Assembly (NCBI GenBank): GCA_964036195.1
Contig: OZ038454.1
Location: 2,666,001 to 2,730,000, forward strand
DNA length: 64,000 bases
Direction of reading: 5' to 3'
DNA from: Sphaerolaimus hirsutus
Lineage: Eukaryota; Nematoda; Chromadorea; Monhysterida; Sphaerolaimidae
A program made the translations under genes and the position numbers. Under the pieces are notes generated by a model. It made no database searches and was not told where the DNA came from. It was given only the letters and a program-made list of their open reading frames with translations. Positions 1-64,000 of this stretch are shown here, one piece after another; position 1 is the stretch's first letter; each line of letters starts with the position of its first letter.

Positions 1-184
1 TGTAATGTCCCAAAAAAATTTATCAAATAATCATTATTTAAGTAGTTATTAATTTACCATCAAAATTTTTTGGTGACGTAAAATGTTTGACGTGAAATGT
101 TGACGTAGAATGTGTAAATTTTGACGGTAAATTAATAACTACTTAAATAATGATTATTTGATAAAATTTGTTTGGGACATTACA
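1..184. repeat. Short palindromic MITE
   Basis: The first ~57 bases are repeated as the reverse complement at about 127-184, with termini TGTAATGTCCCAAA and TTTGGGACATTACA. The two arms enclose a ~70-base TGACG-rich centre. The left edge touches the window start, so the target duplication cannot be checked. There is no coding capacity. Confidence 0.8.
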
Positions 185-380
185 CACAATTATACTAGAA
201 CAATCTAGTTCTGAAATTTCAATGCTGTACCTTTGTCCATTTTGATGTAATCAATTTTTTTTTAATCATTTCACGTCAAACGCCGCTGAGCTGTAATTCC
301 GGCTTAATAAATAAACCAACCTGGTAAAAATATGTTGCTTTTACACACCGAAAACTGGTAATAAATGAGACAAAAACAGT

Positions 381-988
381 GAGGCGTCCAATTCTAAAAA
401 TCGACAAGTCTAAACTGTGGAAATTTCGGGTTAGGCCCGGAAACGTCATCTGGGGCTACTCCCGCACATTTTTGATAATTTTCCATAAATTTTTTGACCT
501 CACGGCTCACATGCCCATATGGCATAGTGCCAAATTTGACATTTTTGGGGAAAAATGCAAAAAATTTGGGCAAGAAGTCGACAAGTCCATCCTCCGCATC
601 CTTTTTTATGGGAAACAACGCAAGAAATGTGATAAGTCCACTATGGGCACCGATTTCTAAAAGGCGACAAGTTCACAATTTTCCCATACGGCAGTGTCCT
701 CGTCCCAGGGAAATGCAAGAAGGCGACAAGTCCATTTCCCTCCCCGAAACAGTTTTGCTCTGACCGCATGGAATTTGATGGACACCCCATTTTTCACATA
801 TACGTTGAGATTAGGGGCTGAAAATTTGGCACTTTATTGTCAACATATGGAACTTGATGGAAAGCATGCGAGAGCCAAATTGGACCCGCCCCACGGGCCT
901 GGAATTGGTTCTGAAACTTAAAATGCGATTTACTCAAGTCTCAAAATCGCATTTTGTGGACTTGTCGACTTTTAGAATTAGACGCCTC
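381..988. mobile_element. GAGGCGTC-family inverted-repeat element, copy 1
   Basis: The termini are GAGGCGTCCAATTCTAAAA and its complement TTTTAGAATTAGACGCCTC. The interior repeats the unit AAGTCGACAAGTCCA in both orientations. The open frames across it (about 379-921) follow the repeat units and are not genes. Other copies lie at 5765-6345, 16890-17554 and 53658-54136. Confidence 0.8.
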
Positions 989-1009
989 AAATATTTGGGC
1001 ATTTACACT

Positions 1010-1165
1010 TATTAATTTTTTATGAGCTCCATCAGACCTTTGAGTATTTCGAGGGGGGGGGGGCAGTTCGACGACAAACGGTAGTGAAAATTTGACAAGA
1101 AGAAAAACATAAGAAAATTATGGACAGTGACAATCCTAATTTCATGTTATGACAGAGATGATAGT
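1010..1165. other. Intergenic, no gene seen
   Basis: AT-rich sequence with a short G run near 1051, after which it reads GCAGTTCGACG. It may be a remnant of a TACCGTA-type end. Nothing coding is supported. Confidence 0.5.
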
Positions 1166-1562
1166 GATGGGAAAATTACACTTAGTATGAAAACCTACCA
1201 TAACCCATCGGAATAATGAACCAAAGATTTTACAGTTTTTCATCACAATATTGCGTGATATGAAAGTGTCTACCACAGTTGTTAAACTGTATTTACATTT
1301 ACATGCAAAATACATATGAACAGAAAATATTTTAGATATTTATACTCGCCCAAAATTATTCCTGTCTTAGTCGATAACGCGTGAGTACGATACGATATTT
1401 AGTTACGTACCTTTTTATGTCATTTCACAAACAAAAGAAAAACATTATAAAAATAAAAAGGCGGAGTCGCGTACAAGAGATGCTTTTTTGCTGGAAAATT
1501 TTTTTACGATGACGTCATGATGGAGTGTTTCCTTCGGAAAAAAGTGGTCGGGCGGAATATTA
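1166..1562. repeat. TATACTC/GCGGACCGC-family fragment
   Basis: This block contains the family words CTTAGTATGAAAACCTACCA, GGCGGAGTCGCGTAC and GACGTCATGATGGAGTGTTT, which recur at 8171-8541, 9271-9463 and 38437-38899. The termini are degenerate, so boundaries are approximate. Confidence 0.55.
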
Positions 1563-2694
1563 ATGAGCTGTACCTAGCGGATGTGCTTCAAAAACATCAC
1601 AACCAAATCGAAAAACCTGCTGAAATGATAAAGTGAAACAAGCAGTTAGAGTAAAAATGAAATGGCTGATTAATCTAGCACCACTAAGATCCCAGTGGGC
1701 TAGCTGGAGCATTGGTATCCTAAAATCTTGGCTATGGTTTAATATGGCTGGAATTCATTGACAAATAACACCCTGCTGCTGACAAAATGATGTGTGTTGT
1801 CATTGGGTTATTGTTGCAATGTTTTGCTGCTAAAATTAAGAAACCATGAATAAATCATAACCTTTTCTTGTAGAAATACCAAATAATCATTACAAAGGTC
1901 TGTTTTGTCTTTCATTCAGTATAAAAATTGCTTTCACATTTAAAAACTAGTTGATTTTACATTTTCCATGAAAAACTACCTTCTTTTACATATTCTATGA
2001 AGAAAAGTACTTTTTACATTTTCCAGGGAAATAAGTGCTTGGCTTTACATTTTTAAGAGAAAAGGAGTATTTTACTCACATGTACTCGTTTGAATTAGGG
2101 TACGGGTTTGGGTAAAAAACCATGAGTAAGTGTAAAAAACATGAGTATGGCTGAAAAAGTATTTTACACGTATGTACTCAGGGTGAGTAAAAAAGGTATT
2201 TTACATATACATGTACTTTGAAAAAGGTTCAGTAATTTTAACAACTCTGATGTCAACATATTATTATGACCAGTTTATTGTATTCAATTTGTCAGACATA
2301 ACTGGGTATTTTTATAATCGCTGCTATCTTAAACCTAGACATTATTGAACTATGTACCCTGTCATTTTTAAAATTATATTAATACTTTGATATTTCATGA
2401 TTCAGCGGCCGTGTAGATTTGGGCCACTGCGGCTATCTGTCCCCTCAAATGGGCATTTACTACAATAAACGATAGCCAAAATCGTGACGTTGGGCTACAA
2501 AATTTAACTTGAGCAATAGATTAGCAGAGTGATTTCAGATTAAATGAACTGATCTGTCAAAAAAATGATCTGGCCAATAAAATTTCACACCGGAAGCGCG
2601 ATCAAACAGTTTCCAATATGCACTTTGCGACGCTTTTTTGGTGCGACGTCACTTGTGCCACGGGCTAAGCAACTTTTGAATTTAAAAAAATATG
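1563..2694. other. Intergenic with CAGAGTTGTTAAAA-family right end
   Basis: No gene is supported. Between about 1950 and 2249 there are iterated TTTTACATTTTCC and TACTC(A/G)TGAGTA words, ending in TTTTAACAACTCTG at 2236-2249. That is the reverse complement of the terminus seen intact at 55344, so this is a degraded member of that family. Confidence 0.5.
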
Positions 2695-2702
2695 ATCTGG
2701 AT

Positions 2703-2987
2703 TAGTGATGTAAAAAGCGCTAGGACTTTGGCAGCAAGCGCCATAAGCGCCATGGCGCTTTTCTGACCCCCAGCGCCAAGCGCCAACGGCGCCAGAGCGA
2801 AATGGCGCCAAGCGCCAGGCATTTTGTTCCTGGCGCCGGGCAAAAATAGCGCCAAAAGCGCCATGGCGCTTTTCATGGGCACGCGCCATGCAGATGCGCC
2901 AATGGCGCCACAGCAAGAAAGCGCCATGGCGCTTTTTGCTTTGGCGCTAGCGCCATGCGTCAGCGCCGTGGCGCTTTTACATCACTA
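2703..2987. mobile_element. GGCGCC-rich hAT MITE with intact 8-bp TSD
   Basis: The element begins TAGTGATGTAAAAAGCGC and ends GCGCTTTTACATCACTA. It is flanked on both sides by the exact 8-base duplication ATCTGGAT (2695-2702 and 2988-2995). An 8-bp duplication and short TIR fit the hAT superfamily. The interior is an iteration of AGCGCCATGGCGCTTTT and GGCGCCAAGCGCC and is very GC-rich against an AT-rich background. The alanine/leucine/tryptophan-rich frames it produces are artefacts. Confidence 0.9.
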
Positions 2988-3014
2988 ATCTGGATACAAT
3001 TGACACATGCAATA

Positions 3015-3930
3015 CACTAGCGGTCAGAATAGTTGAGACTCTCCACCCTCGTCTCATAAGGGAAATTTGTTCAGGTGAGGTCTGACTGTGTTTGCCTGCA
3101 CGTCAGGTAACTCCTCAACTGCTGAGCGAAAATTGTTGATATTTGAATATAATGTAATTTTATGTCGGGGCCAACGTGAAAATCGATGGCATCTTTCTAC
3201 GACTCCCCTGACCCATGATATGGTGGGTCTGAAAAAAGTAATTTTTCTAAAAAAATTGGGTGTGGCCCAGAAATAACAAAATTTGCATGTCAATAACTCG
3301 TTCATTTGTTGACCGATTTTTGTCAATCAACTTTTAAAATGATCACAAATGATTGGAGCAGGGATGTACGCAGGATTTTTGAGCGGGGGGATTGTATACG
3401 GAGCCCATCGCACAGGGGAGGGGGCGGCGCCCCCCCCCAAGAATTTGCCCTATAGTAAAGGAATGGAGCCATGGCGCTGGCACCATTTGTAGGCGCCAGC
3501 GCCATGGCAGTATTGGCATTGGCACTGACGACTACCATATAGGTATCTATTTATACCTTTATATGGTACTAGGTCAGCTTTTGGCACTGTTGGACACTTT
3601 TCTAGTGCAATTTGATGCCTGAAAATACATATTGAAGAATGGGGTGGGGATTTGCGTGCTTGAGTGCAAAACATTTTTTAAAGTGCCCACAAGTTCGCCT
3701 CAGAAAAGTGCCATTTCTGGACCCCTTTTTATAGACCCCTTTTATCTAGTCACTGGGGGATTATTCAAGCAAACAAATTTTTTCAGTCATAGTCCTGACC
3801 TGAAAACCCAACATACTCGACCAGCATCAAAATTGGGCCAAGAATAAGTAACTGGGAAACAACAAAAGTGTGGTGGACCCGCAGCCACCCATTTCTCTAT
3901 GGTAAGTCTCAACTATTCTGACCGCTAGTG
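3015..3930. mobile_element. Tc1/mariner-like non-autonomous element
   Basis: The left end CACTAGCGGTCAGAATAGTT (3015) has its reverse complement ending at 3930, followed on both sides by TA. A terminal CACTAG plus a TA duplication is typical of the Tc1/mariner group. A fragment of the GGCGCC family lies inside at about 3465-3530. I see no intact transposase frame. Confidence 0.75.
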
Positions 3931-4152
3931 TACATAGACAAATATGTATGATTTGGTAGGTACGTAACCATACCAAATACAAGAAATGAGGACCATGCAA
4001 TATTCAGTAAACACATTTCGTGTCTAACAGAATCAAAAACTGCAATTACATAATTAAATAGGTGTTTTTTCCTGTGTGTAAACATAAACAGAGAAACTAT
4101 TTATCATAGGTAGTTTTTTTACGTCTGGGAATGATACTTACTTTTAGCCATT

Positions 4153-4373
4153 GGTGCCGCACACACTAGTTTACCGGCTCAGTAATTTCGAATTTGGTAA
4201 ACTCATAAATCGAAATTGAATGCATTTGATTTTACCAGAATGAGGTATCTGTCAACTACAGTTGACAAAGATATAAAAAAAATCATTCTGGTAAACTCAG
4301 ATGCATTCAATGTCGATTTATGAGTTCACCAAATCCGAGTTTACTGAGCCGGTAAACTAGTGTGTGCGGCACC
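4153..4373. mobile_element. CACACTAGTT-family palindromic element, TSD ATT
   Basis: The near-palindrome runs GGTGCCGCACACACTAGTTT to its complement AAACTAGTGTGTGCGGCACC. ATT is duplicated at 4150-4152 and 4374-4376. The arms contain TTTACCGGCTCAGTAA and a central GTCAACTACAGTTGAC palindrome. It is non-coding. Confidence 0.8.
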
Positions 4374-4460
4374 ATTATCGATATTCTTGTGTAAAACGCG
4401 ATCCATTTTTATTGTTTCTCTAAAAATTCAAATTCTTGTGAAAAAAATGAGAAAAACAAC

Positions 4461-4891
4461 TACCGTATTACCTCGAAATACCCCCAGGGGGTTTATCATT
4501 TCGCCAGCAACATTTGAGGGGGGGGGATAATTCGAGGGGGGTTTATTCGAGGGGGGGGGTCTATTATTTCGCCAGAAATTTTCAGAAATTCCGCATACTC
4601 AGACGTAGAAAAATCAAGCAATTACATAGATGTATATGTGTTTTTAGGCATATATAACTGTATATATACACATAAATACTTCCCTAACATCGCTCAATCA
4701 TCAGTTTTAACGTCTGTTCTGCATTGTACAGATCACAAACTACGGTATTTGTCATGTACGTTCTCTTTACACTCAATTTTTTTTTGGGGGGGGGGGTATT
4801 TCGAGGGGGGGTTTATTATTTCCTCAGCCGAATTTTAGGGGGGTATTTCGAGGGGGGTTTCTTAAAGGGGGGATAATTCGAGGTAATACGG
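4461..4891. mobile_element. TACCGTA element, TTTCCTCGAAATACCCC type, copy 1
   Basis: The termini are TACCGTATTACCTCGAAATA and its complement. The interior iterates CCTCGAAATACCCCC and GGGGGTATTTCGAGG, including a T9-G13 tract near 4780. It is immediately followed by a second, smaller copy at 4902-5003. Confidence 0.75.
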
Positions 4892-4901
4892 TAGAAATAT
4901 A

Positions 4902-5417
4902 CCGTATTACCTCGAAATACCCCCATGGGGGTTTATTATTTCGCCAGCAAAATTTGAGGGGGGGGGTTAATTCAAGGGGGGGGGATAATTCGAGGTAATA
5001 CGGTATATCAGATACCGTATTTCCTTGAAATACCCCCCCCCTTAAAGTAACCCCCTTCGAAATACCCCAGGTGTTTCCAAGCTGAGGAAAAAATAAACCC
5101 CCCTCGAAATACACCCCGTCTTGAATGATGTACATCAAGTATACAATGTACATAATGTATTATTGTGGTCAAATCTCATAGCAGCTATACATACCTAGAG
5201 TAGTTTGTTTGGCTATGTACGTCTGTATGTTCAAATGCATCCCGTTTGGTGACGTTTATTATTTAAAAAATATCAGTTTTGGGTATGTAAAAGCCCATTC
5301 TTTACTACGATATTTACGGAAATTTCTGGCGAAATAATACCCCCCCCCCCTCGAAATACCGCCCTCAAAATTTACACTCTGAAAAAATGACATCCTGAGG
5401 GTATTTCGAGGAAATAC
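4902..5417. mobile_element. TACCGTA elements, copies 2 and 3 in tandem
   Basis: A short copy (about 4902-5003) runs from accgtattacctcgaaatac to its inverted end. A longer one (about 5013-5417) begins TACCGTATTTCCTTGAAATA and ends GTATTTCGAGGAAATACGCG. The longer one has ATGTACATCAAG/ACAATGTACATAATGTA words inside. C and G runs make the frames here meaningless. Confidence 0.65.
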
Positions 5418-5764
5418 GCGATTTTTTCCTAAAATGGACAAGTTTTGGTTACACACACACACAAGTCAAATATACGTAACTCCGTGAAAAGAGAGTAAAT
5501 ACAATGGTTTTATAAACCGCAGTTTGCCTTCCACAAGGTTACCTCTGAAGGTTATATATATTTAGGTATTTTCAAATACAAAAATATATAAAAAATCATA
5601 TTTATTTATATTTTCTCTCAGTTTTTCCCGATTTACTTATATTTGTTTTTTGAGAAGAAAATCTATAATTTATTTATTGTATTTATACTTAATTAATCCA
5701 CGTTTTTTCCAGAGAGTTTGAATTTTATTTTATTTTATTTTCTGAGATTACCTATATTCAATTT
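5418..5764. other. AT-rich spacer, no gene seen
   Basis: Short CACA and ATTTT simple repeats (for example TTTTATTTTATTTTATTTT near 5730). Nothing else is recognisable. Confidence 0.5.
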
Positions 5765-6345
5765 AGACGTCTAATTCTAAAAGTCGACTAGTCCACAAAA
5801 TGCGGTTTTGAGTTATCTCTCACGTTTTCCATTAAGTTCCATATGTTAACAATAAAGTGTCAAATTTTCAGCCGCTGCTTTCAACGTATATGTGAAAATG
5901 GGGTGTCTATAAAATGGGGTGTCCATAAAATTGCATTTGGTCAGAGCAAAACTGTTTCGGGGAGGGAATTGGACTTGTCGACTTATTGCACGCGAGAACA
6001 TTTTTGTTCCCGGCGAGAACACGGATGCCTTCTGAGCAATTTATGGACTTGTGGACTTTTAGAAATCGGTTTCCACAGTGGACTCATCACATTACTTGCT
6101 TTTTTCCCAACAAAAAAGGAGACGGACAATGGACTTTTAGCCCAAAACTAAGTGGACTTGTCGACTTTTAACCCAAATTTTTGCATTTTCCCCCGAAAAT
6201 GTCAAATTTGACACTATCGTATAGGGGCATGTCAGGTCATAAAATTTATGGAAAATAATGAAATATGTGCGGGAGTAGCCCCAGATGACGATTCCGGGCC
6301 TAACTCGAAATTTTCATATTTTGGACTTGTTGACTTTTATAATTG
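5765..6345. mobile_element. GAGGCGTC-family element, copy 2 (inverted orientation)
   Basis: Begins AGACGTCTAATTCTAAAAGT and ends with GGACTTGTTGACTTTTATAA. The internal order is reversed relative to copies 1, 3 and 4: the GCGATTTTGAG side comes first and the GGGCCTAACTCGAAA side last. The ends are somewhat degraded. Confidence 0.7.
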
Positions 6346-7110
6346 GAAAAATGGAAAAGTTGGTACTTTTTCACATGTGAGGGCGATTTTTACACATTTA
6401 AGACACACTAGATTCACTTTTTAGTGATTATTTAGTATTTATTTTTAAAAAATGATGATTTCTTCAAGATTGTCTTATTTTAGCAACAAAGATTGCGATT
6501 TTAGCGACAAAAGTACATTTTCTGTACACGTGTACTTTTCAAAAGTACGCATAAAGGTGAGTACGGGTACTTTGTTAAAAGTATATGTATATGTATTTAC
6601 AAACTACTTGAGTATATGTATTTTTCGAGTAAATGTGAATACATTTTAACAACTGTGATTTTTCATGTATTTACTCGCGTGACCAAGTCCATAACGATGA
6701 TGTTCCATAACATTACGAATAAATATTGGGTGAAAACTAACTATGGCAAATGGCAAACTAACGATGGAAACGTTTTTCAAATTTTCGGTTTTTGCGAATT
6801 TCGTTTTTTTATTTCACCCCAGGAAAAACACCGGGGGGGGGGGGGGGTTAAATAGAAAAATTTGAAAATTTGAAATACGAAAAGTGTTTACAATTTTTTT
6901 TGTTGGTATTTTTAGTTGAAAATGCATTATTCAGGTGATGATTACGTCAATTCACCATTGATATATGCATAGCGGCAGAACGAAACAGTGCCTATGTATC
7001 TGCCTATGTAGGCTGTAAAACAAGGAAATGTTAATCAAAATTCTACCGAAAAATTCGATTTTGCAATAGTTGAAACACCCAAAATTGAAAAGTAATAAAA
7101 CATTCGAAAA
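6346..7110. other. Intergenic with decayed repeat pieces
   Basis: Contains CAGAGTTGTTAAAA-type words (GTACTTTTCAAAAGTACGC near 6530) and an AACGATGGC-type piece (about 6735-6870: AACTAACGATGG, CGAATTTCG, then a G run). No gene is supported. Confidence 0.4.
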
Positions 7111-7111
7111 G

Positions 7112-7490
7112 TACCGTATTTCTTACCTCCATACGGCATACCTCCAATAGAACGGCAGGTTTTGGCACACATTTTTGCGGTGACGAAAACAATAGAACAG
7201 CACCCTCCAATAGAACGGCAGGTAGAAATTATGTTGGTAGTGTGACAAAACCCAAAAATTAATCAAAAGTGGACGAACAGAACGTTCTAAGCATCCAAAT
7301 AGATATTATGTCTAATTTATCCTCTGATATCTAAAAATTGCTCAAACTTCATCAAAAATAAGGTTATGTTCAAACGAGAAATGTGTGAAAAAATTTGGTG
7401 AAAAAAATAGAACGGCAGCCTCCAATAGAACGGCAGGTAAAATAGTTGACGAAAAAATAGAACGGCGCTCTTCTATTAGAAGAAATACGG
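7112..7490. mobile_element. TACCGTA element, TTCTAATAGAA type, copy 1
   Basis: Termini are TACCGTATTTCTTACCTCC and CTATTAGAAGAAATACGG. The interior repeats CCTCCAATAGAACGGCAGGT and AAAAAATAGAACGGC. The sequence between the repeat words resembles the copies at 33341, 37498 and 45267. Confidence 0.75.
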
Positions 7491-7903
7491 AAATCAAAAA
7501 TCTTCGACACTTCGAAAACTAAATTCGAAAATGTAAAAACTATTTTCGAAAAATAATTCATTTTAGAAAAAAACACTTTAAAAAATTTAAACACCTTTTC
7601 CAGAGAAATTGCCATCATTAGCGAAAACTCATAAAAACTTGACCTCTGCCCAACTTCAAACACTTCTATTCAGACTATTTTTCTCTGCAGAAAAAGCACC
7701 ACGGGGTTACATTCTTAAAATTCCAATTTTCTGGCGGCAAATTTCGCAAATCACAATACAAAACAATATGCAACCTGAAAATACAAAATAAATCGTCGGT
7801 GCCACGGGCGCCAGTAAAAATTTGGCCTCACCAAATGCCATAAAATGGCGTCAATTGTTCTCAACAAAATTTGAAGAGAATTTGATTTGCTGTAAAAGTT
7901 TTG
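7491..7903. other. Spacer with TTCGAAAA-rich remnant
   Basis: TTCGAAAA-rich words at 7500-7560 recall the AACGATGGC family interior. GGTGCCACGGGCGCCAGT at about 7798 recalls the GGCGCC family. No gene is supported. Confidence 0.35.
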
Positions 7904-8130
7904 CCTGGTGCCGGTTCCGCAAGTGGAAAAGTTAAGAGTAAAGAGTTAAGAGTAGAGTAAAATGATAAATGACAAGTTAAGAGCAAAATTAAAAGTTGAG
8001 AGTTGAGTAAAATCATTTGTCGTTTTACTCAACTCTTAACTCTTAAATTTACTCATAACTTGTCATTCGTCATTTTACTCAACTCTTAAGTTTTAACTCT
8101 TAACTTTTCCACTTGCAGAACTGGCCCCTG
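7904..8130. mobile_element. GTTCCGCAAGTGG-family element, copy 1
   Basis: One end is CCTGGTGCCGGTTCCGCAAG and the other is CTTGCAGAACTGGCCCCTG. The interior iterates GTTAAGAGTT, GAGTAAAATGA and their complements. The two outermost ~12 bases differ consistently between ends (CCTGGTGCCGG versus CAGGGGCCAG) in all four copies here. Confidence 0.75.
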
Positions 8131-8170
8131 GTCAGATTTCTTTATTTTTTTATGGGGGAAACGAAATTGA

Positions 8171-8541
8171 TATATTCCGTGGACCGCATGCTATGCTATG
8201 TTCTGAAGGAAACACTCCATCATGACGTCATCATTAGTCATAAATAAAATTATTCAGAAAAAAAAGAAAAATGATTTCAGGTATACTCGGCGGACCGCCC
8301 GCTATGCATTTTTTTGAATGAAACACTCAATCATGACGTCATCATAAATAAAATTAAAATAATTCCAGAAAAAAAGAAAAAACGTGATGGGAAAAGCATT
8401 CCTAGTTTGTATGCGACTCCGCCTTTTTCTTTTTTAAATATTTTTCTTTTTGTGAAAGTGCATACATAAGTATCCTGCTCGCGCGTTATCGACCAAGACA
8501 TAAATAATTTTGGGTGCATACTTTGCGGTCCGCCGAGTATA
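8171..8541. mobile_element. TATACTC/GCGGACCGC-family element with adjoining partial copy
   Basis: A left partial copy (8171-8280) is followed by a full-looking copy from GTATACTCGGCGGACCGC (about 8281) to GCGGTCCGCCGAGTATA (8541). Both carry GACGTCATCATAAATAAAAT; the fuller copy also has GCGACTCCGCC and GCGCGTTATCGACCAAGACA. Confidence 0.7.
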
Positions 8542-8591
8542 AGAAACATGTTGGTTTTACTTTTTTATATTTAAATTTTTTTGAAGGTGCA

Positions 8592-9271
8592 TATGAAGGG
8601 TGATCTTCTAAAAGTACCGATCTACAATTTTTTCAAATTTGAGTTAGGACCATTTTTGGGGTCCCCATAAACATGCGCTTCAAAAAAATACATAATATGT
8701 GGGGGGTGAGAAATTCAATTTTGAGATATGGGGGGTTGAAAAAAGCAAAAAAATCGCAAAATACGGTTTTTGAAATTTTCAAAGTACCGATCTACAAGCT
8801 TTTTCAGCTTTTGTGTCTTTAAAAGTACCGATCTACACACTTTTTCAAAATTGTTCTTTTATATGTACCGATCTGCACATTATTACTTGTGCTTCTAAAA
8901 GTACCGATGTCAGATCAGCGTCCGATTGAGAAAAAACTCATTTTGTGCTTTTTTATTATGGGTAAAAGTACTGATCTACAGCTGTCTGATTTTGTGCTTT
9001 AAAAAATACCAATCTACATGCTATTACCAATTTGTTCCTTTAAAATGTACTGTACTACAAAATTCACTAAATTCTATATAGCTAGTGTTATGTGTATAAT
9101 CAATGATTATACCCATGCATGTGGATACCCAACAATATGGTCGAAATACCCATACCCAAAATTCTTATACCCAATACCCATGTATGGGTATTGCATACTC
9201 CAAACTTTCAATTGCGATTATCTCAAAATCGATTTTTTGTAGATCGGTTCTTTTAGAAGCACACCCTTCAT
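8592..9271. mobile_element. Inverted-repeat element with iterated GTACCGATCTACA
   Basis: The left end is TATGAAGGGTGATCTTCTAA. The right end TTTTAGAAGCACACCCTTCA is its imperfect complement. Starting just inside the left end, AAAAGTACCGATCTACA-like words recur at about 8610, 8784, 8822, 8863, 8900, 8967 and 9006, roughly every 40-60 bases, before the inverted copy TGTAGATCGGTTCTTTTAG. The words look like reiterated transposase-binding sites. There is no gene. Confidence 0.75.
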
Positions 9272-9463
9272 ATACTCGGCAGACAGCACACCTAGTATGA
9301 AAACCTACCATAATTTAATGAACAAACGCTTGTGATAAATTTCGTAATCAATTTTTCCACAGTAAAAACAAAATATTATGGTGAAAAAACTGTATAATTT
9401 TTGGTTCATTATTCAGATGGGTTATGGTAGGTTTTCATACTAAGTGTGATCCGCCGCGTATAC
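9271..9463. mobile_element. TATACTC-family element
   Basis: TATACTCGGCAGACAGC at the left and GATCCGCCGCGTATA at the right. The subterminal words AGTATGAAAACCTACCATAA and TTATGGTAGGTTTTCATACT are inverted copies of each other. The left end overlaps the previous element's right end within TTCATATA. Confidence 0.75.
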
Positions 9464-9508
9464 CTATTTACATAAGTATCCTGCCCGCGCATTGTCGATT
9501 AAGACATA

Positions 9509-9902
9509 CCGTATATCCTTGAATAAGTCCTCCCCTTGAATAACACCCCCCATACCTTGAATAACTCTCCTCTGGTGGCCTAGTGATGAAAAAATAACTC
9601 CTCCCCTTGAATAACTCCCCCCCAGTTGAATAACTCCCCCCCTCTGGGTATTTGGTATGTGTATCGACAATGTGTATTTGAACGATTCAGACGCTGATGA
9701 ACACAAATTTTAGTATGAATACCTTATTTTGGTTGTTGTGTAACTGTTCACTACCTCGATTACATGAGGTGATGCAATGCATTGATACAATGAATAAAGT
9801 GAAAGTTCCGAGGAAAAAATAACTCCTCCCCTTGAATAACTCCCCCCTCCAAAACTTCTGACGAAATAATAACTCCCCTGGGGTCTTATTCGAGGAGGTA
9901 CT
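9509..9902. mobile_element. TACCGTA element, CCTTGAATAACTCCCC type, copy 1
   Basis: Left terminus is TACCGTATATCCTTGAATAA. The right end is GGGGTCTTATTCGAGGAGGT followed by ACTGTA. The interior repeats CCCCTTGAATAACTCCCCC in near-tandem blocks on both sides of a unique centre. Confidence 0.75.
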
Positions 9903-10682
9903 GTAAGTAAATTTGGGCACGTACAATGCCGTCTGCCGAATTTTTATAGACTTTCGATTTCAGTCAACTTTACCTACATCAAAAATACACGAAACGATAA
10001 TTTTATGTAATTTATTATGTCATTAAATTTTACATTTTCGTCACACTGGCACACAGCATCTTACGAATATTAATCTGTAAACTCGGCAGACATTATGCTG
10101 TACAATTTTCTATTTACACGATGTTAGCATGGTAGTGTCTTGGCAAAAGGCCAACTTGGCGCAGTTCAAATTATACAGACAAGAGTGAAAAATGAAAATG
10201 TCTGCGTCGCCGATAATAACTGCGGAATGGAATAAAACGTAAATTGTAGAATATCATGTCTGCCGAGTATATGCACTCTACGTTCGATATAACCAAGTGC
10301 TCAAGTTTGATTCGAAAAAGTCACTTTCAAATGAATGCATAACGGAAAAATATACAAAAGGCATGACAGAAGTTGAGCATTCTTCAAAAGAAAATTTTTC
10401 CTGCAATTTTACTAAAACGTGACAGTGTGAAATCACATTGATGCGGGTGCAGAGTGAAAATATCTATTCTCAGCATCAATGCTATGTAAAATGTAAAATG
10501 AATTATTTGTGACAATTTCATGTTGCTCATTCAGTTCAGAGGTTTGACAAAACTTAAATGAACCGCACAAATATTCAATTTTGAAAGGGGGAGTTATTCA
10601 AGCAGTTGACATGAAAAAGAATTTGCAGTAAACAGACAAATCAAATTATAATAAAGATCTTCAGATTGTGATGAGATGAGAA
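9903..10682. other. Spacer with TATACTC-family element
   Basis: An inverted pair AACTCGGCAGACATTATGCTG (about 10080) and ATCATGTCTGCCGAGTATAT (about 10252) marks a further ~190-bp TATACTC-type copy. The rest (10270-10680) is AT-rich with no recognised gene. Confidence 0.5.
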
Positions 10683-10787
10683 CCGTATTTCTTTTAATAG
10701 AAGAGCGTCATTCGTTTTTTCGTCAACTTTTATACCTGCCGCTCTATTGGAGTGGAGGTATGCCGTTCTATTAGAAGAAATCCGGTA
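10683..10787. mobile_element. Short TTCTAATAGAA-type TACCGTA element
   Basis: A 105-bp deleted copy: CCGTATTTCTTTTAATAGAA at one end and GTTCTATTAGAAGAAATCCGG at the other, with one CTATTGGAGTGGAGGTATG block between. Confidence 0.7.
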
Positions 10788-10933
10788 ATAATTAGTTCTA
10801 TTTGAAAAACTACAAAAATCCGGTAAAAATTATACACGTGGAATCCACGTGACCTTGAACGGTTACTGCATATCGATTTGGTCAAGTTAACTGGAAATAT
10901 TTTCCGCGACCGAGACTCACTCCGAGTTGATAC

Positions 10934-11967
10934 TAGTGATGGAATGGCGCCATGGCGCTGGCGCCCTTTTCTCTGGCGCCTGGCGCCATTATTTCGAATG
11001 GCGCCCTTGGCGCTTGGCGCCATTTTCGCTGGCGCCAATTTGGCGCCCGGCACCATTGTTTTGGATGGCGCCAAAATACCGCGAACAAATTTGACAAAAT
11101 AGGACATTTTTGGACATTTTATCGTACACAAAGCAGTCAATGTACTGTATTTCCTCGAAATAGCCCCAGGTTTTTCGAGCTGAGTCAAAAATAACCCCCC
11201 CCCCCTCAAAACACCCCCGTCTGGAATAAGGTATTATACATCATGTACACAATGTACATGATGTAATAATCGATGCCAATATGCAACCCAGCCACACATA
11301 AGACTAGTTTGCGTAGCCATCTACGTTGATACATCTAAATATATCCTGTTTTGTCACTTTTATTACCAGTTTTGGGGATGTAAAAGCCCATCTGTACTAC
11401 GATCTGTCTCGAAAATTTCTGGGAAAATAATACAACCACCCCTTGAACAAACCTCACCCCCCTCGAAATGCCCCCCCCCCTCGAACTGTGACACCCTGCA
11501 CACAATGAACTTTGCACTCTATGAAAAATGAACCCCCTATAGGTATTTCGAGGAAATACGGTATAGCTGCGATGTAAATTGGCAGCCATTAAAACATTGC
11601 AAACATGATGTACCTTTTTACGGATAGGGGGTGTCGAGTGTGGGTTTTTTTCCCAGCTCGCTCAGAGCTTGGGGTATTTCGAAGTGGGTTAAGTCAAGGG
11701 GTATTTGAATGAAATACGGTAACATATTGCTCTTCTAAAAAAAGCTTCTGTTATGATATACGTGATATATAAAATAGTGACTTTTATTGTTGGCGCCATT
11801 TTCGCGCCCAGCGCCATTTTTCCTGGCGCCCTTTGGCGCCCGGCGCAAGTTTTTCAGATGGCGCCGTGGCGCCATTGGCGCCATTTTATCTGGAGCCCTT
11901 TGGCGCCCGGCGCCATTATTTTGAATGGCGCCATGGCGCCATTTTTCCTGGCGCCTTTCCATCACTA
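10934..11967. mobile_element. GGCGCC hAT MITE interrupted by TACCGTA elements
   Basis: The outer element starts TAGTGATGGAATGGCGCC and ends GGCGCCTTTCCATCACTA. It is flanked by identical GTTGATAC at 926-933 and 968-975 of its kilobase blocks (10926-10933, 11968-11975). The GGCGCC interior is split: about 11080-11790 is a TTTCCTCGAAATACCCC-type insertion plus an adjoining partial copy ending GAATGAAATACGGTA at about 11721. The outer element is therefore older than the inner ones. Confidence 0.85.
11144..11561. mobile_element. TACCGTA element nested in a hAT MITE
   Basis: Runs from GTACTGTATTTCCTCGAAAT to TATTTCGAGGAAATACGGTA. It carries CATCATGTACACAATGTACATG words like those in the copy at 5013-5417. 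Confidence 0.7.
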
Positions 11968-11975
11968 GTTGATAC

Positions 11976-13893
11976 TGATCGAACAGCATACTTAACTCAG
12001 AATGCTTACCGTATTCCGATGAATAAAGTCACGTGAGAAATCATTCACCAGATTTACTCATGCTCAGAAAAGCATCACATGATGATAACAAAATTTGGTT
12101 ACTTGTACAGGTGGTGCACGGTAAATTACACCGTAAACAGTGTGTACTCGGTGAACTTTTTTACCTAAATACTATAAATATTCACCTACGTCTATTACAA
12201 CTACCAAGTAGTGATGGCAAATGCACCGGGAAGTATGACACCGCACCGCACCGGTGCCATTGCGAATAAAATGCCACCGGAACCATGCTGTGGGTAAACT
12301 ATGCAAAACCGTGGCACAATTTGAGCACATTCATGTAAATATTTACTTATTTAGCATTCTAAGACAGAAATATAAATATTTCTGTGAAGATGTGTATGGA
12401 TGCAGCAGGTATAGATGGCCACTTTTAGCTTTTTTTGTGGATCACTTGAATTTTTTAAAATATTCTGAAGTACCCAGTACTCATGAAAAATATGATGCAA
12501 AGTGTCAATTGTCTGGAAAAATGTCATCCAAAGTGTCTAATGACATGCAAAACGTCAAATGACATGCAAAACGTCAAATGTCATGTCAAAAGTCATGGAA
12601 ATTGTCAATTGTCATGACAAATGCTATGCAAAGTGTTGATTACATATATAAATCCTATGTGAAAGTAAGATAAGGATACAAAAACATCAGATTTGAATAT
12701 CAAAAAGACATAAGATTTGGATACACAATAGCCACTTTGCATAATATTTGTAATGACAGTTGACATTTTACATGACAATTGCCACTACACTTTACAGGGC
12801 ATTGAAGTAGATATTGTACCCATGAGTATTCACTCAGTACCTATGTAAATAATTTTATGTGTATTTCAGAGTAAACATAAATACCCATTATCAACTGTGC
12901 CAGGCACACTGGTTTTTCTATCGCTAGCCGTGCAAGAGTGAGAGACTCAAGGAGTTATATTACAAGATAAACACACCCGGTGTAACAGTTCACTGAATTG
13001 CAATATATTGCAGTGAGATAGTGAAACGTAGGTGTACATAAATATGTGGGTGTTGCAATATATTTACCTACCTATTTACAAAATGAGAAACCTTTCGATT
13101 AAGTTCCGCATGTGACGTAAATAACGATGGCAAAACCTCTGTATAAGTGTTTTATTTTTTACATAACTTTTACACAACACAACTCTTATTTTGTTCCTGA
13201 AGGTAGTTTTCTAATTTTCGAATCTTCTGGATTACTTCTTGAATTTTAGAATCTTTTTATCGCTTTTCTATTTTTTTTCCAACAAATTATCAAATTTTCG
13301 AATTTTTCTGATGAATTTTGAATACATTTTGATGTTTTACAGCCTTCCAAGCTGTTATCGCAGGTAAATACGTCTGCACATTTTTGAACCGCCGCAATGC
13401 ATAAATACACCAATGTGTATTAGTTAATAGAACAAGTTCAATCAACTACTACACATATACATTGTAAATAGATAAACACATTTACATTGCAACTTTTACA
13501 TTGTAAATAGAGAAAACAATATCCAACAACATCCAATGGAACAGGGATATAGAAGGAGGCGTGGAAATGCGCGCTTGCGCGCAAATTTTTTGTAAAACTG
13601 CATACAAAATGTCCTTTAAAAGTGCCATTTTTGGCACCTTTTGTGGCTGTGAAATTTTCCGGGATCGGGATTGGGGCATTTTTTCGGGATCGGGATTGGG
13701 ATTTTTAGCGTCTCGGGATCGGGAATGGCTTTTTCACATTTCGGGATCGGGATTGAGGTTTCGGGATCGGGATCGGGACAACAAAATCCCGAAATTTCTC
13801 GGGATTCGGGATCGGGATCCCGTTTGAACCCTAGCCGTTACTAAATAGTGCCACTTTATTGGGATAAAGATCTCGGCGGACTCGATGAAGAAT
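11976..13893. other. Repeat-derived intergenic region
   Basis: No gene is supported. About 12485-12800 is dense in AAAGTGTCAAATGTCATGC words and ends in ACACTTTACAGGGCATT, an elongated CAGTCCC/CTGTAAAG-family relic. At 13126 an AACGATGGCAAAACC left end opens a TTTTCGAATTTT-rich stretch. About 13655-13834 is a GGGATCGGGATTGGG-iterated relic ending CCCGTTTGAACCCTA, the right end of the family intact at 18498-19232. Confidence 0.5.
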
Positions 13894-14056
13894 GGCTCCA
13901 CACACGCTAGTTGACATCGACACCAAATGTCAACTGGTGCCGTTCCTAATTCAAAGATTGCGTTTGAACGTCGTTCGTCCACTCGTCAGCAAGCTTTGAA
14001 TCGGAATCGGCACCAGTTGACATTTGGTGTCGATGTCAACTAGCGTGTGGGGGCCC
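13894..14056. mobile_element. CACACTAGTT-family palindromic element
   Basis: GGCTCCACACACGCTAGTTG through a near-perfect inverted copy to CAACTAGCGTGTGGGGGCCC. The arms contain ACACCAAATGTCAACTGGTG. The flanks are AAT (left) and ATT (right). A close relative with the same arms lies at 48398-48560. Confidence 0.8.
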
Positions 14057-14087
14057 ATTGAAACAGATCTACTGATGAAGATAACAT

Positions 14088-14330
14088 ACCGTATGTGCTT
14101 GAATAACCTCCCCCCTGGCACGAGTGAGGAAAAATAATCCCTTTTTGAATAATTCCTCTTTTAAGCATATGATAAATTTGTTGTGTATAAAGAGCAAAAT
14201 ACTTTAACAGCTGGAATATAAGTAAATGACAAGTTTTGAATGGGGTAGGTATCAACTTGCGACTAGTTCATATTTAGGGGTCTCTCATCCGACCGAAAAC
14301 AACCGAATAGTTACTTTATTCGCAAAATAA
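14088..14330. repeat. Partial TACCGTA element (GAATAAC type)
   Basis: Starts TACCGTATGTGCTTGAATAA and contains CCTCCCCCCTGG and TTGAATAATTCC words. No matching right terminus was found. Confidence 0.45.
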
Positions 14331-15076
14331 CATGCCATTTTCCTTCAAAATTGGAAAAATAAATTGATCATATGCCTCACGTAGGAATGGCCGATGTTTT
14401 TCTTAACCGTCTTTTTTATAAAATGTTTGTTTTTTAAAAACAGGGATCGAAACCGGGTTTTTTTAAACATCAGGAAAAAAAATGTTGTACTGTGCGCTAG
14501 GTTTTTTGCAATTTATTTGCGCGCAAGGTCGCAATTTCACCATTGGTGGTTGTTTTCATTGGTTTTGGGGAATTTTTAGTGTGAAAGCTTCCATTTGTTC
14601 ATGCTATTGTGTAATAATCAGCCGTGCTATGTTAGTGTAGAATATTATATCCAGCCAATGTGCTCCCACATACTTCTACAGTGTGAAACATCACTGTCAA
14701 TGTATTAGCCTTCTCTTATAACCTTATTTAAGCACAATTCCATACAAAACTTGACTTGAAGTCACAAATGTTGGACAAAAGGTGATATACATAACAAGTC
14801 AGCAATAAATGGATATTTTTGACAGAAGTCACCACTTGTATTGCTATCCCATAGCCCCACAGTCATTCTATGGCCATATTTAGTATCACAAAGTACTGGC
14901 AATTGTCTGATATACCTGTAAATATATGTTGACACATAACCATATTTGGGAGCTTTAAAAAACCGTTTTATTTTTTTAAAAAAGTTTTTTTGTTTTTAAA
15001 AAACAGGGTCGTTAAAAAAAACATTTTTTAGCCATCCCTAGCCTCACGGGGGAATTATATAAGCGGGGATTATATT
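14331..15076. other. Intergenic, simple T/A-rich sequence
   Basis: TTTTTTAAA and AAAACAGGG(A/T)CG words occur near 14425-14470 and again, inverted, near 14960-15030. This suggests an inverted-repeat element of about 620 bp (about 14390-15040). No gene is seen. Confidence 0.4.
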
Positions 15077-15323
15077 GGCCCTACACACACTAGTTGTCAC
15101 CGTGACATGTGTGAAAACTGAAATGGCCACATGGCCACATTCAGCATACTCTTATCGTATGCTATATGTGTTTTAGTTTTCAAATTTTCAAATTTTAACT
15201 TCAATTAATTTATTTTCAAATTTAATTTCAATAAAATCATTCAACCGTGTTCATTAATTCGCATTTGAAAAATTTCCCAAGTAAGTTCACCAAGTAACGG
15301 TGAAAACTAGTGTGTGTAGGCAC
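15077..15323. mobile_element. CACACTAGTT-family element, ACCGTGAC arm, TSD ATT
   Basis: GGCCCTACACACACTAGTTG to AACTAGTGTGTGTAGGCAC, with ATT at 15074-15076 and 15324-15326. The same element type is at 61127-61370. Both contain GAAATGGCCACATGGCCACAT. Confidence 0.85.
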
Positions 15324-15660
15324 ATTGCCCCACTAAACTAACGGGGGGGGGGCAATTATCCAAACGGGAATTATTCAAGCAAACAGCATAACTTTAACGA
15401 AAATGTCATGTTGTTAATAATGCATATTTCATGAAATGTGCTGATAGAAAGATGCTTAAAAATTTTCACGAGATAACAATCCCCCCCCCTTTGAAAAGTT
15501 CCTCCCTCTAAAAAGTCTGATGAAAACACAACTTCCCATGGAATTAATTGAGCAAATAGGCAGTGCACTATTCCGCATCTAAACCCATCCCGCATGTTGA
15601 CCCGGAACACAATTAATTATACCTGGCATGTTGAAAATAGGTAATAAAACACATGACCTA

Positions 15661-16094
15661 CCGTATATCCTCGAATAAGACCCCCCCTTGAATAACTCCC
15701 CACCCTTGAATAACTCCCCACCCTTGAATAACTCCCCCCTCAAAAACGCGGACGAAAAAATAACTCCCCCCCTTGAATAACTCCCCACCCTTGAAAAACT
15801 CCCCCCTCTGTGATGAGTGGAGAAGATGGTGCAACAAGTGAAAAAACGTAATGCAAATGCAGTGCAGTGTGTGAGACAAAAATACAAAAGAATGTTAGCC
15901 TACAGCAGCGAAAGCACATACACAGTGTATATTTTATGCAGTGTATACACACCTACCTACCTACAAGTTTTCCTGAAAGTTATGAGGAAAAAATAACTCC
16001 CTCCCTTGAATAACTCCCCACCCTTGAATAACTCCCCCCTCAAAAACACTGACGAAAAAATAACTCCCCGGGGGACTTATTCGAGGATATACGG
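15661..16094. mobile_element. TACCGTA element, CCTTGAATAACTCCCC type, copy 2
   Basis: TA-flanked CCGTATATCCTCGAATAAG to CTTATTCGAGGATATACGG. Two blocks of CACCCTTGAATAACTCCC units flank a ~170-bp unique centre with GTATACACACCTACC words. A degraded member of the same type lies just upstream (about 15340-15560). Confidence 0.8.
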
Positions 16095-16129
16095 TAATTA
16101 TTTTGAGGGTGAAAATCTATAAGAAGTAG

Positions 16130-16340
16130 GAAAATTAGGGAATTTTGGTGAAAATTTGGGTAAAATTGCTCAAAAGCGCTCCAGATAGCTAGATAGCTAG
16201 GCAATTTGAGGGTGTGGGCCTGTGGGGGTGTTCAAGGGAATGTAGCCATAAAAAATTGCGCCAGGGATAGATAGATAGCTGGGCGGTTTGGGGTGGTGTT
16301 ACCCACCCCCATTTCTTACCCCTGCAGGCATAATGTGTCT
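16130..16340. repeat. Relic of the CAGGGGTCTCC element
   Basis: GGGATAGATAGATAGCTGGGCGG followed by TTTGGGGTGGTGTTACCCA is the reverse complement, with changes, of the left part of the element at 28152-28566. Only half is recognisable. Confidence 0.5.
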
Positions 16341-16889
16341 ATAATGGGTCTACATGCGGAATGGGCTTTGATGCGGAATGGGCCCTAGCCGAGCAAATAC
16401 GGTAGATAGAATAACCTGCGAAGCTGTGTTGCGGTCAGGCAAATTCGGGAACTGGAACAGACCCGAACAGAACGCGATAACTGCACACTTTTTAAACTGA
16501 AGCCCAATGAAAATGAAAAAATACTGCTACCGAAATTTGTAGTACTAGGTATTTACGTTGCAACAATTCTGCATGCGAGTGCAGTTTGGATAAAAATTGT
16601 CAATTGTAAAAAAATGTAAACAGTCATAAAACAAAATCCACTCCTAAATACAACAGTAAAACTACAATCATCTACAAATACTACCACTAAAAACAACCTA
16701 TAAGAAAATAAAATGACACAAAAATCGTCGAAAAAACTCAACAACGACGCAGCAACCACCAAAAACGTTGATGGTTGAGGATAATTGAACAGCTCAGCAC
16801 TCGCCAGTTCCCATCAGCAGAACTGAAAAATTATGAGAGAACGTGAAAAATCACAGAATGCAATACTGTTAAGGTCAATTACCATAAAT
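16341..16889. other. Intergenic, no gene seen
   Basis: Non-repetitive, AT-rich. A plus-strand stretch near 16680-16790 is rich in Thr/Gln codons but lacks a start, splice pair or homology I can name. Confidence 0.35.
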
Positions 16890-17554
16890 GAGGCGTCTAC
16901 TTCTAAAGTCGACAAGTCCAAAATATGAAAGTTTTGCGTTAGGCCCGGAAACGTCATCTGGGGCTACTCCCACACATTTTTCATGATTTTCCATAAATTT
17001 TTTGACCTCACATGCCCATATGGCATAGTGCCAATTTTGACATTTTTTGTGAAAAATGCAAAAAAATTTCAGCAAGAAGTCGACAAGTCCACTCAGTTTA
17101 GAGCAAGAAGTCGACAAGTCCACTCAGTTTAGAGCAAGAAGTCGACAAGTCCATCCTCTTCATCCTTTTTTATGGGAAAAAATAGCAAGAAATGTCCGTT
17201 ATGGACAACTACTTCTAAAAGTCGACAAGTCCATAAATTGCCCATAAGGGAGAATCATCCAGGCAAGGAACATAAATGTTTGTTAGTGCAAGAAGTCGAC
17301 AAGTCCATTACCCTCCCCAAAACAGTTTTGCGTTGTCCAAATGGAATTTTATGGACACCCCATTTTTCACGTATACGTTGAGAGAAGGGGCTGAGAATTT
17401 GATACTTTATTGTCAACATTTGGAACTTAATGGTAGGCGCGAGAGAGCCAAATTGGACATGCACTATAAACCTGGACTTAGATCGGAAACTGAAAATGCT
17501 ATTTACTCACAATCGCATTTTGTGGACTTGTCGACTTCTAGAAGTAGACGCCTC
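16890..17554. mobile_element. GAGGCGTC-family element, copy 3
   Basis: GAGGCGTCTACTTCTAAAGT to CTAGAAGTAGACGCCTC. It contains a triplicated AGCAAGAAGTCGACAAGTCC block at about 17073-17152. Shorter flanking words also match copies 1 and 4. Confidence 0.8.
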
Positions 17555-17571
17555 AATTATGTCCTCATGTC

Positions 17572-17726
17572 TAGTGATGTGAAAAGCGCCATGGCGCTTT
17601 TCAGACCCTTAGCGCCAAGCGCCAATGGCGCCAGAGCAAAATGGCGCCAAGCGCCAGAAGCGTCATGGCGCTTTTCGCTTTGGCGCTAGCGCCAGACGCA
17701 AGCGCCATGGCGCTTCTACATCACTA
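17572..17726. mobile_element. GGCGCC-rich hAT MITE
   Basis: TAGTGATGTGAAAAGCGCCA to GCGCTTCTACATCACTA, with CTCATGTC (17564-17571) and CTCACGTC (17727-17734) as an 8-bp duplication differing at one base. It inserted 17 bp beyond the end of the GAGGCGTC copy. Confidence 0.85.
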
Positions 17727-17734
17727 CTCACGTC

Positions 17735-18497
17735 ACAAGAGTTATTTTTCATCAGACTTTAACGATTCGAGAAATGAAATCAATATTAGTGAATATCATC
17801 ATGGGGGGAACCTTCCTCACTTAACTTACTAGGGGTAAATAGATATTCGAGGGTAAACCTACTCAAGGATTTACACCATGCATCATGGTGTAGCCACTAC
17901 TGGTGTTAAAGTGTAACGGCGCTTTTGGCACCAAAAATATAGAAATACGTTGAGCGTCAACAGGAGAGGTCTCGATTAGGGTGGGGTGTGGGTGGAGCGT
18001 AATATCAAATTTTCTGCAAAATCCCAAAATCCCTACCCCCCCGGAGAAGCAATTTGCGATCACAACCCCCGGATGGCAAAATGTCAAGGTACCCCCGGTC
18101 CAGAAAACCAAATATAAAGCTCCAAAATGCACCGAACCAAAGAAATAACCAACCAGGCAGCTGGGGAACAGCTGGAGCAATTCTAAGATTTGTATATTTG
18201 GATGAGTGCCAAAACACGGCACTGCATACCTCCCAGCTCGCAAAGCTGAAAGGTGACAACAATTTCGAACACGACGGTACAATAGTCACAAAATGTGGTT
18301 ATGCACATCGATCAACGGAAATCAAAAATGTGAGAACAAATTAGTAAAATAATCAAAAATGTGAGAAAAAACATTTGAAACCATTTCAGTAAAAATTCAG
18401 TTACTTTTTGGAAAAATTCAATTTGATATTTTTGAATTTTAAATGTTATTTTCTAACACTCTGCAAACAGTTTGCCACTGTTGATCACCACGACAAT
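17735..18497. other. Intergenic, unassigned
   Basis: From about 18005 to 18146 a plus-strand frame without a start codon is Pro/Lys/Thr-rich and ends in TAA, within a locally GC-richer block (about 17990-18300). I see no splice sites that fix it as an exon. No repeat family is recognised here. Confidence 0.3.
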
Positions 18498-19232
18498 TAG
18501 GGTTCAAACGGGACCAGTTTTTCGGGCTGGTACCGGGACCGGGACCGGAACCACCTCAGTCCCGGTAATTCGCCAAACCATCTACCAGGACCAGGACTGA
18601 GGTATCGGGAACAGAACTACCATGTAAAAAAAGGCCTAATATTAGAGCCTTTGAAAGGACTTTTTTTTTATTAAACGTATTATTCATATACTCAGCGGAC
18701 CGCAAAGTATGCACAGAATCCTACCACAATTTAATGAATAAAATCTCGTGATAAATTTCGTAATTGATTACTCCGTAGCAAAACCGAAATATTATATTAT
18801 AATGTATTTTTTTACAATTTTTGGTTCATTATTTAGATGGGTTATGGTAGGGTTCCGTACTAAGCGTGATGTCCGACGAGTATACCTAGGGCACTGAAAA
18901 AGCAACGTTTTTTTCATACCTTATCGGGACCAGAGTTGTTAAAAGTACTGAACTTTTTTTAAAGTAAATGTAAAGTATTTTTATTTTACTCACACATGAG
19001 TACAGAATATTTAAAGGTATTTTACTTTTACTTTTATTTACTTTTACATGGCGTGAAAGATAAAGAGTTTTCAGATAAACGTAAAAATGAGCGTTTATCC
19101 TGGGAAAAGTAAAAATGGGTATTTTCTCACAGAAAATGTAAAAGTGGGCAATTTTCTCACAAAAATAACTGGTCCCAGTCCCTGAATTTTGCCGAACCAT
19201 CTACCAGGACCGGTGGTCCCGTTTGACCCCTA
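18498..19232. mobile_element. TAGGGTTCAAACGGGA hAT-like element with two nested insertions
   Basis: TAGGGTTCAAACGGGACC to GGTCCCGTTTGACCCCTA. The flanks ACGACAAT and ACGACAAC form an 8-bp duplication with one difference. The interior iterates CCGGGACCGGGACC and ACCATCTACCAGGACC. A TATACTC element (18687-18884) and a CAGAGTTGTTAAAA-type stretch (from 18931) sit inside it. Confidence 0.8.
18687..18884. mobile_element. TATACTC-family element, nested
   Basis: TATACTCAGCGGACCGCAAA to GATGTCCGACGAGTATA. It contains the inverted pair CCTACCACAATTTAATGAAT / GTTCATTATTTAGATGGGTT, also found at 9271-9463. Confidence 0.75.
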
Positions 19233-19671
19233 ACGACAACCCCAATGAATCCTACCGTAGCAGAGAAGCGTAAAACAAAAGGAACACACCAGGCGGGCAG
19301 GGCTCCCCGCCATAGCTCCATACATGAGATGTGACGGGACAACGCAAAGCGGCAATGACACTAGTATTAGACCAGTGAGACAACGCTGACACTCCAGCAT
19401 GTGAACCTGAATGTTTGTAAACGCACTTTGGCTATTTGTTTGAGTGTCAGAAGCGTAGTGACGGGGCGCCAGTAAATATAGCGCCAAGAGCCATGGCGCC
19501 ACTCAGAAAATGGCGCCAGACACCAAAGGCGGTACAGAAAAGAGCCCCCCTACAAAACCCCTGCTTTTAAATAAGTATAGACGCTCATACATATCGGTAA
19601 AACTACAAAAAAGTACCAGTGAGTTCAAAAAAATTCTGGTTTAATGGCGCACTGCACACTTAAAATTGACA
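19233..19671. other. Intergenic with GGCGCC fragment
   Basis: A degraded GGCGCC-family piece lies at about 19458-19525 (GTGACGGGGCGCCAGTAA, AGCCATGGCGCCACT). No gene is supported. Confidence 0.35.
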
Positions 19672-19850
19672 AGGGCGGTTCGGACGTTTTTTGCAAGGTC
19701 GGAATTCAAAGTCCGAATTAAAAAGTGGGGTTGAATTCAAAATCCTCCAAACCGACCCAGTAGTTTTTCAGTCTTGTCATAAATAAAATCGTCCGAACCG
19801 ACTTTAGAATTCCGCCCGGGCGTAAATAAAAGAACGTTCGAACCGCCATT
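19672..19850. repeat. Small inverted-repeat element GGCGGTTCGGACG
   Basis: GGGCGGTTCGGACGTTTTTT at the left is answered by AAAGAACGTTCGAACCGCC at the right. AAGTCCGAA and TCCGAACCGAC are repeated between. A C16 run follows at about 19866. Confidence 0.5.
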
Positions 19851-20105
19851 GCACCAATAACCACAACCCCCCCCCCCCCCCCCGAATTACCCCCGCCTCC
19901 AATACTAAAGACAAGACTTGGCTTGGCACAATCCCAAAAAACGCTTACCAGAAATAGTAGCTTCGCATCAAATTGCAGATGTGAATCAACGAAACGCCAC
20001 CTTTAAAATATCTTGACGCCTGGAATTATCGAGAAAAATGACCCGAAATGCAAAAATCTAATTAAAAAATAAACGTTAAAACGGAAAAAACAACGAACCA
20101 AAAAC

Positions 20106-20273
20106 ATGTCGCGTGGTTTAGAAGACAATAAAATCGATTTGACAGCCAACAAAGATATCATAATTCGGCAATGTCATCACTATTTTGTAGCTAAATTTTG
20201 CGCTCTTTTTCATTGCACACATCAAAACCAGCTCCAGCACGACCGAGTTTTTCCCTTTTTCTCAGAAATCTAA
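20106..20273 (+). CDS. Short hypothetical ORF, 55 residues
   Basis: An ATG in good context (AAAAC before ATG) opens a 55-codon frame ending TAA. The predicted product is polar at the N-terminus (MSRGLEDNK) and His/Cys-rich in the middle. The stop codon is immediately followed by GTGAG, a good donor-like site, so the frame could be part of a 5' exon read in another phase. There is no domain, neighbour or homolog I recognise. In AT-rich DNA a frame this short can arise by chance. Confidence 0.2.
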   Translation: MSRGLEDNKIDLTANKDIIIRQCHHYFVAKFCALFHCTHQNQLQHDRVFPFFSEI

Positions 20274-20825
20274 GTGAGACCGATTCCCGCTTGGAACACA
20301 GCCAACAAGGATTCAGTTTACATTGGCAAACATCCAGTAATTGTCTGGTTCAATTTTTTAAGCAACACCTCAAGTAGGATCGGGTTACGTATGAGAACTT
20401 GGCCCTTTGCCCAGTTACTACTCGCGTATTATACGAATAGAGTGAAAGCTAAAAGTTAGCTCAAAATCGCTAAAATTTGCTCCACTTTTCAAACTTCCAC
20501 TTTCACAATCGCTATTTTCGTTTATATACATGGTTATAGAACAAGTGTTAGCCTATTTTATTCATATTAATAGCGAATTTCGTAATTTTGGCCGGCTGCC
20601 AAGAAATGACGAAATCGTGATTTCCGAGCCAAAATCGAAGTGATATACGTCATATTGCAATATCGGCAACCTTAAAGGATGGTTTCGTATATTTTACAAA
20701 CCGCCTTGCTCTCGGTGCATGTGCGTCGATGCGGCTGAACTTTAAAAAATCTATCGGGCGTACGCCCTACCCTACAAATCTGTAGGGTGAATTAAATCTG
20801 GCCCCAGGAGATTCGTGCGTATGGG

Positions 20826-21043
20826 ACCACACACTAGTTGACATCAAAATTCGTGTCAACTAAATTCAACTGAGTTTTGGTTAATAATGTGTTTGAACTT
20901 TTCTAAGTGATAGAGCATAGTTAATTTTATATCGTGACACTAAATTTTCATTTTTTTCTGCTATGATACTTTTGATTTTTTTTGTGTGTGTTTTAGTTGA
21001 CATTCAGTTGACGTGAATTTGCGATGTCAACTAGTGTGTGGGC
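20826..21043. mobile_element. CACACTAGTT-family element, GTTGACATC arm
   Basis: GGACCACACACTAGTTGACA to TGTCAACTAGTGTGTGGGCG, with inner AATTCAACTGAGTTTT and TTCAGTTGACGTG words. It is a non-coding palindromic element. Confidence 0.75.
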
Positions 21044-21156
21044 GCTTTGTAGTGGCTTCAAACATAGTCAATGCAAATCGATTTAAAAATAGGTATTCAT
21101 TTATTTACAAATGCACCTATCAGTTTATACCTGAGGTCAAATATGACGATCCCTTA

Positions 21157-21568
21157 AGCTGCATTTACACTGCGAATTGTGCCGACAATTCGAAAAGTGA
21201 AAAAGTTCCATAATTTTGGAATAAAGTTCCATATCTGCAAGAAAATGCAGTGAAGTATACTCACTAGTTAACTGCACTCACATGCCAATTTGCAGATAAA
21301 TCGTCCGTGTCGTTCCAGAGTTATAAGCATTTCAAAAATATTTCGCTTGTCGGTTCGCTTTTTTGGATCGAAAACCGAAATATTTTTGAAATGCTTATAA
21401 CTCTGGAACGACACGGACGATTTATCTGCAAATTGGCATGTGAGTGCAGTTAACTAGTGAGTATACTTCACTGCATTTTCTTGCAGATATGGAACTTAAT
21501 TCCAAAATTATGGAATTTTTTCACTTTTTAAAATTGTCGCCACAAGTCGCAGTGTAAACGCAGCTTAA
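21157..21568. mobile_element. Long near-perfect palindrome flanked by TTAA
   Basis: TTAA then GCTGCATTTACACTGCGA at the left and TCGCAGTGTAAACGCAGC then TTAA at the right. The inner arms are ~190 bases with very few differences (for example GCATTTCAAAAATATTTCG against CGAAATATTTTTGAAATGC). The loop of about 30 bases is near 21345-21375. The duplicated TTAA resembles a piggyBac target, although the TIR does not start with the usual CCC. Confidence 0.75.
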
Positions 21569-21587
21569 CAATAAAAAATCCGGGTGC

Positions 21588-22434
21588 CATTCCCAGACTC
21601 TGTAATCCCTTGTGAAATGTCGAATGGCATGCAAAATGACAAAAATTCATGCAAAATGACAAAAATTATTACTGGCCGTTTTACATTTTTCATGAAATTT
21701 TACGTTGACTTAAGACACTTTGCATGACATTTGAAATTATACAGGGCATTTTACAGGGGTTTGGACTAGGGTGTCAAAAAAATTTTTTTACGGAAAACGG
21801 AAACGGAAACGGAAAAAAATTTTCAGCGGCCGGAAAACGGAATGGAAAACGGAAAAAAATTTGCACTTGGCGGAAAACGGAAACGGAAACGGAAAAAAAA
21901 TTTCAGCGGCCGGAAAACGGAAAAAGAGGCCGGAAAAACGGAAACGGAAAAATCAAATTTGCACGGAAATGGAAAAACTTGCTGAAATTTTGCCGGAAAA
22001 CGGATAAAATTGGCTGAAATTTTGCTGGAAGTGGAAAAAATTTGCAGTAATTTTGCTGGAGACATAATTTTTTGTACATCATTGACAATCTGCATGAATT
22101 TTTACCAGTTTGGCTGATCAGAAAATAGAAAGTTGAGCCAGAAAAAGGTAAAATGAGGCGGAAAAATGGAAAATTGAGGCGGAAAATGGAAAAAAGGCAG
22201 AAAAACTGGAAATTGAGGCGGAAAACAGAAAAAAGGCGGAAAAACTGTAAATTTGGCCGGAAAACGGAAAATGAGCCGGAAAAACGGAAACGGAAAAAAA
22301 TGTTGCCGGAAAACGGAACGGAAAACGGAAAAAAAATTTCAGCAGCCGGAAAATGGAACGGAAAACGGAAAAAATTTGCCTGCGGAAAACGGAAACGGAA
22401 AACGGAAATTTGACACCCTAGTTTGGACTGCCCC
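21588..22434. mobile_element. CAGTCCC/CTGTAAAG-family element, host of a nested hAT
   Basis: The left part reads CCATTCCCAGACTCTGTAAT with AAATGTCGAATGGCATGCAA. The right end is ACAGGGGTTTGGACTGCC, split by the CGGAAAC element inserted at GTTTGGAC. Confidence 0.6.
21767..22420. mobile_element. CGGAAAC-iterated hAT element with exact 8-bp TSD, copy 1
   Basis: Starts TAGGGTGTCAAA and ends TTTGACACCCTA. It is flanked by identical GTTTGGAC at 21759-21766 and 22421-22428. The whole 654-bp interior is an iteration of CGGAAAACGGAAACGG interspersed with AATTTTGCCGG and GGCCGG. The Lys/Arg/Asn-rich and Phe-rich frames on the two strands are products of this iteration. Confidence 0.9.
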
Positions 22435-23090
22435 AGCATCGAAATATCCATCGAAATTTAAAACCCAAAAAACACATGAAAGGGACGCGCAAAGGTCAAA
22501 ATAGGATACCTTCCCACAATTCAAGGCGGAATTACGATTGTTCCATATTGTTATAGACATCTCATTGTTGCTTTATCATGTAATTTCGAACAGAAAAAAT
22601 CGCCCTGGCACATAAGTGTCTATTGTGGGATAATCTTTTTTGGCGGGAATATACACCAGACCAGAGGGGCAAATTAATGCGTGTATTTTAGGGTTTTTTT
22701 ATATCTACGTACATTTTTACACACGTATGTGAACCATTTACGTAATTACCTCACTTTTTCGAATTAGAAATGTAAAAGTGCGTCTCATTGCAATTGATAT
22801 GCTGTAGTTTCGGTAATGATTGTAGGTATTTAGCATTGAAAATCTTCTAGGTTTTCATTTCAATTTTTCTCTCTCAATAAACTTTTTTGAATGTGGTGCG
22901 CCAGTCCCACACTTCGTAATAACCTAGATGTTAAATGTCACACAAATTTGCCAAAAAATTTGATGAGTGTAAAATGCCTTGTTAGCACTTCTGCACTTTA
23001 CAATTTACATGACACTTGATGAGTTTTTCTGAAATTTTACATTTTACATGACTTTTTACACAGTGAGGAAGTCTCCTAGTTATTGGTCTC
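22435..23090. other. Intergenic with CAGTCCC-type relic
   Basis: About 22902-23062 carries GCGCCAGTCCCACAC, AAATGTCACACAAATTTG and TTACATGACTTTTTACAC, a decayed CAGTCCC-family copy. No gene is supported upstream of it. Confidence 0.4.
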
Positions 23091-23300
23091 TTGGCGCTGC
23101 ACACACTAGTTAACTGCCAGCAAACTGAAAATTTAGTAAACTGATACATCAGTTTTGAATGGCATTTAAGTTTACTGGAATTAGGTGTTCGTCAACTACA
23201 GTAGACAGATTCTAAAAAATAACTCATTCCTGTAAACTCAAACTCGTTCAAGGCTGATTTATGAGCTTACCAACTTTTTTAATTTTCATTTGTAAACCAG
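23091..23300. repeat. CACACTAGTT-family element (decayed right end)
   Basis: GGCGCTGCACACACTAGTTA with inner AACTGCCAGCAAACTG. The right side is interrupted by a CAGAGTTGTTAAAA-family left end at about 23299. Confidence 0.55.
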
Positions 23301-23560
23301 AGTTGTTAAAAGTACCGAACTTTTTCAAAGAATATGTAAACGTAAAGTATTTATTTTTACTCACCCCTTGAGTACAGAAAACGTAAAGTAAATTTTTTTA
23401 CTTTTACTCATGAGTAAACGTGAGTAAACGTACTTTTACCCGCAGAAAACGTAAACGTGAGTACTCTTGAGTAATTTCGCCAGAATGTTTGAGAAATGTC
23501 GCACAAAAGAAGTCATTTTCATAACTTTTTGCCTATTTTACGCAATTTTTGACTAGGTAT
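23299..23560. repeat. CAGAGTTGTTAAAA-family left half
   Basis: CAGAGTTGTTAAAAGTACCG followed by GTAAACGTAAAGTA and GAGTAAACGTGAGTAAACGT words. The right terminus is missing. Confidence 0.55.
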
Positions 23561-23636
23561 ATTTTTTTTAACCTACCTATATGAAAGCAACGGTTTCGTC
23601 CCTACCCAAAGACCGTTGCGCACTCTGACCCAGGAC

Positions 23637-23819
23637 TAGTGATGGAAAAGCGCCATGGCGCTGGCGCCTGGCGCTAGCGCCAGAGCAAAAAGCGCCATGG
23701 CGCTCTTGGCGCTTGGCGCCTTTTTGCTGTGGCGCCATTGGCGCTTGGCGCTGGGGTTTGAAAAAGCGCCATGGCGCTTTTGGGGCTTGGCGCTATGACG
23801 CCGTGGCTTTTACATAAGT
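23637..23819. mobile_element. GGCGCC-rich hAT MITE
   Basis: TAGTGATGGAAAAGCGCCAT at the left and a degraded GTGGCTTTTACATAAGTA at the right. The interior iterates AAAAGCGCCATGGCGCT. Confidence 0.7.
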
Positions 23820-24589
23820 ATCTGTGCTACTGTAAGTGTATTCCCGGATCAACATACCCAATTCTCGATTACCTGTGTAAACAATGTCCCCGTGATTGCA
23901 TGGGTATTCAACATTTGTCCCATCTAATCCGAATTATGTAAGGCTTTATGTGACTATTCATCGGACTAGTAACACTCTTCACATAGGTTTTAGCTCAATC
24001 ACTATACTGAGCTTATTCCTTGCAGTTTTGTTTAAGCAAGGTCAAAGGACCCTGTGAAGTGTAAAGTTAAGTAATAAACATCATCCAAAATTTCATAAAT
24101 ACAACTTTGTTAAGTGTCATGCGAAATGTCAAAAGTTCAATTAAATTTTTTTTCCTTTTTATTTTGATTGACAGTTTACATCACATTTACTTGTTGACAT
24201 TTGAAACTTGTTTTTACGGGGTGTGGCATCACTTTCTGAAGCCATTCCAACAATGGCAATCCAAAATTTGAAACCTCAAAACCTGTGTTCAAAAGAGACC
24301 AGCAAAACTCGAAACTGCAATATCCTAGTAGAAAATCCCAAAAAAATTGAAAACTTCATTTGAAAATTTGAAAATTATTTTTGGGGAAAAACAACTAAAT
24401 TCCAACAGTAATTTTTTTTAAACAGCTAAAAATTTTTTAGCACTTTTTACAGATGGTTTGCTATGCTTAGCCCAATAACCCAGCTTTAAAATATCAAGAC
24501 AAAAAGAACAAAAGTAGCTGGTGTTGACTTATATCTTGCGCCAAAAATAAAAATCATAGCAGTGCATTAGCATGGCTGCATATATGAGA
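23820..24589. other. Intergenic with CAGTCCC-type relic
   Basis: About 24050-24228 has GACCCTGTGAAGTGTAAAG, GTCATGCGAAATGTCAAAA and TTACGGGGTGTGGC, a decayed CAGTCCC-family copy. The rest shows no gene. Confidence 0.4.
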
Positions 24590-24805
24590 AGCAAAATTTT
24601 TTGGCGCTGGCGCTATTGGCGCTTGGCGCCAACATCCTCTGGCGCCATTGGCGCTTGGCGCCGTGGTCTAGAAAAGCGCCATGGCGCTTTTGGCGCTTGG
24701 CGCCATTTTGCTCTGGCGCCATTGGCGCTTGGCGCTGGGGTACGGAAAAGCGCCAGGGCGCTTTTGGCGCTTGGCGCCAAAGTCCTGGCGCTTTTTCCAT
24801 CACTA
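24590..24805. mobile_element. GGCGCC-rich hAT MITE
   Basis: The right end GCGCTTTTTCCATCACTA is intact and the left end is lost in GCAAAATTTTTTGGCGCTGG. Three GGCGCCATTGGCGCTTGGCGC repeats are read in tandem. The long Ala/Leu/Trp frames are artefacts. Confidence 0.75.
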
Positions 24806-24926
24806 CCCAGGACTCATCAGTTTGGAGGTCACAAGGTGCAAAATACTCAAAAAGTACCCAAAATACCTCCAACGTCCACGAAAATACTCAACAACACGAA
24901 CCTGGCCCACCTGTCCACCGCGTCCC

Positions 24927-25043
24927 CTCACTGGAGGGCTGTTTGAATCCATACGTGGCCTCTTGAAGCTCTGTCGACGGTTCGTGCCCCTTGACTGCCC
25001 GAAATTCGCAGCACCCCTGCGCCCGCCAAAATTTGGTCTATAC
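24927..25043 (+). pseudogene. Possible Ty3/gypsy reverse-transcriptase connection fragment
   Basis: In one plus frame about 38 codons read LFESIRGLLKLCRRFVPLDC followed by PKFAAPL. This resembles the conserved tail of Ty3/gypsy reverse transcriptase, where a leucine-rich GLxxYYRRFIP stretch is followed by AAPL before the RNase H domain. The block is GC-richer than its surroundings and abuts a GGCGCC MITE. No RT catalytic YxDD, RNase H, integrase or LTR is seen, so at best it is a small dead remnant. Chance similarity is possible. Confidence 0.35.
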
Positions 25044-25746
25044 GCATTTTCGACTAGTTTCCCATATTTTAACTCATTTTCTTCCTTTTTTCCCTTAAGA
25101 ACCTATATAAAAGATGATATAAAATACGTTTTCTGTACTCGATTACTTTCAAAAAGTATACGTAAAAGCGAGTGCCAGAACTTTTTCGGAGGAAACGTAA
25201 ACGTATTTACTCTGTACTCGAGTATACGTATTTATCGAGTAAAAGTAAATACGTTTTAACATTGTTGTAAACCAGTGTATGCAGGTAACCTAGCATCGTG
25301 AACCCGCACCCAGTCAAACAAAAAAATGATCCCCTTTCTATGAAAATAATCATTCAGAGAAAAATCAACTGTTTTTACGGCGTACCCACTGAAAAAATGT
25401 ACCCAAATATAAGACACAATGTAACAAAATTGAGACACTAGAAAAACGACAAACGCTTTTATTTTATGCGTACCGGAAATTCCGCCATTCGTGACCGGAA
25501 TATGATGAAGCCACAATGCTAAAAATAAAAATCTCGAACACAGACAATATTTTGACAGTGTTTGCAACGTTGAAAATTCACAGGAAGTGCCTTTTCAGTT
25601 GTTGCTATGCTAAATTTGTGACTAAAAGACTAGACCCAGCTAATTTCAATTTTTGCAACGCGACAAAAATGCGTCTTTTATTCCGATAAATAGTGGTGGA
25701 AATTGAAATCGCGTCAAATTCCTTTAAGTTGTTTTTATGTCGTGAC
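25044..25746. other. Intergenic, partly CAGAGTTGTTAAAA-like
   Basis: About 25130-25265 contains TACTCGATTACTTTC, GTAAACGTATTTACTC and TTTTAACATTGTTG, a relic of the CAGAGTTGTTAAAA family. A minus-strand frame at 25256-25567 has a hydrophobic stretch but no ATG at its start. Confidence 0.35.
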
Positions 25747-25813
25747 TAGTGATGTGAAAAGCGCCAGAACTTTGGCGCCAGGCGCCAAAGTTCTAGCGCT
25801 TTTCACAGCACTA
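25747..25813. mobile_element. Minimal 67-bp GGCGCC MITE
   Basis: TAGTGATGTGAAAAGCGCCA to GCGCTTTTCACAGCACTA enclosing AGAACTTTGGCGCC and its mirror. It is an almost pure hairpin and the smallest clean member of this family apart from the 60-bp copies at 43.4 kb. Confidence 0.8.
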
Positions 25814-25991
25814 CTCAGGTGATATTGGGAAGCATAATTCAGAAATTGCTTTCAACAAATCAAGTCATGGTGATTTCCCCACCACTAGTGGAAACAGTTA
25901 TTTTCTTGGCTCCACAAAAGCTTTGACGCCATTTTGTCATGTCATGGCAGTAAAGTCATGGCGCCAGCAATCTATGGCGCGCTCCGGAGCT

Positions 25992-27560
25992 TAACGATGG
26001 CAAACCCCCCAGAAAAAAGTATTTAAATTTTTAAGTGTTTTTCAAAAATGAATTTTCGAATTTTCGAATTTTTCCCCAAATTAATTTTCGAATTTCGAAT
26101 TTAATTTTCGAATTTTTGAATTTTCGAATCTTTTTGAGCAATTTTCGAATCTTTTTGGACACTTTTCGAATTTTTTTAGTTAGTTTTCGAATTTTTTTTG
26201 AAAAAAGTATTGAATTTGGACAGTTTTCATGTTTTTAACTTTATTTTCACTGTAATTTGGCATCACAAATGGTGGAAGCACTTATGTGGACCAGTTTGCC
26301 ACTTCTTAATTTCATTTGCACATTGATTGACACAGGGAAAGGCAATGAAAACAACAATTCAAAAATGCAACATGCACAAATTTTCAAAAATAACTTTACT
26401 AGAGGGTAGTATTTTAGGGGGGGGGGTAGCCATGGAGCACTTGGTTATAACTCGGGAACTGCTTGGCAACAATTGCTCAGATTTAAATATGATATGTTTT
26501 CAGGTTTGGGATAACAGGTAAATCGTAGGTCTCTATAAATAGTATAGAGTCTATACGTCCCCCCTGACCTGCGATAGGACCTGAGATTGATCAGAAAAAG
26601 TAAATTTCACAAACATTTTGGGCATTGTCAGAAACATGCAAAATCTTCACTTCAACAACTCAGCCAATTATTTCTCAACTGATTTTTGCCATTTAACTTT
26701 TTTTAATCACAAATTTGTTGAGAGTTCATTACTGAGGACAAATCAGTGGCGTACAATTTTGTATTTTGATTTGGCCCAATTGTATGTATACAATGCGGAA
26801 GGAAGTCTGAAGTGCTAAAATGTGCGATCATTTGCTTTGATGGTTCGATGACTTTGATTCAAAACGTATTCTGCAAATTTCACATTCCGAAATTGCGCCA
26901 AATGGGTATACCTATACAAAATTGTACATCACCTATTTGAAAATGAACTCTCAAAAAAATTTAAAAGTTCAATGGTAAAAATCGGTTAAGGAATGGCTGA
27001 GTTGTTGAGGTGCAAACTTTGCATAAAATTCTGCATTTTGCATGAAACCCAAAAAATTGAAAAATTTACATTTTTCAGACCCATCCCATCTCTGGTCTGG
27101 GAGGTCGTATAGAGTCGCCTACGATTTACCTGTATGCCCCGATCTGAAACCAGATCATATTCAAATTTGAGAAATTTTTGTGGTGTGGTTCTGAGTTATA
27201 ACCACGTGTTCCATGGTTACCTCCTGCCCCCATCCAAGAGAATGCTACAATAAATACAGTCAATATATGGGTCCGTCTTCTAACGCCATTTCAAAGTTTT
27301 TTTTGTTTTTTTTTGTTGTTACATTGCACATTACACGATGCGCCACACGAGTTTGACGTTGAACTGAAGAATGCGTTTTGTGGCCTTGAATTCCCTGAAA
27401 ATTCGAAAACTATTTTCGAATTTTTGAATTTTCGAATTTTTTGAAAAAAAATCGATTTTTACGTGTTTTTTCTAGGGGTGAAATAAAAATTCGAAAATTC
27501 CGAAAAAATTCGAAAATTCGAAAATGTTTTCGAATTTTCGAATCTTTTTTGCCATCGTTA
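25992..27560. mobile_element. AACGATGGC hAT element with exact 8-bp TSD, copy 1
   Basis: TAACGATGGCAAACCC to TTTTTTGCCATCGTTA, flanked by CCGGAGCT at 25984-25991 and 27561-27568. Both ends carry iterated AATTTTCGAATTTTT words. A ~850-bp inverted-repeat element (26400-27248) occupies the middle. The insertion lies in degraded GGCGCC-like sequence (TCATGGCGCCAGC before, AATGGCGCTACCC after). Confidence 0.9.
26400..27248. mobile_element. Large inverted-repeat element nested in the AACGATGGC copy
   Basis: The arms match over about 250 bases: TAGCCATGGAGCACTTGGTT against AACCACGTGTTCCATGGTTA, and TGCAAAATCTTCACTTCAAC against GTTGAGGTGCAAACTTTGCA. Arms contain CAGGTAAATCGTAGG. No coding region is supported. 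Confidence 0.7.
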
Positions 27561-27568
27561 CCGGAGCT

Positions 27569-28151
27569 TGCGCCTAACTCAATGGCGCTACCCAATCACT
27601 AGTTCCCAGTATTACATATTCCCAGTATTACATATCTATTTATGGACTGAGTGTTTATAGGTATTTATGTATTTCAATTTGAAAAGATTTTAGAATTTGC
27701 TGTAAATGCTGTATAGGAACTCATGTTTAGTGATAAAAATATAGGTAGTCTGTTATCTATCACATTGAACTGCTTTATATTTTCCGCTTTTCGATAAATT
27801 TAACTGTACTTCCTATCAATGCAAAACTAAATTTCAAAACTTATTTTTAAATGTTTATTTTTTTATTTTAGGTAATAAAATACCAAATATCGACATCAGA
27901 ATTCCGCCTTAAACGCAAGTAGGTATATAATTTAGGGCTATTTTCGATTTTCTAGAACACTATAATTGATTGCCAGGAAAGGAATACATATTTGATTGCA
28001 ATGATTGGGTTAAATCATGCAGAAAATTTGCGCCAGCGTGAATGCCGACGCAATTTTGAACAAACTTCTGTATTCCGCATCGACTCATAAACATTTTTCT
28101 CCAGACAGGATTCAATTCAATTCCGCAAGTGGACAAGTTAAATGATAAGTG
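27569..28151. other. Intergenic, no gene seen
   Basis: AT-rich. A tandem CCCAGTATTACATATT pair lies at about 27606-27640. Near 28120 the words CAATTCCGCAAGTGGACAAG mark a left end of the GTTCCGCAAGTGG family. Confidence 0.4.
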
Positions 28152-28566
28152 CAGGGGTCTCCTGGGGGGCGGGGTGGGGTGGGGGGTTACCCCCCCAAAA
28201 CCGCCCAGCTAAATATCTATCTATCCCGGAGGCCGCTCAACTATCTATACATCCCGGAGGCTGCTCATTTATCTATCCATCCCATAGGCAAAATTTTTGG
28301 CTACTATACCCTAAACCCCCCCCCCCCCCAAAAAAAAATCGCCCAGCTATCTACCTATTCGGAGCAATTTTTGAGAAATTTTGTCCAAATTGTTGCGCAA
28401 AATTGCTACTTTTAACCTTCATGCCTTTTTATAGATTTTCCTGCTCCCCCCCCCCAGAAAACTTTTTATGCCCCCCCCAGAAAATTTTACAGCTATCTAT
28501 CCCTCCGGAGGAACGATTTGCTATCTGTCCAACCCCCCGGAGGGCCGAAATCTAGGAGACCCCTGC
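28152..28566. mobile_element. CAGGGGTCTCC hAT-like element
   Basis: CAGGGGTCTCCTGGGG to CTAGGAGACCCCTG, flanked by GATAAGTG and CATAAGTG (8 bp, one difference). The interior iterates CTATCTATCC(C)GGAGG with C runs. It inserted within a GTTCCGCAAGTGG-type sequence. Confidence 0.75.
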
Positions 28567-28601
28567 ATAAGTGGCAAGTGTATAAATTCATAAGGCTGCG
28601 T

Positions 28602-28999
28602 ATACACGGATTTTTTGTGACGACTCAACATACGGTTCAATAAGTTGAGTAATAAGGTTCCAACTTCATGAGAAAAAGTGGTCAATTGTACATTCTACCT
28701 AGGCAAATATACATGTCAAATTGCTGAATCGTGCTTGTAGCTTAGACTTATACGTGTTTGAAAAATTTTTTGCCGTTGTCGGACAGTCTCCCGACAGCCA
28801 GCGACAACAGCAAAATTGGCTCAAACGTATGCAGGTCTAAGCTACAAGCACGATTCTGCAATTTGACATGCATATTCACCTAGGTCGAATATACAGTTAA
28901 CCACTTTTACCCATGAATATGGAACCTTTTTACTCAACTTATTGAACTTTTTAGTGATGTTGAGTCATCACAAAAAATCCGTGTAAACGCGGTCTCATG
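28602..28999. mobile_element. Foldback element with GGCTGCGTATACACGG ends
   Basis: GGCTGCGTATACACGGATTT answered by AAATCCGTGTAAACGCGGTC. The inner arms include GTAGCTTAGACTTATACGTG and TCGTGCTTGTAGCTTAGAC with inverted partners and are ~170 bases each. It shares the GCTGCGTTTACAC-like terminus with 21157-21568 and about 62334. Confidence 0.75.
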
Positions 29000-29147
29000 A
29001 GATTACTCAGCACTTATCAGGTTTAAGTTAGCTTATCGCTAATTAATTCACTTTTGATTTTACTTGTCCACTTAAGGAATTGGCGTCTTTGGCTACTGCC
29101 GCGCAACTGCAAAAGTGAACAGATTGTCAGTTATAAATACCTGCCAT

Positions 29148-29501
29148 ATTTCTTTTAATAGAAGGGCGCCTTCTAGTTTACCGTCAACTTTTTTACCCGC
29201 CCATCTATATTTTTCGCCATTTTTCAGACATCTTCTCAAGTTCTGCCAAACGTTTCACAGGGTGTTGCTTAACAGTATTCATACAGTGTTTGTTTGAAAC
29301 AATTTTGTAGATCTCTAACAACAGACACGGCAAACCAGATAGGTAACCTAAGCTAATGCGATATAATTTTTTGATATTTTTTTTTGCATTTGGCACAATT
29401 CCAGCAGTTTTACCATGACCCTTCTATTTATGTCGTGGCCAAAAATGTAGAAATACAGTCTATTGGAGAACCGTCGCCGTTCTATTATAATAATTACGGT
29501 A
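29148..29501. mobile_element. TTCTAATAGAA-type TACCGTA element, degraded
   Basis: CCATATTTCTTTTAATAGAAG at the left and GTTCTATTATAATAATTACGG at the right, with TTTTTTACCCGCCCATCTA and CCTTCTATTTATGTCGTGGCC words shared with 50367-50840. Confidence 0.65.
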
Positions 29502-31010
29502 GTTGAAAATTTCGGTACGTTTAAAAATCTGATAAAATACAGGTTCTTTTCGTAATCTCCTTACTATTGTCTAGAAATATTTTTTAAGAGATTTAGCACA
29601 GAAAACGCACTGTCCCGATATTTTCGGAACAGAACAGTTGAATTTCTTTCCCAGACAAGCTGATAAATTTTATCAGATAGTGATCCATTGATAAAAAGTT
29701 TTAAAATGATTCAAAACAAGTGCTTTTTATCAAGAAAATTCACCAAGCAATTTCTTTGTGTCATTTACGTGTCAAAAATCCCGGAAAAATGATTCATACG
29801 CATTCCAAAAGGTGTCAAAGCTTTCACGAATTTTGAAAATCCGTCAAAGATGAATAGTGGTGGTAAATTTTTTAAACATCGGATTTTTCGAAAGTTTGAA
29901 CAAAATCACTTTAGGCACAGTTTTCATTCTGTTTCACGAATATTTATATTGCGGCGTCAACGTCAAATGTAAGTTGGTTTCCTGGCGCCAGTCCCGCACC
30001 CCGTAAAGTGAAATGTCAAGCGCCAAATGTCATGTAAAATGTCGTACAAATTTGTGAATTGTCATGCAAAGTGTTGAAAGTTCAGTCATTCAATCATTTC
30101 TTTTTGTATTTTAATTGCAATTTTACATTATGATTGACACTTAACTTAACGCTTTACAGGGGCCGACACTCCCAGACACTGTAAAATGTTATTTTATCCA
30201 TTTTGTACATTACATACATAAATATAAAATATTTTGGGGCATGTTTTTATTGGCTCCAAAGAGTACAGCATACTTTCAACACCCAAAACACTGAACAAAG
30301 ATATTTTGTAATTCAAAAAATAAAGTGTTTTTTTGTGATTTTAACTGGCATGTTTGATATGATAGTATTTTTGTTCCTCCCTAATCACACATTAAACAAA
30401 ATTTGTTTCACATATATTTCAATTTTATATTTTTCCATTACTACTGTTTACTCCAACTGCTTTTCACATTTTAAATCCCTTGTATTCCTAAAGTTGATTT
30501 GAGTGAAGCTGTGGGAAAGTTTTGACACGTTTTATCCTGTAATTTTCTGTTTACATAGCTTTAAGTCGGTGCAACACTTTATCGAACATTTTAAATGCCA
30601 TATTTTTCATTTTTATGGGAAATTTATTTTTGTTTCGGTTTATACAGTGATGAATTTTGGGGAAGAAATTTGGGGAGTTTTACAGTCTTGCTGAGTTGAA
30701 AGAACGCTGAACTTGGAAAATCGCCAAAAGAAAACAATTGACTTGACAGAAAACAGTTTAAACTTTTCCTCTATAACTTTTCCCCGAAATCCACTGTACT
30801 TTAGCTGAACAATTGCACAAAAATTAAGAAAGTGTACGTTTTGACTGCCGGTGCTAGTCCCGCACACTGTAAAGTGTAGGTAAGGTGACATGTCATGTAA
30901 AATGTCAATTAAAATAAAAAAATGAAAGGACTTATTACTGAACTTTTAGCGTTTGCATGACATTTGACAAATTTGTATGACGTTTTACTTGGCATTTGAC
31001 AGCTTACAGG
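29502..31010. other. Intergenic with two CAGTCCC-type elements
   Basis: About 29985-30172 (GCCAGTCCCGCACCCCGTAA to CTTTACAGGGGCCGACACTCC) and about 30848-31018 (GGTGCTAGTCCCGCACACTG to CTTACAGGGTACAGGGCTCC) are CAGTCCC-family copies. The sequence between them is AT-rich with Phe/Ile-rich frames and no splice-supported gene. Confidence 0.5.
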
Positions 31011-31669
31011 GTACAGGGCTCCCCCTGGTTAAGCTTCAAACGGGACTGGGGCATTTCGAGATCTTCACTGGAAAATCACGACATTTTTCGGGACTCGGTA
31101 ACATGATTTCGCTTGAACATTTTTGCCCGATAGCATTTGTCGGGCAGCCCGAAAAAAACCTGTTGGGCAAATAAATCTTCACAGTGTTATTCTATTATTT
31201 GTAAAAAGTGGTGAAGTCACGTTATATTCAAAGTCTTACGGTAGACGTAGACATCCGTAGAGAAACTCTATTTACACGAATTCAATTTGTACCGATCATC
31301 AATTCATGTGCCATTCCCGAAACAGCGAAAAATTGCTTCGACAAATTCGCATGGCACATGTCGAAAATACATTTGAATACATCAAATGATTATTCATTAC
31401 TATTTCAAAGTATTATATACGTGGCGCTACTGTTTTGTATGGCGTTACATTGGCGCTAGCGCCAGAGTTTAGTGATTTATTTTATTGTTTGTAATGTGAT
31501 GTACATTGAATGAGTGTTCAATTGTATGTACTTAATTAATTTAAGGGAATTTCTAGTATCTAAAATTGAGAGTTCATCTTTGATTTCATCATAATTATCT
31601 TTTTTTATACCTTTGTTTTTTTCCTGAGCTATAAATATTGTACACGCACATTACGTGTAAATACATATT
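31011..31669. other. Intergenic with repeat relics
   Basis: About 31035-31100 (TTCAAACGGGACTGGGG, TTTTCGGGACTCGG) is a relic of the TAGGGTTCAAACGGGA family. A GTG-started 83-codon plus frame at 31208-31459 ends in a hydrophobic tail but has no ATG or clear splice site. Confidence 0.35.
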
Positions 31670-31670
31670 T

Positions 31671-31931
31671 ACCGTATTTCCTCGAATTACCCCCGGGGGG
31701 TTTATTTTCTCAGAGTGAAAATTTTGAGAGAAAAACGTGAAAAATGCAACAATAACCACCATTTATAGGTTTTTACAGCCTTATATGAGGATGTAGATGG
31801 TATAAACGATGTTCTAACGTAACACAGTAAGTGTTTTGAACGTCTGTTATGCATTTCCCGGACCACAAATTCATAGTGCCCATTTTGAGGGGGGGGGGGG
31901 TATATCGAGGGGGTATTTCGAGGAAATACGG
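31671..31931. mobile_element. TACCGTA element, TTTCCTCGAAATACCCC type
   Basis: TA-flanked ACCGTATTTCCTCGAATTAC to ATTTCGAGGAAATACGG. The interior AAAAACGTGAAAAATGCAAC block is nearly identical to the copy at 58445-58710, so these two are recent relatives. Confidence 0.8.
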
Positions 31932-32367
31932 TACCTATCTATCTGCTTAATAACACATCAATACGGATAAATTAACAAAAACATTTCATGAACAGTCGAC
32001 TTAGTCGACATGCGAAATCTCTCGCAATAAAAATTTCATCATCTCCAAAAATCACACTACATTAACGCCATTTTTACACCATTTTTACGCCATTTAAGCC
32101 CATACGTTCAGCCGTTCAAATATTTTGATCTGATATCGATCTGTGTGTTTGTCGAATTCAAATCTTGATTGTCTGTATGTAGAAAAAGTGGAAAAATTTA
32201 TTCACCTGTGTTCCGTAATGTCATAAATACGTTGTCACTTTTTTTGCTTTTTTTCATTGGGCTATTTTCGAATTTTATTTTTCGTTTTAGCTGTTTTTAA
32301 GTGATCAAGTGTCAAATATTGACGCAAGTGGGTAAGTGACGAGAAAAGTGTGAAGTGATAAGACAAA
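31932..32367. other. Intergenic, no gene seen
   Basis: AT-rich unique sequence with a small ACGCCATTTTTACACCATTT direct repeat near 32070. Confidence 0.4.
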
Positions 32368-32727
32368 TACCGTATTTCTTCTAATAGAAGCGCGCCGTTT
32401 TCATTGGGCAATTTTCAACTTTTTTACCTACCGTTCTACATTTTTCATGGATGAAAAAGGTGCAAAAACCTGGGGGCAGTCCCAAGCCCTGTAAAGTGTA
32501 AAGTAAAGTGTCAAATGTAAAGTCAAATGCAAAGTAAAGTGTCAATCAAAACAAAAAGAAAAGATTTTATTACTGAACTTTGCATGACAATTGACAGTTA
32601 ACTTTGCATTTGACTTTACATTTGACACTTTACTTTACACTTTACAGGGCTTGGGACTGCCACCTGCCGTTCTATTGAAGGTGCTCTTCCGTTGTAGATA
32701 TACCATTGTATCAGAAGAAATACCATA
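32368..32727. mobile_element. TTCTAATAGAA-type element carrying a nested CAGTCCC element
   Basis: TACCGTATTTCTTCTAATAG at the left and a degraded TATCAGAAGAAATACCATA at the right. The family word CAAAAACCTGCCGTTCTATTGG is split by the element at 32474-32661. Confidence 0.75.
32474..32661. mobile_element. CAGTCCC/CTGTAAAG palindromic element, near-perfect
   Basis: GGCAGTCCCAAGCCCTGTAA to its complement TTACAGGGCTTGGGACTGCC. The arms of ~80 bases iterate AAAGTGTCAAATGTAAAGTC. ACCTG occurs on both sides (about 32469 and 32662) as a probable target duplication. The high arm identity suggests recent insertion. Confidence 0.85.
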
Positions 32728-33340
32728 AGTTATATCACATAAAAATTCACTTTACCAGTAAATAAATACCATTTAGTATAATTATTTTATATATATTTTT
32801 ACTCGGGAAATTAACCACTGACATTTCACTTCTAGACTTTTTGATTTCATCGCACAAATCTTATGACAGACTCTATTTTTATCGACATTTCAGGGTAACA
32901 TATCGATAAGATATCAAAAAGTTACATCACTTGATCTAAACCCTAAATTTTTTATTACCTGTTTTGTCTACAAAAATGCACTCAAAATTTGGGGGTGTAA
33001 AAGTTCAGATAAAAATCTCTTTTTCGAGCCGAAAATCACAGCGGGTGTTCAGTGATTGGCTGCACTTTGATTTCAAACATCCATGAAAATTGGGAATTGA
33101 GATAATCTCATTAGTTTAACTGTTAATTAATTAGTTCGTTAAATACTCACTCTGTTCCATCCACTGCCAAAAAAAGCTCTTTTTGTAAACTTGACAAAAA
33201 TCTGTTGAAATTAGAATTAGCGCAAGACAGTGCGATACGATTTACATGTGCAAATGTCACTGAGCACACTAGATTTTAACCGAAATTTCGAAAACTCATA
33301 AATCAACTTTGAACGCATTTGAGTTTACTTGATTGAGTTA
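32728..33340. other. Intergenic, no gene seen
   Basis: Mostly unique AT-rich sequence. A CACACTAGATTTTAACCG word near 33257 recalls the CACACTAGTT family. Confidence 0.35.
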
Positions 33341-33771
33341 CCGTATTTCTTCTAATAGAACGGCATACCTCCAATAGAACGGCACCTCCAATAGACCGGC
33401 AGGTTTTCGCACGTTTTTGCACTCACGTAAAAAATAGAACGGCAGCCTCCAATAGAACGGCACCTGCAATAGAAATTACGTTGTAAGAGTGCCAAAACAC
33501 AAATATATTAGGAAAATTGGTGATGAGAACATCACGGGTGTTCAGAACTGTGATTTTTGTTTTGGGGCTGTTTTCACATTCGGTTTTGTTTCAATTGATG
33601 CTCATGTCACTCATGTCTCACTAAAAGTACTAGATCAGATGAAAATCGTGTGAAAAGTTTGATGCAAAAAATAGAACGGCAGCCTCCAATAGAACGGCAC
33701 CTCCAATAGAACGGCAGGTAAAAAAGTTGACGAAAAAATAGAACGGCGCCGTTCTATTAGAAGAAATACGG
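33341..33771. mobile_element. TTCTAATAGAA-type TACCGTA element, well preserved
   Basis: TA-flanked CCGTATTTCTTCTAATAGAA to TTCTATTAGAAGAAATACGG. Ends are built from CCTCCAATAGAACGGCA repeats on both sides of a ~200-bp centre shared with 37498-37875. Confidence 0.85.
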
Positions 33772-34567
33772 TATTTGTAGTTTGTAGTTAACTCCGTTAA
33801 GTGTACTTTTCTTTTAACTTCGCACTTCTCACATCAAATTTGTTTTTTCTCCACTTGCGGAATTGTCCGTCATTCGTTGTTAGAACTTTTTTTGATAAAA
33901 ATCGCTCAAATTTCAAGTCTACTCAAGCCTTAATTCCACGTAAAAACAGCGTAGCGATCAAAATTTCATGTCTTAATTTCGCTACCTAATCAATCATAGA
34001 CGTTTTTTATGCGCGCATTTCATCGCATGCGCTATAATGAACGGTTTTTACAACTGGAAAAAGTCATTTTGTTACGTTTTTATTATGGTGGGCGTCATAT
34101 TTTCGGTGATTTTGGCGACATTCAACGGGTTTTTATGTAGGTAAAATATTTATTTTTGGCTCAGGTGTGGAAAATGTCTATTTGGAGAACATTTTTCATT
34201 ATTACTGAGATTACTGATAAGAATGTTACCAAACCGTGAAATGTGTCAGATATTTTTGCAACACAGATGTCAGTAATTTGTAATTTCTTCCTTCTTGCTA
34301 GGCGGGAACAAAATATCAAAAAAAATTCCTTTTTTATCTACCTATTTTATGTCGGAATGGTAGATTAGATTAGATTCTACAAATCTCATAAAAGTGACAA
34401 TAGCCACTCACATATATATTAATGTATACACATACCTGTTCTGCATTAGCTCTGTTATAAGATATTGTATTGGGTGCGTACAGACATGTTCATTGGATAT
34501 TGGCCATTTTATGGCAAAAATGCCATTTTTCTGTGCACTTATTATCTTGCAAAGGTTGAACAAATAT
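33772..34567. other. Unique region around the candidate anchor exon
   Basis: The words CTCCACTTGCGGAATTG near 33850 are a remnant end of the GTTCCGCAAGTGG family. The rest of this 0.8 kb shows no repeat family. Confidence 0.35.
34037..34140 (+). CDS. Candidate first exon with N-terminal membrane anchor
   Basis: An ATG opens 34 codons reading MNGFYNWKK followed by about 20 hydrophobic residues (FCYVFIMVGVIFSVILA), then the strong donor GTAAAA in phase 2. A short basic start before one hydrophobic segment is the layout of a type II signal anchor. A phase-compatible acceptor (CTTCTTGCTAG) at 34302 would add only about 22 codons before TAG, so the true downstream exon may be elsewhere. I recognise no family. 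Confidence 0.3.
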
Positions 34568-35240
34568 ACTGTATTACCTCAAATTATCCCTCTCTGAAGG
34601 AACCCCCCTTGAATCAACCCCCACCCTCAAAATGGGCTGGCGAAATAATAACGCCCCCTCAAAATATCCCCATCTGGAATGATGTACATGATGTATTTAT
34701 TACTGCTAATTTGCATTGCAGCTACACATACTAGTTGTGTAGCTATCTATGTTCTTATGACCAAATATATCCTGTTTGGACAGATTGATTACCTGTTTTG
34801 GGTACGCACATGCCCACTACCATATTTCCTCAAAATACCCTCCGGAGGGTGATTGTTTCAGAGTGAGAATTTTGAGGGGGTTAAACGAGGGGGGGTATTT
34901 TGAGGGCGGGGCTTATTATTTCGCCATAATTTTTTTGAAATTCCAGTACTAAATTGTCTTCTGTAACATATGCAGACGTATAAAAATGCAACAATAACCA
35001 CTATATATAAGAGTCTATTGACTTAGATAAGTGTGTAACACTGTTCTAACATAACAATTCATTGTTTTTCATGTGTGTTTTGCATTGGCCTAATCACAAA
35101 CCGCAGTTTTGTCATGTGCGTTCTCTGTACACTCAATTTGGGGGGGGGGGGGTATTTCGAGGGGGCAGGTAATTATTTCATAGTGTCCATTTTGAGGGGA
35201 GGGGGTATTTGGAGACGGGGGTATTTTGAGGAAATACGGT
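34568..35240. mobile_element. Composite of TACCGTA (CCTCGAAATACCCC) elements
   Basis: A left end CTGTATTACCTCAAATTATC (34568), an internal left end CCATATTTCCTCAAAATACC (about 34821), and the right end TTTTGAGGAAATACGG (to 35239) show two copies nested or abutting. CATGTACATGATGTA words recur as in 5013-5417. Confidence 0.6.
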
Positions 35241-35920
35241 ATTTACTATGATCCTTCTGAAAATTTCTGACAAAATAATAACCCCCCCTCGAATTAACCC
35301 TCTCAAAACTCTCAAACTTTCTATAATTTAACATTTCAAAAATTCCCCCTCCCCCAAACATATCTGCATGCCAATGTTTCCGCGCTATGGGAATGTGCCC
35401 GAAATTATTCCCTAAGTGGCCTGTATATTGGCATGGGATAGTTGAGTGATTTTCTTCTGATTCTGTTATGATTGAATTCACACAGGTGTTTGGCTTTTCT
35501 TCCATAAAGTGTAATTATACAGGGTGGCTCAGGTTTTGTGAATGATTATTTTGAGTCGAGATAAAGAATTAATGCGTGAAGTGCACTAATTAGTTTCTGG
35601 CTGTATTAACATAAAAAGATGGGATTTTCTATCGTTTTCGTTTTTAGCGAGACTTTCTCGTAACTCCCTTAATTTTGACAAAATAATAGATTTCCCCACC
35701 CAATTTGGAATTGACAAGTGACCAGAAAATTGGTAAATGGTGATTCAAGTACGTGTGAACATGCATGTGAACTGTGTACGCCTGTCAACTATTTTACAAA
35801 TATACCTGTCAGTTATAATTTTAATTAATATTCGTGTCACCGCATAACTTTTTATTTACCTATATTCTAATATAACCAGTGCAAATCAATCTAACAAACT
35901 CTTGCATAAAATATTAACTA
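35241..35920. other. Intergenic, no gene seen
   Basis: About 35270-35350 still has CCCCCTCGAATTAACCC words of the TACCGTA family. The remainder is unassigned. Confidence 0.35.
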
Positions 35921-36004
35921 CCTTATTTCTTCTAATGGAAGAGCGCCGTTCTATTGGAGATGCCCTTCTATTGGAGGTATGCTGTTCTATTAGAAGAAAT
36001 ACGG
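35921..36004. mobile_element. 84-bp minimal TTCTAATAGAA element
   Basis: CCTTATTTCTTCTAATGGAAG to TTCTATTAGAAGAAATACGG, TA on both sides, with only two CTATTGGAG units between. It is a deleted derivative of the family. Confidence 0.8.
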
Positions 36005-36576
36005 TAATTTCACCCTGAAAGGCACAAATTGAATACATCGCTTTTTAGGAAAAAATGGATCACCGTGCAATAATGGGTGATGTTTGCAGAAAGTGCATAA
36101 AGGTGTCATTACCTCCGATTTTACAGTGTGTATGTCAAAATTTGGCAATCATTAAATGGTTTTCTCTGATCAAATAGGATTACTGTAGTATTTTGTACCA
36201 GTGTGAATTTTTGTCCTTGTGTCACCTTTTTCCTGATTTTTCCAAGTTTTTTTTTCTCTGTAAAAATCAATTTACCTTTTTCGCTGTGAGATTTTCTAGC
36301 CATAATACCTCAGGCTTTTTCGCATTCAATAAATGGTTCAATAAAAGTGCAATTTCGCCACTTTTTCGGGGGGTGATTCAATTCCGTCACATATTGCTAT
36401 ACATTTTTTCCATTCGAAAAGTGGACTTTTTTTTCGTAGAAATGTGGCAGAAATATTGGAGTCTTTGACAAGTATTTTTTGGGGGTAGGATTCTTTATAA
36501 GCTATCAACAGTGAAGTAAATATAAGTTGGAAGCCGCCTGGAAATTTTTGAACTCGTGCGGAAAACTTGTCCACGT
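36005..36576. other. Intergenic, no gene seen
   Basis: AT-rich, unassigned. No splice-supported frame was found. Confidence 0.35.
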
Positions 36577-36672
36577 TAGTGGTGGAAAAGCGCCAGAAAA
36601 AAGGCGCCAAGCGCCAACGACTCCATGGTGCGGTGTCGTTTGGCGCCCTCCAATGGCGCCATTCCCTCTCTA
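36577..36672. mobile_element. GGCGCC hAT MITE, short
   Basis: TTAGTGGTGGAAAAGCGCCA to GGCGCCATTCCCTCTCTA. The flanks GTCCACGT and GTCTGCGT match at six of eight bases, so the TSD is old. Confidence 0.6.
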
Positions 36673-36944
36673 GTCTGCGTTTGACGCGTAGTGATCGGAA
36701 AAATTGAGACAATGTCGTCTGGCTCAGTTCTAATTTTGGACAGACATTTAAGAGAAAATTTTAAGAGAAAAAAGAGAAATAAAAAAATTTAAGAGAAAAT
36801 TTTCAAAACCAAACAAATTCAAGTACAATTTCATGCATAAACACATAAACAGTCGCTTCTACACGCATCCGTGATGTATTTTTTGATAGATTTACCATTT
36901 CGAGGCGTGTACTTGCGTTTGACACGATCTGAAACTGAGCCCTG

Positions 36945-37188
36945 GTGACAGTCCCAATCCCTGTAGAGTGTCAAGTGTCAAATATGATGTGAAATGTCAT
37001 GCAAACTGTTAGTTGTCATGACAAACTTAAACTAAAGTCAATTGTCATGCAAAGTGCTGTAAGTGATACCTAATATATCTTCTTTCTTTTTGATTTCTTT
37101 TTGATTTCGTTTTTTTGATTTCGTTTTGATTGACATTTTACATGACCTTTGACACTTCACTTGACACTTTACAGGACTCGGGACTGCC
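36945..37188. mobile_element. CAGTCCC/CTGTAAAG element
   Basis: GTGACAGTCCCAATCCCTGT to ACTTTACAGGACTCGGGACTGC, with AAATGTCATGCAAACTG words in the arms. Confidence 0.65.
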
Positions 37189-37191
37189 CCC

Positions 37192-37298
37192 TTGTGTCAC
37201 TGGCGCCGTGGCACCTTTCAGTACAATGGCGCCAGGCGCCTTACTGCGCCAGGCGCCAATCCCGAAATCGCCAGCGCCATGGCGCTTTCCCATCACTA
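37192..37298. repeat. GGCGCC MITE, partly degraded
   Basis: Left end reads GTGTCACTGGCGCCGTGG and right end GCGCTTTCCCATCACTA. It sits directly against the right end of the CAGTCCC element. Confidence 0.6.
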
Positions 37299-37497
37299 AA
37301 TCACCAAGTTCTACTCAGCTTGAAATGATGCAAGTTTTTTTTCAGTTTTTCATAACCAGCTTTTAATGTTGAGGTTTCATATCAAAACTTTCGCACCGCG
37401 TTCTGAATTGAAAGCCGGTGTCAATGGAGTGTAAATTTGATAATGAAATGAAAATTGCAGCTTAAATGTAATATTTCAACAATATTACTTTTAGATA

Positions 37498-37875
37498 CCG
37501 TTTTTCTTCTAATAGAACGGCACCTCCAATAGAACGGCAGATTTTGGCACTTTTTACACCCACGAGAAAAATAGAACGGTAGCCTCCAATTGAACGGTAT
37601 GTAGAAATTAGGTACGTCGGAAGAGTGCCAAAACCAAAATATTTGAAAAATTGGTGGTCAGAACATCCAAGGTGTTCAGAACTGTGATTCCAGGGTTGTT
37701 TTTACATTTGGTTTTGTTTGCATTGATGCTCTGATATTAAAATGTAGTCATATTTCATTAAAAATGCTATGCTAAAATGAAAAATGTGTGAAAAAGTTTG
37801 GTGAAAAAAATAGAACGGCAGGTAAAAAGGTTGACGAAAAAATTGAACGGCGCCGTCCTATTAGAAGAAATACGG
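37498..37875. mobile_element. TTCTAATAGAA-type TACCGTA element
   Basis: TA-flanked CCGTTTTTCTTCTAATAGAA to CCTATTAGAAGAAATACGG. The centre (CAAGGTGTTCAGAACTGTGA, TTTGGTTTTGTTTGCATTGA) matches 33341-33771. Confidence 0.8.
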
Positions 37876-38436
37876 TATATATTTTTCATATTTTTTAAAA
37901 TTTTCTATATGGTGATTCATTTCTCGATTCAAACTCAATTAAAATCAAGATACTGTATGCCATCCGATGGGATATCCCAATTTTTGGCTGCTAGTCTATG
38001 CTAGATTATGCACTGGTCAGTAAAAATGAATCACGAAACAAACGCCTATTGAGAGAGCGAAAAAGTGATCGGAAAAAGCATAAGTGACAAACATCATTTA
38101 CAAATTTACTTGTCACTTTCCAGTTGACTCCACTTATTTACCACTTAAACTTTGCTTACCACTTAATTTACAACTTTTTTGCATGCACTTCCATTGCAAG
38201 AAAAACGGTAAAAACAATATTTCTTTCAGATCATTCTGGGAAAGTATGGAGAAACCAGTGAAGTAATCATATTTATTTTATGCATATGCATGAGTATCGC
38301 TTTCATTTTCAATTGATGCCCAATTTCATGCCATGTTTGCTTGCACATGTTTGCCGCAAAAAAATATTCCAACACCTGACCTGTTTTAGAAAAAACACAG
38401 GGGCCCCATTTGATTCCTCCCACATATTTTTACAAT
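37876..38436. other. Intergenic, no gene seen
   Basis: AT-rich sequence with GTTCCGCAAGTGG-like inner words (AAAAGTGATCGGAAAAAGCATAAG, CCACTTAAACTTTGC). No gene is supported. Confidence 0.35.
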
Positions 38437-38899
38437 ACTATGCTGACCGCAAAGTATGCGTCCAAAATGGGGCAAGCCCGATACGCACATCTGCCCGTTA
38501 CGCACATTTGCCAGTTTTTTTCACTTGACACTTTTTCAAGTGATTTTCAGATATGAGTGAAGTGAAAAAAAGTTGCGCAATGACATTAGTGAACTTTTTT
38601 CACTTCACTCATATCTGAAAATCACTTGAAAAAGTGTCAAGTGAAAAAACGGGCAAATGTGCGTAACGGGCAGATGGGCGTATCAGTGCACCCCCGTCCA
38701 AAATTACATACTTATGTCTTAGCGGATAACGCGTCAGCAGGATACTTATGCGCGCACTTTCACAAAAAAAATAAGTACAGAGTTAAAAAAATGAAAAGGC
38801 TTTTCCTGAAAGGTTTTATGAGTGACAATTTTTATTTTATGACGTCATGGAGAAGTGTTTCCTTCCGAAAAATGGATAGCATGCGGTCAGCGGAGTATA
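38437..38899. mobile_element. TATACTC-family element with nested MULE-like MITE
   Basis: The outer element reads ATGCTGACCGCAAAGTATGC at the left and ATGCGGTCAGCGGAGTATA at the right, with CTTAGCGGATAACGCGTCAG inside. It is interrupted at 38469-38695. Confidence 0.75.
38469..38695. mobile_element. MULE-like MITE with exact 9-bp TSD
   Basis: GGGGCAAGCCCGATACGC to GCGTATCAGTGCACCCCC, flanked by GTCCAAAAT at 38460-38468 and 38696-38704. The arms read TACGCACATTTGCC, TCACTTGACACTTTTTCAAG and GATTTTCAGATATGAGTGAA with inverted partners. A 9-bp duplication suggests mobilisation by a Mutator-type transposase. The relative at 51243-51628 is larger. Confidence 0.8.
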
Positions 38900-39670
38900 A
38901 CACCGGCTAGATTCAATATCGGTGCAAACACTAGTTTACCAATGAAAATTTTAAAATTTAGTCCTGAAAATTTGGAAAATTTGAAAATTTTGAAACTCCT
39001 GAATCAGCCTTGAACGAATTTCAGTTTACTGACCCGAAAAATCGGCATTGGAAAAATGAAAATTTCGTCCTAGGTGCATGGTTGTTTCTGCGTTTTTTGG
39101 GCAGATAAAATATTACGTGAATATTTCTTTCAGTGTGATTTTTCTGAAATTTATCCAGTTTTCATCCGTAATTAGTCTTACTTTTTAGTGATTTTTCAAC
39201 TCGAAATTATCGTCTTTTATATGCTCCTCACTCCAAGAAATTTATTTTTGGACACCGTGTATTTCATATATTTATTTAAAAATACATATAGGTAGCATAA
39301 TCCATGTAAAGCATAATGGCAAACTTTTGTGCTGCTTGCAAATTTTCGTGATTTATTACTGGTTCAAACTCATGTACCATAATTTGTCGAATATAATTTT
39401 TAATTGCATTTGTAAGATTTGCATTATGCAGAATATGTTTGCGAAATCATTCTGCACGCATATTTTTTTCAGCAATCTGAAGATTAGAGGAATTTGTTCA
39501 TTGATAAAGTTATGCCATTTTTGTCTGTCATGAAGTGACATTTTCCTGTCCAAATAGACTGCCCAATTTAAAGTTTCCAGAAAAAATCACTATACATGGT
39601 AAGCTTACGCAGGCGCTTTAAAAACATTTATGTCATGTTTTGTAACATTGTTTAGCTTAAACATTGTGGA
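38900..39670. other. Intergenic left of the MULE
   Basis: About 38922-39060 has ACACTAGTTTACCAATG and GTTTACTGACCCG, a CACACTAGTT-family relic. No gene is seen. Confidence 0.35.
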
Positions 39671-39680
39671 CACATTGTAT

Positions 39681-40250
39681 GAGCCTGTGCCTCTCCGAAT
39701 GTATACCCGCCCCGAATGTATACCCGCCCCAAATGGAAGCATGCCCGCTCCGAAGGTAAACCCGGCCCGAAGGTAACTGATGCTACCTTCGGGCCGGGCT
39801 TACCTTCGGAGCGGGTATACATTCGGACCGGGTATTCATTCGGGCCGGGTTGGAGATTAGCGGAGGGGGGGGGGCACGACTGGCGGCGCGTGTGCACCCA
39901 TCGGCGCGGTGCGGCAAACACAAAGGGCAAATAACAATACATTCTTTAGGCCTTTTTTGTTTTGCCGCCAAGACCGCAACTGATGTTTGATGTATGATGC
40001 GTGACCCCCCCCCCCCCCCGGTTCGGCATGCGATTTGGTGCCTTTCCGAGCAACATTTGTGCAACATTTAATCTGATTGACATTTTACACAAATGAAACA
40101 ATGCATTCTGATGGTGCTGACGATGGGGTGAAAAAATGCATTTCATTGTATCATTTGTGTACTTATTTCCGTATACTCTAGTTGGAAATTGGTCCACCAT
40201 TAGACCCCGAAACCAATTTCTGATACTGATTCCGATGATGAAATAAGTTC
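39681..40250 (+). repeat. MULE left terminal inverted repeat
   Basis: Starts with two direct CCGAATGTATACCCGCC units, then CCGCTCCGAAGGTAAACCCGG. A small perfect palindrome follows, built on CCGAAGGTAACTGATGCTACC. The same units then come back inverted. Further in is a C19-like run at about 40007 and ATTAGACCCCGAAACCAATT at the inner edge. Confidence 0.9.
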
Positions 40251-41136
40251 ATTCAAAAATTCAGAAATTCATTGGAGATTAGCGGGCCGGTGTATTGATT
40301 TATGAATGTGAGTATGGCGGTCATCGATTCCCCCCCCCCCCCCGCAGCTCACATCAAAAAGAAGCGCCAACAATACACAAAAAGAAGAGATGGCTGGCTG
40401 GACAATGGCTCAGTAAACTGGGAAAATGAGCTATGTTCAGATAAATTTTCAATTTTTGCATAGTGATAACAATGTAAAATAATCGATACACATTTTCCCT
40501 CCCAGATAGCCACATGAAACACCATTTACAATGCCCGAGCTGTATGATAATGGTCAAGCATTTGGTAAGTGTTGATATTAATTTGAATTTATGATTTTGC
40601 ACTGCTAATTACATAATTACCCACTCCCCAAGTGCTGGCAACTATGTATCTTTAATTGCAAGCAATTAAGAGATTACTGCGCCGGCAGTTCGCGGCTCAC
40701 AATTAAATACAAAATTGTTTCACATAATCCCCCCAAAAAGCCAATTATCTGTAAGTTAATTAGCGCCAGCCGCGAACTGGTGGCGTAATAATTACTTAAT
40801 TGCCCAGCTCCAGCTTGCGCAAGCCGCGAACTGCGCTCGCGCTGATTACGTAATTGCGCGTGGCGCGGCTACCGGCTTTGAAGCCGGAAATGGGCAATCA
40901 CATTGCACAGCGCAATGCAATATTCCAGTGGTTTAAACGTCAGGGGTTTGTGCCAAAAATCATCATTCTGGCACAATCCCCCCACTTCATTTCTATCCTA
41001 CACTATTCAGTAGTTGCCTACCCAACTTTTGTCAATTGTTCATGTGTTGAAAACACATTAACAGTTGACAAAACTTGTGTTGTCAACTACTGTGCTTCAT
41101 TACCTAAACTCAATTGTTTACTCTGCTACTTTACAG
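40251..41136. promoter_or_regulatory. MULE 5' region with palindromic GC-rich words
   Basis: No gene is supported. From 40610 to 40870 the words AGCCGCGAACTG, CAGTTCGCGGCT and TAATTACTTAATTGC recur in both orientations, giving several potential hairpins upstream of the transposase. It could be the promoter/5' UTR of the transposase or an inserted MITE. Nothing in the sequence decides between them. Confidence 0.4.
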
Positions 41137-41354
41137 ATGGCGGCTGACTTTGGGCCAACCGTTACCGCTGAGTGTCCTCAAGGCGTCACGCGCAACCGCA
41201 AGGGTGTGCAATTGTACTATCGATCTGTTGCACACCCCGGTCACGTTTACAAGTTTTTTGTCAATGGAAAGGAGGACAGAAAAGGGAACAGGTATTGGGC
41301 CTGCGGTAACTGTACAAAGATCAGAGACAACCACCGGCCCCTTGTGAGAGTCAA
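41137..41354 (+). CDS. MULE transposase exon 1 (FLYWCH part 1)
   Basis: ATG directly after TTTACAG. Encodes MAADFGPTVTAE through RYWACGNCTK. The donor GTATGT is in phase 2. Confidence 0.8.
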
Positions 41355-41609
41355 GTATGTTGTCATTTCATTCATTTTTCTGTTTTTTTTTTCTTGGACA
41401 GTGTGTTACTTGGACAATTGACATTTCAAAAGTGTGACATTTGTATGTTTTATTGTTGCTTTATATTCCACAGTAAAAATGTGGATATCTGGTTCAGGTA
41501 GTAGAGTTGGGTTTCAGTATAAAAGATGTTAGGGTATTTGGTATTGGGTCAGGTTCCCAACCCTAGTATTTATATACACTTCCCAACCCTAGTATTCTCA
41601 TATTTGCAG

Positions 41610-41720
41610 TGCTGGGCGGTGGATTAGCAATCCGGACAAACCCCGCAAGCCGCACATCTGTACAAATCATGGCGCGGGAACGTTCACACCAGCTATGATG
41701 TATGCAGAGCAGTCGATGAG
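41610..41720 (+). CDS. MULE transposase exon 2 (FLYWCH part 2)
   Basis: The acceptor TATTTGCAG gives AGRWISNPDKPRKPHICTNH. The donor is GTTAAT in phase 2. Confidence 0.75.
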
Positions 41721-41740
41721 GTTAATGGTGTCCTTTTTTG

Positions 41741-41955
41741 GGTATATTTACTCCTCATTTTGGGTATCATTTTCAACTGCTAGTTTTCATCATTTTTGTG
41801 AAAACGATATGAATTAGCAGTTGAAATTGTAAACCGAAATTGAAATTTTGTACAGATTTCAATTTCGGGTTTCAATTTCAACTGCTAATTCATGTCGTTT
41901 TCACAAAAATGATGAAAACTAGCAGTTGAAAATGATACCCAAAATGAGTTGAAAT
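41741..41955. repeat. Palindromic insertion in MULE intron 2
   Basis: TTTTGGGTATCATTTTCAAC to GTTGAAAATGATACCCAAAA with long inverted arms containing CTAGTTTTCATCATTTTTGT. AAATTGAAATT/AATTTCAATTTC words are iterated to about 42030. Confidence 0.7.
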
Positions 41956-42133
41956 TCAATTTCGGGTATCAATTTCGGTTGAAATAGAGATCCGAAATTG
42001 AAATTATGTATCAGATTGAATTTCGGGTTTCAATGTTCATGACACTTTGCATAACAAATTGTCAAATGTGTATGACATTTTGCAACGCCTTGAAATAACA
42101 CCTTGTACACTTTGCAGGTCGGCTTTGTGTCAG

Positions 42134-42344
42134 GCTGAGTCCAGCCATGGCATCACATGTGCCAGTGCGGGAAATGTACGATGGAGCGTGCCGCAAAGTG
42201 GCTGATGATGTGCCTCTAGAGGAGCAGGAAAATGCGCGGGAGGTAATGCGAACCTACAACAGCATGCGCAGCAACTTTCAGCGCGCCGCCTTGAAGTCCA
42301 TTCCACAGTTCACCTCTGTCGTTGGAATTCCCCATCATTTGAAG
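42134..42344 (+). CDS. MULE transposase exon 3
   Basis: Uses the acceptor TTTGTGTCAG. The AG 17 bases upstream (TTTGCAG) would break the frame. Encodes a helical DVPLEEQENAREVMRTYN segment and ends TSVVGIPHHLK in phase 0. Confidence 0.75.
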
Positions 42345-42440
42345 GTGACTTTGGCTGTCAGATTTTTGAAGTTAACATTTTGCAAACATTTTACATGGCA
42401 TTTTTACAAACATTTTACATGCCATTTTCTAATATTTGAG

Positions 42441-42570
42441 TACTGTATTTCCTCGAAATACCCCCCTTGAATTAACCCTCCCCTCTAAATACCCCCAGAT
42501 GTTTTTGAGCTGAGAAAATAAAACAATTCCCCCCTCGAATAAGCCCCCCCTCAAAATCCCCCCTCAGAAT
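42441..42570. repeat. TACCGTA-family left end in MULE intron 3
   Basis: GTACTGTATTTCCTCGAAAT followed by CCTTGAATTAACCC and CTCGAATAAGCCCCC words. No inverted partner is found, so it is truncated. Confidence 0.6.
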
Positions 42571-42612
42571 TTCTTCTATTATTATTACTGATTCATATTT
42601 TTTTTCTTGTAG

Positions 42613-42822
42613 TTCATGCACTGCGAGAGACTCAGGTGGGATAAGGATCACCTGAGCGATGCTGATTTGGATCCAGCCGAGCTGTTTGTTATTCACAGCA
42701 ACGAGGACGACATCCGACCGATGGTGCTGCTGCAGACAAAGCAAATGGCGCAGCACATGCACCGCGCCACTGACCTTGTCTGCGACGGCAGCTTCCAGTA
42801 TTCCCCGTCTAATTTTTATCAG
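42613..42822 (+). CDS. MULE transposase exon 4 (first catalytic Asp)
   Basis: The acceptor TTTTCTTGTAG is followed by 70 codons ending DLVCDGSFQYSPSNFYQ. The next codons before a stop (VHFHVLVLTV) weakly resemble the QlytIH continuation of MULE domains, so the exon may originally have run further. Confidence 0.8.
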
Positions 42823-43138
42823 GTACATTTTCATGTTCTGGTTCTCACTGTGTTCCCATCTTTTTCACCATAGTTGTTAAAATGCATTAACGTCTACACA
42901 ATGAGTCTCAACGATGAGCGATGACACAACGCATTGCTGACAAGTCTACCGAGACGTACACGGAAGTGTTTCAATGGTTTCGGGTATGTTTGGGTGGGTG
43001 CAATTTTGGGTGGGTGCGCTCTGGTTTGAATGGTTGTTGTTTTTGTTGGTGGGTGCCTGTTTTTGAATGGCGCCATAGTGCTTTTCCATCACTAGTGAGT
43101 ACTATTCCCAACGCTACTCAACTCCATAAACAATGCAG

Positions 43139-43351
43139 GACAACATAGTGCTACACTGCGGCGACGCGGGTAGAATGGCGCAGGCAGCGTGGCACTTTGA
43201 CTTTGAGCTGAGTGCCATCAACGGTGCCGCGCAAGTGTTTGGCAACGCGTTGACAGTGTTTTGCTGCGTTTTTCACTACTGTAATGTAATAGTGAAAAAC
43301 CTGCATACGCGCGGTTTGCTGCACCGGTACACCGGTGATCAGTTTGTGTAA
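43139..43351 (+). CDS. MULE transposase exon 6 (second Asp and CxxH)
   Basis: The acceptor CAATGCAG is followed by DNIVLHCGDAG, FDFELSAINGAAQVF, CCVFHYCNVIVKNLH and a stop after HRYTGDQFV. The stop overlaps the flank of a 60-bp GGCGCC MITE. Confidence 0.8.
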   Translation, partial: DNIVLHCGDAGRMAQAAWHFDFELSAINGAAQVFGNALTVFCCVFHYCNVIVKNLHTRGLLHRYTGDQFV

Positions 43352-43352
43352 C

Positions 43353-43412
43353 TAGTGATGGAAAAACCGCCATGGCAATGGTGCCAAATTAATGGCGTTT
43401 TTTCCACCACTA
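43353..43412. mobile_element. 60-bp GGCGCC-type MITE, first of a duplicated pair
   Basis: TAGTGATGGAAAAACCGCCA to GCGTTTTTTCCACCACTA. The flanking GGTGATCAGTTT...GTAAC and GTTTC(C)TGTC sequences are repeated with the second copy at 43474-43533, so MITE plus flank were tandemly duplicated. Confidence 0.75.
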
Positions 43413-43473
43413 GTTTCCTGTCGTTTTGTAGTGTAGTGTAGTTCAGTTACATTTTGGTGATCAGTTTTGTAAC

Positions 43474-43533
43474 TAGTGATGAAAAAAGCGCCATGGCGCT
43501 GGTGCCAAATTAATGGCGTTTTTTCCAACACTA
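43474..43533. mobile_element. 60-bp GGCGCC-type MITE, second of a duplicated pair
   Basis: TAGTGATGAAAAAAGCGCCA to GCGTTTTTTCCAACACTA. Identical centre (TGGTGCCAAATTAATGGCG) to the copy 121 bp upstream. Confidence 0.75.
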
Positions 43534-43897
43534 GTTTCTGTCATTTTGCTTGCAGTTTTTCTAACCTGTTTTGCTATTGTTTGTTTTTTGCTGTTGTTCT
43601 TGTGAGAACAATTTTTCTATTATTGTACAACTATTGTATCAACTATACTATTGTTCCAGCTATTGTTCTAATATTTTAGTGCTACCCACACTATTTGTAA
43701 TAAATCAACTAATAAATAAAAACAATAATCACATTCTGAAATCTGGCTACAAACAATTCATAATTGCATGTGACTGCATTCTCATAATAATTTATCAATA
43801 ATCGAGTGTCCCCGCAGTTAGTTGCACTGTTGTTTTTCTTTGTCATGCCGCCACAGCATAAAATCCATGACACTGAAAAACACACTGCTTTCGGAAC

Positions 43898-44467
43898 TTT
43901 TTTCATCATTGGAATCAGTATCAGAAATTGGTTTCGGGGTCTAATGGTGGACCAATTTCCAACTAGAGTATACGGAAATAAGTACACAAATGATACAATG
44001 AAATGCATTTTTTCACCCCATCGTCAGCACCATCAGAATGCATTGTTTCATTTGTGTAAAATGTCAATCAGATTAAATGTTGCACAAATGTTGCTCGGAA
44101 AGGCAAATCGCATGCCGAACCGGGGGGGGGTGGGGGGGGGGGGGTCACGCATCATACATCAAACATCAGTTGCGGTCTTGGCGGCAAAACAAAAAAGGCC
44201 TAAAGAATGTATTGTTATTTGCCCTTTGTGTTTGCCGCACCGCGCCGATGGGTGCACACGCGCCGCCAGTCGTGCCCCCCCCCCTCCGCTAATCTCCAAC
44301 CCGGCCCGAATGAATACCCGGTCCGAATGTATACCCGCTCCGAAGGTAAGCCCGGCCCGAAGGTAGCATCAGTTACCTTCGGGCCGGGTTTACCTTCGGA
44401 GCGGCATGCTTCCATTCGGTGCGGGTATACATTCGGGGCGGGTATACATTCGGAATGAGCCTTGGTC
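43898..44467 (-). repeat. MULE right terminal inverted repeat
   Basis: Reverse complement of 39681-40250. It has a longer interrupted G run near 44123 and a few substitutions. It ends GGAATGAGCCTTGGTC before the second ACATTGTAT. Confidence 0.9.
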
Positions 44468-44536
44468 ACATTGTATACATAAATACTGGTATTTATTTAA
44501 TGTTTTACACCAAAATTTACATAAATAGTTGCCAAG

Positions 44537-44917
44537 TCAAGAGATTTTGTCTTTGTTACCGCCATATTTATTCCCAACGTAAATAAAAAGTATTTCATAA
44601 TCACCACATCCCATCGAAAAATAGCGTTTTCTAAATTTCAAAACATTAACACAACCTTTTCCAGATGTAAAACCAGAAAATTGCCAATTAATAAACACAT
44701 TAGCACCATTTATATTTGAATGATCACGTGACAATGGGGCATGACAGTGTACAAGAGGGTGGCAGCTTATATTTTTACGAACGTACTTACTATCAACTGA
44801 AGCCGACAACTTCGTATAACGTCTATCATTTGTCAAATTTGTCAGTTTTAATTTCGACAATTTTTTTGTGGTGAAATCGCGCCATTGTTTTACCTTCGCA
44901 AAAAATTTATCGTTGTT
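44537..44917 (-). CDS. Unassigned 127-codon minus-strand open frame
   Basis: Stop-free from a TGA just upstream of 44917 to a TGA at 44537, with no ATG at its start (the first Met is near the C-terminus). It contains FFAKVKQWRDFTTKK near the start and GCGDYEILFIYVGNKYGG near the end, with balanced polar residues. It could be a terminal exon entered through an acceptor near TTTTTTGCGAAG. In AT-rich DNA a window of this size is expected to contain about one random frame this long, so coding status is uncertain. Confidence 0.25.
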   Translation of the reverse strand, partial: NNDKFFAKVKQWRDFTTKKLSKLKLTNLTNDRRYTKLSASVDSKYVRKNISCHPLVHCHAPLSRDHSNINGANVFINWQFSGFTSGKGCVNVLKFRKRYFSMGCGDYEILFIYVGNKYGGNKDKIS

Positions 44918-44976
44918 TTTTATAATTCAATTTTCTTGGAGCCAAATCAAAATTTGTTTAAACTCAAATTTTTCAG

Positions 44977-45109
44977 AAACTCAGCCAATCTGGTCAACGT
45001 TGGATTTCGTCACTTCGATTTGCGGTGGAATTTTCCTCGCGTAATTTTTGCACCGTTTTCTTGGCGTCAAAATTGGCTCCTGGCTCTTTTTATGCTCGTT
45101 TTGCTCATG
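44977..45109 (+). CDS. Candidate upstream exon of the 47-53 kb gene
   Basis: The strong acceptor AAATTTTTCAG opens 44 codons (KLSQSGQRWISSLRF, then SSRNFCTVFLASKLAPG) to the donor GTTAGT in phase 1. It is Ser/Arg/Ala/Leu-rich with one acidic residue, like a mitochondrial presequence, but there is no ATG. Its phase-1 end does not fit the phase-0 entry at 46954, so an unseen exon between them would be required. Confidence 0.35.
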
Positions 45110-45266
45110 GTTAGTTTTCAGATTCATCAGTTAGATACGTTTTTTGCGCTGTTTTTGTCACGTAACAGAAATGGTTGGGCTTTGATTTACCCCTATTTGG
45201 ATTATCTTTCTGGAATCAGAATTTTCACGTTCACTTTGGTATATCAAAAATTTTGAAAATGAGTTA

Positions 45267-45681
45267 CCGCATTTCTTCTAATAGAAGAGCGCCGTTCTAT
45301 TTTTTCCGTGAACTCTATTTATCTGACGTACTGTTGGAGGTGCCGTTCTATTGGAGGCAGCCATTATTTTTCCACCAATTTTTCCACAGATTTCTCATTT
45401 CAACATGTTGAAGCTTTGAACCTGAGCATTTGAAGCTTGAGCAAAATCTTTATATCAGAGCATCAGAAATTTAACACCTATTTGAATGCTTTGAACGTTC
45501 TCACCATTTATTTTTGATTTAGTATTGTGTTTTGGCACACTCCCAACATAATTCCTACCTGCCGTTCTATTGGAGGCTGCCATTCTATTGTTTTCGTGAG
45601 CGCAAAAATGTACCAGAATCTGCCGTTCTATTGGAGGTGTCGTTCTATTCGAGGTGTGCCATTCTATTAGAAGAAATGCGG
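45267..45681. mobile_element. TTCTAATAGAA-type TACCGTA element
   Basis: TA-flanked CCGCATTTCTTCTAATAGAA to TTCTATTAGAAGAAATGCGG. Both ends share the same T-to-C change relative to other copies (CCGCA/TGCGG). Confidence 0.85.
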
Positions 45682-46953
45682 TAAGCGCGAAAATGGCATC
45701 TTGGGTTAGTAAATACCGCCAATTTTTAACCATTTTCCAAAACTTTTTTGACACAACTTTCCCATTTTTCAAGTGTCCTAATTATTAAATTGAAATTTTG
45801 ATTCGGAAATAAATCCATATATTCAAAAAAAATATGTCTTCATGGACATAAATATTTACATGCCTTCGTTGTTATAATTGATATTTTATGTTACATTACA
45901 CTTCCCCATTACTCACAAATTTTGGGCAACAAATAATACCAAATATAGTTGCAAGGTCACAAAAGGGGCGTGGCTTAGTGTCTCTGCAAACCGGCAATTA
46001 TATTAATGGATTACGCACTAATTTGATATTATTTATTATTTCCTTTGATCTGAAACTGGAACGGTCTGAAAATATACACTTTTATGTTTACAGTTCACCT
46101 CACATAAATAGATCTATAAAGTCATGTGATCATGAAAAATTTACATTATTTACACATGACTGACTTTCTATGCTCAGAATGAATTTTTGCATTTTTTTGG
46201 TCTAACAGAAACAGACATCAAAAAACCAATGTTCATATATTTGAATACGTGCAAAAAAACACAGACATAACTTTTTTACATTCACATTACACGTCTTTAA
46301 TATTTATAATGATCGTCAATTATTAGTAGTAAATGTGTAAACATGTAAAAAGTGTAATATTGTTTATACGATTTGTCAGATGTGCAAGTAACATACCTAT
46401 AAATGAATTTGACATAAAATGTGCATATTTTATGTGTATTTATCTGGTTGAGACATCAATCATATCTTCAGAAAATTATAAGGTTCTTACTGAAAAGTTA
46501 AATCTCAGTCTGGCAAGTTGACACGAGATAAATAAATACGTCACAGATCAGGTGCCTATCACAGACCCTGTAAAATGCCCTGTAAGTGTCAAATGTAATG
46601 CAAAGTGTTTAAAGTTATGTAAAATGCTCCTTTCAAATGTCAAATGTCACGCAAAGTTTCTAAAATCATGTGAAACGCTCTGTAAAATTTCAAATGTCAT
46701 GCAAAGTGTTTAAAGTTATGTAAAATGTCCTGTAAAATGTCAAAAATAGAACGGCGTTTTCTATTAGAAGAAATATGGCATTTGGGGACGCGCGACAGAA
46801 TTAACAAATTTTGGGGGAAACTAGCGTATACGAAATTCCTTGATTCCGTAATCTGCAGTCTGTCTTTAAAAACAAAGGAACTGAATAACAAAATCAAAAC
46901 ACAAACCAACGATTTCAATAAATTTTTAATTTTCCACAAAAAAACTTTTACAG
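45682..46953. other. Intergenic or intronic, repeat relics
   Basis: About 46550-46742 iterates CTGTAAAATGTCAAATGTCATGCAAAGTG (CAGTCCC family). TAGAACGGCGTTTTCTATTAGAAG at 46745-46772 is a fragment of the TTCTAATAGAA family. No further exon is supported. Confidence 0.45.
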
Positions 46954-47224
46954 GCAAATCTCCAGCCATTTTCCACCGCTGCCATACGGAATTTCAATCG
47001 GAAATCGACCAAAAAATCAATTCAATTACACGGGCGAAAAATTGTTATTTCTCCAAATCTATTGCAGTCGCTTCAGAAAGAGCCTAATAGAAATACTTTT
47101 CCCGATTTTCAGGGAAATTTTAATTTGACAAATTTTGTCAAATTTCACAGCAGATGCAGTGGGAAGTTTTTGCAAAGTTACGGGAAAAGGGTCAATGCTA
47201 AAGGGATTGCGGACTTTGCCTTGG
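46954..47224 (+). CDS. Unidentified gene, exon a
   Basis: The acceptor CTTTTACAG gives 90 codons from ANLQPFSTAAIRNF to AKGIADFAL. The donor GTGAGT is in phase 1. A second frame (CHTEFQSEID) is open for only 44 codons. Confidence 0.65.
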
Positions 47225-50200
47225 GTGAGTGCATTTTTAGTTATTGGCACAATTTTTGTGATCTTTCATATATTTTTTACGTTTTCAAAATTTATTATTG
47301 GCGTGTTGCCAGCGTACAAACATAAGTGCGCATATGGTGCATTGCATTCGGTCGACGGAGTATAAACACCTAGTAGTAAGTACTGGTACGAAAGTGGCTA
47401 ACGAATTTCAAGCATCATGGCTAACGATGGCAAACCCTCCTGAAAAAGTACTTAAATTTTTAAGTATTTTTTGTAAAATGACTTTCGAATTTTCGTATTT
47501 TTCCACAAAATACTTTTCGAATTTCGAATTTAGTTTTCAAAAAATCGAATTTTCGAATTTTTTGGTAGTTTTCGAATTTTTTTTTGGTAGTTTTCGAATT
47601 TTTTTGGGTAGTTTTTGAATTTTTTAAAATAGTTTTCGAATTTTTTGGAAAAAATTGGATTTAAAGCTTTAAATACAGTATTTGGGTGGTCATCAGTTCG
47701 TATAACTTTTTAAACCTTATTTTCATGTATCAATACCAATGTATTCAATTCCCAAAAGAATTCGAAAAGACTTTTCGAATCTTTTGAAAAAATAGATTTT
47801 TATGTATTTTTTTCACCGCGTGCTCAAAAATTCGAAAAGTCCAAAAAAATTCTAAAATTCGAAAACGTTTTCGAATTTTCGAATCTTTTTTTGCCATCGT
47901 TAATCATGGCTCATCAGTCATCTTGCGCTTGCACCAATCCACCAGGTGCTTGCGCTTGCACCAATCCAAAAATGTAAAAAGTGTCATGTCAATACACAGA
48001 ACGAGTTTTTACACATATTTATGTTTCACGCTGGAAGTGTGCCAAGAAAGGTTAATGAGTGTGAATTTTTCATTGTTTTAGAGAAGCTGCGTGCGTTAAT
48101 TATCGCTGGCTCGTTGCCAATCCGAACAGCAAAATGTTAAGTACCAGAGTTACCTATATAAGTATACCTATTGCCACCTAATTTTTTTTTACAGTTGACT
48201 ACATGTTAATTGGCGCCGGGTGGCCGGGAAAAGTGCGAATTTTGAGCAGATTTTTCGGCACATTTCTGTGTCTCAATCGGCGGCGAAAAATCACAATGAG
48301 GGCAAGTACCCTTTCTTCTTGTTTTCTTAATACGGAATTATAATACGAGGGGGAAATATTCGGGGAAATACGGTAATCCAATACTTTCAACCACATTGGG
48401 CCCCCACACGCTAGTTGACATCGACACCAAATGTCAACTGGTGCCGATCCCGATTCAAAGCTTGCTGACGAGTGGACGAACGACGATCAAATGCAATCTT
48501 TGAATTGGGAATGAAACCAGTTGACATTTGGTGTCGATGTCAACTAGCGTGTGTGGGGCCATTATACGCAATGATTTTATCACTGGCGGAATAGATACAG
48601 CGATTATAATACCGTCTTTCCTAGAAACACCCCAGGGGATTTATGTTCATTTTGCGGGGGGGGGGGGTAATCATCATGTACCTTTAATGATGTCTATACC
48701 TAAGTAAATATTTATTCAGATAGTAATCCCCGTCCTGGTGCCGGTTCCGCAAGTGGACAAGTTAAGAGTTAAAAGTTAAGAGTTGAGTAAAATGACAAAT
48801 GGCGAGTTAAGAGTAAAGTTAAAGTTAAAGAGAAAAGTTAAAATTTAAGAGTTGAGTTAAAAGTTGAGTTAAATGTTAAGAGTGGAGTTAAAGGTTGAGT
48901 TCAATGTTAAGAGTTGAGTTAAGAGTTGAGTTAAGAGTTGAGTTAAGAGTTGAGTTAAGAGTTGAGTTAAGAGTTGAGTTAAGAGTTGAGTTAAGAGTTG
49001 AGAGTTCAGAGACACGTGGAAAATGATGGTAAAAAATATAAAAAAATTAAAATGTGAAATTGGTATCGATACGGCTGTTTGCTGGCATGGTGCCAATGTT
49101 GTATGCACGTCATTTGAAAATAATGTATCCAAAAAATTATCGCTAAACAAAGAAAAAATCGCGGAACGTTGTTTCAAATCTAACGCTCTCAAGATCCAAA
49201 TTCATTTTTTAAATTTTATTATTATTTTTTTATTACATTTTTCCCCCATTTGTCTTTTAAATCAACTTTTAACTAACCTTTTAACCTTTAACTCAACTCT
49301 TAACTCAACTCTTAACTCAACTTTTAACCTTTAACTCAACTCTTAACATTTAACTCAACCTTTAACTCAACTCTTAACATTTAACTCAACTTTTAACTCA
49401 ACTCTTAAATTTTAACTTTTCTCTTAAACTTTAACTTTTCTCTTAAACTTTAACTTTTCTCTTAAACTTAAACTTTACTCTTAACTCGCCATTTGTCATT
49501 TTACTCAACTCTTAACTTGTCCACTTGCGGAACTGGCCCCTGTGCACCTCATTTATAGTTTTAACGTGAATTTACTCTGCGTTACACGGAGCACAAACTG
49601 TAGTTTTTGTCATTTACCGATTTTCTCGAAGTACCCCCCGGGGGTTTATTTGTTCAGAGTGGAAATTTTGAGGGGGGTTTATTTTTATTTTCGTGTAAAT
49701 GGATGTTGTGCCATACCTCGAAGAGATTTCGCCCATCCACAATTCCATTCCCCCCCTGTACTACACACAGCCTGCCATGTGCACATACATTTATGTATGC
49801 ACACATTCCATACAGCATGCACATCATGTCTTCATGCCCCATTAATTTAACAAGGCTTAAACGAGGGGGGTATTTCGAGGGGGGGGGGGTTATTATTTTA
49901 TAGTGTCCATTTTGAGGGGGTACTTCGAGGAACTACGGTATATTCTTTATACACTCAATTCAGGGTGATATTCTGAGGCGGGCTATTTGAATGGGGGGTT
50001 ATTTTTTTCCCCAGCTCAATGGGGTATTCGAAGGGGGTTTCATTCAAGGAGGTTATTTCTAGGAAATTGAAAAATGTCGCTTTATATAAATACGTAGCAT
50101 CAAGACTTTTATCGATGATAGTTCTTTTTTCAGGTGAACGGCCGGTCGCGAAAGTGCATTTTTACCGAGAAACTCACGTATGATCATTACACAGAATTGG

Positions 50201-53200
50201 AGGCCGTAAAGCCGAGTGGATTTTTGTTAGCCTTCGATTTCGCTGGCCATTTTTTGGTACGTTTTCAAGATCATATTTTTTGGTGAAATTGAATTTTTAT
50301 GATCGAAGTAAAACCCACACACACTAGTTGACATCGCGAAGTCGTGTCAACTGAATATCATAAATACCGTATTTCTTCTAATAGAAGGACGCCCTTGTAT
50401 TTTTTTCGTCTACTTTTTTACCCGCCCTTCTATTGGAGACGCCCTTCTATTTTTTTCGTCTACTTTTTTACCCGCCCTTCTATTGGAGACGCCCTTCAAT
50501 TTTTTTCGTCAACTTTTCAGTTAATCATTTTTAAGTTCGGCCAAGGTTTTTCAAAGTGTTACGTCACAGACAGTTCATTATTGAATGGCGATACATAGAG
50601 TTCATTCAACGTTTGATGTTAAAATAGCACAATATCAATGGGCGAAAGCCACTAAATCACAACGTCCGCTAATATTTTTTTATTTTTTGATGCATTTGGC
50701 ACAATTCCAGTACTTTGTGTACCTTCTATTGGAGACCGCCCTTTTATTTATTTCGTGGCCCAAAAAAAGTTGAAAAAGTGTACCTTCTATTGGAGACGCC
50801 CCTCTATGGGAGACCCGCCCTTCTATTATAAGAAATACGGTAACACGAAAAAATCTTATAGCACACATAACTGAAACAATGAAAATCAAGCGTCATGATA
50901 TAATATAGTTTATGCTCTATCACATTGTTGAAAGTTGAAATCACATAATTGATCAAAATTGACTGTTCGCGTACATTGTGTGTTTACATATTTCGATGAA
51001 AAAGTCACGTGAAAAATTGTGCCTCAAAATTCACCCAGAGTGAGAGCAGTGTATTTTTCAATAAGATATATTTCTTGAGTATCTTATTCAGATGGGCTGT
51101 GGTGGATTTTTCTGTAAAGTGTGCAGTGTGTAGAATAGTGCAATGAAAAACGCCATGGCGCTTGGCGCCATTTTACTCTGGCACTTGGTGTTGGGGTTCA
51201 GAAAGTTTGGCGCTTGGCGCCAAACCCGTGGCGTTTTTTTCGTGCGTGCACTGATACGCACACGTGCCCGATACGCACATATGCCCGTTTTTTTCACTTG
51301 ACACTTTTTCAAGTGATTTTCAGATATGAGTGACTTGAAAAAAGTTCACTAATGTCATTGCGCAACTTTTTTCACTTTAATCATATCTGAAAATCACTTG
51401 AAAATGTGTCAAATGAAAAACAGTGAAAAATGGCTATTTTTCACTGTTTGTTTTCACTTGACACATTTTCAAGTGATTTTCAGATATGAGTGAAGTGAAA
51501 AAAGTTCACTAATGTCATTGCGCAACTTTTTTTCACTTTACTCATATCTGAAAATCACTTGAAAAAGTGTCAAGTGAAAAAAACGGGCATATGTGCGTAT
51601 CGGGCGCGTGTGCGTATCAGGCCTGCCCCTTTTTTTCCACCACTGCTGTGGGTGTATCCGTGTTAATAAAATTCAAATATAGCGTAAACCTTTTCAGGAT
51701 CTCAACTCGATTTCACCAAACATTCTGTGGCAATACAGACGATGTGCGCAATTTCTCAAAATTCCGTCAAGCTACAATTTTTCACCAAAAAAAAATTCTC
51801 AAAATGGACCATCCCATTGGCAATTATTTTCATCTGGTGGCAATAATCAGAGTGGTTGGCAGAATGCCAAACATGATTTGAAAAACACGGAAAAAATACA
51901 GAAGCCAATACAGAATAGGATACAGGGTGCTGAGATTTTTGTGGAATCTGTGTTTTCAAAGTTGAGGGTTACACAGGTTGGCTACTTTTCAATTTTGAAT
52001 ATTTTTAATGTAATTCATGAAACATGAGATTTATTTTAGCATAAAGATTTAAAAATAATTTAATTACGCTGAGCTTTCATTTTTTCAATTGAAACATTCC
52101 GTTTGAATCCCAGTATATTTCTCAATCCTAAAAATTCCCGTCAGTTTTGAATTTTGACAAATTTTTGAATTTTTTTTTGACAAATTGAATGAAAAGTTTA
52201 ATATTCTGCATCAAATATCAATACTCCGCCCGTTGACCGCACGCTATGCATTTTTATAAATTAAAATTTCTGTCCTGACGTCATCATAAATAAAACAAAT
52301 TGCTCAAAAATTATGTCAGGCACAACAAACAAAACAATTATGGTTGTAATTAGGGTGTCAACAAAAACTTTTTGGCGGAAAACGGAAACGGAAGCGGAAA
52401 ATTTTTTGCACATACCGGAAAACGGAAAAATTTTTGCACTTGCCGGAAAACGGAAAACGGAAAAATGGAAGGCCGGAAAACGGAAACGGAAAAATTTGCT
52501 AAAATTATGCCGGAAACGGAAAAAAATTACTGAACTTTTGCCGGAAACGGAAAAAAATTTGCAGAAATTTATCCTGAATTAAAAAAATTTGCAGAAATCT
52601 CACTAGAAATAGGAAAAATTAACTGCATTGAGAACCTGCATGCATTTTTACCAGTTTGGCTGAAACAGAAAACAGAAAATTGAGCTGGAAAGTGGAATAA
52701 GTTGGAAAAACAGACAATTAAACTGGAAAACTGAAAAAGGCGGAAAAACTGAAAAAATTTGCCGGAAAACGGAAAATGAGCCGGAAAAACGGAAACGGAA
52801 ACAAAATTTAGCAGCCGGAAAATGGAAACGGAAACAGAAAAAAATTTGCCTGCAGAAAGCGGAAACGGAAAACGGAAAACGGAAAGTTGACACCCTAGTT
52901 GTAATCAACTCAGCCTTTTTCTTTTTTTAAATACGTATGTGGCGTGGACGCGTGAGACATAAGTATGTGCGGATGCATACCGTGCTGTCCGCAAAGTATA
53001 CACGTTCCTTCAAACGACTACAATACAAATCTTAAAAAAACACTTCTCACCCAAACTTTTCAGCCACCCAGCACCACTGCCACTACTCCAGAAAATGACA
53101 CAAAAACCCAAAACTTGACCCCAGTGTCACCCAGTCCATTTGGCAGCATGTTTTACTCTGGCAGTGACACCAGAGCTACTGATTATGGTGCTGGCTCCAT

Positions 53201-53423
53201 TTTGGCACCAGAGGGCAGTGGCGCCAGCGCCATAAACTTGGAGCCGACGCCAAAAACTCACATTATGAATCAGAATACAATGGAAAATTCTGATCGGGAA
53301 GCGTCTGGGGAAGATTTAGGAGAGGATTTAAGCATTGATAAAGTGAGTGAAAGTGGGGTTGTTAAAGAAGAAAATTATTTGAAATATGTCATTTTTCCCG
53401 ATGAGGAATTTTTGCAGTTTTGA
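46954..53423 (+). CDS. Unidentified host gene, six 3'-terminal exons (397 codons)
   Basis: Exons are 46954-47224, 48082-48135, 48195-48301, 50134-50256, 51698-51976 and 53064-53423. Each acceptor is T-rich CAG/TAG. All five junctions keep the frame (phases 1, 1, 0, 0, 0) and the last exon ends in TGA. The third intron uses a GC donor (AGG then GCAAGT), because the nearby GT alternative meets an early stop in the next exon. The first half is basic and mixed (KFLQSYGKRVNAKG, FDYMLIGAGWPGKVRIL). The middle reads YDHYTELEAVKPSGFLLAFDF. The C-terminal ~150 residues are Ser/Thr/Pro and Asp/Glu-rich (SGEDLGEDLS), probably disordered, ending FPDEEFLQF. I recognise no family. The 5' end and start codon are not found. 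The introns carry hAT, TATACTC, TACCGTA and GTTCCGCAAGTGG elements. Confidence 0.7.
47422..47902. mobile_element. AACGATGGC hAT element with exact 8-bp TSD, copy 2 (intronic)
   Basis: TAACGATGGCAAACCC to TTTTTTTGCCATCGTTA, flanked by ATCATGGC at 47414-47421 and 47903-47910. It lies in the first mapped intron of the unidentified gene. The interior iterates AATTTTCGAATTTTTTGG. Confidence 0.9.
48082..48135 (+). CDS. Unidentified gene, exon b
   Basis: The acceptor ATTGTTTTAG is followed by EKLRALIIAGSLPIRTAK. The donor is GTTAAG in phase 1. Confidence 0.6.
48195..48301 (+). CDS. Unidentified gene, exon c (GC donor)
   Basis: TTTTTTTTACAG is followed by DYMLIGAGWPGKVRILSRFF and NRRRKITMR, then GCAAGT, a textbook GC-AG donor in phase 0. 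Confidence 0.65.
48398..48560. mobile_element. CACACTAGTT-family element, TSD ATT (intronic)
   Basis: GGGCCCCCACACGCTAGTTG to CAACTAGCGTGTGTGGGGCC with ATT at 48395-48397 and 48561-48563. It is closely related to 13894-14056. Just upstream (about 48340-48375) is a stub TTCGGGGAAATACGGTA of a TACCGTA element. Confidence 0.8.
48734..49542. mobile_element. GTTCCGCAAGTGG element, expanded copy (intronic)
   Basis: CCTGGTGCCGGTTCCGCAAG to CTTGCGGAACTGGCCCCTG. Both flanks are expanded arrays of AGAGTTGAGTTA / TAACTCAACTCT, making this copy ~800 bp against ~220 bp for its relatives. Confidence 0.8.
48895..49008. repeat. GAGTTAAGAGTT minisatellite
   Basis: About nine tandem 12-base units of GAGTTGAGTTAA inside the GTTCCGCAAGTGG element. 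They give the spurious LLTQLLTQ frame on the minus strand. Confidence 0.9.
49615..49939. mobile_element. TACCGTA element, TTTCCTCGAAATACCCC type (intronic)
   Basis: TACCGATTTTCTCGAAGTAC to GTACTTCGAGGAACTACGGTA, compensating changes in both ends. Further GGGGTATTCGAAGG words reach about 50070. Confidence 0.7.
50134..50256 (+). CDS. Unidentified gene, exon d
   Basis: TTTTTTCAG is followed by 41 codons, VNGRSRKCIFTEKLTYDHYT to LLAFDFAGHFL. The donor is GTACGT-like (GTACGTTT) in phase 0. The other two phases stop early. Confidence 0.7.
50367..50840. mobile_element. TTCTAATAGAA-type element (intronic)
   Basis: TA-flanked CCGTATTTCTTCTAATAGAA to TTCTATTATAAGAAATACGG. It has a duplicated ATTTTTTTCGTCTACTTTTT plus CCCGCCCTTCTATTGGAGAC block. 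It abuts a truncated CACACTAGTT end at about 50318-50350. Confidence 0.85.
51133..51655. mobile_element. GGCGCC MITE split by a MULE-like MITE (intronic)
   Basis: The left part (about 51133-51241) has AAAACGCCATGGCGCTTGGC. The right part is TTTTTTTCCACCACTG. Between them sits the element at 51243-51628. Confidence 0.65.
51243..51628. mobile_element. MULE-like MITE, larger relative of 38469-38695
   Basis: GTGCACTGATACGCACACGT to ACGTGTGCGTATCAGG-like right end (GCGTGTGCGTATCAGGCC). The arms TCACTTGACACTTTTTCAAG and GATTTTCAGATATGAGTGA are present four times as alternating inversions. TTTTTTTC is duplicated on both sides, matching the interrupted MITE end TTTTTTTCCACCACT. Confidence 0.7.
51698..51976 (+). 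CDS. Unidentified gene, exon e
   Basis: CCTTTTCAG is followed by 93 stop-free codons, DLNSISPNILWQYRRCAQFL to EIFVESVFSKLRVTQ. The donor is GTTGGC in phase 0. A competing frame stops at 51881. Confidence 0.7.
52220..53001. mobile_element. TATACTC-family element with nested hAT (intronic)
   Basis: AATACTCCGCCCGTTGACCG at the left and GTGCTGTCCGCAAAGTATA at the right, with GACGTCATCATAAATAAAA. It is interrupted at 52351-52897. Confidence 0.7.
52351..52897. mobile_element. CGGAAAC-iterated hAT element with exact 8-bp TSD, copy 2
   Basis: TAGGGTGTCAACAAAA to GTTGACACCCTA, flanked by GTTGTAAT at 52343-52350 and 52898-52905. The interior is CGGAAAACGGAAACGG words on one strand throughout, as in 21767-22420. 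Confidence 0.9.
53064..53423 (+). CDS. Unidentified gene, terminal exon
   Basis: AACTTTTCAG is followed by 119 codons and TGA. Low-complexity start PPSTTATTPENDTKTQNL, then acidic SGEDLGEDLSIDKVSESG and the end FPDEEFLQF. A possible polyadenylation signal ATTAAA lies at 53579. Confidence 0.75.
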   Translation, partial: PPSTTATTPENDTKTQNLTPVSPSPFGSMFYSGSDTRATDYGAGSILAPEGSGASAINLEPTPKTHIMNQNTMENSDREASGEDLGEDLSIDKVSESGVVKEENYLKYVIFPDEEFLQF

Positions 53424-53657
53424 ATTTTTACGTTTTTGCATGTTTTTTTTTTGTCAGCTTGAATTATTGCATCTCATTTGACTGCCATTTTATTTGTTAT
53501 TTGAATGAACTGCCAAGAATATGTTCTCGATTGTTTTAATATAGCTTAATTAATAGTTTCTAATTTTTTTGAATACACATTAAATCCCCCTTGAAAAGTA
53601 CTGCATAGTCAAACAGTGCGTTCTCTGGGTGTAATTACGTAGTCCAAAAATGTAATT

Positions 53658-54136
53658 GAGGCGTCCAATTCTAAAAGTCGACAAGTCCAAAATATGAAAA
53701 TTTCGAGTTAGGCCCGGAAACGTCATCTGGGGCTACGTCTGCACATTTTTCATAATTTTCCATAAATTTTTTGACATCACATGCCCATATGGCATAGTGC
53801 CAAATTTGACATTTTTGGGGAAAAATGCAAAAAATTTGGGCAAGAAGTCGACAAGTGCACTTAGTTTTGGGCTATAAGTCGATAAGTCCATTTCCCTCCT
53901 CGAAACAGTTTTGCTCCGACCAAATGGAATTTTATGGACATCCCATTCTTCACATATGGGTTGAGATTAGGGGCTGAAAATTTGACACTTTATTGTCAAC
54001 ACATGGAACTTAATGGAAAAATGAGAGAGCCAAATTGGACACGCACCACGGGCCTGGAATTGGGTCTGAAACTTAAAATGCGATTTACTCAAAATCGCAT
54101 TTTGTGAGCTTATCGACTTTTAGAATTAGACACCTC
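53658..54136. mobile_element. GAGGCGTC-family element, copy 4
   Basis: GAGGCGTCCAATTCTAAAAG to TTAGAATTAGACACCTC with AATT on both sides. It lies between the two convergent host genes. Confidence 0.8.
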
Positions 54137-54164
54137 AATTGTGTTGTTTTTTTAGGACAATCTG

Positions 54165-54360
54165 ACGCTGCGCACACTACCTAGCTTACTGCCAGTAAAC
54201 TCATAAATAAATTTGATTATAATTTACTGGAATCAGGTGTTCGTCAACTACTGTTAACAAAGAGTAAACTTAAACTCATTCTAGTAAACACAAATGGACC
54301 AGACTGATTTATGAGTTTCCTAAGGTTTTTTGAAAATTTCTTTAGTAAACTAGTGTGTGT
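54165..54360. mobile_element. CACACTAGTT-family element, GTTTACTGGC arm
   Basis: GACGCTGCGCACACTACCTAG with TTACTGCCAGTAAACTC at the left and TAGTAAACTAGTGTGTGTCAA at the right. The centre reads GTCAACTACTGTTAAC. Confidence 0.65.
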
Positions 54361-54885
54361 CAACTGTCTGTTCAATGCTAGTAAACAAAATTCAGTCAGC
54401 TCACATTCTTATGCAGAAATTTTCATTACATTAATTTAAAAAATACATTTACAAACAGCTAGCCCAGCAAATGCACTGTAAACTGCATAGCTAAACAAAT
54501 TGATTAGACCGAGTACATTTTTTTTTGTTTTTTTTTGTTTAATTTTTTATTTTGACTGGCATTTTGTCATGTTGGCATTTTTATTCATAAATTTAACAAT
54601 TTCGCCATTTTTTGTCGTTAAAACACGTCCTTTTATTTGAAATAGTCTCACGTACTCAATTGCCAAAAATAAAGCATGTCGTAAAAATGTAAAACTTTAA
54701 ACTCAGAATTTTACCAAACTATAAAACAAAATGCGGAGATGATTTGTGAAAGTGCTGCAAGGAAATCAAAAATATTGCATAGTCCTAATGATATTCAACA
54801 CGTATTCAAATGATAGGTGAATGAAATCATCACAAAGCTTACAGTACTGAAAAAATGTTATCACAAAAATCACATCAAATTGACC
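54361..54885. other. 3' flank of the DM13 gene
   Basis: AT-rich. On the minus strand AATAAAA occurs at about 54632-54637 and 54579-54584, 250-310 bases past the stop codon, as candidate polyadenylation signals. No other feature is seen. Confidence 0.4.
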
Positions 54886-54957
54886 TCAATTTTTCACAGG
54901 ACAGGGTGTAGGGTTGGCTTCATTTTCGTTCCACACACGTGGCAAAAATGCGGGCAC
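54886..54957 (-). CDS. DM13 gene exon 6
   Basis: After TTTCTACAG: VPAFLPRVWNENEANPTPCP, VKN and TGA. Confidence 0.75.
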   Translation of the reverse strand: MPAFLPRVWNENEANPTPCPVKN

Positions 54958-57900
54958 CTGTAGAAAAAAATACAATTTAAATGAGTTTGACTGCAAATCT
55001 ATCTTTTGGTGAATTTTGCTTAAGGTTCTAGATACAGTATTTTGACAAATGAAATTTCTGGGGCTGATAAATCTATTCTAATACATTTGAATTTGAGTTT
55101 ACTGGAATAAGGAGCCTGTCATATAATCTTGATGATTAAGATCAATAATGATTCATTATGTTTTCAAATTTTCAAATGTTTTCAAAATGGAGTTTATCAG
55201 TTTGAGTAAATTCTGTTGTCAACTAATGTGCATAGTCAGGTTTAGCAAAATGTCAAATGTCATGCAAAATGTCAAAAGCTTCTTTATATTAATTGACATT
55301 TGACACTTTACAATTCACTGGGTCCAGGACTGCACCCCCTTGACAGAGTTGTTAAAATACCGGTATTTTTGGAAAGCGTAAGCATAAGTGTAAATACACT
55401 TTCCAAATTTTGAGTATGGATACTAAAAGCGTAAGGTATTTTTAAAATACCTAGGAAAGCGTAAGCGTAAAAAGAATTTTAACCAGACATTCGTATTTCG
55501 CCACAATTTGTACATGTGCCACCATTTTCAGTGTGTTAATGAACACACGCAGTAATTTTTTTGGTACGCATTGTCGTTCATTTTTTTGTAGTTTCACACT
55601 TTTTAGTTTTTGTAGTTTCACACTGGACGGTGTGAAAAGCTTTTACGGTTTTAGTACCCGGGTAATTCGGCCGGGAAAGCGTAAACAAAGCGTATGGGTA
55701 TTTTATGAAAGCGTAAGCGTAAGTATAAATACCCATTTACCCAGGTATTTCGGGTAAGCGTAAATACGCTTTCGCAACTCTGCCCCTTGAGTCTACCCAC
55801 CTGTAAACCTGCATCAATGTTGATGTCGGTGTGTCCAAAGTTCACACCCACATCGTAGCAATACACACTTATCCAGCCGATATTCCTGATATTTTGGCCA
55901 GCGCCCAATTCCACTATGAGAGAAGACTGGCCGTGGAAGTCCTTGTCACTCAGCGCACAGGCACTGAAAAGTTTTTGGATTTTAAATGGACATTGATAGA
56001 TTTTTTGAAGGTTGAGTATTTTAATTTTTTTTGTGTGATTTGTTTGTTAGTGCATGGTGAAAAAATTACTGTAATAATGTAAACTGAAAAACACAGTTAT
56101 TTTTAAGTAAACAATTTTTGTCAAACAACACAAATGACATTTTTTAGAGCTATAAAAATATCATTTTAAAAAATGTTTTAAAATGTTCACAAATACCCAA
56201 ACCAACGCTGCATAAGTGTCCCTGGGGGTGCACTGTCTGTTTTGGCACTCAAAAAGCACATATGCCTTTGTACCAAATCCCTTTTTCACTGGGGTGCCAG
56301 GCTTGCCAGCATAAATCCAGCCATCTAAAAATGTTTAAAAAAATATTTGTTTATATCTCTGATAATTTTTTTAAATTGAATTTTTATTTGAATTGTAAAT
56401 TCACGGGAAAATATCAACAGAACATGTAGAACAATGTTTCTGTCTAAGTGGTAGGTATTTATGTGGCACTGTTACTAACTTACTGGTAGTTTTTTTCTGG
56501 CAATTTTTAAGTCGGGGTAATATTTTCAAAAAAAATAAATTCGTTTCTAGATGTTTTCATAATTTCATAATTCATAAACCTGCTCTTGAAAATACAAGAA
56601 TTTTTATGTCATTAATGACATCATTTCCTTCAGAAACACTTTGCAAAATTTCCAATTTCAAGAAAGAACCATCTTACAGTTTGAGCTTGCACAGACACCA
56701 AAATAAAACCACAAAATCCTAAAATTCCAAAATTCCAAAAATATCTATCCCAACCTGGAGGCCTGGTTCCCATGAAACTAAATCCATGCAAAACAATAGT
56801 TTTCTCATTCAAAACAGTGATCCTTTTCCATCCAGATTCATACCACTGCCCTGTCATAGAAATTGGCAGGGAAACTGGTTTAGGTGGGTCAACCAAATTG
56901 ATTCTGTCACTGCCAGTGCCAAAATGCTGTGTTTGGGATGTGAAATTGACATTTGACATGTTTTTTGGATAATTTTGGTGGGTGGAATATGTGTGTCAAG
57001 TTGACATTGTCAAATCCATTCACTGTAGATGAATGTATATTTTTGATGGGAAAAATTTAATTATTGCTGGGCATACTTTTCAGACAAATAAGAGATTGTT
57101 CATTTGATTATTTTTATTAAAGACAATAAACACTAAAACAATTGGACGTAAAAGTAAAAACAATTGGAAGTGTAAACTAAAAAATTTAAAGATTTCACTT
57201 ATACCGTATATCCTCGAAATAACCCCCCTCGAAATACCCCCCCCCGTCTCGAAATACCCCCTCAAAATGGCCACTATGAATTTATAAACCCCCCTCGAAA
57301 TACCCCCCCCCCAAAAAAAAACTTTGTGTATAGAGAACGTAGAGAACAAAAGCTCTGGGAAATGCAGAACACACGTGAAAAACAATGACTACCGTATTTC
57401 CTCGAAATACCCCCCCCCTCGAAATACCCCCCTCAAAATGGACACTATGAACTTATAACCCCCCCCCCCCCTCGAAATACCCCCCCCAAATTTAGTGTAT
57501 AGAGAACGTAAATGACAAAGGCTGCGGTTTGTCATCCGGGCAATGCAGAACACACGTTAAAAACGATGACTCTGTTATGTGAGAAACGTGTTTGTACGTC
57601 TACACACTTATAAATGTCTTTAGAGTCTTATAAATGGCGATTTTTGTTGCATTTTTCGACGTCTGCGTACGTTTCAGACGACATTTCAGTACTGGGATTT
57701 CAAAAAATTTCTGGCGAAATAATAAACCCCCCCCCTCGAAATACCCCCCCCCCCTCGTTTAACCCCCCCCCTCAAAATTCTCACTCTGAAACAATAAACC
57801 CCCCGGGGGTATTTCGAGGAAATACGGTATATAGTGTTAGAACAGTCTACATATTTACTTATAAAAGTCTATAGAGTCTTATAGATGGCGGTTTTTGTTG

Positions 57901-59503
57901 CATTTTTCGACGTCTGCGTACGTTTCAAGCGACAATTTGACACAGGGATTTCAAAAAAAATTCAACTTGTCGAATTGGCACCAGAAGTTTGACTGTTGCA
58001 AATCATAATCAACTCACGGGTCCAAAACTCGAATCAGCAGAAATTGAACTGGCGGATTCGAAAACGAAATCCCCAGTCCCAGCTGAAGCCAAATCACTGA
58101 TCAGATTTCTGTAAACGTGTCCATTTGGCCGCTTGCCAATTTTGTACACTGCGCTGGGATTTTCGTGGGCGCCATTCTCGTGAATGAAGCTCAAACTTCC
58201 TCTGGAAGCTGTAAATACATATTATAACGTTGGGAAAACGTTTTGACATTGAAAAAATACCTAAGTAGGTTATGCTGTATGAAAATCCCTTGGACAGTCC
58301 CTTTTTGTCTGATACTCTTTTCAGTGGGGGATATTAAAAGGGGAGTGATTTGATGGGTAGTCATTTCTTCAGTAAAGAGCAGTGAATTTTTCAGGAAATT
58401 TCGTGATAATGTATGAATGGACTGATAAGTTCTGAAATCCATATACCGTATTTCCTCGAATTACCCCCCGGGGGTTTATTTTTTCAGAGTGAAAATTTTG
58501 AGAGAAAAACGTGAAAAATGCAACAATAACCACCATTTATAAGTTTTTACAGCCTTATATAAGGATGTAAATGGTATAAACGATGTTCTTACGTAACACA
58601 GTAAGTGTTTTGAACGTCTGTTATGCATTTCCCGGACCACAAATTCATAGTGCCCATTTTGAGGGGGGGGGGTATTTCGAGGGGGGGGGGGTATTTCGAG
58701 GAAATACAGTAGAATGTATCACTTATTAAGTTATACTTTTATCAAGTGAAAGAGGGGGAGTTATTCAAGAGCACTCGGCCAACAGCGAGAGTTATTCAAT
58801 GGTGGGGGCCTATTCAAAGGGTTTACGGTATTCGTAATTGTTTGTGTGATCAACTGTCATTTTGCTCTTCATTCTTCTCATCTCAAACTTCAAGACTTAC
58901 CGTATATACTCGTATAATCCCCCCGGAAAATTATTTTTTCCTCGGACTTTTTTGAGGGGGGAACTAATATTCAAGGGGTGGGATTATTACTTCGTCAGAA
59001 ATTTGAAGCATGTTTCTATGAACTGATTTCATGAAATATGCTTTACTTACTAAATAACATGTAATTTTTGTTCAAATGGGATGCAAAAACTTTACCATAT
59101 TCCTAAAGGGGGGATTATTCGAGGGGGGAATTATTTTTTCCTCACTCGTCTAAGAGGGGGGAATTATTCGAGGGGGAATTATTCGCGTATATACGGTACT
59201 TTGAAACAGCGGGTTTTTATTTTGTGAATGCAAGTCGACGAATTTCAAAAAATTTCAGCCTCAAAAACCAATCATTTTGAGCTCAAACAGCTAAGAAAGG
59301 CTGCATTTATTTTCAAAACTTTATAAAATGTCAATTCAAAAAAAAAACTAACCGAGAGCGGTCAAATCCAAGTTCAAAACTACAATATTTGATGAATCTG
59401 CAACAAATGCATCTGACCCAGCTAACTTTCCAACGTGAATTCCATGGTATTGGCAATTAGCCAAAATAAAGTTTAATGAAAACAGTAATAATAATGGCAG
59501 CAT
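54886..59503 (-). CDS. Secreted DM13-domain protein, six exons, 288 residues
   Basis: Read 5' to 3' on the minus strand the exons are 59503-59353, 58208-58018, 56926-56755, 56324-56207, 55963-55801 and 54957-54886. Phases agree at every junction and the sum is 867 nt. ATG (AAA before it) starts a clear signal peptide, MLPLLLLFSLNFILANCQ. Residues ~19-110 (YHGIHVGKLAGSDAFVADSS) start like a DM13 domain. Residues ~130-265 form a better one: ITVLNEKTIVLHGFSFMG, GWIYAGKPGTPVKKG, GWISVYCYDVGVNFGHTDI. DM13 domains occur in extracellular and Skeletor-type proteins, often beside DOMON, and have been proposed to be redox-active. No DOMON domain, membrane span or GPI signal is visible here. The tail is short and Pro/Asn-rich. 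The exon 4 donor is uncertain (56207 keeps phase; 56197 would not). All introns but the smallest carry transposons or their relics. Confidence 0.85.
55344..55782. mobile_element. CAGAGTTGTTAAAA hAT-like element with exact 8-bp TSD (intronic)
   Basis: CAGAGTTGTTAAAATACCGG to GCTTTCGCAACTCTG, flanked by CCCCTTGA at 55336-55343 and 55783-55790. The interior iterates AAAGCGTAAGCGTAA and GGGTATTT. It sits in DM13 intron 5, right at the end of a CAGTCCC-type relic (about 55235-55335). Confidence 0.9.
55801..55963 (-). CDS. DM13 gene exon 5 (C-terminal half of domain 2)
   Basis: After CTTTTCAG: ACALSDKDFHGQSSLIVELG, then IGWISVYCYDVGVNFGHTDI, the diagnostic DM13 C-terminal strand pattern. Donor GTGGGT, phase 0. 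Confidence 0.85.
56207..56324 (-). CDS. DM13 gene exon 4
   Basis: After CATTTTTAG: GWIYAGKPGTPVKKGFGTKA, then VLFECQNRQCTPRDTYA. The two cysteines bracket NRQ. Confidence 0.75.
56755..56926 (-). CDS. DM13 gene exon 3
   Basis: After CCAAACACAG: HFGTGSDRINLVDPPKPVSL, then WKRITVLNEKTIVLHGFSFM. Donor GTTGGG, phase 1. Confidence 0.8.
57202..57828. mobile_element. Composite TACCGTA elements in DM13 intron 2
   Basis: Left ends at about 57202 (TACCGTATATCCTCGAAATA) and 57392 (TACCGTATTTCCTCGAAATA). Right end GTATTTCGAGGAAATACGG at 57828. A TTATAAATGGCGATTTTTGTTGC block (about 57625) recurs as ATAGATGGCGGTTTTTGTTGC at about 57880, outside the right end. Confidence 0.7.
58018..58208 (-). CDS. DM13 gene exon 2
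   Basis: After TATTTACAG: SRGSLSFIHENGAHENPSAV, YKIGKRPNGHVYRNLISDLA, then a Ser/Ala-rich linker. Donor GTGAGT, phase 0. Confidence 0.8.
58445..58710. mobile_element. TACCGTA element in DM13 intron 1
   Basis: TACCGTATTTCCTCGAATTA to TTTCGAGGAAATACAGTA. The interior is near-identical to 31671-31931. Confidence 0.8.
58900..59196. mobile_element. TACCGTA element, ATATACTCGTATAATCC type, in DM13 intron 1
   Basis: TA-flanked CCGTATATACTCGTATAATC to GAATTATTCGCGTATATACGG. It is a fourth internal variant of the TACCGTA group, built from GGGGGGAATTATTCGAGG words. Confidence 0.8.
59353..59503 (-). CDS. DM13 gene exon 1 (signal peptide)
   Basis: ATG at 59503. The signal peptide of ~18 residues is followed by YHGIHVGKLAGSDAFVADSS and LNLDLTAL. 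Donor GTTAGT, phase 1. Twelve in-frame codons upstream begin only with TTG, so the ATG is preferred. Confidence 0.85.
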
Positions 59504-59618
59504 TTTTGATCGGCAGTGATTATTTCGAAACCTACGCAATTTGGAATTTTTGTTGAGTAAATTGTACCAATTTTATAGTGGACAAGTGACATGTGAACTG
59601 GGACCTTTTTAGTGAGGA

Positions 59619-59836
59619 CAGGGGCCAGTTCCGCAAGTGGAAAAGTTAAGAGTTAAAACTTAAGAGTTGAGTAAAATGACAAATGACAAGTTATGAGTAA
59701 ATTTAAGAGTTAAGAGTTGAGTAAAACGACATGATTTTACTCAACTCTTAACTTTTAACTTTACTCTTAACTTATCATTTATCATTTTACTCAACTCTTA
59801 AGTTTTAACTCTTCCACTTGCGGAACCGGCACCAGG
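59619..59836. mobile_element. GTTCCGCAAGTGG element, copy 3
   Basis: CAGGGGCCAGTTCCGCAAGT to CTTGCGGAACCGGCACCAGG. It lies just upstream of the DM13 gene and is in the opposite orientation to copies at 7904, 48734 and 60417. Confidence 0.8.
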
Positions 59837-59839
59837 TGT

Positions 59840-60022
59840 TGGTCTCGCACCCTGTAAAGTGTCAAGTAAAGTGTCAAGTGCCTTGTAGAATATCACAGAA
59901 GGTTGTCAATTGCAATGCGTAATGTCAAAAGTTCCGAAATAAAATTATTTATTATTATTATTTGAATTTACGTTTTTTTTACATGACATTAGAAGAACCT
60001 TGACTTACACTTTACAGGGTGC
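59840..60022. mobile_element. CAGTCCC/CTGTAAAG-family element
   Basis: TTGGTCTCGCACCCTGTAAA to CACTTTACAGGGTGCAGTAG, with AAGTGTCAAGTAAAGTGTCA iterated in the arm. Confidence 0.65.
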
Positions 60023-60416
60023 AGTAGTGTGTAAAAATACTTGCCTTGACACTCATATAATTCACTTGTGCAGAAGATAAGCAAAAAATGGAGTTTAAAA
60101 AATTAAGAAGGGGACAATAAAATAACTAAAAATTAGACGCCCAATAATTTATATGCATCCATTTAAATTGAGTAAAATGTGGAATAACTCCAAAATTCAT
60201 CTTTTATACTCGAAATTTTGAAAATCATTCAAAATTATGCGAAATGACACAATGCATCCATTCATAAAACTCACAATCAACACGTATTATAAATTGGTAT
60301 CATAAATTTACCGCAGTTCAGATGTTAAAACGTACCTATTTACTTTTACTCAAAAAATGCGTATACTCGAGTACTAAGTATTTTTGTTTAGGTTTCATCT
60401 GAAAAAAATACCTGTA
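60023..60416. other. Intergenic, no gene seen
   Basis: AT-rich. A relic of CAGAGTTGTTAAAA-type words (CTCGAGTACTAAGTA) lies at about 60365. Confidence 0.4.
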
Positions 60417-60643
60417 CCTGGTGCCGGTTCCGCAAGTGGAAAAGTTAAGAGTTAAAACTTAACAGTTAAGTGAAATGATAAATGATAAGTTAAGAGTAAA
60501 GTTAAAAGTTAAGAGTTGAGTAAAATCATCTGTCGTTTTACTCAACTCTTAACTCTTAACTTTGCTCATAACTTGTCATTTGTCATTTTACTCAACTCTT
60601 AACTTTTAACTCATCACTTTTCCACTTGCGGAACTGGCCCCTG
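60417..60643. mobile_element. GTTCCGCAAGTGG element, copy 4
   Basis: CCTGGTGCCGGTTCCGCAAG to CTTGCGGAACTGGCCCCTG. Size and layout are the same as 7904-8130. Confidence 0.8.
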
Positions 60644-60759
60644 GGGGAAAAAGCACATGAACTACTGAATTTAACGGTTATAATATGCAAAATGGTATGA
60701 AAATTAGTGATTTTGAGTGAAAATTTGGGCAAAATTTATCCAAAATAATCACTTTTACA

Positions 60760-60914
60760 TTTTCCAGGGCAAAAGTAGGTTTACTCACGAGTAAGTGTAA
60801 AATTTACTTGATGTTTACTGTACTCAGGGGGAGAGTAAAACCGAGATACTTTACGTTTACGTAAAATATTCGAAAATTAATAAACGAAAAATATTCGGTA
60901 CTTTTAACAACTCT
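60760..60914. repeat. CAGAGTTGTTAAAA right half
   Basis: TTTTACATTTTCCAGGGCAA and GTTTACGTAAAATATTCG words leading to GTACTTTTAACAACTCTG at 60914. Confidence 0.5.
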
Positions 60915-61126
60915 GCTGCAGCTGCGGCGAAAATTACGCTGTGTAATAAGCGTGTAACGAGCGTGTTTTGACCGATTTTAAAGTGCAAAATTGACTTCAA
61001 TTTTGGCGAACGACTGAGGCCATTGTCCACTTGGCAGTTACCGTAATCTCGCGAATAATCTTATTGATGTGAACAAAAAAAGCAACGAGTTTCCGTCTTG
61101 TAGGTTTTGCGTGCAGTTTTTCAAAT
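60915..61126. other. Intergenic, no gene seen
   Basis: No feature recognised. Confidence 0.3.
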
Positions 61127-61370
61127 GGCCCTACACACACTAGTTTTCACCGTGACTGATGTGAAAACTGAAATGGCCACATGGCCACATCCAGCCTACT
61201 CTTTTTATATGATATACGTGTTTCGTTTTCAAATTTTCAAAGCTTAACTTTCATTAATTTAAATTCTATTTTAAATTAAATTAAATCATTCAACCATGTT
61301 CGTTAATTTGCATTTTAAAAAATTTCAGTTTTCACACGAAGTCACGGTGAAAACTAGTGTGTGTAGGCAC
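61127..61370. mobile_element. CACACTAGTT-family element, TSD AAT
   Basis: GGCCCTACACACACTAGTTT to AAACTAGTGTGTGTAGGCAC with AAT on both sides (61124-61126, 61371-61373). It is a sister of 15077-15323. Confidence 0.85.
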
Positions 61371-62114
61371 AATGATGCCATAAAAGTTTTTGCCTGTATA
61401 TACCTTCGCCGGTGTCTGTGCAAATGGTTTTACATATGCAAATGGAAAACACATTTGAGTAAAGTCACTAATCCGGCGATTACGGTAGCGGGAAAATCGC
61501 GCAATGAACTCGGACGATAAATAAAATAAATATTAGGGCCCAACGCGAGCGGACGAACACAATGGAAGTGATTTCCGTTGCGAAAAAGTGGATGTGATCA
61601 ACGATCGGACATCAATCATCGATCATATGCCACTTTATTGTCACTTTAAATAAGTGATGTAAAATCAAAATGTTTAAATAATCCACCAGAGGGTATAATT
61701 TACCGTGCGATGAACGATTTTAATGTGGAGGTTTTGAAAATGGGGACATTTTGTAAATTTTTTTCCGGATGCATAAAAATGCTTTTACAAATTGAAAACA
61801 TGTTTTAGCATGCACATGACTGTATCGACTGCTTTAAAACGAAAATTTTTATAAAAGTAAATCGTTCAAATTTGATCAAATTGCTTATATACCGCAGTTT
61901 GTTTATTCACTGCCCCAATTTTACACTTTTTCGCATAAACAAGCCATTTTTCTGCGCTGTGAAAACAACACGGAAACAAACGCGCATTCGCAGATAGAAA
62001 TCAAAAATGCTACCATACAGATAGACATGTCAAATGGGGGGGGGGGGGGCAATTTCACCTTCTTGTATATTCCGCGGGCAGCACCCTTTACATGCACATA
62101 TTTTTATGTTTTAA
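61371..62114. other. Intergenic, no gene seen
   Basis: Unique AT-rich sequence with a G13 run near 62037. A 10-codon ATG frame at 61561 is too short to support. Confidence 0.35.
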
Positions 62115-62297
62115 AAAGTGATGTAAAAGTGCCATGGCGCTGGCGCCTGGCACTACGCCAGAGCCAAAAGCAACATGGTGCTTCCAGTGCTTGGCGCTAT
62201 TTATCCATGGTGCCCATTGGCACTTAGTGCTGAGGTGCAGAATTACCATGGTGCTATTGGTGCTTGGCACCAAACCCCTGGTACTCTTTACATCATT
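62115..62297. repeat. GGCGCC MITE, degraded by CpG loss
   Basis: AAGTGATGTAAAAGTGCCAT to GTACTCTTTACATCATTGG. Many GCGCC units have become GTGCC or GCACC (TGGTGCTTGG, TTGGCACC), the pattern expected from CpG to TpG decay. Confidence 0.7.
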
Positions 62298-62330
62298 GGC
62301 TTTAGGCTACAAATAACCAATGAATGCAAC

Positions 62331-62700
62331 ACTTAGGCTGTGTTTACACGTTTTTTTGTGATGACATGAAAACTTTTTCAACCATTTTTGGGATGAAAAT
62401 CAATAATTAGGTAGATGGGATGCCTTGATCAACCATGATTTGATCAGCCAAACTACATGGAATGATCATCAAACTTTAAAGATAGCATAATACTGAACAC
62501 TACTAGATGACATATTTTTCTTGTTGTCAGAGCTTGTTGTAGGATTTGTTCCATGAATCCACGCTAACAAGGCTGCATAGAAAACTTTCTCTAACAACCT
62601 GACAACAAAAAAATATGTTATCTAGTGTGCATGATTGCAAAATCTATGAAAATTGGTGATTGCTCCATGCAGTTACACTGATCAGGTGTCACATCCATTT
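62331..62700. repeat. Decayed foldback element with GGCTGTGTTTACACG end
   Basis: The left end GGCTGTGTTTACACGTTTTT recalls 28602-28999. The inner words GATGACATATTTTTCTTGTTGTC and GACAACAAAAAAATATGTTATC are inverted partners around 62500-62620. Confidence 0.5.
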
Positions 62701-62928
62701 AATAATTTATTTTCATCCCTAAAAAGGTAGCAAAAAGTGAAATAAAAAAACCATATAAATGCCACATTATGTGCCTGCTTTTACAAAAGTAAATATCATA
62801 ACAGAAAAGTGTATTTTCATTGCACAAAATATTGTTTAAACTTAAAAGTTTGGAGTGATTTGAAAAACACTTAAAAATTGAAATACTTTCTTCCCTGATG
62901 GTTTTGCTGGTTTTCCAGGTCATTGATG

Positions 62929-63092
62929 GCCCACACACTAGTTGACACATGTGTGTCAACTCAAATTTTGAAATTACGGCTTGCTGCAATATTTTTTTTC
63001 AACATTTGGAGATCGCTGTGTGACACATAAGCTGAAATCAGAGTTGACACAAACCAGTTGACACACATCTGTCAACTAGTGTGTGGGCTGCC
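62929..63092. mobile_element. CACACTAGTT-family element, GTTGACAC arm
   Basis: GGCCCACACACTAGTTGACA to TGTCAACTAGTGTGTGGGCT, with GTGTGTCAAC/GTTGACACAAAC words. Confidence 0.8.
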
Positions 63093-63529
63093 ATTACCGT
63101 TATCTTTCCGGGATTATAATGTTGTGGGAGAAGTAGCTTCTGAGCAAAGAAAGATCAACCACCAAGGATTGATGTATTGCGGTTTTGTATGAACAATGTT
63201 AGTATGGCTTTAGTAAACATGAACAATATTTACATATTCACACAGATGAACTTTCATAAATCCAGTTGACAAGTCTGTACAGGTTTGCATTTCCCGCTGT
63301 AAAATGCGAGTTGTGACGTTTCACATTGATTGCTCCCTTTCAATGACATCAGGAAATGAACTGTTCATTGTCACAATTTCGGTGCTCATTCAACCACAAC
63401 CATTGGTTATGCGATCATTTAAAGCACGCTCATTGGCTAATTGATAAATTTTTGAGCATTTACGCGTGCAGGAAAAACACATTTGTTTTGCTTTACTGCA
63501 ATGCGAACGGAGACTGTCCCCGGGTTAAG
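63093..63529. other. Intergenic, no gene seen
   Basis: No gene or repeat family recognised. Confidence 0.3.
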
Positions 63530-63651
63530 TACCGCAAATCCTAGAATAAGACACCCCTCGAATAACTCCCCCCCCTTGAATAAGTCCCCCCTTACAAAAA
63601 TATCTGACGAAAAAATAACTCCCCTGGGGTCTTATTCGAGGATTTAGGGTA
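63530..63651. mobile_element. TACCGTA-related element, diverged ends
   Basis: TACCGCAAATCCTAGAATAAG to CTTATTCGAGGATTTAGGGTA with CCCCCTTGAATAAGTCCC words, 122 bp. Confidence 0.7.
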
Positions 63652-63776
63652 GATTATCAGAGCAGGCGGCAGTGCCACACTCCGCAGTGTCAAATGTCAT
63701 ACAAATTTGTCAATTGTCATGTCAAGAGATCAAACGGTTGCGTGGATTGTCGGCGCGGCGGTTGTCGAAAGGTCTA

Positions 63777-64000
63777 CCGTATTTCCTCGAAATACCCCCC
63801 CCCCCTCGTTTGACCACCCCCCTCTCGAGACCACTATGAAACAATCACCCCCAACAGACCAATCAATCAATGAACGTACATGACAAATACTGCTGTTTGC
63901 GTTCTGCGTAGTGCAGAACACACGTTAAAACAATGTCGGAATCACGTTAGAACAGTGTTTATACCATCTACGTAAATACATATATTAGTCTACAGGAGTC
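63777..64000. mobile_element. TACCGTA element running off the window
   Basis: TACCGTATTTCCTCGAAATA with CCCCCTCGTTTGACC and CATGACAAATACTGC words like those at 57400-57600. The right end is outside the window. Confidence 0.65.

Follow-up and report, generated by a model that had tools for sequence, protein, structure and literature searches.

The DNA at positions 39681 to 44467 of the window (the whole 64,000-nucleotide stretch analysed here) is a Mutator-like element flanked by perfect 9-bp duplications. It is a Mutator/Foldback-type transposon of an invertebrate genome, its transposase gene is disabled, and dozens of related loci exist. The host's COX1 follows the invertebrate mitochondrial code. 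We consider it very probable that this is a cut-and-paste Mutator/Foldback DNA transposon with a multi-exon transposase, which survives here as a broken remnant, and that its short copies were moved in trans. The transposase would consist of a CCHC-type finger followed by a D-D-E core with C-x2-H, may bind 17-bp modules in the arms and may cut at two distinct terminal 13-mers, after which the element would be joined into a 9-bp staggered cut. The short copies would be internal-deletion derivatives of the window element or of a sister. The ends, arms and interior of this family appear to evolve separately.

Target sites, copies and termini

The target site duplication ACATTGTAT is present at 39672-39680 and 44468-44476, and both ends of the element start with GA, as the first-pass annotation had read them. 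The genome search that it proposed gave 39 loci matching the left arm, including the window (348-Mb genome, counted by hand). We retrieved 20 of the 38 other loci; 16 were two-ended and, with the window, 17 two-ended copies were analysed. The one-ended copies L056, L057, L062 and L052 were excluded. The first three end at 200-base N runs, and L052 is joined to other sequence within the array. In L056, the 9-bp flank reappears right after the N run.

A perfect 9-bp duplication was found in 14 of the 17 two-ended copies, and one further copy had a single mismatch. When the flanks were shuffled, the count was 0 in 10,000 pairings against the 14 of 17 observed, and the duplications therefore exceed chance. 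L051 and L053 are two-ended, yet have no target duplication, and a search for a terminal duplication in the sister element L031 gave no convincing pair. Uninterrupted empty counterparts were found for 2 of the 14 copies tested, L061 and L049. For L061, 150 of 150 joined bases aligned at 99% identity; for L049, the matches listed included 39 interspersed-repeat members at 94-99%. For the window copy, both copies of ACATTGTAT are present, but its joined flanks matched only its own two halves in the same assembly, and no empty allele was located.

The 16 short copies are 0.9-1.6 kb in length and contain none of the window's six exons. Lacking these exons, they can only have been mobilised in trans. 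The transposase acting in trans that had been suggested is thus required for the short copies, but the window gene itself could have broken after insertion. The window had no match in Rfam. Phage records held nothing matching the element DNA or the protein of one relative, and among viral contigs 23 stretches fitted a pattern for the relatives, of which 0 were confirmed.

The left terminal 13-mer, GAGCCTGTGCCTC (39681..39693, plus strand), and the right terminal 13-mer, GACCAAGGCTCAT (44455..44467, minus strand), have 8 mismatches among 13 positions, which places the start of the inverted repeat at element base 14. The near-identical terminal repeats of about 570 bp described earlier do exist as arms, but their outermost 13 bp are not inverted. 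In the alignment, the left 13-mer had zero base differences across the 17 two-ended copies (L044 has one extra C), and the mean between-copy difference of the right 13-mer was 6.9%. Every one of the 17 copies retained one left and one right 13-mer. The orientation of the interior is flipped relative to the ends in L043 and L044 compared with the window, and in L037 compared with L038. We tentatively suggest, as a possibility with the odds against it, a MULE lineage in which a CCHC-type finger replaces FLYWCH and two functionally different ends are kept while the arms recombine; under such a scheme the interior would consequently come to be flipped against the ends. If this is true, the 13-mers would be a left/right recognition pair, as in asymmetric transposons, and functional distinct ends would offer a test case for left and right end roles in Mutator elements.

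The transposase gene and its assignment

On the plus strand the gene is readable as six coding exons bordered by GT/AG, which bears out the intron-rich gene of the first-pass annotation. The first (41137..41354, MAADFG..., ends placed by eye and splice dinucleotides checked) encodes the C-x2-C half of the finger, and the next (41610..41720) encodes its H-x-C half. The exon at 42134..42344, with an acceptor placed by frame, joins the finger to the catalytic core, and that at 42613..42822 carries the first putative catalytic Asp (CDGSF). Exon 6 (42874..42983) is broken by a stop and a frame change relative to the sister gene L031. The exon at 43139..43351, with the second putative catalytic Asp (HFDFE) and C-x2-H (CVFH), runs into a stop, and later exons are absent. 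The loss of the C-terminus had been recognised before; the break in exon 6 had gone unmentioned. The window gene is therefore a broken remnant, with exon 6 disrupted and its C-terminal exons lost.

D242-G-x-F, D312-x-E314 and C334-x-F-H337 are conserved without exception in the 8 aligned proteins, and we take the two invariant D positions to be MULE catalytic residues. The window query protein, a concatenation of the exons, includes a small number of intron residues just ahead of exon 4, which leave the motifs unaffected. An exon encoding GPRTTN(A/N)AES is present in 9 of 11 relative loci and missing from the window; the missing exon or exons probably hold the third catalytic residue. The third-residue exon is also absent from L033, one of the two nearest relatives. 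The closest transposase relatives found have 63-68% identity. The search for a full-length transposase suggested by the first-pass annotation found no intact one of this exact lineage in the assembly, where the searched exons are single copy.

The finger had been called a FLYWCH finger. Its ligands are C-x2-C...H-x-C, and all 9 loci whose copy of the second finger exon was read have the H-x-C half. FLYWCH (PF04500) gave no match in the window protein or its relatives at a limit of E=10 (the HMMER filters discard most matches above 0.1 despite this limit), although the model matches 14 other places in the same genome. The best match of the window finger was RYYR-CCHC, at a sub-threshold E of 0.11, and RYYR-CCHC (PF23674) was the top match of 4 of 4 finger segments (4 of 6 read), with E values from 0.0016 to 0.14, below the cut-off. 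On these three grounds, the FLYWCH identity was dropped. We found no literature under the name RYYR-CCHC, nor on a bryozoan MULE transposase with a CCHC zinc finger.

The superfamily assignment had been described as firm, which is too strong for the window element taken alone. The window exons matched DUF5816 at a sub-threshold E of 0.093 and gave no match to the MULE model PF10551. The MULE model matches 4 of 8 members, and the trimmed cores of three relatives matched at E 1.5e-4 to 7.9e-4, under the curated cut-off. The MULE assignment is made because of the shared motifs together with these sub-threshold matches of the relatives. No PHD finger model was among the Pfam matches of the window and its relatives, and a profile search for relatives with solved structures gave two matches, both at chance level. 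Mutator elements have target duplications of 8-11 bp, and those here are 9 bp; they have terminal inverted repeats, often long, as here inside the outermost 13 bp; and they have a D-D-E core with C-x2-H, seen as motifs in the relatives and as D, D and C-x2-H in the window. The composite arms of short tandem modules that mark Foldback-type elements are represented by the 17-bp modules. The transposase lineage is thinly represented in current Pfam models.

The inverted-repeat arms

The left arm (39694..40250, plus strand) starts at element base 14 and carries six 17-bp modules, in both orientations, within its first 170 bp; the right arm (43894..44454, minus strand) has the same module layout. 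The 14-bp repeat TTGGAGATTAGCGG lies at 39850..39863, where it borders the additional ~420 bp present in the left arm, and again at 40272..40285, the junction of the interior in short-armed copies (both plus strand). Between the two window arms, bases 14-183 show 2 differences in 169 sites and a single gap column. For bases 184-570 the figures are 2 differences in 378 sites and 11 gap columns, of which 8 fall within a C run. The window arms differ from L043 at 10 of 380 and 12 of 383 sites, and from L045 at 28 of 340 and 29 of 337 sites, respectively. In L043, L044 and L045 the short arm is joined at an identical point, and likewise in L046 by BLAST coordinates.

The two window arms resemble one another more closely than either resembles the long arms of L043, L044 and L045, which suggests copying of one arm onto the other within the element. 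Most likely, the arms of ~570 bp arose when, by repair at the 14-bp repeat, a shorter left arm of ~184 bp received a copy of the right arm. Beyond the repeat, at bases 571-667, the right arms of the window and L043 are identical at 96 of 96 sites, so these two elements are not far apart, which counts against arm copying. The ancestral left arm might instead have been longer and have undergone repeated loss, as the 261-bp left arms of the array-bearing short copies would allow. As arm copying appears to explain the near-identical arms, they do not inform on the date of transposition. Little arm divergence had been taken as a sign of recent transposition; the arms of the window indeed hardly differ, but comparison between copies points to homogenisation. 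Near-identical inverted repeats should thus not be used as a clock.

Alternative readings and related elements

The same arms would also follow from a recent insertion of a long-armed, homogenised parent unseen in the assembly. We regard this as doubtful. The perfect duplication, the few arm differences, the single-copy exons and the identity with L043 beyond the repeat all agree with it. However, the arms of the 16 other two-ended copies differ by 2.6-9.5%, although 13 of these have perfect duplications, and exons are already missing from the window gene; arm identity is therefore a poor clock here. Single-copy, partly open exons could likewise be those of a domesticated host gene within an old element, but with exon 6 broken and the catalytic exon missing this is highly improbable.

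A canonical Phantom element, that is, a recently transposed Mutator with a FLYWCH finger, is unlikely. In PMC6446971, Phantom MULEs are animal elements whose duplications measure 8-10 bp and whose arms span 18-613 bp; Table 1 of that paper gives them a FLYWCH finger, a SWIM finger or none. The window element resembles them as an animal MULE with MULE-like motifs, and its 9-bp duplication and long arms are within these ranges. Tm1, which its authors place in the Phantom subclass, has ends laid out in the same way, and its finger is missing the last His (PMC3169594, from the part consulted). Against the Phantom reading, the FLYWCH model that performs in this genome matches neither window nor relatives, and the finger reads H-x-C at each of the 9 loci read; this comparison with Phantom is one of fingers and other features. 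We retain the Mutator/Foldback element with a CCHC-type finger as the preferred reading.

To judge from the portions of PMC3169594 consulted, the closest described architecture is that of Tm1, a Mutator/Foldback element of the root-knot nematodes (Meloidogyne). Both carry 9-bp duplications and, beyond the inverted repeat, short asymmetric motifs; in both, the arms are composed of short modules in tandem (~14 bp in Tm1 and 17 bp here), and MITE-like copies occur alongside a transposase copy. In contrast, the end-motif strings look unlike those of the window when compared by eye, the Tm1 transposase matches MULE at 9e-13 whereas the relatives here match weakly, and Tm1 has a FLYWCH domain, if without the last His. 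Each arm here carries both module orientations, a feature unmentioned for Tm1 in those portions. Rehavkus, as summarised in PMC6446971, shares the 9-bp duplication, arms of 26-400 bp and a minisatellite, but has a PHD finger, which was not found here. Tetris, a Foldback-type element of Drosophila virilis described in the relevant part of PMC4079207, resembles the window element in its 8-10 bp duplications, its non-autonomous copies and its tandem repeats of ~220 bp; the Tetris repeats are in the arms, whereas the palindromic units of ~205 bp here are between the arms, one of them intronic (41754..41976). This 205-bp-type unit is common to the window intron and 13 of the 16 short copies.

Boundaries and copies of the element

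The Mutator-like element (MULE) at window 39681-44467 is a real, well-formed Mutator/Foldback-type element of known kind, and its transposase gene is dead. The element is 4787 bp long and is flanked by two perfect copies of ACATTGTAT. Inverted arms of ~570 bp were found in it, so the 9-bp duplication and the long terminal inverted repeats (TIRs) described in the first-pass annotation are borne out. That annotation had pointed to a genome search for further copies. In the 348 Mb assembly, the left arm gave at least 128 matches (40 of 249 first-look candidates scored), which were grouped by hand into at least 39 loci, the window included. Twenty of the 38 non-window loci were fetched. Both ends were present in 16 of them, giving 17 two-ended copies with the window; three of the remaining four were broken by N runs and one was without the left end. 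The 9-bp duplication, whose sequence varies between copies, was perfect in 14 of the 17 two-ended copies and had one mismatch in copy L044. None of 10,000 shufflings of flanks between copies produced a match, and at 8 or 10 bp the flanks matched in none of the 17. Copies L051 (C4:11414500-11417500) and L053 (C323:1-3000) had no 9-bp duplication; both conserved ends are kept and the flanking 9-mers are unrelated. These may be recombinant copies or assembly joins. The 200-base N runs of L056, L057 and L062 sit within palindromic arrays, so such arrays seem to break the assembly. Copy L055 (C15:12479213-12480156) lies within a 37-kb cluster (G000:C15:12474792-12511747) that holds 9 of the genome's 14 FLYWCH-model matches.

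For each copy with a perfect duplication (14 in all), the flanks were joined through one 9-bp copy and searched in the genome. For L061, an empty site ~31 kb off on the same contig matched all 150 of 150 joined bases without interruption (99%). L049 was inserted in an interspersed repeat, 39 members of which, among the matches listed, cross the junction at 94-99%. For the other 12 copies, no spanning match was listed among the 40 of 5260 first-look candidates scored, which does not speak against empty sites there. In a separate genome search, the joined flanks of the window copy matched only its own two halves, so this copy is without an empty counterpart in this assembly.

The left terminal 13-mer, GAGCCTGTGCCTC, showed no base difference across the 17 two-ended copies, with one extra C in L044, and the right 13-mer, GACCAAGGCTCAT, differed between copies by a mean of 6.9%. 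The left and right 13-mers differed from each other by a mean of 61% (8 of 13 positions in the window). The outermost 13 bp are thus unlike, and the inverted repeat starts at base 14, inward. The arms carry modules of 17 bp, of the type CCGAATGTATACCCGC, which occur in both orientations. The arm of L031, the sister element, is related but diverged (58-59% identity) and carries its own modules. Unlike outer ends (GGGCAATG vs GAC...) next to long arms are also seen in L037 and L038, which are more distant relatives; their duplications, read by eye, span 9-11 bp. Tm1, described in PMC3169594, comes closest to the window element in layout. Its outer motifs are asymmetric and 7 bp long, its modules span ~14 bp and its duplications 9 bp, and the last His is missing from the finger of its Phantom-like transposase; according to that paper, non-inverted ends of this kind are known from other Mutator-like elements. 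PMC6446971 and PMC13359780 give the range of MULE arms and fingers, and PMC4079207 describes ~220-bp repeats in Tetris.

The transposase gene and its assignment

Six coding exons were readable in the window, all with GT/AG borders as placed, in agreement with the intron-rich gene of the first-pass annotation. Eleven distant relatives (L031-L041) share some of these exons, and D-G-x-F, D-x-E and C-x-F-H were invariant in an alignment of eight proteins. The nearest relatives were L031 on C9, at 68% for the exon with the first Asp and 63% for that with the second, and L033 on C6, at 63% for the first-Asp exon. An exon with GPRTTN(A/N)AES, which probably holds the third catalytic residue, occurs in 9 of the 11 relatives and was not seen in L033 and L041. 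The third-residue exon of L031 had 9 other genome matches (49-63%), none in the window element. Neither the third-residue exon nor the other C-terminal exons turned up anywhere in the window below E 0.06, in a search that recovered a positive control exon. Exon 6 ends in a stop and has lost frame and some length relative to L031. The C-terminus is therefore lost, as had been proposed, and no full enzyme can come from the window gene. At window 42445-42575, a transposase intron contains a repeat of the type ATTTCCTCGAAATACCCCC; similar stretches occur in introns or flanks of L031, L032 and L038 and beside copy L059.

The Mutator core is defined by D, D, C-x2-H and a final E. PMC6446971 and PMC13359780 mention the DDE motif. 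The MULE model matched 4 of the 8 members (best E 9.2e-4), and three trimmed cores, with E values of 1.5e-4, 7.8e-4 and 7.9e-4, fell short of the curated cut-off. The sole genome place above that cut-off (L042) shares no window exon (tblastn, E 0.1). The window protein and its pieces matched neither the MULE nor the FLYWCH Pfam model, and the FLYWCH finger named in the first-pass annotation is not supported by these tests; the FLYWCH model matches 14 other places in this genome. The only matches of the window protein were sub-threshold, DUF5816 (E 0.093) and RYYR-CCHC (E 0.11). RYYR-CCHC, a term not found in our literature search, was the best match for the finger segments of the window, L032, L034 and L035 (E 0.0016-0.14, below cut-off). 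The finger ended in H-x-C at all nine loci where that exon was read, the window among them.

Short copies and the history of the arms

The 16 other two-ended copies were 923-1597 bp long. A blastn search (E 1e-3) found none of the six window exons in them, and only chance-level pieces came from tblastn. These copies cannot make their own enzyme and therefore moved in trans. The palindromic unit of window 41754-41976, present once in the window inside an intron, was found in 13 of the 16 and was missing from L043-L045. In 9 of the 16 it formed an array (TRF) of ~1.9-3.5 copies of 188-206 bp.

The near-identity of the window arms stood up to comparison: 2 of 169 sites differed over bases 14-183 and 2 of 378 over bases 184-570. 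Over the latter bases, comparison of the window arms with the long arm of L043 gave 10/380 and 12/383 differing sites, and comparison with the long arm of L045 gave 28/340 and 29/337; the window arms are closer to each other than to those of these copies. L043, L044 and L045 have one arm of only ~184 bp, which meets the interior at TTGGAGATTAGCGG; the diverged copy L046 has the same short-arm join by BLAST coordinates. In the window, TTGGAGATTAGCGG stands at both borders of the extra ~420 bp. The simplest reading is that sequence of the right arm was copied onto the left arm of the window element and so lengthened it. Against arm copying, the right arms of the window element and L043 are identical at 96/96 sites over bases 571-667, immediately inside the repeat. 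A longer ancestral left arm is possible, since array-bearing copies have left arms of 261 bp. Recent transposition had been deduced from arm identity; with the arms apparently homogenised within the element, that claim is weakened.

In L043 and L044, the interior that lies on the right in the window element adjoins the left 13-mer, and vice versa, and L045 has the same arrangement as the window. The gene directions of L037 and L038 are opposite relative to their unlike ends. Such interior flips may arise by crossing-over between the arms.

Other loci

Long stop-free stretches with similar GC-rich motifs (ALLALGA / WRLAP types) lie at window 24560-25259, 36338-36760 and 61838-62227, and are probably members of one repeat family, not genes. 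COX1 of this assembly can be read without a break under the invertebrate mitochondrial code, which shows that the DNA comes from an animal. At its locus, L063, COX1 is followed by atp6 (by eye) and then by terminal repeated AT-rich blocks, with an apparent nad1 upstream on the opposite strand.
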